DNA of 32,984 nucleotides, from positions 1 to 32,984 of the forward strand of contig JAHIRB010000040.1 in assembly GCA_018818885.1 (NCBI GenBank), in the 5' to 3' direction. The position numbers and the translations under genes are program-made. Shown piece after piece: positions 1 through 32,984 of the stretch; within the stretch, counting starts at the first letter, position 1; the number at the start of each line of letters is the position of its first letter. The stretch is from Patescibacteria group bacterium (GTDB taxonomy: Bacteria; Patescibacteriota; Patescibacteriia; Buchananbacterales; SURF-54). The notes beneath the pieces were generated by a model. It saw only the letters and a list, made by a program, of their open reading frames with translations, did no database searches and had not been told where the DNA came from.

Positions 1-34
1 CTCATTTCTTTGATTTGAGGTAATATGTTGGTAG

Positions 35-102
35 GACATCTCTATATTTGGCTTAATAATTAAGGGGTACTTTATTATTTTACCTAAAAGAGATGTCTTT
101 TT
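35..102 (+). terminator. Intrinsic terminator of a unit entering from the left
   Basis: GACATCTC (35-42) and GAGATGTC (90-97) form a perfect 8-bp stem followed by TTTTT. The long loop holds a small inner hairpin (GGTA with TACC). It ends a transcript that starts outside the window, perhaps another member of the RNA cassette series that follows. Confidence 0.65.
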
Positions 103-150
103 GTATTGTTTAAAACGTTGCACTTCGGAGTAGAATGTACCAATATTAAG

Positions 151-179
151 TTGACTTTTGGCAAGTAATGTGTTATTTT
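151..179 (+). promoter_or_regulatory. Promoter of RNA cassette 1
   Basis: The -35 TTGACT (151-156) and -10 TATTTT (174-179) are separated by exactly 17 bp. The expected start is near 186. Confidence 0.6.
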
Positions 180-368
180 AAATACGCGTGGAGTAAGGAG
201 GATAAATCGCTCATCCTCCAAACCTTATCTTCAGGACGCGAGTCTATTAGGATACTGCAATTTGGACTATTGTCCTTTGACAGAGACCTGGTAAGACAAG
301 GTGTTGATTGTAAGGTGAGCCTGGCGTAGCCAGAAATTCCTAATCCGGCAAATCCTTGAAAGGGGTAC

Positions 369-452
369 ATGCCATTATGCGAACGCGAAGGAGATTCTCC
401 ACCGATTAAGAATCTTTGGGAGGTACGGACTCTTAGAGTTGAGTCCCGGTGA
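369..452 (+). CDS. Possible 27-aa small ORF inside RNA cassette 1
   Basis: ATG at 369 is preceded 3 nt upstream by GAAAGGGG (358-365), and the frame ends at TGA 450-452. The product would begin MPLCEREGDS and is hydrophilic. The frame overlaps hairpins of the proposed structured RNA, so it may be chance. The only support is the purine-rich sequence before the ATG. Confidence 0.2.
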   Translation: MPLCEREGDSPPIKNLWEVRTLRVESR

Positions 453-591
453 ATTGCTAAGCGTGTTTGACACGTAGCGTGCAGCCACACATTATAGGTT
501 CGAATCCAAACCTGCTGACGCAAAGGATCGCGCTCTTAGACAAAGCGTAAACAAGTCTTGAAGGCATTAAGCCTTCTGCAGAAGTCTTTTT

Positions 592-630
592 CCGGGAGCG
601 AGCCTAGCTTGTTCCCGGGATCTTTTTTTT
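592..630 (+). terminator. Terminator of RNA cassette 1
   Basis: The arms at 592-603 and 607-618 form 12 continuous pairs (including G-U) closed by a CTA triloop. Eight T follow from 623. Confidence 0.85.
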
Positions 631-632
631 AT

Positions 633-661
633 TTGACATATTATTTCATATATGATAAATT
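633..661 (+). promoter_or_regulatory. Promoter of RNA cassette 2
   Basis: The consensus -35 TTGACA (633-638), a 17-bp spacer and -10 TAAATT (656-661) begin immediately after the T-run of the previous terminator. Confidence 0.65.
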
Positions 662-730
662 AATTTTTGCTACTTTAGGTTCGTTTTGTTCTGGTTGAAC
701 GTTTAACGTTCACAACCATGGAGGGATTGG

Positions 731-772
731 ATGTTGTTTTATAGGTATCCGATGCAAGTCTTAATTGATTAA
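731..772 (+). CDS. Micro-ORF, 13 aa, in RNA cassette 2
   Basis: GGAGGG (720-725) lies 5 nt upstream of ATG 731. The frame reads MLFYRYPMQVLID and ends at TAA 770-772. It lines up without gaps with the 14-aa micro-ORF of cassette 3: Tyr6, Met8, three aliphatic/aromatic residues at 10-12 and Asp13 correspond. Function unknown. The Shine-Dalgarno is stronger than at most long genes here, but a short frame with a purine-rich leader can arise by chance. Confidence 0.35.
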   Translation: MLFYRYPMQVLID

Positions 773-997
773 CCGTTTTTCCCTATGAAAACCTAGCAGT
801 ACTAGTATCCGCCGAACCTTACTACGACCCCATCAACGGATTGGGTCGACTCCTAATCCCAGTCAACAAAAGTAACTAGGCCAAGGCCAAGCTTGATATA
901 CCTGCCAAGTATGTCATGAACTCGTTAGTAGCCATATATGGTTACACTGGGGGATGTGAGTCACAGAAGGATTTGAGCCTTAAATGGCTCCGCATGC

Positions 998-1034
998 GCC
1001 CCGGACTTTCATAATTTGTCCGGGGGCTCTTTTT
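998..1034 (+). terminator. Terminator of RNA cassette 2
   Basis: GCCCCGGAC (998-1006) pairs with GTCCGGGGGC (1018-1027, one extra G). The run TCTTTTTTT follows. Confidence 0.85.
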
Positions 1035-1058
1035 TTATAAAATAAATCATATAAATCA

Positions 1059-1087
1059 TTGACAAATTTGAGTAATTATGCTAGTAT
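1059..1087 (+). promoter_or_regulatory. Promoter of RNA cassette 3
   Basis: TTGACA (1059-1064), a 17-bp spacer and TAGTAT (1082-1087). The expected start is near 1094. Confidence 0.65.
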
Positions 1088-1127
1088 TTTATTTAACAAA
1101 TCATAAGTATGAAAGGGGGGAAGGAAC

Positions 1128-1172
1128 GTGAGCATTGATGCTTATTGGATGCCGCTCATCTTCGATAAATAG
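1128..1172 (+). CDS. Micro-ORF, 14 aa, in RNA cassette 3
   Basis: The GTG start at 1128 follows the long purine tract AGGGGGGAAGG (1114-1124) at near-ideal spacing. The frame reads MSIDAYWMPLIFDK and ends at TAG 1170-1172. It has the same length and residue pattern as the cassette 2 micro-ORF (Tyr6, Met8, hydrophobic 10-12, Asp13). Function unknown. Confidence 0.35.
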   Translation: MSIDAYWMPLIFDK

Positions 1173-1491
1173 CTTTCTACCAACTAGTACGAGCATAAAA
1201 ACTACTATGCTCATACATATAGGGGGTGAGAAAAAACAAATTGATTATAGTTGTAATGACAGCTTAATCTCCTAATAATGTGAAGTTTTTTCGTTACGGA
1301 AAAGAGATCTAAGTCTCTTTGGTCCAAGACACTCAGGCTCCATGCTCATGTCTTGAGATCGTCTAGCCACGATTGGTTTTGCTCTCCATCAAAACGAGCC
1401 GCTGCTAGTGTGCCGCGTATAAGTACACTTGTCATGATAAGACGTAAAAATCCAGTTACTCACTGATAAGAGTCGGTACTCATCCGTTAAT

Positions 1492-1533
1492 GAGCCTTGC
1501 CTCGAGCGCTAGTTTGCTCGGGGCTCTATTTTT
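1492..1533 (+). terminator. Terminator of RNA cassette 3
   Basis: An outer stem GAGCC (1492-1496) with GGCTC (1522-1526) encloses an inner stem CGAGC (1503-1507) with GCTCG (1516-1520). It is followed by TATTTTTTT. Confidence 0.8.
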
Positions 1534-1562
1534 TTGACAATTTCAAAATTGATATGTAATAT
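1534..1562 (+). promoter_or_regulatory. Promoter of RNA cassette 4
   Basis: TTGACA (1534-1539), a 17-bp spacer and TAATAT (1557-1562). The -35 overlaps the end of the preceding T-run. Confidence 0.7.
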
Positions 1563-1568
1563 ATAAAT

Positions 1569-1799
1569 ACCCTCGCAATGTGCAATTGGCCCTTGCACAT
1601 GCAAGTAAAGTGCTAAAGCAATTTAGCGCTAAATGAGCCATATAAACGGCTCACAAGTAACCATAATGAATAGTATTATAAATTCTTTATGGGTTACTAA
1701 GTTAGAGTGGTCCTGAATCCAAGACCCAAAAAACTGGCAATCCTTTCTTTTTCCCTTTGTGAATGAGCCGCGGACTGAATATCCTGCGGCTCCTTTTTT
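1569..1799 (+). ncRNA. Unidentified structured RNA, cassette 4 (about 230 nt)
   Basis: This short transcript is almost entirely a chain of hairpins: TGTGCAA with TTGCACA (about 1579-1599), GCTAAA with TTTAGC (about 1612-1627), TGAGCC with GGCTCA (about 1635-1654), and AGTAACCATAA with TTATGGGTTACT with one bulged G (about 1659-1700). A mostly unpaired stretch follows, then the terminator. There is no ORF of note and no ribosome-binding site, so it is the best pure ncRNA candidate of the four. I recognise no 6S, SRP or tmRNA signature. Confidence 0.6.
1765..1799 (+). terminator. Terminator of RNA cassette 4
   Basis: GAGCCGCGGA (1765-1774) pairs with TCC(T)GCGGCTC (1782-1792, one bulged T). 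The run CTTTTTT follows. Confidence 0.8.
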
Positions 1800-1818
1800 A
1801 AATAAAAACCCCCCAAAT

Positions 1819-1889
1819 CTGCCGGACCAGGATTTGAACCTGGATCGACGGCTTCAAAGGCCGCTGTCCTACCATTAGACGATCCGGCA
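1819..1889 (-). tRNA. tRNA-Gln (TTG)
   Basis: On the minus strand the acceptor arms TGCCGGA and TCCGGCA pair perfectly. The anticodon loop is CTTTGAA, giving anticodon TTG, and the T-loop is TTCAAAT. CCA is not encoded. The flanks on both sides are complementary (CCCCCAAATC at 1810-1819 with GATTTGGGGG at 1890-1899). The acceptor helix can therefore be extended to about 17 bp or more in the precursor, and the trailer then runs into TTTTT, so the folded precursor may act as its own terminator. The likely promoter is at 2014-2042. Confidence 0.93.
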
Positions 1890-1910
1890 GATTTGGGGGT
1901 TTAATTATTC

Positions 1911-1973
1911 TACCATTAGACCTGTCCGACGAAGTCCGTTAAGGACGTAGTCGGACGATCCGGCAGATTTGGG
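1911..1973 (-). pseudogene. Duplicated tRNA-Gln 5' fragment interrupted by a palindrome
   Basis: The segments 1911-1921 and 1957-1973 repeat 1870-1880 and 1881-1897 exactly. These cover the 5' leader, acceptor 5' strand and D-arm start of the adjacent tRNA-Gln. In the copy they are split by a 35-bp palindromic insert (1922-1956) within the D-arm region. The fragment lacks the anticodon and T arms and cannot be a tRNA. It lies in the 5' leader of the real tRNA-Gln transcript. Confidence 0.75.
1924..1956. repeat. REP-like palindromic element, copy 1
   Basis: A 7-bp outer stem (1924-1930 with 1950-1956) is followed by the internal loop GAA (1931-1933) opposite GTA (1947-1949), a 4-bp inner stem GTCC/GGAC and the loop GTTAA. 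The same architecture with different stem sequences occurs at 9526-9555. Confidence 0.6.
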
Positions 1974-2013
1974 TTGTTATGATAAACAAAAAATATATCA
2001 GTGTTAGTGATAT

Positions 2014-2042
2014 ATAATAAATCAAAAAATCATAATAGTCAA
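2014..2042 (-). promoter_or_regulatory. Promoter for tRNA-Gln, overlapped by an inverted repeat
   Basis: On the minus strand TTGACT (2042-2037), a 17-bp spacer and TATTAT (2019-2014). An inverted repeat ATATATCA (1993-2000) and TGATATAT (2008-2015) overlaps the -10 end and expected start site, so it could be an operator or a 5'-end hairpin. Confidence 0.5.
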
Positions 2043-2045
2043 GGG

Positions 2046-2963
2046 TTAAACGTCAAGATACTTTCTAATGGCAATACCAGCACCAATAATATTTAGAAGT
2101 GATATTGCCAAAATTTCTAAACCAAATATTTTCCAGAAATTTAAATTAAAGTAACCAATTATATCTAAATTAGATCCAATAAAAGTTGCAGTTAAATATG
2201 GTTGGATAAAACTCAAAATAGGGTAGAGGAGTGCAATCGAAAGTACAGCTGCAATAATGCCATCAAAAACTGCTTCTAGCAGAAATGGGCTTCTAATGAA
2301 ATTATTTGTTGCTCCTACTAGCTTCATGATTCCAATTTCATTACGATGAGTATAAATGGCAATGCGAATAGTGTTAAAAACAATCAAAAAGGAAATAAAA
2401 ATGAACATTATGGTAAAGGCAAAGCCGATTTGCTGAATATTGTTTGAAACCTGATTGATACGATCAATATAATCTTTATGATCATCAAAATTTTTAGAAA
2501 GAATTAAATTTTTATATTTTGAATTATCTAAAATTTCTAAAATACTTGGGTATTCAGAAAGTTTTACTGCTTTTACATTCAAGGTAGCGCCTAGCGGATT
2601 TTTATCTAGTTCAGAAATTGATTCAAGTAGCTTAGGATCATCTTGGTGGAGTGCAATAAAGTTATCTAAGGCTTGTTTGGCAGAAATATATTCGATAGAT
2701 TCAACTTGAGAAAGTGTGTCTAAGTAGGTTTTAACTTCTAAGACATCTGCTTCTACAATTTCGGGCATAAAAAAAACTGAAACACTAATTCTGTCTTTGA
2801 CTGTAGTGATAATAGAATCTGTTACAACATTTAAGGCATATAAAAAGTTTATAGAAATTAAGGCTAGCAAAATTACAGTAATTGTAACAATAGAAAGCCA
2901 GATATTTCTCCAAAAACTTTCCCAAGCAAATTTAAATATTCTATAAGATGATAAAATAAACAT
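2046..2963 (-). CDS. ftsX: Cell-division ABC transporter permease FtsX
   Basis: Membrane subunit of the FtsEX complex, which couples ATP hydrolysis in the cytoplasm to activation of cell-wall hydrolases at the septum. The 305-aa protein has the FtsX layout: a short cytoplasmic N-terminus, TM1 at about residues 22-45, a soluble extracytoplasmic domain of about 120 residues, then three more hydrophobic segments (about 175-200, 225-255 and 275-297) with the FtsX/MacB-type stretch containing RNEIGIMKLVGAT between TM2 and TM3. The start ATG lies 1 nt after the ftsE stop, so the two are translationally linked. The -35 of the tRNA-Gln promoter lies just upstream of its stop on the plus map. Identification is secure by family pattern and by the ftsE neighbour. 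Confidence 0.93.
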   Translation of the reverse strand: MFILSSYRIFKFAWESFWRNIWLSIVTITVILLALISINFLYALNVVTDSIITTVKDRISVSVFFMPEIVEADVLEVKTYLDTLSQVESIEYISAKQALDNFIALHQDDPKLLESISELDKNPLGATLNVKAVKLSEYPSILEILDNSKYKNLILSKNFDDHKDYIDRINQVSNNIQQIGFAFTIMFIFISFLIVFNTIRIAIYTHRNEIGIMKLVGATNNFIRSPFLLEAVFDGIIAAVLSIALLYPILSFIQPYLTATFIGSNLDIIGYFNLNFWKIFGLEILAISLLNIIGAGIAIRKYLDV

Positions 2964-2964
2964 A

Positions 2965-3645
2965 TTAAATAATGTATCTTCCTTTTTGTTGATCAGAAAT
3001 TATTGATGAATCTTCTACAGTAATAACTCTCTTTCTGATAGAATTTACAACATCTTTATTATGTGAAACCAAAACCACAGTAGTTCCAAACTCATTAATT
3101 TTTAACAGTAAATCAACAATCTCTCGAGTGTTTACTGTATCTAAATTCCCTGTTGGTTCGTCAGCTAAGAGTATTTTTGGTCTGTGTACTAGGGCGCGAG
3201 CTATGGCAACACGTTGCTGTTCACCTCCAGAAAGATTTCTTGGATATCTATTTTCTTTGCCCTCTAAGCCAACTATTTTTAGTACTTGAGGAATAACATC
3301 TTTAATCCTTTTAGATCCAACACTACATACCTGCAAAGCAAAGGCAATATTTTCAAAAACTGTTTTCTTGGGTAATAATTTAAAATCTTGAAACACTACG
3401 CCAATCTGTCTACGTAAAGTTGGTATTTCACTGGAACGGATATCAGTAATATCCCAGCCGCCAATAATAACTCTACCTTTAGTTGGCTTGATTTCTGCTG
3501 TCATTAATCTAACCATGGTTGTTTTTCCTGTTCCGCTTTGTCCAACAATAGAAACAAATTCCTTAGGTTTAATGTGAATATTGATATCCTTTAAAGCAAC
3601 AGTATTTGGTTTAAAGATTTTTGTTACGTTTTCAAATTTAATCAT
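2965..3645 (-). CDS. ftsE: Cell-division ATP-binding protein FtsE
   Basis: ATPase subunit of FtsEX. At 226 aa it has the usual FtsE length. Walker A is GQSGTGKT (residues 35-42), a Q-loop lies in VVFQDFKLLP, the ABC signature is LSGGEQQ with RVAIARAL after it, Walker B is ILLADEPTG, and the H-loop is VLVSHN. It is first in a two-gene operon with ftsX and is divergent from tRNA-Thr. The 47-bp divergent gap has TA-rich sequence but no convincing -35 for ftsE. The start ATG at 3645 has only a weak AAAAG purine stretch upstream. Confidence 0.95.
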   Translation of the reverse strand: MIKFENVTKIFKPNTVALKDINIHIKPKEFVSIVGQSGTGKTTMVRLMTAEIKPTKGRVIIGGWDITDIRSSEIPTLRRQIGVVFQDFKLLPKKTVFENIAFALQVCSVGSKRIKDVIPQVLKIVGLEGKENRYPRNLSGGEQQRVAIARALVHRPKILLADEPTGNLDTVNTREIVDLLLKINEFGTTVVLVSHNKDVVNSIRKRVITVEDSSIISDQQKGRYII

Positions 3646-3692
3646 TTACTTTTCAAATGTAAATAAATTGATTATAATACTTTATACTTTGT

Positions 3693-3765
3693 GCCGATGT
3701 AGCTCAGTTGATAGAGCAGTCCCTTCGTAAGGGAAAGGTCGTGGGTTTGAATCCCACCATCGGCT
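3693..3765 (+). tRNA. tRNA-Thr (CGT)
   Basis: Acceptor arms GCCGATG and CATCGGC, D-arm GCTC/GAGC, anticodon loop TTCGTAA giving CGT, and T-arm GTGGG/CCCAC with loop TTTGAAT. CCA is not encoded. The outermost anticodon-stem pair (G27-A43) is mismatched. A -10-like TATACT lies at 3683-3688. Confidence 0.93.
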
Positions 3766-3780
3766 TTTCGAATAAATTCT

Positions 3781-3829
3781 TGAGCCTACGGCGCACCAGC
3801 CTCAGACAGGGATACCGAACGTAAGCTTT
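3781..3829 (+). terminator. Probable terminator after tRNA-Thr (palindromic element)
   Basis: GCCTACG near 3783 pairs with CGTAAGC near 3817-3823 (one mismatch), followed directly by TTTTTTTATT. The intervening 30 bases contain GGCG and CCG segments that can extend the fold. The CCTACG/CGTA wording resembles the other intergenic palindromes in the window. Confidence 0.5.
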
Positions 3830-3831
3830 TT

Positions 3832-4947
3832 TTATTCAATATATACTTTAACTTCAACCTTTTCTCTTTCCGCATTTAATAAATCTATAACATCACTAAA
3901 CTTAAAGAGTGCATGAGAAGCCATTACTTGTTCGACTTCGTTTTCATCATTTAACTCTTGATCATCTACTCTAATAAGATGAAAACCAAAAACAGTTTGT
4001 ACGGGATCAGATATTTCACCAATCTCAGTTTTAAAGGCAACATCTTCAAATTCTGTAACCATTACTCCCCGAGGAAATAATCCGAGGTTTTCAAAAATTA
4101 CATTGCTTAATTCATTTTGAGTTTGGATTTCAGGAGTTGCTAGATCGTTAAACGTAATTATTTCGTTATCAATTAGGTCTTTAGCTTTTTCTGCGTCATT
4201 TTTTGCTTTATCTATATTATTTTGATCTGCCAATAATAGCTCGTTAAGTTTCATTTCGATCAAAGAGTACCTTAATATATTTGCTTTAAAGTCTTCTGGT
4301 TGCCACTGGTAGAGTTCTTGCAGTGTTTTTTGTACCTGCTCTAAGCTACCAGATATTTCAACCAATCTGTTAAATTCTTCGTCAATGTCTGCTTGAGTAA
4401 TTTCAAAGCCATATTGCTTTTCGAGACTAAGTAAAATTTCATTTTTTATAAAACGTTCAATTACTAAATCTTGTATGTCAGTAGGAGAAATCTCAGGTAA
4501 TTGGGGGTTGGTAGCTCTTTGTCCAGTATAAAAATAATTTAAGGTATTGAATTCATCGTCGTATTGAGTTCTAGAAATTTTTGTATCATTTATAGTGATA
4601 GCAGTATCTGTTACTTTGGAAGTGAGTGTTTGAAGCTGACCATTCTTAAAAAAATAAAAGTAGCCAAAAACAATAGCTGCTAAAATAAGTATAGTTACAA
4701 TTATATTAATTATCAGATGTTTACTTTTTGGTTTAGGTAATAGCTTCATAGGAGGCTTATTTAAATTAATAGGCTGTAGAGAAGACTTAAGATTTTTAGT
4801 AGTTTGTTTTATTACTTTTGATTTACTAGTTTTCTGCATAGTTTTTTTAATTTGTTTCTTGGGGTTAGGTTTTTCATTTTTTGCAATTGATTCTAGAACC
4901 TCTTTTCTCAAATTTGATATTTCTTCTGGTTTTAAATTTTTTGGCAT
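3832..4947 (-). CDS. Membrane-anchored SurA/parvulin-type peptidyl-prolyl isomerase
   Basis: Probable extracytoplasmic folding factor of 371 aa. Residues 1-76 are a Lys-rich cytoplasmic tail and 77-100 a single TM anchor. Residues 115-240 resemble the SurA N-terminal chaperone domain (ITINDTKISRTQYDDEF...). Residues 285-328 match the parvulin core (FPRGVMVTEFEDVAF, then EISDPVQTVFGFHLI). The first parvulin strand, normally 'ASHIL-K' at the domain start, is absent there; an ASHALFKF motif appears instead at residues 343-350 after the core. The domain therefore looks circularly permuted, as in SecD of this window. Isomerase activity is inferred only. It is the last gene of an apparent four-gene minus-strand operon, 12 nt after the FtsB-like gene. 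Confidence 0.8.
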   Translation of the reverse strand: MPKNLKPEEISNLRKEVLESIAKNEKPNPKKQIKKTMQKTSKSKVIKQTTKNLKSSLQPINLNKPPMKLLPKPKSKHLIINIIVTILILAAIVFGYFYFFKNGQLQTLTSKVTDTAITINDTKISRTQYDDEFNTLNYFYTGQRATNPQLPEISPTDIQDLVIERFIKNEILLSLEKQYGFEITQADIDEEFNRLVEISGSLEQVQKTLQELYQWQPEDFKANILRYSLIEMKLNELLLADQNNIDKAKNDAEKAKDLIDNEIITFNDLATPEIQTQNELSNVIFENLGLFPRGVMVTEFEDVAFKTEIGEISDPVQTVFGFHLIRVDDQELNDENEVEQVMASHALFKFSDVIDLLNAEREKVEVKVYIE

Positions 4948-4959
4948 AGTATTTTGTAG

Positions 4960-5358
4960 TTATTTAATAAAAAAGTATTTAAACCATTTTTTTGGATTTG
5001 AATCTTGAAGAGCTAGAGATTTTAAATTTTGATTTTCTGATTCTGCTGATTTGTTTTCATCAGAAATTACTACTACATTTTCTCCTTCTTTTTTCATACT
5101 TAGTTCAGCTCGAGCTTTTTGTTCTGCGTAAGCAGAACTATCAAAATATTTAATTAGTTCTGTTAGTTCAACGTTCTGATTTTGTAAATTAGTGATTTCG
5201 TTTTCTATATGATTTATTTCTTCGTTAATTTCCTTATTCAAAATAAAGTTTTTTGTGTAAGAATAACCAAGCAAAATTACTACCAACAAACCAATACTTA
5301 GTAATAAGATTTTTCCGAATGATATTTTAGTATTTTTTTGTGAAAATTGTTTTATCAT
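4960..5358 (-). CDS. Septum formation initiator family protein (FtsB/DivIC-like)
   Basis: Small bitopic division protein of 132 aa. It has a short cytoplasmic N-terminus, one TM helix at residues 15-35 and a heptad-rich coiled coil at about 40-68 (EINEEINHIENEITNLQNQ). The DivIC/FtsB hallmark follows: Y-x(3)-AYAEQKARAELSMKKEGENVVVI, the region that contacts FtsL/FtsQ-type partners. The Ser/Glu-rich C-terminal tail is not part of the family core. It sits in the minus-strand operon between the PH-domain and parvulin genes. No ftsL or ftsQ is nearby, so the assignment rests on domain pattern only. Confidence 0.82.
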   Translation of the reverse strand: MIKQFSQKNTKISFGKILLLSIGLLVVILLGYSYTKNFILNKEINEEINHIENEITNLQNQNVELTELIKYFDSSAYAEQKARAELSMKKEGENVVVISDENKSAESENQNLKSLALQDSNPKKWFKYFFIK

Positions 5359-5382
5359 GACATTAATTATACAACAAAAACA

Positions 5383-5898
5383 CTATTGTGTTAATTGATT
5401 GTTATCTTCATGCTTAATTTGTACGCTGTCTATTGTATTTTGTAGTATCTGTTGCAGATGTTGAGGTTTTGAGATATTTTCAAGTACAATTTTTGATGTG
5501 CCTTGCGCGATCACAATCTTGACTTCGCCAAAATTAATAAGGTTTTGCCATAACCCCTTTTTTTTGAAACTTATATCTAGGATTTGGTTAAGTGGTACCT
5601 GTGAAATAGATTTATTTAATAATTTTGAATAATCTACATCAATTACTTTTTTGCTAGTGATGTAAAATGCTGTTAGTCGCCATAGTATCATAGTTTTTGT
5701 TAAATAAGCAGATCCAACAAAAATTAAGGTAAAGAAAATTATTAAACCAAATTCAAAACGTAGTAATAGTGTTAAAAAGAAAAAAGGCCCAACAATTAAT
5801 ATAAATGAAATCAAGAGCTTGTATCTTAGAACAAAAATATGTTGTCTAAAATAATTAATTAACCTTTCATTTTCATTTAACTCTAACTGTTTAGACAT
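5383..5898 (-). CDS. Membrane protein with bacterial PH domain (bPH2/DUF304-like)
   Basis: The 171-aa protein has a soluble N-terminus, two adjacent hydrophobic segments at about residues 28-48 and 52-70, then a bPH2-like beta domain at about 72-160 (LTAFYITSKKVIDVDYS..., ISQVPLNQILDISFKKKG, NFGEVKIVIAQG). This matches YdbS/YdbT-type membrane proteins of unknown role. Its start overlaps the 3' end of the P-type ATPase gene by 8 nt, so the two are probably co-translated. Whether it binds lipid or assists the ATPase cannot be read from sequence. Confidence 0.78.
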   Translation of the reverse strand: MSKQLELNENERLINYFRQHIFVLRYKLLISFILIVGPFFFLTLLLRFEFGLIIFFTLIFVGSAYLTKTMILWRLTAFYITSKKVIDVDYSKLLNKSISQVPLNQILDISFKKKGLWQNLINFGEVKIVIAQGTSKIVLENISKPQHLQQILQNTIDSVQIKHEDNNQLTQ

Positions 5899-8584
5899 GA
5901 ATTTTTTTAAACTTTAATTTCTTGTTGATTATAAAAAATTGTTTAGTTAATTCAATAGCAATAATTTTTATAACTGCTAGTAGTCCAATCAAGTACCATT
6001 CCCACGTTAAGTTTTGAGTTTGGAAGATGTTTTGCAGGTGAGGTTCATAAATTGCTAATAGCTGTAATATAAAACCTGCAGCAACAGCCCAGATTAGATA
6101 TTTATTCGAAAATGGATTTTTGGTAAATATGGAATGTCGAAGTGATCTTACACTAAATACATACAACAAGGAATCAATGCCTAAGGCAGCAAAAATTATT
6201 GTACGTACATAGCTAATGTCGTGTAAGCCTTGTAATAACCAATAAAACAGTGCTAGTAAGATAAAATCCGTAATTATACCAATGGCAAATATTAGAATTT
6301 TCATTTCTTTGTCTAGAATTTTAGCGTCTTTTTTTCGAGGAGCGCCTTCCATCACTTCTTTTTCGCCTGGTTCTAGTGTCATGGCTATACCCGGAAAGCC
6401 ATCCGTAATTAGGTTAATCCATAATATTTGGCTGGGTAGAATAGGTAATGGCCATCCCATAACTAAACTGCCAGTTATAAGAACCATCTCAGAAAAGCTA
6501 TCAGTAAGCAAATATAAAATTACTTTTTTAATATTTTCGTACACAATTCTACCCTGCTTAACTGCTGCAACTATTGTTTTAAAATTATTATCAAGTAGTA
6601 TGATATCTGCTGTTTCTTTAGCAACGTCAGTTCCAGAACCAAAAGCAATGCCAATATCTGCAGCCTTAATTGCGGGTGCATCGTTAATGCCATCACCTGT
6701 CATGGCTACCACTTCACCTTTTGCTTGCCAAGCAGCAATTATTCTTAGTTTATGTTTTGGTTCAACCCGAGCAAAAATAATTATATCTCGTATTCTTTTT
6801 GATAACGCTTTATCTGTTAAGTTATCAAGTTCACTACCTTCTAAAATATTTTCTTCTTTTATTTTTAACCCTAATTCTTGGGCGATTGTTTTAGCAGTTA
6901 ACTTGTGATCCCCAGTTACAATTACTGGATGTATTTTTGCTTTAATTATAAGCCTGATCATTTCTTTGGCTTCTTTACGTAGCGGGTCTTGAATTGCCAC
7001 AAATCCTAAGAAAATCAAATTAGAAACATCAGATCCCAGTTTTTTGTCATTAGTTTCCTTATAAGCAAAAGAAATTATTCTTAGTCCTTTTTTTGTTAGA
7101 GTTTCATAATCAGATCTTAATTTCTCTTGCGTGGTTTTAGTTAAAGCTTGTTTTTTGCCTTGAATTAATATATTGTTTGATCGCTCTAGTAATTTTTCTG
7201 GTGCACCTTTTACGTATATAATATTATTTTTGTCAGTACTGCGATTAAGAGTGACCATTAGTTTTTTATCCCCATCAAATGGTATCTCGTCAAGCCTAGT
7301 AAACTCATCTTCTAGTTCTTTTTGATTATAACCAGCTTGTGCTGCTGCTAGTAGTAATGCTTTTTCAGTAGGGGATCCAACAACTATGGGTTCTTCTAAT
7401 TTGTCTTCGGGGTTTTGAATAAAAGCATCATTACATAGGGTAGAAATTTGCAGGATCATCTCGTATTCTTTTGTTGTTTTAAGCTGACCTTTTTTGGCAA
7501 TTTCGGAAATATTAAATTGTTTATCTAGAGTTGCAATTTGTATAACTTGCATTTTACCTTCTGTCAAAGTACCAGTTTTGTCAGTACATATCACAGAGGT
7601 AGAGCCTAAAGTTTCTGCAGCCACCAATCTTCTCACCAAGCCATTGTGACGAAGTATTGTTTGCATACCAATAGTTAAGACAACTGTAACAGCAACTACT
7701 AAGCCCTCTGGTATAGAAGCAACTGCCAAGGCTACTACTGTTGCTAACATGCCTCCTTGTGGATGTGTAGCATCAGCAAAAAATGGTTGGCCTTTTAATA
7801 AACCTAGAACCAAGATAAAGATTGAAAGTGCAGCAATTATTAAAGTTAAGGTTCTGCTAAAAGTAGACATAGCAACCTGCAGTGGAGTTGGTTCTTCTGG
7901 TGTTTCTCTGATAAGTTTTGTGATTTTTCCGATTTCTGTATCTAGCCCAATTTCGCAAACAATGGCCATAGCTTTTCCAGCTTCTACTACAGTGCCCATA
8001 TAAATCATATTCTCTCTATCAGCTAAAGTGGTTCCTTTATCAACAATGGTAATTGTTTTTTCAGATGGAACAGATTCACCTGTTAAAGCAGCTTCGATAA
8101 CTTGCAAATTATCACACTCAATCAATCGTGCATCAGCCGGTACTTTATCCCCTGGTTCTAGTAAGATAATGTCACCTGGTACTAGGTTCTCAGCATTGAT
8201 TTGAGTCTCTTGATCATCATAAATAACTTTTGAAAATTGTTTGACTAATTGTCGCAATTTGTTTATTGAATTGTTAGCTTTATTTTCCTGCAAGTAACCA
8301 ACAAGTGTATTAATCAGCACTGCAATCAAAATAACCACTAGGTCAACATAATGAGATAAGATCAAAGAAATTAAGGCAGCTAAGATTAATATGTAGACTA
8401 GTGGGCTTTTGAGCTGACTGAGCAAAATTTTTAATTTTGAAAGAGGAGGCTTTTTAGGTAAGATATTCTTACCATATTTTTTTTGTCGTTTTTTGATTTC
8501 TTCTTGATTTAAGCCACTTTTAGAAGAATGCAAAACATCCATTACATTATTTACCTCTAGATTGTGCCAAATATGTTTTTCCAT
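5891..8584 (-). CDS. P2-type cation-transporting ATPase (Ca2+-ATPase-like)
   Basis: Integral-membrane ion pump of 897 aa, full length for the P2 family. It has a cation-ATPase N-terminal domain (about 1-70), the actuator motif LTGES (near 166), TM4 with ASIPEGL, the phosphorylation site DKTGTLTEG (Asp near 332), a nucleotide-binding KGAPE and the hinge TGDGINDAPAIKAADIG. TM6 has NLITD, matching the SERCA Asn796/Thr799/Asp800 pattern. TM5 keeps a Glu (DSFSEM) at the Glu771 position but has Ser at the Asn768 position. This favours a single-Ca2+ (PMR1/PacL-like) pump over Na+/K+, but specificity is not proven. It is the first gene of the minus-strand operon with the PH, FtsB-like and parvulin genes. 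Confidence 0.92.
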   Translation of the reverse strand: MEKHIWHNLEVNNVMDVLHSSKSGLNQEEIKKRQKKYGKNILPKKPPLSKLKILLSQLKSPLVYILILAALISLILSHYVDLVVILIAVLINTLVGYLQENKANNSINKLRQLVKQFSKVIYDDQETQINAENLVPGDIILLEPGDKVPADARLIECDNLQVIEAALTGESVPSEKTITIVDKGTTLADRENMIYMGTVVEAGKAMAIVCEIGLDTEIGKITKLIRETPEEPTPLQVAMSTFSRTLTLIIAALSIFILVLGLLKGQPFFADATHPQGGMLATVVALAVASIPEGLVVAVTVVLTIGMQTILRHNGLVRRLVAAETLGSTSVICTDKTGTLTEGKMQVIQIATLDKQFNISEIAKKGQLKTTKEYEMILQISTLCNDAFIQNPEDKLEEPIVVGSPTEKALLLAAAQAGYNQKELEDEFTRLDEIPFDGDKKLMVTLNRSTDKNNIIYVKGAPEKLLERSNNILIQGKKQALTKTTQEKLRSDYETLTKKGLRIISFAYKETNDKKLGSDVSNLIFLGFVAIQDPLRKEAKEMIRLIIKAKIHPVIVTGDHKLTAKTIAQELGLKIKEENILEGSELDNLTDKALSKRIRDIIIFARVEPKHKLRIIAAWQAKGEVVAMTGDGINDAPAIKAADIGIAFGSGTDVAKETADIILLDNNFKTIVAAVKQGRIVYENIKKVILYLLTDSFSEMVLITGSLVMGWPLPILPSQILWINLITDGFPGIAMTLEPGEKEVMEGAPRKKDAKILDKEMKILIFAIGIITDFILLALFYWLLQGLHDISYVRTIIFAALGIDSLLYVFSVRSLRHSIFTKNPFSNKYLIWAVAAGFILQLLAIYEPHLQNIFQTQNLTWEWYLIGLLAVIKIIAIELTKQFFIINKKLKFKKIHV

Positions 8585-8647
8585 AACCCTTGTATTTTAT
8601 CATATTTTAATGATTGCAGGAATTATCATCATAAGATAAATGGATAC

Positions 8648-8676
8648 TTGACAATTAGCTAAATTAAGTATAAAAA
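8648..8676 (+). promoter_or_regulatory. Probable promoter of the Cys-rich cassette
   Basis: TTGACA (8648-8653) with TAAAAA (8671-8676) after 17 bp, or TATAAA (8669-8674) after 15 bp. It drives the 8694-9187 cassette, divergent from the ATPase operon. Confidence 0.5.
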
Positions 8677-8693
8677 TAATACAGGGAGAAGCT

Positions 8694-8726
8694 TTGAATA
8701 AATTAAAGGAAAATAAGTTGAGATAA
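8694..8726 (+). CDS. Micro-ORF (10 aa) leading the Cys-rich gene
   Basis: A TTG start at 8694 follows AGGGAG (8683-8688). The frame reads MNKLKENKLR and its TAA stop overlaps the Shine-Dalgarno of the next gene (AAAGGAG, 8726-8732). That layout would couple its termination to initiation of the 98-aa ORF. It is very short, and the coding call is tentative. Confidence 0.3.
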   Translation: MNKLKENKLR

Positions 8727-8741
8727 AAGGAGCTGAGCATC

Positions 8742-9038
8742 ATGGAAGAAATGGTAGAACTTATTGAAGTGAAGTATCTAAAGGTTTGTGGAACCCCCGA
8801 AATATGGGTAGAATTCTTTTTCTGGCTTTGTGGTTGTGTAACTTGCCATCGTCCCACGCTAGAGAAGGTGCGAGGCACACATGCAACCACTGACACTCGC
8901 TGTTTGTATGTGGCGCTTATGCAGTGCGGGGGAATAGAAAAATGCTGCGGAAAAGAAAACCATCCAAAACATCCGCAAATGTTGCAAATTGAATTCGAAA
9001 AACAAGCCAAGGAACAATTGTCCAAAGTAAGCACTTGA
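8742..9038 (+). CDS. Unknown 98-aa Cys-rich protein
   Basis: I do not recognise this protein. It has a strong Shine-Dalgarno (AAAGGAG, 8726-8732) 9 nt before ATG and its own promoter and terminator. Eight cysteines lie at residues 16, 30, 32, 35, 54, 62, 68 and 69, grouped as LCGCVTCH and CGG-x(3)-CCGKENHPKH, with His at 36, 47, 74 and 77. A metal-binding (Zn or Fe-S) fold is plausible. A short hydrophobic stretch WVEFFFWL (22-29) precedes the first cluster, and the C-terminus is a charged helix. Base composition is clearly more GC-rich than its neighbours, which suggests a different origin. Open frames on the opposite strand here are shadows. Confidence 0.7.
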   Translation: MEEMVELIEVKYLKVCGTPEIWVEFFFWLCGCVTCHRPTLEKVRGTHATTDTRCLYVALMQCGGIEKCCGKENHPKHPQMLQIEFEKQAKEQLSKVST

Positions 9039-9063
9039 ATTCTGATTTTTGAAAGGAGAGCAT

Positions 9064-9102
9064 ATGAACGAATTAATTCTTCCGTTTTTAAAAGCCCTTT
9101 GA
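9064..9102 (+). CDS. Micro-ORF (12 aa) whose stop lies in a hairpin arm
   Basis: GAAAGGAG lies 5 nt before ATG 9064. The frame reads MNELILPFLKAL and ends at TGA 9100-9102. The stop and last codons form the left arm of the 9092-9147 hairpin, so a translating ribosome would prevent that hairpin from forming. This is leader-peptide-like, but it sits after rather than before the larger gene. Confidence 0.4.
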   Translation: MNELILPFLKAL

Positions 9103-9147
9103 TGATGTCTGCAGTAAGATATCATCAAAGATGTCATCAAAGGGCTT
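9092..9147 (+). promoter_or_regulatory. Two mutually exclusive hairpins
   Basis: AAGCCCTTTGATGA (9092-9105) can pair over 14 bp with the arm ending at 9147. Alternatively CTTTGATGAT (9097-9106) can pair over 10 bp with ATCATCAAAG (9121-9130). The right arms are direct repeats of (T)CATCAAAG. No T-run follows, so this is not itself a terminator. Confidence 0.55.
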
Positions 9148-9159
9148 ATGTATCTAGAG

Positions 9160-9187
9160 ATTTGATTGTTTGCAGTCAAATTTTTTA
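9160..9187 (+). terminator. Terminator of the Cys-rich cassette
   Basis: ATTTGA (9160-9165) and TCAAAT (9176-9181) are followed by TTTTTT. Confidence 0.6.
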
Positions 9188-9199
9188 TTTAAAATACGC

Positions 9200-9228
9200 T
9201 TGTCAAAATTTATGATATCTGTTATTAT
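9200..9228 (+). promoter_or_regulatory. Promoter upstream of tRNA-Lys
   Basis: TTGTCA (9200-9205), a 17-bp spacer and TATTAT (9223-9228). It would give a leader of about 170 nt before tRNA-Lys. The leader (9235-9407) contains no ORF of note but several palindromes. Confidence 0.5.
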
Positions 9229-9306
9229 AAATTTCGTATTTTATCATAAATGGGGTATTGTTTCCGTCTACACTTTTAGAGCTTCGGCAGGAAGGCAGTT
9301 GGTAGA

Positions 9307-9322
9307 TCCGCCAGCTGGCGGA
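9307..9322. repeat. Perfect 16-bp palindrome in an intergenic GC-rich block
   Basis: TCCGCCAGCTGGCGGA is self-complementary. It is part of a locally GC-rich block (about 9275-9380) that also contains CTTCGGCAGG twice and GCCT/AGGC hairpins, probably intergenic repeat DNA in an AT-rich genome. Confidence 0.6.
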
Positions 9323-9407
9323 CTTTTAAGCTGATGGTACAGCCTACTCCTTCGGCAGGCTCAGGATTCGGCGGGTAGCGGGAGTTCGTATAAATTAACA
9401 TTTTTAT

Positions 9408-9484
9408 GGGACGTTAGCTCAGCCTGGTAGAGCAGCTGCCTTTTAAGCAGACGGTCGCAGGTTCGAATCCTGCACGTCCCACCA
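9408..9484 (+). tRNA. tRNA-Lys (TTT), CCA encoded
   Basis: Acceptor arms GGGACGT and ACGTCCC, anticodon loop CTTTTAA (anticodon TTT) and T-loop TTCGAAT. ACCA is encoded at 9481-9484, unlike the Gln and Thr tRNAs here. Confidence 0.96.
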
Positions 9485-9525
9485 AATTGTAAAAAATTAT
9501 AAATATTATATGGGGTTCGACTATG

Positions 9526-9555
9526 TCCACCGAAGCTCGTAAGAGCGTAGGTGGA
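9526..9555. repeat. REP-like palindromic element, copy 2
   Basis: Outer stem TCCACC (9526-9531) with GGTGGA (9550-9555), internal loop GAA (9532-9534) opposite GTA (9547-9549), inner stem GCTC/GAGC and loop GTAA. The architecture equals the 1924-1956 copy, but both stems have changed sequence with pairing kept. Confidence 0.6.
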
Positions 9556-9658
9556 ATACCTCTGCCCGCTTCGCCGTAGTTTTGAATAAATATTAACGAG
9601 ACGAGCTCCTACCAGAGAATAATTTCAAATCATCTTCTTATTAGAAGATACAATATAC

Positions 9659-11386
9659 ATGTTATCTCAAAAAAATAAAATTAAATTCACAGTTATTGGT
9701 TTAATATTAGTCGGTCTTGCGGCTGGATTTTTAGATTTTCCTCAAATTTGGGATCCAATTGCTAGTACTTTGAATATTAAAAACTTTACTAGCGAAGATT
9801 TTCCACCATTTAGATTAGGACTTGATTTACAAGGAGGTACTCATTTAGTGTATCAAGCAGATATTTCTGGTGTACCAGACGACGAACAATCAGCAGCGCT
9901 AGAAGGTGTACGAGATGTAATAGAAAGAAGAGTAAATGCTTTTGGTGTATCAGAACCTATTGTCCAAACAAGCAGAAGCGGTGATAAGTGGCGAATTATA
10001 GTTGAACTTGCTGGTATTTCCGACGTTAATCAAGCAATTAATATGATAGGTGAAACTCCACTTTTAGAATTTAAACAACTGGGAGAACCAAAAGTACCAA
10101 CTTTAAACGAAGATCAACAAAAAGAAGTTGAGGAATTCAACAGAGTGGCACTTGAAAATGTTCAAGGTTTATTAAAACGAGCGTTATCTGGCGAAGATTT
10201 TGCCACTTTAGCTCAAGAGTTTTCCCAAGATGAAGGCTCTGCAGCTGTAGGAGGATCGATAGGCTGGGCACAAAGAGGTATACTTGTTGCAGAATACGAA
10301 CAAGCAATATTTGAAGATTTAGCTGTTGGTCAAATCTCAAAAGAATTGGTACAAAGTCAATTTGGTTTTCATATTATTAAAAAAGATGATCAAAGAGGTG
10401 GCGCAAAACCAGACGGTACTGACGATACAGAGGTTGCCTCTAGCCATATTCTTATAAAAACAAAATCAGCTCTTGATTACTTCGAAGGAGAAAGTGAATG
10501 GGAATATACAGGATTAACTGGAAAACATTTAAAAAGATCGCAAGTTGAATTCGATCAAAATACTGGTATACCAGAAGTTGCGTTAGAATTTAACGATGAA
10601 GGAGCAGAGTTGTTTGCTACATTAACAGAAGAAAATATAGGTAATGTTATTGGAATATTTTTAGACGGAGAAGTAATTAGTGCACCAGTTGTAAACGAAA
10701 AAATTCCTTCTGGTCGTGCAGTAATTTCTGGAGGTTTTGATATCCCAGAAGCAAAACTATTAAAACAACGTTTAAACGCAGGCGCACTGCCTGTGCCAAT
10801 TAATCTTATCAGCCAAGAAACTATTGGTGCTTCTTTAGGAAACTTATCAGTAGAAAAAAGTTTAATAGCTGCAATTATTGGTTTACTATTAGTAGCTGCA
10901 TTCATGCTTTTGTATTATAGGCTTTTGGGCGTCGTAGCAGATGTTTCTTTAGTTTTTTATGGAGTAATTTTACTTGCTTTGTTTAAACTCATCCCAGTTA
11001 CTTTAACTTTAGCAGGAATAGCAGGATTTATACTTTCCTTAGGTATGGCAGTAGACGCAAATGTTTTAGTATTTGAAAGAATTAAAGAAGAACTTAGGCG
11101 TGGGAAAACTATTGGGATTGCAATTGACGAGGGTTTTAGAAGAGCCTGGCCATCGATTCGTGATGGTAATGTTTCAACATTAATTACTTGTTTTATATTG
11201 ATGTGGTTTTCAACTAGTTTAGTTAAGGGTTTTGCTATTACTTTAAGTATTGGAGTTATAGTATCAATGTTTTCTGCTATGATAGTAACAAAATCAATCT
11301 TAAAAATATTTTTGACAAATAAGATTTCACAAACGCCATGGTTATTCGGCGTCAAAGGAAAAATTGAGGAAATTATAAATGATTAA
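9659..11386 (+). CDS. secD: Protein translocase subunit SecD with inserted parvulin-like domain
   Basis: SecD helps pull exported proteins through SecYEG using the proton-motive force. The 575-aa protein has TM1 at about 10-28, the SecD motif LGLDLQGG (about 53-60), the periplasmic P1 region, and five C-terminal TM helices (about 400-560) with the RND-type MAVDANVLVFERIKEE motif. Between TPLLEFK and the second half of P1, residues of about 160-268 are an extra domain. It has parvulin signatures in the order GEDFATLAQEFSQDEGSAA, GGSIGW, then QFGFHIIKKDD, with the ASSHILIKT strand last (near 260) instead of first. This looks like a circularly permuted parvulin fold. A hairpin (ATCTTC/GAAGAT, 9632-9649) ends 9 nt before ATG. 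Its 3' end overlaps secF by 8 nt. Confidence 0.93.
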   Translation: MLSQKNKIKFTVIGLILVGLAAGFLDFPQIWDPIASTLNIKNFTSEDFPPFRLGLDLQGGTHLVYQADISGVPDDEQSAALEGVRDVIERRVNAFGVSEPIVQTSRSGDKWRIIVELAGISDVNQAINMIGETPLLEFKQLGEPKVPTLNEDQQKEVEEFNRVALENVQGLLKRALSGEDFATLAQEFSQDEGSAAVGGSIGWAQRGILVAEYEQAIFEDLAVGQISKELVQSQFGFHIIKKDDQRGGAKPDGTDDTEVASSHILIKTKSALDYFEGESEWEYTGLTGKHLKRSQVEFDQNTGIPEVALEFNDEGAELFATLTEENIGNVIGIFLDGEVISAPVVNEKIPSGRAVISGGFDIPEAKLLKQRLNAGALPVPINLISQETIGASLGNLSVEKSLIAAIIGLLLVAAFMLLYYRLLGVVADVSLVFYGVILLALFKLIPVTLTLAGIAGFILSLGMAVDANVLVFERIKEELRRGKTIGIAIDEGFRRAWPSIRDGNVSTLITCFILMWFSTSLVKGFAITLSIGVIVSMFSAMIVTKSILKIFLTNKISQTPWLFGVKGKIEEIIND

Positions 11387-12275
11387 GATAATTGAAAAAC
11401 GAAAAACTTGGTTTATTATTTCTGGTATCATGGTACTGGTAAGTATTTTAGTTTTGATTTTGTGGGGATTAAATTTTGGAATAGATTTTACCGGAGGTAG
11501 TTTACTAGAAGTTTCGTTTTATACAGAAGAAGTTCCTTCCGCTGAATCAGTGGTAGCTTCTTTAAGGACACTCGAAATAGGGGAAGTAGAAGTACAACCA
11601 ATCGGACGAGAAAATATGATTTTGAGATTTAGAGAGGTTGACGAGAATACACATCAAAGCGTAATGCAAAGTTTAAAAGAATCTTTTGGTGCTGGGATAG
11701 AAGAAAGACGCTTTGATTCAATTGGCCCATCAATTGGAGAAGAATTAAAAAAGAAAAGCATATGGGCAACCTTGATCGTGATAATTGCTATTATTTCTTA
11801 TATTGCCTGGGTATTTAGAAAAGTTTCAAAACCAGTAGCATCATGGAAGTATGGTATTATTGCTGTTATTGCATTAATGCATGATGTGATAATTGTGCTA
11901 GGACTTTTCGCCATATTAGGTAAAATCTATTCTGTTGAAATTGATACTGCCTTTGTTGCTGCCATACTAACAATTTTAGGTTATTCAGTTAACGATACTA
12001 TTGTAGTTTTTGATAGAACTAGAGAAAACTTAGCAAAACATGTAGAAGATGAGTTTGAACCAACTGTTGAACGAAGTGTAAAAGAAATAATAACACGTTC
12101 AATAAATACATCATTTACAACATTAATTGTACTTTTTTCAATACTTATCTTTGGTGGTAGCTCAATTAGAAATTTTGTGCTAGCATTGATATTTGGTGTC
12201 GGTATTGGTACATATTCATCCATATTTTTAGCTAGTCCATTGCTGGTAGTAGCTAACAAAATATTTAAAAAATAG
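11379..12275 (+). CDS. secF: Protein translocase subunit SecF
   Basis: Partner of SecD in the SecDF export-assisting complex. The 298-aa protein has TM1 at about 12-30, the SecF signature LNFGIDFTGGSLLEV, a soluble domain to about 120 and five further TM helices, with GYSVNDTIVVFDRTREN and INTSFTTLIVLFSILIFGG characteristic of SecF. The start overlaps the end of secD by 8 nt, so translation is coupled. No terminator is obvious after the stop. Confidence 0.95.
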   Translation: MIKIIEKRKTWFIISGIMVLVSILVLILWGLNFGIDFTGGSLLEVSFYTEEVPSAESVVASLRTLEIGEVEVQPIGRENMILRFREVDENTHQSVMQSLKESFGAGIEERRFDSIGPSIGEELKKKSIWATLIVIIAIISYIAWVFRKVSKPVASWKYGIIAVIALMHDVIIVLGLFAILGKIYSVEIDTAFVAAILTILGYSVNDTIVVFDRTRENLAKHVEDEFEPTVERSVKEIITRSINTSFTTLIVLFSILIFGGSSIRNFVLALIFGVGIGTYSSIFLASPLLVVANKIFKK

Positions 12276-12330
12276 GTTATTTTACTTGAAGCTAGTCTAT
12301 CATGATTAGTTTCTTTGTTTTAGTCAAGAC

Positions 12331-12359
12331 TTGACTTGATTTGCTTTTTATGATATACT
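12331..12359 (+). promoter_or_regulatory. Promoter of the sigma4/HARE-HTH gene
   Basis: TTGACT (12331-12336), a 17-bp spacer and TATACT (12354-12359). The leader of about 65 nt has no obvious Shine-Dalgarno before ATG 12431. Confidence 0.65.
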
Positions 12360-12430
12360 TTAAATATCAAATTAGATAAATTTAAAGATTTATTTAATTT
12401 TGAGTTATTTTAGCTAAATTATATAATAAT

Positions 12431-13591
12431 ATGTCAGATCAAAATTCAATTTTAGACAAAGTAATGGCTAGTAAACAAGTTCAGGATGCTAGTCAGTTTA
12501 TTCCATCAGAATTTGTCTTAAAATTGTTAAAAAATCTAAATTCCAAAGAAAGAGAAATACTCACTAAACGTTTTGGTTTGGATGGCAACAAAAAAAGAAC
12601 TCTCGAACAAATTGGAAAGGATTTTCAAATCACCCGTGAAAGAATCAGACAAGTACAAATGTCTGCTATCAAAAAAATTCAAGAAATGCAGGATCTAAAA
12701 GAGGAAATAGAAAACATCGAAAACTTAATTAGTAGAACATTAGAAAAAAACGGTGGTTTAATGGAAGAAAATAAATTGCTTGAAAAACTTTTAAATTATT
12801 CAGAAAATAGTGCGCAGAATAAATCTGCGGCTTTATTTATTTTAGAACATCTTTTAGAAGATGGGATTGAAAAGATAACTAAAAATGAAGACATACTTTC
12901 TGGTTGGAGAATTAACATCTTACCCAAAGATAAAACATTAGAAGTATTAAATATACTGCACGAAATTATCGAAACAGAAAACAAGCTAGTTGAACTTCAT
13001 AAGCTAGTAGAAAAATTCAAGAATCATTCTTATTACCAAGAAAACAAACATGTATTTTATCCAGACTTGCTTAAAGATAAAGAAAATGGAAGCGGAAATG
13101 GTGACTTTAAAAAAGCCATTGAATCCTACTTAAACATTAGTAACAAAATTGATAAAAATATTTTAGAAGAGTGGGGCTTAATTAAGTGGCCAACCATAAA
13201 ACCCAAAAGAATGAGCGATAAGGTGTACATGATTTTAAGAAAAGAGGAAAAACCTTTGCATTTTAAAGAAATAGCTGATTATATTAATAAAGCAAATTTT
13301 GATGCTAAAATTGCACATCCAGCGACAATACATAACGAGTTAATATTAAACGATAAATTTGTTTTAATCGGTCGTGGTATCTATGCTTTACAAGAGTGGG
13401 GATATAACCCTGGGACAGTTGCAGAAGTGATTGTAGAAATTTTAAATAAAACAGAAAACGCCTTACTGAAAGAAGACATCATAAATAAAGTTTTAGAAAA
13501 TAGAATGGTAAAAAAATCTACTATCAATTTAGCATTAACAGATAAGAGTAAATTTAAAAAACTAGAAAATAATACTTATATAGTTATATAA
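12431..13591 (+). CDS. Sigma-region-4-like HTH protein with C-terminal HARE-HTH domain
   Basis: Putative transcription regulator of 386 aa. Residues 25-80 match sigma70 region 4, the -35-recognising helix-turn-helix: LNSKEREILTKRFGLDG, then LEQIGKDFQITRERIRQVQMSAIKKI. No sigma regions 2 or 3 are present, so it cannot be a full sigma factor. The middle (about 85-270) is helical and charged. About 275-340 (KVYMILRKEEKPLHFKEIADYI ... FVLIGRGIYALQEWGY) matches the HARE-HTH domain shared with RNA polymerase delta (RpoE) and chromatin proteins, and a second winged-helix-like segment follows. It may bind core polymerase or promoter DNA. Domain calls are firm and the role is inferred. Confidence 0.8.
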   Translation: MSDQNSILDKVMASKQVQDASQFIPSEFVLKLLKNLNSKEREILTKRFGLDGNKKRTLEQIGKDFQITRERIRQVQMSAIKKIQEMQDLKEEIENIENLISRTLEKNGGLMEENKLLEKLLNYSENSAQNKSAALFILEHLLEDGIEKITKNEDILSGWRINILPKDKTLEVLNILHEIIETENKLVELHKLVEKFKNHSYYQENKHVFYPDLLKDKENGSGNGDFKKAIESYLNISNKIDKNILEEWGLIKWPTIKPKRMSDKVYMILRKEEKPLHFKEIADYINKANFDAKIAHPATIHNELILNDKFVLIGRGIYALQEWGYNPGTVAEVIVEILNKTENALLKEDIINKVLENRMVKKSTINLALTDKSKFKKLENNTYIVI

Positions 13592-13632
13592 ATTTTTAGA
13601 CAAAAACAAATAATCAAAAATAAAAAATAGAT

Positions 13633-15087
13633 ATGGGAATAAATATTGATATTGATTCGATAATCCAATTATCGCAAAACAATCCATTCGTTATGATGTG
13701 GATTATATTTTTGCGGGGTGGTTGGATTATTTTTTTATTCTTCTTTGTTTGGGCTCTGGGGCAAATTTGGTTAGCCTATATCCAAGGGCAATATCGAAAA
13801 CATAGAAAATATGTTTTACTAGCAATTGATGTTCCAAAAGAAAACGAACAAACACCTCTGGGAGTAGAAAATATTTTTCAGCATTTAGCTGGTATACATG
13901 CTACTTTTGATTTTTTAGACAAGTGGTGGGATGGTTCAACACAAGAAAGTTTTAGCTTAGAAATAATTAGTTTAGAGGGTTACATCCAGTTTTTGATTAG
14001 AACAGAAGTTCATTATCGAGATTTGATAGAAGCAGCATTCTATGCTCAGTATCCAGATGCTGAAATAGTAGAAGTAGAAGATTATTTAAATGATTGGAAT
14101 ATTACGTTTCCTCATCCTGAATACGATCAATGGTCAACGGAAATTAAACTAGCTAAAAAACATTTTTATCCCATAAAAACCCACCCAGCTTTTGAGGATT
14201 CAATTTCTCAAGAACATAAAGATCCCATGTCGGGATTAATGGAGGCCCTAGGTAAAATTGGTCCTGGTGAACAAGTATGGTTTCAAATGGTAATTACTGC
14301 AGCAGATAATGATTGGGGAGAAAAAGCACAACCCTTAATACAGAAATTAATTGGTGGCAAGGTGGTAGAAAAACAAACTGGATTAGATTTGCTATTTAAT
14401 ATTCCTGCAACTGTAATAAATGTAATAATGGATTTTTGGAATGCAACACCTGCAACCGACCAGAAAAATAGTGAACAAGAAAACAGATGGCTAAATATGA
14501 CACAAGGTGAAAAAGATATTGTTACTGATATCGAAAAAAAGTGTGGTAAAACTGGTTTTCATGTTCGTATGCGTTATATTTATGTTGCTAAACACGAAGT
14601 TTTTGATAAAACAAAAGCCTCAAAAGTTATTTACGGAGCATTAAAACAATTTAATAGATTAGATGCTAATGCATTCAAACCTCATACTAAATATTGGACA
14701 GGTGCCATACATTTTATGGCAAAGCGAAGATTAATTTGGAGAAGGAATAAAAATATGAGATTTTTTAGAGATAGAGGACATACTATAGCTGCTGATGATT
14801 ATGGTTTCATTCTCAACACAGAAGAATTAGCATCAGTTTGGCATTTTCCAAATATGGCTACCAAAGCACCACTAATTAAAAAAACAGAAAGTAAAAAAGC
14901 AGAGCCGCCATTAGCACTACCGCTTGAAACAGAAGAAAGAATGTTGCGTCAAGTTAGTCAAGTTAAAAAAGCAGTGGAAGTTGATACTTCTGATACTGTT
15001 AACATAGCTGAGCAGCATGAAAATGATCAACCGATTACTGCAGATAAACAAAAAGCACAAGCACCTGATAATTTACCAACAGTCTAA
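13633..15087 (+). CDS. Large membrane-anchored protein paired with a T4SS-type ATPase
   Basis: I do not recognise a named family for this 484-aa protein. Residues 1-20 are followed by one long hydrophobic segment (about 20-48, with VMMWIIFLRGGWIIFLFFFVWAL in two parts). A large soluble mixed alpha/beta region (about 55-400) and a low-complexity Glu/Lys/Gln-rich tail (about 415-484) follow. The region around LLAIDVPKENEQTPLGVENIF and AAFYAQYPDAEIVEVEDY recalls proteins found beside VirD4/TraG-like ATPases in Candidate Phyla Radiation genomes (from memory, not checked). The stop lies 2 nt before the ATPase ATG, so the two are co-translated and probably form one membrane complex. Confidence 0.65.
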   Translation: MGINIDIDSIIQLSQNNPFVMMWIIFLRGGWIIFLFFFVWALGQIWLAYIQGQYRKHRKYVLLAIDVPKENEQTPLGVENIFQHLAGIHATFDFLDKWWDGSTQESFSLEIISLEGYIQFLIRTEVHYRDLIEAAFYAQYPDAEIVEVEDYLNDWNITFPHPEYDQWSTEIKLAKKHFYPIKTHPAFEDSISQEHKDPMSGLMEALGKIGPGEQVWFQMVITAADNDWGEKAQPLIQKLIGGKVVEKQTGLDLLFNIPATVINVIMDFWNATPATDQKNSEQENRWLNMTQGEKDIVTDIEKKCGKTGFHVRMRYIYVAKHEVFDKTKASKVIYGALKQFNRLDANAFKPHTKYWTGAIHFMAKRRLIWRRNKNMRFFRDRGHTIAADDYGFILNTEELASVWHFPNMATKAPLIKKTESKKAEPPLALPLETEERMLRQVSQVKKAVEVDTSDTVNIAEQHENDQPITADKQKAQAPDNLPTV

Positions 15088-15089
15088 AA

Positions 15090-16796
15090 ATGGAAGAAAA
15101 TACTAAAGAAAAAATTACCATACTCGCTCAAACCAACTTTCGAAACGAAAGTAGACGTTTTGGAATAAAAAAAGACGACAGAAGACGACATGTTTATTGT
15201 ATCGGCAAAACAGGTATGGGTAAATCTACTGTTTTAGAAAACATGATAATACAAGATATTAGAAACGGCGAAGGTTGCGCTATAGTAGATCCTCATGGAG
15301 ATTTAGCTGAAATGATTTTAAACTATATTCCAGCAGAACGTATAAACGATGTAATCTATTTTAATCCTTCAGATTACGAATATCCCATCGCATTCAATGT
15401 CATGGAAGCAGCAACCGAAGAGCAAAAACATTTAATTTCTTCTGGGCTTATAGCAGTTTTTAAAAAGCTTTGGGCAGATTCCTGGGGACCTAGATTGGAA
15501 TACTTGTTAAGAAATAGTATTTTGGCATTGTTAGATTACCCAGGGAGTACTTTGCTTGGTGTTACCAGAATGCTTGTTGATAAAACTTACAGAAATAAAG
15601 TAATTGAAAAAATAAAAGACCCAGTTGTGAAAGCTTTTTGGATAAATGAGTATTCAAAGTATTCTAATCAATTTCAAGTTGAAGCAATTTCTCCAATACA
15701 AAATAAAGTTGGACAATTTCTTTCTATGGCCATGATTAGAAATATCGTTGGCCAAGTAAAATCTACTATTGATTTACGAGATATAATGGATAATAAGAAG
15801 ATATTGATAATGAATTTAGCAAAAGGTAGGCTAGGCGAAGATGCCTCGGCATTGTTAGGAGCAATGATGATTACCAAAATACAGCTAGCTGCTATGAGTA
15901 GAGTAGATATTAAAGAAGAGACAAGAAAAGATTTTTATTTATATGTTGATGAATTCCAAAATTTTGCTACACAAAGTTTTGCTAATATTTTATCAGAAGC
16001 TAGAAAATATCGACTTAATTTGATAATTGCACATCAATACGTAGAACAACTAGAAGAAGAAGTAAGAGCAGCTGTATTTGGAAATGTGGGTACTTTGATG
16101 TTATTTAGAATTGGTGCAGCAGATGCAGAATTTTTAGTTCAAGAATTTTCTCCACATTTTACAGAAGACGATCTTGTCAATTTATCTAAATTTAATGTCT
16201 ACATGAAGCTTATGATTGATGGGGTTTCATCTAGTCCGTTTTCTGCTACAACAATTCCTCCATTATTTCAACAGGAACCAGAAGCGCAAAGCAACCTAGA
16301 AAAAATAATAAAAGTATCTCGTGAACGTTATGCAAAATCACGTGAAGAAATAGAGGATAAAATTGCACGCTGGAGTGGCATGACCAAAGAACAGCTTGAG
16401 GTTAAAGAAGATTCAAATCAATCGAAGTCAGGCGAAAGGAAAAGTGGAGAACAAAACATAAAAAAGTTTAAAAAAAAGGAAGAAAAAAAATATTCTGTAA
16501 ACTGTTACGAGTGTGGTAAAAAAGCAGAAATTAATTTTATACCAGATGGAATTAGGCCAGTGTATTGTGATGATTGTTTTAGAAAAATTAGATCAGGAGA
16601 AATCCCAGAAAGTGTAGAACCTGTAAAATCTGAACCAAAATTACCGGAAATCAGTCTAGAACAAGTAATGGATAAAAAACCACAATCTTTTAATCAAAAA
16701 CCTGCTAATCAAAACAAGAAAGAAACTAATACACCTGTAAGAAATAATAATCATTCAACAGCAGAAGTCAAACCTGGACAAACTGTTAAATTTTAA
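15090..16796 (+). CDS. Type IV secretion/conjugation-like ATPase (VirD4/TraG/HerA superfamily)
   Basis: P-loop ATPase of 568 aa. Walker A is GKTGMGKST (39-47), followed by AIVDPHGDLAEMIL, typical of conjugative coupling and VirB4-like ATPases. Walker B is FYLYVDEFQNF (about 281-291), and LNLIIAHQYVEQL is the sensor region. The protein lacks TM helices and probably docks on the membrane protein encoded 2 nt upstream. The C-terminus carries a charged linker and a compact CxxC...CxxC zinc ribbon (CYECG ... YCDDCFRKIRSGE, about 471-500), then a disordered tail. No relaxase, pilin or VirB8/9/10 gene is in the window. The substrate may be DNA or protein, or the pair may serve pilus or DNA-uptake functions. 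Confidence 0.82.
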   Translation: MEENTKEKITILAQTNFRNESRRFGIKKDDRRRHVYCIGKTGMGKSTVLENMIIQDIRNGEGCAIVDPHGDLAEMILNYIPAERINDVIYFNPSDYEYPIAFNVMEAATEEQKHLISSGLIAVFKKLWADSWGPRLEYLLRNSILALLDYPGSTLLGVTRMLVDKTYRNKVIEKIKDPVVKAFWINEYSKYSNQFQVEAISPIQNKVGQFLSMAMIRNIVGQVKSTIDLRDIMDNKKILIMNLAKGRLGEDASALLGAMMITKIQLAAMSRVDIKEETRKDFYLYVDEFQNFATQSFANILSEARKYRLNLIIAHQYVEQLEEEVRAAVFGNVGTLMLFRIGAADAEFLVQEFSPHFTEDDLVNLSKFNVYMKLMIDGVSSSPFSATTIPPLFQQEPEAQSNLEKIIKVSRERYAKSREEIEDKIARWSGMTKEQLEVKEDSNQSKSGERKSGEQNIKKFKKKEEKKYSVNCYECGKKAEINFIPDGIRPVYCDDCFRKIRSGEIPESVEPVKSEPKLPEISLEQVMDKKPQSFNQKPANQNKKETNTPVRNNNHSTAEVKPGQTVKF

Positions 16797-16797
16797 A

Positions 16798-16826
16798 TTG
16801 ACTAAGGTGTCGCTATCTGATACAAT
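16798..16826 (+). promoter_or_regulatory. Promoter of the UDP-sugar dehydrogenase gene
   Basis: TTGACT (16798-16803), a 17-bp spacer and TACAAT (16821-16826). The -35 starts 2 nt after the upstream stop codon. Confidence 0.6.
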
Positions 16827-16871
16827 TTTGATACTAAGATTATTAACATAAATTATAGAGTGATAAACGGA

Positions 16872-16906
16872 GCATTAACTCCATCGCTCCACTAACTCCA
16901 TCGCTT
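16872..16906. repeat. Short tandem direct repeat in a 5' leader
   Basis: TAACTCCATCGCT occurs twice about 20 bp apart (near 16873 and 16892), just before the dehydrogenase start. GGAGC upstream can pair with GCTCC between the copies. Meaning unknown. Confidence 0.5.
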
Positions 16907-16921
16907 TATCGGCTTAAAACT

Positions 16922-17716
16922 ATGTCAAAAAAAATCGCAATTATAGGACACGGTGTTGTTGGACAAGCATACAATGCACTATTTAAGGATGCCTTAATTT
17001 ACGATATTGCCAAAGAATCTAACACTCAGGAAGAAATAAACAAAAATGCAGATGTTGCATTAATTTCTGTACCAACACCAATGGGTGATGGGGGAGTGTG
17101 TGATTTATCAGCTGTAGAGAAATCAATTAAATGGCTAGAAGTACCGCTAATAGTAATTAAATCAACCGTACCTGTTGGCACTACAAAAAGATTAAGAGAA
17201 GAATCCAAAAAAACAATTATATTTAATCCAGAATTTTTACGTGCGGTTTCTGCAGCAGAAGATGTGCTAGCAGAAAAAGATTTAATAATAGGTGGTAGCC
17301 CAAGTGATGCTGAAACATTAATTGAAGCATATAACGAAGCCTATGACCATCAAGTAAGTTATCATTTTACCACTAGTTCAAATGCAGAAATGATCAAGTA
17401 CATGAGAAATTGTTATCTTTCTACAAAAGTAATATTTTTAAATGAGATGAAAGATATAATTGATAAAATGGGTTTGGGTTTTGAAGAAATTCGAGACCTC
17501 TGGGTTTTAGATGAAAGAGTTGGTTCTTCGCATAACCAAGTTCCAGGACCAGACGGACAGCTAGGATATGGTGGAATGTGTTTTCCAAAAGATGTCAATG
17601 CTATGATACACTTTGCCATGGATGCGGGAGCAGATCCAAAATTATTAAAACGAGTTTGGGATAGAAATACAGAATTTAGAGAAGAATTTAAAGACGCACA
17701 TAAATACGAAAAATAA
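16922..17716 (+). CDS. Short UDP-glucose/GDP-mannose dehydrogenase-family protein
   Basis: NAD-dependent sugar-nucleotide 6-dehydrogenase family, which oxidises UDP-glucose-type substrates to uronic acids for surface glycans. The 264-aa protein has the Rossmann motif GHGVVG (9-14), SVPTPMGDGG, IKSTVPVGTT and FNPEFLRAVSAAEDVL. The central domain has the catalytic cysteine in GYGGMCFPKD (Cys220). The family is normally about 400-450 aa; the C-terminal UDP-binding domain is absent and the frame ends cleanly after the dimerisation helix. Either it is a minimal natural variant or it needs a partner. The active-site Cys and Lys/Asp context are retained, so catalysis is possible. Confidence 0.85.
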   Translation: MSKKIAIIGHGVVGQAYNALFKDALIYDIAKESNTQEEINKNADVALISVPTPMGDGGVCDLSAVEKSIKWLEVPLIVIKSTVPVGTTKRLREESKKTIIFNPEFLRAVSAAEDVLAEKDLIIGGSPSDAETLIEAYNEAYDHQVSYHFTTSSNAEMIKYMRNCYLSTKVIFLNEMKDIIDKMGLGFEEIRDLWVLDERVGSSHNQVPGPDGQLGYGGMCFPKDVNAMIHFAMDAGADPKLLKRVWDRNTEFREEFKDAHKYEK

Positions 17717-17730
17717 ACTCAAGATAAAAA

Positions 17731-17757
17731 GACAGCTTCAAAAAGGAGCTGTTTTTT
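17731..17757 (+). terminator. Terminator after the dehydrogenase gene
   Basis: ACAGCT (17732-17737) and AGCTGT (17747-17752) followed by TTTTTT. Confidence 0.8.
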
Positions 17758-17760
17758 AGG

Positions 17761-17789
17761 TTGACAAAAATAGATAAATTTGCTAATAT
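17761..17789 (+). promoter_or_regulatory. Promoter of the response-regulator cassette
   Basis: TTGACA (17761-17766), a 17-bp spacer and TAATAT (17784-17789), starting 4 nt after the previous terminator's T-run. Confidence 0.75.
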
Positions 17790-17824
17790 CTATAGTTGAC
17801 GAATGGGTTTGGAAAGGAGAATCT

Positions 17825-17860
17825 ATGTATATAGAGATTGAGCTAAAAAATGAGTTTTAG
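17825..17860 (+). CDS. Leader micro-ORF (11 aa) upstream of the response regulator
   Basis: GGAAAGGAGA (17811-17820) lies at ideal spacing before ATG 17825. The frame reads MYIEIELKNEF and ends at TAG 17858-17860. An 11-bp hairpin (17838-17848 with 17855-17865) covers its second half and stop codon, so translation would melt it. The layout is like an attenuator or coupling leader, but no T-run follows. Confidence 0.45.
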   Translation: MYIEIELKNEF

Positions 17861-17915
17861 CTCAAATATTGAATTGTACAATCACAGACAAACAAAAAGA
17901 AATGGAGTGATAGAA

Positions 17916-18329
17916 ATGTCAGAACAGAATGGTGTAAGTATACTCGTCATCGACGACGAAGAAGTTATTCGCGATTTAATTCGCGATGTGATAGAAAGAG
18001 ATAAAAACATGAGTCAATTAAATCCTATTGTGGAGTTCGCAGAAACAGGTGAAGAAGGACTTCGGAAAATCCAAGAGTCTGAATGTGATTCAAGCGCAAA
18101 AATGTTTGACATTATTATCTGTGATCTACGCATGCCCGGCATGAACGGCGTAGAAACTATTAAGGCAATTAGAAAGGGTGGTATTTTCTATAAGGCCATG
18201 TTTATGACAGGAAACGCTCATGAAAAAGTCATCGAACAGGCCAGAGTTTTAACAACAATACCACTTATTGAAAAACCGTTTAATGTGTATGATTTCACAA
18301 AAGCGCTGCATTTAGCGCTTACAAACTAA
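17916..18329 (+). CDS. Stand-alone response regulator receiver protein
   Basis: CheY-like single-domain regulator of 137 aa. I chose ATG 17916 because TGGAGTGA lies just upstream and the receiver fold begins right after it; a longer in-frame start at 17850 lacks a Shine-Dalgarno and overlaps the leader hairpin. The receiver set is complete: Asp13/Asp14, phospho-acceptor Asp70 in IIICDLRMPG, Thr98 (MTGN) and Lys120 (EKPF). There is no output domain, so it acts by protein-protein contact or as a phosphorelay. No histidine kinase is in the window. Codon use is more balanced and GC-richer than in the neighbours, and it has its own promoter and terminator, suggesting a separately acquired cassette. 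Confidence 0.9.
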   Translation: MSEQNGVSILVIDDEEVIRDLIRDVIERDKNMSQLNPIVEFAETGEEGLRKIQESECDSSAKMFDIIICDLRMPGMNGVETIKAIRKGGIFYKAMFMTGNAHEKVIEQARVLTTIPLIEKPFNVYDFTKALHLALTN

Positions 18330-18351
18330 CCCAACACGTCAACGAATCACA

Positions 18352-18384
18352 GCCCCCAGCGCTACGGCAATGGGGGCCTTTTTA
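18352..18384 (+). terminator. Terminator of the response-regulator gene
   Basis: GCCCCC (18352-18357) and GGGGGC (18372-18377) followed by CTTTTTAT. Confidence 0.85.
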
Positions 18385-18474
18385 TATCCTTTACAACTAA
18401 GAAAATATTTGATAGGTTGTATTTACCTTAGGAGGACGTTGATAAAAGTCATATAAATAAAGGGAGGGATAGAG

Positions 18475-18876
18475 ATGAGAATATTGCTTATTGATGATTC
18501 AGACACAGATAAGTCAAAACCAGAATTACAGGATGTGTTTCAAGATTTAATGAAAGCGCTTGGGCACGAAGTTATACTGGCCAAAACTATATTTGAAGGA
18601 TTTTTTCAATGTGGTAGAGGCCAAATTGATTGTATTGTCACAGATTTATTTTTTCAACCAAACGAAGAACCTGGTGCATTCTCAATGATCAGATTTTTAA
18701 CAAATCAGGAGTGTAATGTACCTATCATCGTCGTGTTTGATTATGCATATTTCCATACTCAAATACATCAGCAAGCAGTTGAGCTAGGTTTTTTCGAAAT
18801 AATCGATAAGACGAATGCTGTATCAGAAATTAAAACAGCACTTCAAAAAATAACTGATGGAGATCAGAGGATATGA
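18475..18876 (+). CDS. Divergent receiver-domain protein
   Basis: 133-aa protein with a receiver-like fold: LLIDDSD (Asp7/Asp8), a probable phospho-acceptor Asp57 in CIVTDLFF, and Lys112 in IDKT. The Ser/Thr switch position is replaced (IIVVFDYAY), and the usual MPG after the phospho-Asp is missing (FFQPNEEPG), so it may be a degenerate or non-phosphorylated receiver. The Shine-Dalgarno AGGGAGGG lies about 7 nt before ATG. A second strong Shine-Dalgarno (AGGAGG, 18430-18435) precedes a 5-codon TTG frame (18439-18456) in the leader. Its tandem position with the preceding response regulator suggests a shared pathway, but each has its own terminator. Confidence 0.8.
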   Translation: MRILLIDDSDTDKSKPELQDVFQDLMKALGHEVILAKTIFEGFFQCGRGQIDCIVTDLFFQPNEEPGAFSMIRFLTNQECNVPIIVVFDYAYFHTQIHQQAVELGFFEIIDKTNAVSEIKTALQKITDGDQRI

Positions 18877-18895
18877 GAAAAAAGTTTCTCAACCA

Positions 18896-18927
18896 GGGGT
18901 CTAGAAGTTTTAGACCTCTTTTGTTTT
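18896..18927 (+). terminator. Terminator after the divergent receiver gene
   Basis: GGGGTCTA (18896-18903) pairs with TAGACCTC (18911-18918, one G-U), followed by TTTTGTTTT. Confidence 0.75.
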
Positions 18928-18966
18928 CATCTTTTCTAAACATAAAAAAAAATGTATAATATAAAC

Positions 18967-20127
18967 ATGCCCAAAGAAACAAATTTTCAAAAAGATGTAG
19001 ATATAGGGGAAAGTATAGCTATACTAGTCGGTACTGTTATTGGTGCCGGCATTTTAGGTATACCTTTTGTTGTTGCTAAATCTGGCTTAGGAATAGGAAT
19101 TATTATTATGGCTCTAGTAATAATTGCTCTAACTTACGAAAAACTATTTTTAGCAGAAATTTGTTTACGTACTAAAGAAAAACATCAATTGCCTGGTTAT
19201 GCAGAAAAATATTTAGGTAAAAAGGGTAAGTGGTTATTAACATTTTCCGAAGTTTTTAAATATTATGGTGCCATGACCGCATATATAATTGGAGGTGGCT
19301 TAATACTGGCAGAAATGTTTGGTGGTTCTGCGCAGTCTTGGACATTTATTTTTTTTACTGTTGGTGCAATTTTAATTTATTTTGGGTTAAAGCTAATAGA
19401 GAAATTTGAATTATGGATGACTATTGGCATATTTATCATAGTTATTGGAATTTCTATGTTTGCTTTTAAAGAATTTAGGATTGAACAGACTTTATTTTTT
19501 GATATTACTCATTCTTTCACTCCATATGGTGTGATTTTATTAGCCTTTGCAGGAGCAGTTGCAGTGCCAGAAATGAGGCGCGTGCTTCAAGGCCAAGAAA
19601 AAGATTTAAAAAAATCAATTCTGATTGGTAATAGCGTAATATTTTTACTCTATTTACTTTTTACAGTTACTGTAATCGGTGTAACAGGTTTTAAGACTAC
19701 TGAGATTGCTACTGTTGGGTTAGGCCAAGCTATTGGTCCAGGAGTAATTATTTTAGCAAACTTATTTGCTTTATTTACCATGGGTACTAGTTTTTTAACA
19801 ATAGGGTTAGCACTAAAAAATATTTATAACTACGATTATCAAATAAACAAAAATATTTCATGGTTTTTAGCATTATCAGTTCCGTTGATAGTGTATCTGT
19901 TAGGTGTTGATAGTTTTATTCGTACCTTAGATTTTATTGGTGCAACCGCAGTAGGTTTAACAGGAATATTAATCATACTGATGTATTGGCAAGCTAAGAA
20001 AAAAGGGGATAGGAAACCAGAATTTAGTTTTGGCATGCATAAGCTAATCGGATTAACTATCATTGTAATGTTTGCTTTAGGTATAGTTTATGCGATATAT
20101 AATAACTTAAGCTCACTCTTGACATAA
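18967..20127 (+). CDS. Amino-acid permease (aromatic/HAAP-AAAP family)
   Basis: Inner-membrane transporter of 386 aa with about 11 hydrophobic helices. The first helix has the family motif GTVIGAGILGIPFVVAKSG, where the unwound TM1 binds the amino-acid backbone. The pattern fits tryptophan/tyrosine-type permeases (Trp_Tyr_perm/AAAP, LeuT fold); substrate is not determinable. An upstream ATG (18952) is in frame, but a -10-like TATAAT (18955-18960) overlaps it. A transcript from there would start at about 18967, so the second ATG is preferred and the mRNA may be leaderless. The last codons overlap the -35 of the clpB promoter. Confidence 0.85.
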   Translation: MPKETNFQKDVDIGESIAILVGTVIGAGILGIPFVVAKSGLGIGIIIMALVIIALTYEKLFLAEICLRTKEKHQLPGYAEKYLGKKGKWLLTFSEVFKYYGAMTAYIIGGGLILAEMFGGSAQSWTFIFFTVGAILIYFGLKLIEKFELWMTIGIFIIVIGISMFAFKEFRIEQTLFFDITHSFTPYGVILLAFAGAVAVPEMRRVLQGQEKDLKKSILIGNSVIFLLYLLFTVTVIGVTGFKTTEIATVGLGQAIGPGVIILANLFALFTMGTSFLTIGLALKNIYNYDYQINKNISWFLALSVPLIVYLLGVDSFIRTLDFIGATAVGLTGILIILMYWQAKKKGDRKPEFSFGMHKLIGLTIIVMFALGIVYAIYNNLSSLLT

Positions 20128-20147
20128 TCACAAAATTTTTTTATACT
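20119..20147 (+). promoter_or_regulatory. clpB promoter
   Basis: TTGACA (20119-20124), a 17-bp spacer and TATACT (20142-20147). The -35 lies within the last codons of the permease gene and the -10 runs into the CIRCE palindrome. Confidence 0.85.
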
Positions 20148-20187
20148 CACATTAGCACTCTATGCATGAGAGTGCTAATGTGAGTAT
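20143..20187. promoter_or_regulatory. CIRCE operator (HrcA site) with extended arms
   Basis: TTAGCACTC (20152-20160), 9 bp, GAGTGCTAA (20170-20178) is a perfect CIRCE element. The palindrome extends a further 9 bp each way, giving 18-bp arms (20143-20160 and 20170-20187). It overlaps the -10 and the expected start site, so HrcA binding would block initiation. hrcA itself is not in the window. Confidence 0.97.
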
Positions 20188-20253
20188 TTACGAATCCAAT
20201 ACGAATCTAAGCAAATAATTATTCGTTAGATATTAGTTAGATATTAGTTTTCT

Positions 20254-22863
20254 ATGACTCCAGATAAATTTACTTATAAAACTCAAGAAGCACTGCAAAA
20301 AGCGTTATCTTTTGCTGTTGAACAAAACCATCAGCAGGTTACTTTGTCCCACCTTCTTTTAGCATTAATAGAACAAAAAGATTCAATAGTTTTATCTGTT
20401 TTGAAAAAACTAGAAGTCGATGTTGATAATCTAAAGGCAATTCTTAAAACTGAGTTAAAAAAACAACCTGTAATTAAACAAGGTGGTGTTGTCCAACAAT
20501 ACGTTTCAGCAGAATTTAATAAAGTAATGGTTAATGCAGAAAAGGAAGCCAAAAAACTAAGTGACGAGTTTGTTTCAACTGAACATATTTTTTTATCAAT
20601 GCTAATTGTTAAAACTCCAATATTTGATTTATTGAAATCATCAGGCGTTGAGTACGAAAAAGTGTTAGATGTTTTAAAAGATGTTCGAGGTTCACATCGA
20701 GTAACAGACCAAGACCCAGAAAGTAAATATGGTGCTTTAGACAAATATAGTATCGATTTAACTGCCTTAGCAAAAGATGGCAAATTAGATCCTGTCATTG
20801 GTAGAGATGCAGAAATCAGACGTGTGATGCAAATTCTTTCACGTCGAACAAAAAATAATCCAGTTTTGATTGGAGAACCTGGTACCGGTAAAACCGCGAT
20901 TGCTGAAGGATTGGCTCAACGTATAGTGGCAGGTGATGTGCCAGAAAGTTTAAAAGATAAAAAATTACTTTCTTTAAGTATGGGTACACTGGTTGCAGGT
21001 TCAAAATTTAGAGGAGAATTCGAAGATAGGATGAAAGCAGTACTTAAAGAAGTAGAAGACTCACATGGTAAGATTCTACTATTTATAGATGAATTACATA
21101 CTGTGGTAGGTGCTGGACAATCAGAAGGTGCAGTAGACGCTGCTAACATGTTAAAACCCGCTCTAGCTAAAGGTATGTTGCATATGATAGGCGCAACAAC
21201 TCTAAAAGAATATCAAAAACATATAGAAAAAGATGCTGCACTAGAAAGACGTTTTCAGTCTGTAATGGTATTAGAACCTTCACAAGAAGATACCATAGCT
21301 ATACTTCGAGGTATTAAAGAAAAATACGAACTACACCATGGCATCAAAATTACTGATTCAGCTATCATTGCAGCAGCCGAACTCTCTCAACGATATATTA
21401 GTGATAGATTTTTACCGGATAAAGCAGTTGATCTTATAGATGAAGCTGCATCAGCTTTACGTATGGAAATAGACAGCATGCCAGATGAGCTTGATGCATT
21501 AAAAAGAAAAATTACACAATTAGAAATTGAAAGACAAGCATTGAAAAAAGAAACAGATGCTGCTTCAAAAAAGAGGCTGAAAGAACAAGAAAAGAATCTA
21601 GCTGATCTTAAAGAGCAAAGCAATCAAATTGAAGTGCATTGGAAATCAGAAAAATATTTAATCAAGCAAGTACAAGATGCATCAAAAGAAATTGAAGAAT
21701 TAAAAATACAGGCAGAAAAATTGGAACGCGAAACAAAACTAGATAAAGTGGCAGAAATAAAATACGGTACTATTCCACAATTAGAAAAGAAAGAGAAACA
21801 AGCTAAAGCGAAACTTGATAAACTACAGTCAGAACATCAAATATTAAAAGAAGAAGTTACAGAAGAAGACATTGCTGCTGTAGTTTCTAGATGGACCGGA
21901 ATTCCGGTATCTAAAATGCTTGAATCAGAATCAAATAAATTAGCTAAAATGGAAGTAGATATAAAACAGCGAATTATTGGGCAAGATGAGGCAATAGTAA
22001 GTATTTCTAATGCTGTAAGACGCTCAAGGGCTGGAATAGCAGAAGAAAATAGACCTATAGGTACTTTTATCTTTTTAGGGCCAACAGGAGTCGGTAAAAC
22101 CGAAACAGCTAAAGCTTTAGCAGAGTTTATGTTTAATAATGAAAACGCATTAATAAGAGTTGATATGTCGGAGTACATGGAAAAACATTCAGTATCCAAA
22201 TTAATTGGTTCACCTCCAGGATATGTTGGTTACGAAGAAGGTGGTCAGCTTTCAGAGAAAATAAGAAGAAAGCCATATTCGGTAATATTGTTTGATGAGA
22301 TAGAAAAAGCGCATCCTGATGTATTTAATATACTTTTACAGATTATGGATGACGGACGTCTTACCGATGCAAAGGGCAGGGTTGTTAATTTTAAAAATAC
22401 TATAGTTATAATGACATCAAACATCGGGGCAGACATAATCAAAGAATATACATTAGGATTTTCAGACGGAGAAAAGCTAGAAACGATAAGCGATAAAGAA
22501 ATGAAAGATAAGATTTTAGAAATGATGCACAAAACATTTAAACCAGAATTTTTAAACCGTTTAGATGAAATGATAATTTTTCATAGCTTGACAAAAGAGA
22601 TGATTGAAAAAATTGTTGATTTACAACTACAATTGGTATCAAAAAGATTAAAAGCAAAAAATATTAAAGTTACATTTAGCAAAAAAGCAAAAGAATTTTT
22701 ATCAGATAAAGGTTATGATCCTGTATATGGTGCAAGACCACTAAAAAGAGTAATTCAGTCTCAAATATTAGATAAATTAGCGTTAGATATAATAGAAGGA
22801 AAAATAAAAGATGGTGCAAATGTTGCTATTGAAGTCAAAGCAAACAAAATTGTAATCAAATAA
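20254..22863 (+). CDS. clpB: ATP-dependent disaggregase ClpB
   Basis: Hexameric AAA+ chaperone that extracts proteins from aggregates with DnaK. At 869 aa it is full length. Clp N-domain repeats lie at about 1-145, AAA-1 has Walker A GEPGTGKT (about 207-214) and [14 protein letters not shown], the coiled-coil middle domain at about 405-535 is the feature separating ClpB from ClpC/ClpA, and AAA-2 has GPTGVGKT (about 608-615) and [14 protein letters not shown]. The C-terminal D2-small domain includes [15 protein letters not shown]. The start ATG has no clear Shine-Dalgarno. Control by heat shock through CIRCE/HrcA is expected from the upstream operator. Confidence 0.97.
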
Positions 22864-22872
22864 TATAAAAAC

Positions 22873-22905
22873 AAATCAGCCTTATAATAGGCTGATTTGT
22901 TTTAT
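22873..22905. terminator. Bidirectional terminator between clpB and the acidic micro-gene
   Basis: AAATCAGCC (22873-22881) pairs perfectly with GGCTGATTT (22890-22898). T-rich tracts follow on both strands, serving the convergent clpB (+) and 22924-23067 (-) transcripts. Confidence 0.85.
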
Positions 22906-22923
22906 TTTAGAACGGTTGCTGTT

Positions 22924-23067
22924 TTATTCAGCAGGTGTTTCTTCTGTGGTTTCTACTGCTCCTTCTTCTGTAGTAGCATCTTCTGTAGTTGCTTCGTCAG
23001 CAGCTGGTGCTGCTGCTCCTTCTTCTGTAGTAGAAGCATCTGTTGCTTCGTCATCATGAAAAATCAT
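22924..23067 (-). CDS. 47-aa acidic Thr/Glu/Ala-rich protein
   Basis: This small gene is easily overlooked. The product begins MIFHDDEAT, then has low-complexity repeats of the type DEATTEDATTEEG and ends in TPAE. It is strongly acidic and probably disordered, without a signal peptide. The Shine-Dalgarno GAAAGGA lies about 10 nt before ATG. A perfect consensus promoter (23158-23186) and an attenuator-like leader precede it, and it ends at the bidirectional terminator. A Cys/Phe-rich open frame on the opposite strand (22897-23193) is its shadow. I do not recognise a family. Repeated DNA (GAAGCAAC, ACTACAGAAGAAGGAGCA) underlies the peptide repeats. Confidence 0.7.
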   Translation of the reverse strand: MIFHDDEATDASTTEEGAAAPAADEATTEDATTEEGAVETTEETPAE

Positions 23068-23108
23068 TTGAGATTTTCCTTTCGTGTTCTGACTTTTTTT
23101 AATCTGAT

Positions 23109-23139
23109 AAAAAAAGTTCTGTCTAGCATTAGTCAGAAC
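23109..23139 (-). terminator. Attenuator-like terminator in the leader of the acidic gene
   Basis: On the minus strand GTTCTG and CAGAAC flank a 12-nt loop and are followed by seven T. This lies about 40 nt upstream of the ORF start and within its own leader. The same GTTCTGACT can instead pair over 9 bp with AGTCAGAAC (rc of 23086-23094), and the T7 tract can pair with AAAAAAAGT downstream, giving an antiterminated fold. Confidence 0.55.
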
Positions 23140-23157
23140 TTAATTGTTAACTATTAT

Positions 23158-23186
23158 ATTATATTTTTATTTTCCAAAACTGTCAA
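23158..23186 (-). promoter_or_regulatory. Consensus promoter of the acidic micro-gene
   Basis: On the minus strand TTGACA (23186-23181), a 17-bp spacer and TATAAT (23163-23158) give a perfect sigma70 consensus, the best in the window. The expected start near 23151 gives a leader of about 84 nt. Confidence 0.85.
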
Positions 23187-23270
23187 TAGCTGATGTGGAT
23201 AGACTATTGATAAACAAGAATGATATTTGTTAAGCTTTCATTAAATAATAATTTATCGTAAAATTACATT

Positions 23271-24332
23271 ATGAAAAATAAAAAGGTAGCCATTGCCATG
23301 TCTGGGGGAATAGATTCATCAGTAACAGCAGCTTTGCTTAAAAAGCAAGGTTGTAATTGTATTGGCATTTTTTTGAAGTTTTGGGAAGATACATCAGTAC
23401 CAAAAAAAGTAGAAAACAGATGCTGTTCCGCTGACTCGTTTCAAAAAGCCAAACGTGTTGCAAGCTATTTAGATTTTCCATTATATACTCTAAATTTCAA
23501 AAAAGATTTTAAAAAGCAAATTGTCGATGATTTTTTAAAACAATACAAAATAGGCAATACACCTAACCCCTGTATACGTTGTAATAAATTCATAAAGTTT
23601 GATTTGTTAATTAAGAAAGCTAGATTATTAGGATGTGATTATTTAGCAACTGGTCATTATGTTATCAATGGACAAAGGACAAGGGACAAAGAACAAGTTC
23701 TATATCGCGGTAAAGATAAAAACAAAGATCAAAGTTACTTTTTGTACAACTTAAATCAAAACAAATTAAAACAAATTTTGTTTCCTTTGGGTAGTTATAC
23801 TAAAACTCAAGTAAGATCATTAGCTAAAAAATATAAGTTACCAGTAAGTTGGGACAGAGAATCACAAGAAGTATGTTTTGTACCAGAAAAAAGAATTGAA
23901 AGTTTTCTAAAACGTTACTTAAAACTCAAAACAGGGAATATTGTTACAACAGAAAAAAAAGTAGTTGGTAAACACGATGGTTTGGCTTTATATACATTAG
24001 GACAACGACGAGGTATTAAGGTTGGAGGAATTGGACCCTTATACGTAGTAAAGAAAAATAAAATTAATAATCAGTTGGTTGTTTCAAAAAATATAAATGA
24101 CAAATTACTTTATAAAAATGAATTTAAGTTAAAAAATATTAATTGGGTAAATGAGAAACCAAAAGAGAATAAAATTTATGATTTAGTGATTAGGTATCAA
24201 AGTAAACCAATCAAATGTAAAATCAAAAATCAAAAAATATTACTTATTAAACCTGCCAAACTAATCACACCAGGACAATCTGCCGTAATTTACGAAAAAA
24301 ACAAACTAATTGGTGGCGGAGTGATTTGTTGA
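23271..24332 (+). CDS. mnmA: tRNA-specific 2-thiouridylase MnmA
   Basis: Thiolates U34 of tRNA-Lys, -Glu and -Gln; tRNA-Lys(TTT) and tRNA-Gln(TTG) in this window are expected substrates. At 353 aa it is of normal length. The PP-loop is SGGIDSS (10-16), the first catalytic cysteine is in NPCIRCN (about 100-104), SYFLYNL follows, and the second cysteine is in ESQEVCFVP (about residue 200). The C-terminal beta-barrel ends in PGQSAVIYE. The region at about 23669-23695 has a short GGACAAAG-type repeat in a poorly conserved loop. The start ATG has no Shine-Dalgarno. Confidence 0.95.
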   Translation: MKNKKVAIAMSGGIDSSVTAALLKKQGCNCIGIFLKFWEDTSVPKKVENRCCSADSFQKAKRVASYLDFPLYTLNFKKDFKKQIVDDFLKQYKIGNTPNPCIRCNKFIKFDLLIKKARLLGCDYLATGHYVINGQRTRDKEQVLYRGKDKNKDQSYFLYNLNQNKLKQILFPLGSYTKTQVRSLAKKYKLPVSWDRESQEVCFVPEKRIESFLKRYLKLKTGNIVTTEKKVVGKHDGLALYTLGQRRGIKVGGIGPLYVVKKNKINNQLVVSKNINDKLLYKNEFKLKNINWVNEKPKENKIYDLVIRYQSKPIKCKIKNQKILLIKPAKLITPGQSAVIYEKNKLIGGGVIC

Positions 24333-24334
24333 TC

Positions 24335-24363
24335 TTGCCAATAGCAGAATATTTAGCTATACT
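24335..24363 (+). promoter_or_regulatory. alaS promoter giving a near-leaderless upstream ORF
   Basis: TTGCCA (24335-24340), a 17-bp spacer and TATACT (24358-24363). The expected start near 24370 puts the upstream-ORF ATG (24373) at the very 5' end of the transcript. Confidence 0.65.
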
Positions 24364-24372
24364 ATTTATCAT

Positions 24373-24429
24373 ATGGTCGGTAGTGATCCCGTAAAATTTA
24401 ATATCACTATGGGTTATAGAAAAAAATAA
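24373..24429 (+). CDS. Upstream ORF (18 aa) in the alaS leader, copy A
   Basis: ATG 24373 opens the frame MVGSDPVKFNITMGYRKK, ending at TAA 24427-24429. Its first four codons form the 5' arm of the start-codon-sequestering helix. The M-x-G-S-(E/D) start is shared with the uORFs before rpsK and rpsD. There is no Shine-Dalgarno; initiation would be leaderless from the predicted promoter. Confidence 0.45.
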   Translation: MVGSDPVKFNITMGYRKK

Positions 24430-24483
24430 AGGTATGAATAATAAATTTAATAAGTCCTATTGACGGGACTACTACCGGGTATG
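24373..24483 (+). promoter_or_regulatory. uORF/start-codon helix leader element, copy A (alaS)
   Basis: The 5' arm (24373-24384) can pair with ACTACCGGGTAT (24471-24482, including the AT of the alaS start codon) at 11 of 12 positions counting G-U. A competing local hairpin pairs TAGTGAT (24381-24387) with ATCACTA (24403-24409). Copies with the same 3' arm lie at 27437-27540 and 27943-28049. Confidence 0.65.
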
Positions 24484-26289
24484 AAAGCTGATGAATTGCG
24501 CGAAAAATATTTAAAATTTTTCAAAAGCAAGGGACATGCAATAATTCCTTCTGCTTCTTTAATTCCTGAAAACGATCCAACAGTTTTGTTTACTACCGCT
24601 GGTATGCATCCGTTAGTGCCTTATCTGATGGGAGAAAAACATCCAGGAGGTAAACGTTTAGTTAACTCACAAAAAAGTATCAGGACCACAGATATCGAAG
24701 ATGTTGGAGACCACTGGCATAACACTTTTTTTGAAATGCTTGGAAACTGGTCTTTAGGTGATTATTTTAAAAAAGAAGCTTTGGGGTGGTCCTGGGAATT
24801 TTTAACTGATAAGAAATGGTTAGGGTTAGAGCCACAAAGAATTTATGTAACAGTTTTTGAAGGTGACGAAGATGCACCTAAAGATGAAGAATCAATACAA
24901 ATTTGGAAAGATATTTTTAAAACTGTTGAAATAGATGCGAAAGAAGGAGATAGGATATTTGTTTATCCAAAAGAAGAAAATTGGTGGGGACCTGCAGGAG
25001 TTACTGGCCCATGCGGTCCTGATTCAGAGATGTTTTATGATACATTACGAGAACCTTGTGGAGATAGTTGCGAACCAAAATGTTCTTGTGGTAAGTACGT
25101 CGAAATTTGGAATGACGTATTTATGCAATATAATAAAACTGCAGATGGAAAGTACGAACCATTAAAACAACAAAACGTTGATACTGGTATGGGGTTAGAA
25201 AGAACTACTGCAGTTTTGCAAGGGCATGACAATACATATGAAACAGAATTATTTCAACCGATAATTAAAGAAATTGAAAAAATTACATCAAAAGGGTTCA
25301 AAGATGACAACGAAACTACTAGATTAATGAGTATTGTGGCAGACCACATCAGAGCAGCAGTATTTATCTTGGGAGATGAAAAGGGAATAGTGCCAAGTAA
25401 TCTTGATCAAGGATATATTCTACGACGCCTTATTCGCATCGCTATTAGAAAACTAAAACAATTAGGCACAGAAGAAAATGTCACTGTTCAAATTTCAGAA
25501 AAAGTTATTAATACACTGAAACATATTTATCCTGAAATTGAGCAAAACAAAAAATTTATTTTTGAGCAATTAAAGCTAGAAGAGGAAGCTTTTAGAAAAA
25601 CTTTAACAAGGGGGTTGAAAGAATTTGAAAAAATGTGCGAGGATAAAGTAATAGACGGTAAAGAAGCTTTTATCTTATTTACTACTTATGGTTTTCCATT
25701 TGAAATGACACAAAACCTAGCCTCAGAAAAAGGTGTAGAAATTAAAGTAGAAGAATTTAATGAGGAGTTTAAAAAACACCAAGAACTTTCCAGAACAGCA
25801 TCAGAAGGAAAATTCAAAGGTGGCTTAGCTGATCATTCAGAAACTGCTACAAAATATCATACCGCAACTCATCTTTTACTTGCAGCTTTAAGAAAAGTTT
25901 TAGGAGATCATGTACAACAAAAAGGGTCAAACATAACCGATAAAAGATTACGTTTTGACTTTTCACATACAGAAAAATTAACCGACGAGCAAAAGAAAGA
26001 AGTCGAAAATATTGTTAATGATGCTATCAAAAATGACTATGAAGTAAAATTCGAAGAGATGACATTAGATGAAGCAAAACAAGCTGGTGCAGTTGGTGTT
26101 TTTGAACATAAGTACGGTGAAAAAGTCAAGGTATATACTGTGTTTAATCCGAACACACAAGAAGTTTACTCAAAAGAAGTATGTGGTGGTCCACATATTG
26201 AAAAAACATCAACAATCGGTTATTTTAAGATAAAAAAGGAAGAATCAAGTTCCTCGGGAGTAAGACGAATTAAAGCTGTCTTGTCTTGA
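24481..26289 (+). CDS. alaS: Alanyl-tRNA synthetase, short form
   Basis: Charges tRNA-Ala and clears mischarged Ser/Gly-tRNA. I chose ATG 24481, not the TTG at 24460, because family alignment begins at MKADELREKYLKFFKSKGH and the ATG abuts the conserved leader motif. The 602-aa protein has class II motifs near the N-terminus (FTTAGMHPLVPYLMG, THNTFFEMLGNWSLGDYFKKEA-type region with LGNWS), the tRNA-recognition region, and an editing domain with HTATHLLLAALRK and the metal-binding CGGPH. It ends at SGVRRIKAVLS. The C-terminal oligomerisation/C-Ala domain (about 270 residues in E. coli) is missing, as is usual in Candidate Phyla Radiation bacteria. The stop is TGA. Confidence 0.95.
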   Translation: MKADELREKYLKFFKSKGHAIIPSASLIPENDPTVLFTTAGMHPLVPYLMGEKHPGGKRLVNSQKSIRTTDIEDVGDHWHNTFFEMLGNWSLGDYFKKEALGWSWEFLTDKKWLGLEPQRIYVTVFEGDEDAPKDEESIQIWKDIFKTVEIDAKEGDRIFVYPKEENWWGPAGVTGPCGPDSEMFYDTLREPCGDSCEPKCSCGKYVEIWNDVFMQYNKTADGKYEPLKQQNVDTGMGLERTTAVLQGHDNTYETELFQPIIKEIEKITSKGFKDDNETTRLMSIVADHIRAAVFILGDEKGIVPSNLDQGYILRRLIRIAIRKLKQLGTEENVTVQISEKVINTLKHIYPEIEQNKKFIFEQLKLEEEAFRKTLTRGLKEFEKMCEDKVIDGKEAFILFTTYGFPFEMTQNLASEKGVEIKVEEFNEEFKKHQELSRTASEGKFKGGLADHSETATKYHTATHLLLAALRKVLGDHVQQKGSNITDKRLRFDFSHTEKLTDEQKKEVENIVNDAIKNDYEVKFEEMTLDEAKQAGAVGVFEHKYGEKVKVYTVFNPNTQEVYSKEVCGGPHIEKTSTIGYFKIKKEESSSSGVRRIKAVLS

Positions 26290-26304
26290 TAAAAATGCTA
26301 TTGA

Positions 26305-26334
26305 CCCGCCTACGTCTTTTAGGCTTTGTCGGGC
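26305..26334. repeat. Degenerate REP-like palindrome, possible copy 3
   Basis: Read on the minus strand, CCCGAC and GGCGGG flank AAA and GTA internal-loop positions around a weak inner stem. It resembles the 1924 and 9526 elements but has mismatches in both stems. It lies just after alaS in an otherwise empty gap. Confidence 0.35.
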
Positions 26335-26403
26335 GAGAAATCTAAACTTGTTAGTTTTTGATAATTGTTAGCTATATTGGCAAAGGTCGTGAGGCGATTG
26401 TGC

Positions 26404-26432
26404 TTGACAAAATAATATGAATGAGTTAAAAT
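26404..26432 (+). promoter_or_regulatory. Promoter of the infA-rpsI ribosomal operon
   Basis: TTGACA (26404-26409), a 17-bp spacer and TAAAAT (26427-26432). The leader to infA is about 118 nt and contains a hairpin and an overlapping upstream ORF. Confidence 0.75.
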
Positions 26433-26531
26433 TATTTTTGCTTAATTAACATAAAAATTATAATAAAATATTAAGTATTTTAGCCAAAAAAAGGAGTTTT
26501 TAACTTAAATTCTAGTAAGACCATACTTACT

Positions 26532-26567
26532 ATGAATTTTATTTTACACATACTTTATGGAGGATAA
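26532..26567 (+). CDS. Upstream ORF (11 aa) overlapping the infA start
   Basis: The ATG at 26532 sits directly after a hairpin (AGTAAG 26514-26519 with CTTACT 26526-26531). The frame reads [11 protein letters not shown] and ends at TAA 26565-26567, 11 nt past the infA start and in a different frame. A ribosome finishing it would be placed on the infA start, so termination-reinitiation is possible. Coding status unproven. Confidence 0.35.
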
Positions 26568-26805
26568 ACAAAATAAAAATACTAGTGTACCATCAGGCAA
26601 AGACTATCTAGAAATGGATGGTGAGGTAACCGAACTTCTACCAGCTGCAACATTCAAAGTTAAGCTAGAAAACGAGCAAGAAATTTTAGCACATCTTTCT
26701 GGAAAAATGAGAATGTTTAAAATTAGAATATTACCTGGTGACAAAGTAAAATTACAAATTAGCCCATATGATTTAACAAAGGGAAGAATTATATATAGGT
26801 ACTAA
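26557..26805 (+). CDS. infA: Translation initiation factor IF-1
   Basis: IF-1 occupies the ribosomal A site during initiation. The 82-aa protein is a single OB-fold: [34 protein letters not shown], then [27 protein letters not shown]. It carries about 10 extra polar residues at the N-terminus compared with the usual 72 aa. It is first in the ribosomal operon. There is no Shine-Dalgarno in the usual position; a GGAGG occurs just inside the coding region. Confidence 0.96.
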
Positions 26806-26817
26806 TTACAAATAAAT

Positions 26818-26843
26818 TGCAAATATTACAAATTTGTAGTATT
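26818..26843 (+). repeat. Near-perfect inverted repeat between infA and rpmJ
   Basis: CAAATATTACAAA and TTTGTAGTATTTG form 13 pairs including one G-U with no spacer, so about 11 can form as an RNA hairpin. There is no T-run. It may shield the rpmJ start region or stabilise the mRNA. Confidence 0.55.
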
Positions 26844-26869
26844 TGTATAAGATTGGTAATACGTAATTT

Positions 26870-26983
26870 ATGAAAGTACGAGCATCTACAAAAAAAATTT
26901 GCAAAGACTGCAAAATAGTTCGACGTAAAGGTCGGGTTTTTGTAATTTGCAAAAATCCTCGACATAAACAAAGACAAGGCTAA
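26870..26983 (+). CDS. rpmJ: 50S ribosomal protein L36
   Basis: 37-aa zinc-ribbon ribosomal protein at the usual position between infA and rpsM. The sequence starts MKVRAS and has CKDCK and [13 protein letters not shown], matching the C-x2-C...C-x4-H zinc site of the C+ type. It is short enough to be missed by length-limited gene finding. Start ATG 26870, stop TAA 26981-26983. No Shine-Dalgarno is seen. Confidence 0.95.
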
Positions 26984-27034
26984 TATATATAATTTATAAT
27001 TACTAATTTTCAATTTCTAATAATTTAGTCAAAT

Positions 27035-27427
27035 ATGGCAGTAAGAATTTCTGGCACAACTCTACCCAACGAAAAAAGAATCGAAGTTGCTTTAACTTAC
27101 GTTTTTGGTATTGGTAGAGTAACTTCAAATACAATCCTTGATTCCATTAAAATAGATCGCAACAAACGTACCAAGGATTTAACTGAAGAAGAAGTAAAAA
27201 AATTACGTGACGCAATAGAAAAGGAATATAAATTGGAAGGTGAACTTAAAAGAGAGATTTTACTAAATATAAAAAGACTCAAAGAAGTAGGATCTTATCG
27301 TGGTAGTAGACATTCACGAGGTTTACCTGCTCGCGGTCAAAGAACAAAGACAAATTCTAGAACAGTTCGAGGTAATGCAAGAAAAACTATGGGGTCTGGT
27401 AAAAAACCAACAGCTCAAAAAACTTAG
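27035..27427 (+). CDS. rpsM: 30S ribosomal protein S13
   Basis: Head protein of the small subunit contacting tRNA and L5. The 130-aa protein begins [27 protein letters not shown] and ends in the basic tail after [28 protein letters not shown], the S13 signature. There is a normal helix-two-turn-helix core. A 110-nt gap with leader element copy B separates its stop from rpsK. Confidence 0.97.
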
Positions 27428-27436
27428 AATTTTAAT

Positions 27437-27484
27437 ATGCCCGGCAGTGAAAATTTAATAAACTTTTTCACATCAGGGAATTAA
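27437..27484 (+). CDS. Upstream ORF (15 aa) in the rpsK leader, copy B
   Basis: ATG 27437 lies 9 nt after the rpsM stop. The frame reads MPGSENLINFFTSGN and ends at TAA. The first nine residues equal those of the rpsD uORF, with synonymous third-base differences (GGC/GGT, TTA/TTG, AAC/AAT). Translation could arise by reinitiation after rpsM. Its first four codons form one arm of the helix that covers the rpsK start. Confidence 0.5.
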   Translation: MPGSENLINFFTSGN

Positions 27485-27540
27485 AATAGTTTAAATAATA
27501 AATTAAATACTAACAAATTAAATTTCTACTACCGGGTATG
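27437..27540 (+). promoter_or_regulatory. uORF/start-codon helix leader element, copy B (rpsK)
   Basis: The 5' arm (27437-27448) pairs with ACTACCGGGTAT (27528-27539, including the AT of the rpsK ATG) at 11 of 12 positions. The local hairpin pairs GTGAAAA (27447-27453) with TTTTCAC (27465-27471), followed by CAGGG, which can pair partly with CCCGG of the 5' arm. The gap to rpsM is 110 nt, the same as in copy C. Confidence 0.7.
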
Positions 27541-27936
27541 GCAGAAAAAAAAGAAACAATTAAATCAAAGAGTAAAAAAATTAAAAAGCAGGTCACAACT
27601 GGCTGTGCTTACATTAAGGCTACGTACAATAATACAATTATTACTTTTACTGATCAATCGGGAAACACAATTGCTTGGGCTAGTGCAGGGATGTCTGGAT
27701 TTCGAGGTCCTAAAAAATCAACTCCATACGCTGCTGGTATTATTGTAAAGAATGCTGCTGATAGAGCTAAAGAAAGAGGCTTAAAAGAGGTGGCTGTTTT
27801 TGTAAAAGGTGTTGGATCTGGTAGAGAGGCAGCTATTAGAGCATTAAACATAAATGGTTTAACTTTATTAGGTATTAAGGATGTTACACCAATTCCTCAC
27901 AATGGATGCAGACCTAAAAAACCAAGACGCGTATAA
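27538..27936 (+). CDS. rpsK: 30S ribosomal protein S11
   Basis: Platform protein of the small subunit. The 132-aa protein has a Lys-rich N-terminus, then [42 protein letters not shown] and the C-terminal [20 protein letters not shown], all typical of S11. Start ATG 27538 immediately follows the motif CTACTACCGGGT, with no Shine-Dalgarno, and can be sequestered by the leader helix. Confidence 0.97.
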
Positions 27937-27942
27937 AAAATT

Positions 27943-27999
27943 ATGCCCGGTAGTGAAAATTTGATAAATATTTTTTCACCATTCTGGGTAAGTCTATAA
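27943..27999 (+). CDS. Upstream ORF (18 aa) in the rpsD leader, copy C
   Basis: ATG 27943 lies 6 nt after the rpsK stop. The frame reads MPGSENLINIFSPFWVSL and ends at TAA 27997-27999. It shares MPGSENLIN with the rpsK uORF, then diverges. Codons 1-4 are the 5' arm of the helix over the rpsD start codon, and codons 14-16 hold the competing CTGGG arm. Confidence 0.5.
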   Translation: MPGSENLINIFSPFWVSL

Positions 28000-28049
28000 A
28001 TAAAAAATAATTATATAACTATTAAATCAAATTACTACTACCGGGTATG
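27943..28049 (+). promoter_or_regulatory. uORF/start-codon helix leader element, copy C (rpsD)
   Basis: This is the best-formed copy: ATGCCCGGTAGT (27943-27954) pairs with ACTACCGGGTAT (28037-28048) at all 12 positions (one G-U). The alternative local fold is CCCGG (27946-27950) with CTGGG (27984-27988), enclosing GTGAAAA/TTTTCAC (27953-27959 with 27973-27979). Confidence 0.75.
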
Positions 28050-28676
28050 TCAAAAGATTTAGATTCACAATGTAAAAAATGTAGACGAGCAGGAGAAAAA
28101 CTTTTTTTAAAGGGTGATCGTTGTAATTCACCAAAATGCGCTATCACTAAAAGAAATTATCCACCCGGAATTCATGGTTCAAAGAGACGAAGATTTTTAA
28201 CAAACTATGGACAACAGTTAGCAGAAAAGCAAAAAGCTAAAAGGGTCTATGGAATTTTAGAAAAACAATTTAAAATTTATTATCAAAAAGCAGTTAAGAA
28301 GCAAGGGGATACTGGCGAAATTTTATTACAAAATTTAGAAATGAGACTTGATAATATAGTTTTCCGTTTAGGTTTAGCAAAATCAAGAAGACAGGCAAGA
28401 CAAATGGTAAATCATAATTTATTTACAGTTAACAACAAAAAAGTAAATATCCCATCATACCAAGTAAAGATAAAAGATGAGATTGCAATAAAAACCACTA
28501 AAGCAAAAGCGAAAAACTTTACTAATTTATCAAAAGATTTAGAAAATTATAATGCGCCAACTTGGCTTAGCTTAGACATTAACGATCTAAAAGGAAAAGT
28601 AGTTAACAAGCCAGGTTTGGAAGAAATCAAAGCACCGTTTAATGTAACCTTGATAGTAGAATTTTACTCACGATAA
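28047..28676 (+). CDS. rpsD: 30S ribosomal protein S4, zinc-binding form
   Basis: Primary 16S rRNA-binding assembly protein. At 209 aa it is full length. The N-terminus has a C-x2-C-x13-C-x4-C zinc site (Cys9, 12, 26, 31), then YPPGIHGSKRRR, and an S4 RNA-binding domain (MRLDNIVFRLGLAKSRRQARQMVNHNLFTVN at about 92-122, in two motif segments). S4 is the classical translational repressor of the alpha operon in E. coli through an mRNA pseudoknot. That makes the upstream leader element a candidate autoregulatory site, though the alaS copy does not fit simple S4 autoregulation. Confidence 0.97.
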   Translation: MSKDLDSQCKKCRRAGEKLFLKGDRCNSPKCAITKRNYPPGIHGSKRRRFLTNYGQQLAEKQKAKRVYGILEKQFKIYYQKAVKKQGDTGEILLQNLEMRLDNIVFRLGLAKSRRQARQMVNHNLFTVNNKKVNIPSYQVKIKDEIAIKTTKAKAKNFTNLSKDLENYNAPTWLSLDINDLKGKVVNKPGLEEIKAPFNVTLIVEFYSR

Positions 28677-28694
28677 TTATTATTTAAAAAACAT

Positions 28695-29465
28695 ATGGAA
28701 AATATTCCACTACCTTCCAACATCACATTTGAAAAAGGAAAAGACGAAAACGAATCAGTTGTTTCAATTTGGCCTTGTTTTCCAGGCTATGGCACAACAT
28801 TGGGGAATGCTTTAAGAAGAGTGCTTTTGTCATCTTTACCCGGTGCTGCTATCACATCTTTTAAGGTAAAAAATGCAGAACATGAATTTTCTGCTATTCC
28901 TAATATCAAAGAAGATCTAGTGGAAATTTCATTAAATTTAAAAAGACTTAGATTTAAAATGTATTCAGAAGAGCCACAAAAAGCTACCCTTAGTGTAAAA
29001 GGTGCAAAAGAAGTAAAAGCTTCAGATATTAAAGCACCTAGTCAAATAGATGTTATTAGTAAAGATTTACCAATTGCCACTATAACTAGTAAGGATGGCG
29101 AATTAGATATTGAATTTATCATTGAAAATGGTAGGGGATATGTACCAACAGAAAATCGCGAAAAAGAAGAAATCGAAGTAGGACACAATTTAATAGATTC
29201 AATTTTTACACCAGTTACCAGTGTAGGATTTAAACTGGAAAATGTTAGAGTTGGGCATATGACAAATTATGAAAAATTGATACTAAATATTGAAACTGAT
29301 GGCACAATTACACCTCAAGATGCTTTAAATGCATCAACACAGGTATTGATGGAGCAATTTAGTTTTATTGAAAAAGAAACAAAAGGAAAAACTGTTAAAG
29401 AAAAAAAAGTTACAAAGAAGGCTACTGTTAAAAAAGAAGATAAAGATAAAAAAGAAGATAAATAA
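28695..29465 (+). CDS. rpoA: RNA polymerase alpha subunit lacking the C-terminal domain
   Basis: Scaffold subunit for polymerase assembly. The 256-aa protein has a complete alphaNTD (about 1-225): FPGYGTTLGNALRRVLLSSLPGAAITSFKV-type dimerisation region, VEISLNLK, and TDGTITPQDAL near its end. Instead of the usual linker and helix-hairpin-helix alphaCTD (family about 310-330 aa) it ends in a Lys/Glu-rich tail (KKVTKKATVKKEDKD). The frame ends at a proper TAA 2 nt before rplQ, and no CTD-like sequence is found downstream, so this is not a frameshift. UP-element recognition and alphaCTD-dependent activators should be absent. Confidence 0.95.
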   Translation: MENIPLPSNITFEKGKDENESVVSIWPCFPGYGTTLGNALRRVLLSSLPGAAITSFKVKNAEHEFSAIPNIKEDLVEISLNLKRLRFKMYSEEPQKATLSVKGAKEVKASDIKAPSQIDVISKDLPIATITSKDGELDIEFIIENGRGYVPTENREKEEIEVGHNLIDSIFTPVTSVGFKLENVRVGHMTNYEKLILNIETDGTITPQDALNASTQVLMEQFSFIEKETKGKTVKEKKVTKKATVKKEDKDKKEDK

Positions 29466-29467
29466 TT

Positions 29468-29818
29468 ATGAGGCATCGAATAAAAGGAAAAATTTTAGAT
29501 AGAAAAAAAGAAAGTAGAGAAGCAATGCTTAGAAATTTAGCTACCTCAATTATTATTTACGAAAAAGTAAAAACCACTAGAGCAAAGGCTAAGGCGGTAA
29601 GAACAATGGTAGAAAAATCAATAACTCTGGGAAAAACTAATAATTTAAAGAATCGTAGAGAATTATTGAAAATTTTATACTTTAAAAAAGCAGTTAATAA
29701 AACTTTAGAAGTACTCGGACCAAAATATAAGGATAGAAAAGGTGGTTATACCAGGATAACAAATCTTGGCAGAAGAAAAGGTGATGCTGCTCAAATTGTT
29801 CAAATTGAATTAGTATAA
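29468..29818 (+). CDS. rplQ: 50S ribosomal protein L17
   Basis: Protein at the peptide exit tunnel region of the large subunit. The 116-aa sequence has LDRKKESREAMLRNLATSIIIYEKVKTTRAKAKAVR and ends GGYTRITNLGRRKGDAAQIVQIELV, diagnostic for L17. It starts 2 nt after the rpoA stop and is separated from rplM by 2 nt, consistent with a tightly coupled operon. Confidence 0.97.
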   Translation: MRHRIKGKILDRKKESREAMLRNLATSIIIYEKVKTTRAKAKAVRTMVEKSITLGKTNNLKNRRELLKILYFKKAVNKTLEVLGPKYKDRKGGYTRITNLGRRKGDAAQIVQIELV

Positions 29819-29820
29819 GT

Positions 29821-30213
29821 ATGGAAAAAAATAAACCTACAACTAAAAAAATAACTAAAGCAAAAATTATTCGTCAAAAGCACGAAATTGATGCCACTGG
29901 TTTAGTTTTAGGAAGATTAGCTACTAAAATTTCAACTTTATTGATTGGAAAAAACAAGGCAAGCTATCAACCACACATTGACATGGGTGATAGCGTTATT
30001 ATAAAAAATGTAAAAGATATTAAAATCACTGGAGCTAAATTGGATCAAAAAAAATATTACAGACATTCAGGTTTTCCAGGTGGATTAAAAACTAAAAAAA
30101 TGGGAGATGTATTTGCCAAAGATCCTGCAGAGGTATTAAAGAAAGCAGTTTATAATATGCTTCCAAAAAATAAGTTAAGAAAAGAAAGAATGAAAAGATT
30201 AAAATTTGTATAA
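29821..30213 (+). CDS. rplM: 50S ribosomal protein L13
   Basis: Early assembly protein of the large subunit. The 130-aa sequence has IDATGLVLGRLATKISTLLIGKNKASYQPHIDMGD, then the FPGGLK and VYNMLPKNKLRKERMKRLKF signatures. It is slightly shorter than the E. coli protein (142 aa) at the C-terminus and has a Lys-rich N-terminal extension of about 18 residues. It starts 2 nt after rplQ. Confidence 0.96.
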   Translation: MEKNKPTTKKITKAKIIRQKHEIDATGLVLGRLATKISTLLIGKNKASYQPHIDMGDSVIIKNVKDIKITGAKLDQKKYYRHSGFPGGLKTKKMGDVFAKDPAEVLKKAVYNMLPKNKLRKERMKRLKFV

Positions 30214-30214
30214 T

Positions 30215-30679
30215 ATGCCAAGAGTAAAAAAAGTAACCAAAGCAACAAAAGAAAGAATAGAGGAAGAAAAAAAACCTAAAAGAGTTAGGCGTGATTATAT
30301 TTACGCAGTTGGCAGAAGAAAATGTTCTGTTTCTCGGGTTAGATTATACAAAAAAGGTGAAGGTGAAATAATCATAAACGAAAAACCATTTGATAAATAT
30401 TTTACAACTTACGAATTTAGAAACATAATTATTAAACCACTAGAAGCTACCGGCCAAAAAGGTAAAATTAAAATCACAGTAAAAGTGGAAGGCGGTGGAG
30501 TAAGAGGACAAGCAGAAAGTGTAAGGCATGGGATTTCAAGAGCTTTGATACTTTTAGATAAAGATTACAGAAAAACTCTTAAACCATTAGGGTTCTTAAA
30601 ACGCGATCCTAGAAAGAAGGAAAGAAAGAAACCAGGTCTCAAACGTGCAAGACGCGCACCACAGTTTTCAAAACGATAA
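30215..30679 (+). CDS. rpsI: 30S ribosomal protein S9
   Basis: S9 places its C-terminal tail near the P-site tRNA. I chose ATG 30215, 1 nt after the rplM stop, over an overlapping TTG at 30206. The 154-aa protein has a charged N-terminal extension (about 28 residues), then YIYAVGRRKCSVSRVRLYKKGEG and GQAESVRHGISRALI. It ends in the invariant basic KRARRAPQFSKR, whose final Lys-Arg contacts tRNA. It is last in the operon, before a strong terminator. Confidence 0.96.
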   Translation: MPRVKKVTKATKERIEEEKKPKRVRRDYIYAVGRRKCSVSRVRLYKKGEGEIIINEKPFDKYFTTYEFRNIIIKPLEATGQKGKIKITVKVEGGGVRGQAESVRHGISRALILLDKDYRKTLKPLGFLKRDPRKKERKKPGLKRARRAPQFSKR

Positions 30680-30686
30680 TGATTTT

Positions 30687-30711
30687 AAACCCCCTGTAAA
30701 AAGGGGGTTTT
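30687..30711 (+). terminator. Terminator of the ribosomal protein operon
   Basis: AAACCCCC (30687-30694) and GGGGGTTTT (30703-30711) form a perfect stem with the T-run in the right arm. Confidence 0.85.
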
Positions 30712-30771
30712 AGAATTGGACAAACTAGTTAAATTTTGTTAAATTTATATCACTTAAATTATCTATAATAT

Positions 30772-32370
30772 ATGGATTATAAGTTAACTTGTGGAGGGAA
30801 AAGTAAAACAATAGTTGCAATTATTATCGCGTTGATTATCATTTTAATCGGTTTTTTTGTTGTTAAAAAGGACGAAGGAGTTTACAAGCCGCCAAAAGAT
30901 TTAGATTTGATTAGCGATAACGTTGAAATTTTACAAGTCGTATCAGAAGATAGGGAATTATACGGGGCTGGAATCACTATCGAATTTTTAGAGGAAAATG
31001 ATGACTTTGAATTAATCAATATGGCTGTTGATTTTAATCATGATGGTCAATATCTAGATTATCAGACACCACAAGGAACGCAAACTGAATGGATAGTGCA
31101 TAATATAACACCAGACATAGATCCAGATGAGCCAAATACTTACTCGTTTATTATAGTAGACAAAGATCCAATATATAAAGATTCTTTTAACGTAGCTGTA
31201 ATTTTATCTACCGATAAAGTAGTTAACTGGCAGGGCGAAAATTTAGAAAACAGTTATTACAAAGAGTTAGTTGCACCAAAGATAGAAATAGAAGAAATTG
31301 ATGAGTTGATAGTCGTTGATCCAGAAAAAGATACAGGCGTTGGTGTCGTGAGAGCTGGAAGAAATACACATTTGTCTTCTCATGCAGGAATGCCAGACAT
31401 CACACAAGGACCAAATGAGTGCGCCCCAACAGCAGCTGCTAATTCATTATTATGGATGGCAAAAAAATACAATTTTGAAAATAAAATGCCAAGCACACAA
31501 AACGCATTGATTGATGAATTAAAACGTGATATGAGTTTTGATAATGGTATTTCGGGTAGCAATTATAAACCTGGAAAAGACGCCATAATAGCAAGAAGAC
31601 AGCTACCAATCGTTACTACCAAGTATGGTGGAAATTATGAAAGTAATTTATTTGATAAAATGTACGAAGAAATTAGCAAAAATTGCGACGTAGAGGCAAC
31701 AATCAAATTTAAAAGTAGCAGAGGCGAAGTAATTGGCGGACATATGGTAACAGTAGTTGGCACATGGAGGTATACTGACGCTTCACAAACCGATAATAAT
31801 TTAAGTTTTCATGATCCTGCCAGTCCTGGTAGAGCGCGCTCTGATTTATACCGCATAAATACCAGAGATGATAATTTAATTATAAATTATCGATATGGCA
31901 GAAATGCATATATAAAAGAAATCTATTCAGAATGTTATGTTGCCCCTGTAGTAACTGATACTTCAAGTACTCCACAAGATCAGCCAGAAGATAATGGAAC
32001 TGATCAGGGTGCTCAAGATCAGCCAGAAGAAGATGACACAGATCAAGGTCCACAAGCTCCAATCATCGATGTGTCTAGTTTATTATTTACACATCCGATA
32101 GGAAAAGAAAAATGCCCGCAACTTATTCAGAATGTCGAAGTTTTAGGAGAAGGAACGTGGGAAGTTTATGGTGGAATTACTTCATGGTTACAAATACCTA
32201 ACATGTCAGGTATTTCACCAGGCACTATACCAATATTTTTTAGTTGTGAACTTGATGAATACATAACTCAAGACCTTATTACAGACTTATTAATCAGAAC
32301 TGCTGTTAGGGAAAATATTAAAAATAACCTAATTATAAAAATTTCTGGACGAATTATCAGTGATGAATAA
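30772..32370 (+). CDS. Membrane-anchored C39-like cysteine peptidase-type surface protein
   Basis: 532-aa protein with one N-terminal TM anchor (about 13-31) and a large outside region. About 40-190 is an Asp-rich beta domain of unknown family (a DFNHDG stretch suggests Ca2+ binding). About 205-385 is papain-like: Cys217 in GPNECAPTAAANSLLWM, His324 in GGHMVTVVG and HDP at 347-349, matching C39/papain-type Cys-His-Asp/Asn order. A repeated acidic linker follows (DQPEDNGTDQG, DQPEEDDTDQG; about 400-425). The last 100 residues resemble a BACON/Ig-like beta domain (EVYGGITSWLQIPNMSG). A TATAAT lies 2 nt before ATG; there is no Shine-Dalgarno. A role as a secreted peptidase or cell-surface adhesin is inferred. 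Confidence 0.7.
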   Translation: MDYKLTCGGKSKTIVAIIIALIIILIGFFVVKKDEGVYKPPKDLDLISDNVEILQVVSEDRELYGAGITIEFLEENDDFELINMAVDFNHDGQYLDYQTPQGTQTEWIVHNITPDIDPDEPNTYSFIIVDKDPIYKDSFNVAVILSTDKVVNWQGENLENSYYKELVAPKIEIEEIDELIVVDPEKDTGVGVVRAGRNTHLSSHAGMPDITQGPNECAPTAAANSLLWMAKKYNFENKMPSTQNALIDELKRDMSFDNGISGSNYKPGKDAIIARRQLPIVTTKYGGNYESNLFDKMYEEISKNCDVEATIKFKSSRGEVIGGHMVTVVGTWRYTDASQTDNNLSFHDPASPGRARSDLYRINTRDDNLIINYRYGRNAYIKEIYSECYVAPVVTDTSSTPQDQPEDNGTDQGAQDQPEEDDTDQGPQAPIIDVSSLLFTHPIGKEKCPQLIQNVEVLGEGTWEVYGGITSWLQIPNMSGISPGTIPIFFSCELDEYITQDLITDLLIRTAVRENIKNNLIIKISGRIISDE

Positions 32371-32383
32371 TTGTTATTAAAAC

Positions 32384-32416
32384 AAAGAGTAAGACATCAT
32401 CTGTTTTACTCTTTTG
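32384..32416 (+). terminator. Terminator after the C39-like gene
   Basis: AAAGAGTAA (32384-32392) pairs with TTACTCTTT (32406-32414), followed by only a short T stretch. An open frame on the opposite strand at 32377-32592 is a shadow of pckA. Confidence 0.6.
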
Positions 32417-32443
32417 GTAAAATTAACTAAATAAATAATATCA

Positions 32444-32984
32444 ATGGATATTTTATCAAAATTACAACAAGAATTATCTAAACACAATAATGTTTTTGAT
32501 AATGCGTCTAGGAAAGTTCTAATTGAACATGCGATACAATATCGAGAAGCTATAGTCTCTGCTAGTGGGTCGCTCGCTACTTGGACTACCAAAGATTCAA
32601 CTGGCAGAAGCCCGAAAGATACCTACGTTGTAAAGCGAACTGAAAGTATGGAAAATATTGATTGGAACTCACCAAATAATCATGCTATGGAGCCAGAAAT
32701 TTTTGCAAGTTTATTTGATGATGCAATAAATTTAATTTCATCGAAAGAAAGAATGTATATTACAAATAGGGTGGTGGGCACACAAACAAAATATGCCCTA
32801 CCTGTTAGAGTAATTACCTCTCGAGCTATAGCGGCATTGTTTACAGACAATATGTTTCCTAAAGTACCAAAGAATATTAAAGAAAGTGTATTTAGTAATA
32901 AAGAATTTACTTTGTTTGTTTTGCCTTACGACAAGATTGATCTAAAGAAATATATAGATATTGATCTTAGAGATATGGCAATTG
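32444..32984 (+). CDS. pckA: Phosphoenolpyruvate carboxykinase (ATP), N-terminal part
   Basis: This gene runs off the right edge; 180 codons are visible. ATP-dependent PEPCK interconverts oxaloacetate and PEP, linking C4 acids with gluconeogenesis/glycolysis. The visible part has the family hallmarks in order: TGRSPKDTYVV (substrate-binding region, about 51-61), a TEVxWG-equivalent segment with IDWNSPNNHAM, then YITNRVVGTQTKYALPVRVITSRAIAALFTDNMF split over the lid-proximal region. The catalytic P-loop and metal site lie beyond the window. ATG 32444 has no Shine-Dalgarno and starts about 25 nt after the upstream terminator. Confidence 0.88.
   Translation, partial: MDILSKLQQELSKHNNVFDNASRKVLIEHAIQYREAIVSASGSLATWTTKDSTGRSPKDTYVVKRTESMENIDWNSPNNHAMEPEIFASLFDDAINLISSKERMYITNRVVGTQTKYALPVRVITSRAIAALFTDNMFPKVPKNIKESVFSNKEFTLFVLPYDKIDLKKYIDIDLRDMAI

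Follow-up and report, generated by a model that had tools for sequence, protein, structure and literature searches.

Between positions 151 and 1799 of the window, by which we mean the whole stretch of 32,984 nucleotides analysed, lie four units on the same strand that we interpret with moderate confidence as independent genes, each for a structured, stand-alone non-coding RNA (ncRNA), and as parts of one accessory island specific to the lineage. The data favour a non-coding RNA island over the other readings of this array, which is ORF-free, GC-raised and structured, has its own promoters and terminators, and gave no Rfam or Pfam match. The initial annotation had suggested a regulatory RNA island or an array of RNA/micropeptide cassettes that continued to the left; the RNA island is the part of that proposal that our data support best, micropeptide cassettes are retained as a rival, and the leftward continuation has been dropped. 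More tentatively, and with some doubt, the units could represent four new structured RNA classes carried as an accessory island, mobile or lineage-specific, whose cargo is RNA and not protein. The presence of four tandem RNA genes, if true, would mean that the reduced genomes of Patescibacteria invest in non-coding RNA, and would provide four new folds. To our knowledge, almost nothing is known about regulatory RNA in Patescibacteria, and a literature search found no paper devoted to the subject.

Architecture of the four units

The window forms the first part of contig C19 (106 kb), which belongs to a metagenome-assembled genome of 1.35 Mb (G000; 34% GC, 98.6% complete). The features of the array and its immediate borders are as follows.

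1-141, minus strand: end of an IS30-type insertion sequence, with the transposase N-terminus reading leftwards off the contig; outside the RNA array
151-179, plus strand: unit 1 promoter, TTGACT-17-TATTTT, TG before the -10 box
186-630, plus strand: predicted unit 1 RNA, about 445 nt; terminator at 590-628
633-661, plus strand: unit 2 promoter, TTGACA-17-TAAATT, TG before the -10 box
668-1037, plus strand: predicted unit 2 RNA, about 370 nt; terminator at about 998-1036
1059-1087, plus strand: unit 3 promoter, TTGACA-17-TAGTAT, TG before the -10 box
1094-1535, plus strand: predicted unit 3 RNA, about 440 nt; terminator at 1499-1534
1534-1562, plus strand: unit 4 promoter, TTGACA-17-TAATAT; the -35 box overlaps the unit 3 T-run
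1569-1800, plus strand: predicted unit 4 RNA, about 230 nt; four consecutive hairpins, terminator at 1765-1799
1818-1890, minus strand: tRNA-Gln(UUG), the right boundary of the array, convergent with unit 4

The four sigma70-type promoters described initially are present between 151 and 1799, all on the plus strand and all with a 17-bp spacer. Exact matches to TTGACA-N17-TANNNT number 175 in the genome, counting both strands, with an expectation of 0.11 per 1.65 kb of one strand; we observe three in the array, each directly 3′ of, or overlapping, a T-run. Four intrinsic terminators were likewise recovered, with stems of -23.7, -13.7, -18.0 and -16.3 kcal/mol for units 1-4, respectively, and a T-run after each. 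A genome-wide scan identified 165 strong terminators, corresponding to an expectation of 0.10 for 1.65 kb on a single strand, and counted three of the four in the array (P about 2e-4); that of unit 3 was missed by the scan and found by a separate promoter/terminator search. The clustering of promoters and terminators is far above the genome background.

The units are closely packed, as had been noticed, with the next promoter starting 0-22 nt past the preceding T-run, and the promoter-to-terminator stretches of four same-strand units do have the proposed lengths of 230-440 nt. The impression that the units are mutually unrelated also holds, as their common features are the promoter and terminator only, with terminator tails that are alike. 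A CRISPR or other repeat-spacer guide array was rejected: there are no regular repeats, and similarity between units is confined to the terminator tails.

From this architecture, each unit would be transcribed from its own sigma70 promoter and end at its own intrinsic terminator, and transcription would presumably be strong because three of the -35 boxes are consensus. The RNAs would accumulate as discrete species and would act in trans, through either base pairing or the binding of protein. The island would lie between the IS30-type element and tRNA-Gln.

Folding and coding potential

The GC content of the array is 37-46%, compared to 34% for the genome. In the GC-IGR method, structured ncRNAs in AT-rich bacteria are sought as long GC-rich intergenic regions (PMC8632094), and the ORF-free, GC-raised array has the profile that this method uses. 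The candidates of that study are, like the units, intergenic, higher in GC than their AT-rich genome, structured, ORF-free and equipped with their own promoter and terminator, whereas the array comprises four unrelated units in tandem, each known from one sequence and without covariation support.

Folding bears out the earlier description of the region as hairpin-rich, as the units are more structured than shuffled sequence and than coding sequence. With terminators included, fold z values are -4.6, -3.2, -3.3 and -5.2 for units 1-4, and the bodies without terminators give -2.6, -2.55, -2.3 and -4.1, whereas 60 coding windows average -0.28 (sd 1.2). For unit 4, the centroid is approximately the minimum-energy structure. 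The reverse strand of the unit bodies folds about equally well, so folding leaves the strand unfixed, and its assignment rests on the promoters and terminators.

We also see no convincing long ORF, in agreement with the initial annotation: none of at least 60 aa occurs on the plus strand of the array. Positions 524-2045 form the longest stretch in the assembly without an ORF of 70 aa, and this stretch reaches leftwards to the insertion sequence end once a low-scoring minus-strand ORF of 116 aa (173-523; codon score strongly negative, at -15.4) is discounted. Three-base periodicity is 0.24-0.30 for units 1, 3 and 4, where the 5th percentile of coding windows is 1.43, and is weak for unit 2 (1.58, p 0.048 against shuffles, which is borderline). 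The units have three of the features looked for in stand-alone ncRNA genes, namely a promoter and terminator of their own, no ORF and excess structure; the codon periodicity and protein relatives looked for in a protein-coding cassette were not found, with unit 2 borderline in its periodicity.

The rival that survives best derives the units from small-protein cassettes, as relics in which the ORFs decayed and the promoters and terminators were kept. Cassettes comprising a promoter, an SD, a small ORF and a terminator do encode small proteins elsewhere in the genome, unit 1 has AAGGAGG at 195-201 with no ATG after it, and the weakly periodic unit 2 contains a frame at 769-1011 whose 81 codons are open apart from one TAG. 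We nevertheless consider such relics unlikely, given that units 1, 3 and 4 are without periodicity and that structure exceeds that of coding sequence in each of the four bodies. A protein search of 381 genomes with the unit 2 frame matched only itself, Pfam gave no match for the translations tried, and it would be odd for all four units to have retained an intact promoter and terminator.

SD-like stretches are seen by inspection near the 5′ ends of units 1-3, and the units might be expressed as SD-led micropeptides (13-14 codons, in units 2 and 3) that are followed by a long structured 3′ region, or as pairs of peptide and RNA resembling type I toxin-antitoxin systems. This is suggested by GGAGGG-5-ATG opening a 13-codon ORF in unit 2, and by a 14-codon ORF starting with GTG and an accompanying SD-like stretch close to the 5′ end of unit 3. 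We judge this reading to be quite improbable, as unit 4 has no SD-led micropeptide ORF, unit 1 lacks a start codon, the peptides do not have the hydrophobic character of toxins, and chance readily yields ORFs this small (the region has 28 of at least 20 aa). A decayed ORF or a micropeptide may still be the explanation above all for unit 2. An origin as cis-regulatory leaders, either attenuators or riboswitches, whose genes were lost or separated is very improbable: the units are predicted structured RNAs with a terminator at the end, and the genome has such leaders, for example at C12:10826, but in the array each terminator leads immediately into the next promoter or, for unit 4, faces the convergent tRNA-Gln, with no regulated gene after any of them on the plus strand, and there was no riboswitch match. 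The leader in question (G000 C12:10826-11101) is T-box-like, with a GGGTGGAACCGCG motif, a promoter and a terminator, as judged by motif and by eye.

Searches for relatives and a positive control

The array had been said to match no recognisable RNA family, and a check with Rfam covariance models indeed gave no match at gathering or at permissive thresholds, over families including tmRNA, RNase P, 6S, SRP, riboswitches, group I/II introns, ROOL, GOLLD and OLE. GOLLD, ROOL and OLE are long structured ncRNAs, some of which occur in mobile or accessory DNA (PMC12286853); the units differ from them in lacking an Rfam match and, at 230-445 nt, are comparable in size to only the shorter of these RNAs. 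The size class and stand-alone gene status of the units are like those of tmRNA and RNase P RNA, but a divergent form of either was ruled out, as the genome has its own copies elsewhere, on contigs C13 and C3.

Relatives for comparison were drawn from the family (n=2 genomes), the order (n=12) and the class (n=381). A search of genome_contigs gave a single relative of the G000 FtsX, from a Candidatus Falkowbacteria MAG (36% identity), by which G000 was placed in the Patescibacteria. The closest FtsX to that of G000 has only 62% identity, and every comparative test is limited because close relatives are missing. When the array was compared by BLAST with genomes of the family, the order and the class (381 genomes), the matches were confined to promoter or terminator fragments, and phages, plasmids and IMG/VR patterns gave no match for the units. 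A covariance model built from the sequence of unit 4 by itself (R1) found no match in the 381 genomes or in the whole of a sister genome (G001), and no tandem array was seen in those long ORF-free gaps of G001 that were read.

Another ORF-less cassette, upstream of traR-lspA (fold z -6.3), was used as a positive control for the homolog searches. The gene traR was found at E <1e-8 in nine order members, and by eye the upstream DNA carries the ncRNA in eight of the nine. Loci in the order members are listed below.

G000 C20:46690-47080, minus strand: traR-lspA ncRNA
L175:1085-1264: traR-lspA ncRNA
L177:1104-1282: traR-lspA ncRNA
L180:1101-1281: traR-lspA ncRNA
L182:1109-1285: traR-lspA ncRNA
L183:1045-1226: traR-lspA ncRNA
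L179:1061-1268: traR-lspA ncRNA

This ncRNA is about 330-370 nt long with a core of 180 nt, and has a TTGACA promoter, a terminator and no ORF. In an alignment of seven sequences, 94.6% of cells are paired, and 22 pairs are changed on both sides, compared to 10.2 (sd 2.2) when shuffled and 2-8 when slid. Included here is a 6-bp kissing helix formed by the loops of two hairpins, which was placed by eye on the same seven-sequence alignment and has three covarying pairs. No family matched in an Rfam search. With its strong covariation, the traR-lspA ncRNA is probably a new stand-alone RNA family conserved in the order.

BLAST of the G000 copy against its relatives finds only a 20-nt A-rich stretch, and a covariance model of the family (R2) recovers this copy at E 0.01, among chance matches with similar scores, so it is called homologous mainly because of synteny. 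As the traR-lspA ncRNA is nearly invisible to BLAST, the absence of BLAST matches does not show that units 1-4 are unique. More generally, ncRNAs of the Patescibacteria group can diverge quickly enough to escape ordinary homology search, and synteny together with covariance models helps to recover them.

The traR-lspA ncRNA resembles the units in its TTGACA promoter, length, terminator and lack of an ORF, and is found in the same genomes, whereas a kissing-loop architecture kept across genera is a feature of its own. The core of R2 was unmatched in units 1-4, where the best plausible match is a 22-nt hairpin at 1191-1212 in unit 3 (GAGCATAAAAACTACTATGCTC); at only 8.1 bits, kinship with the traR-lspA RNA hairpin was set aside as chance. 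An R2 match of 11.0 bits at 1811-2051 was discarded, as it falls in the tRNA region.

Boundaries of the array

A ‘fifth terminator’ at 35-102 had been taken as a sign that the array continues to the left. The hairpin in fact belongs to the IS30-type end (1-141), which is shared with other contig ends and with contig C18, and we therefore rejected it as evidence of leftward continuation. An identical copy of positions 1-141 of the window stands at C20:1-141, and another, in inverted orientation, at the far end of C19 (C19:106342-106482), which is what a break in the assembly at a multicopy element would produce. Contig C18 begins within the same repeat and runs into an HTH_38 domain (E 4e-9). 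We take HTH_38 to be the N-terminal domain of IS30-type transposases, and the IS30 assignment is based on this domain together with what is generally known of the family.

The tip of the element, GTTGCACTTCGGAGTAGAATGTACC, is found at four sites (unit 1, secG, rpsB and a cassette on C32), where the distance to the next TTGAC box is 9 bp at three, including unit 1, and 10 bp at the fourth. Two of the tip-adjacent promoters are those of secG and rpsB-tsf, as judged from the sequences that follow, and at C32:1358-1382 the part in common with the insertion sequence is the 25-bp tip only. This suggests that the IS30-type element inserts beside -35 boxes, i.e. that it is targeted to promoters. It also suggests that the unit 1 promoter is genuine, because its tip-to--35 spacing (9 bp) matches that at the three other promoters (9-10 bp).

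At the right boundary, the gene order ftsE-ftsX-tRNA-Gln is kept across the order, and the sequence beyond tRNA-Gln varies; in sister genome G001, a contig ends exactly at the tRNA-Gln point of this synteny. The 5′ part of tRNA-Gln is partly tandem-duplicated at 1878-1976, with an exact 20-nt repeat at 1878 and 1954 and an inserted hairpin (GTCCGACTACGTCC...GGACTTCGTCGGAC). Further tRNA-like sequences broken by insertions (tRNA-Tyr, tRNA-Cys and another) were seen in G000 at C10:960-1150, C10:1300-1590 and C45:27060-27180, and are either intron-containing or decaying duplicates.

Finally, a repeated 3′ gene end that encodes approximately DVRTxLxKIIxELRxYF was noted in G000 at C32:1307, C32:1976, C48:30635, C35:4525 and C45:19569. 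On C32 and C48 a promoter directly follows this gene end, which is possibly a cassette junction.
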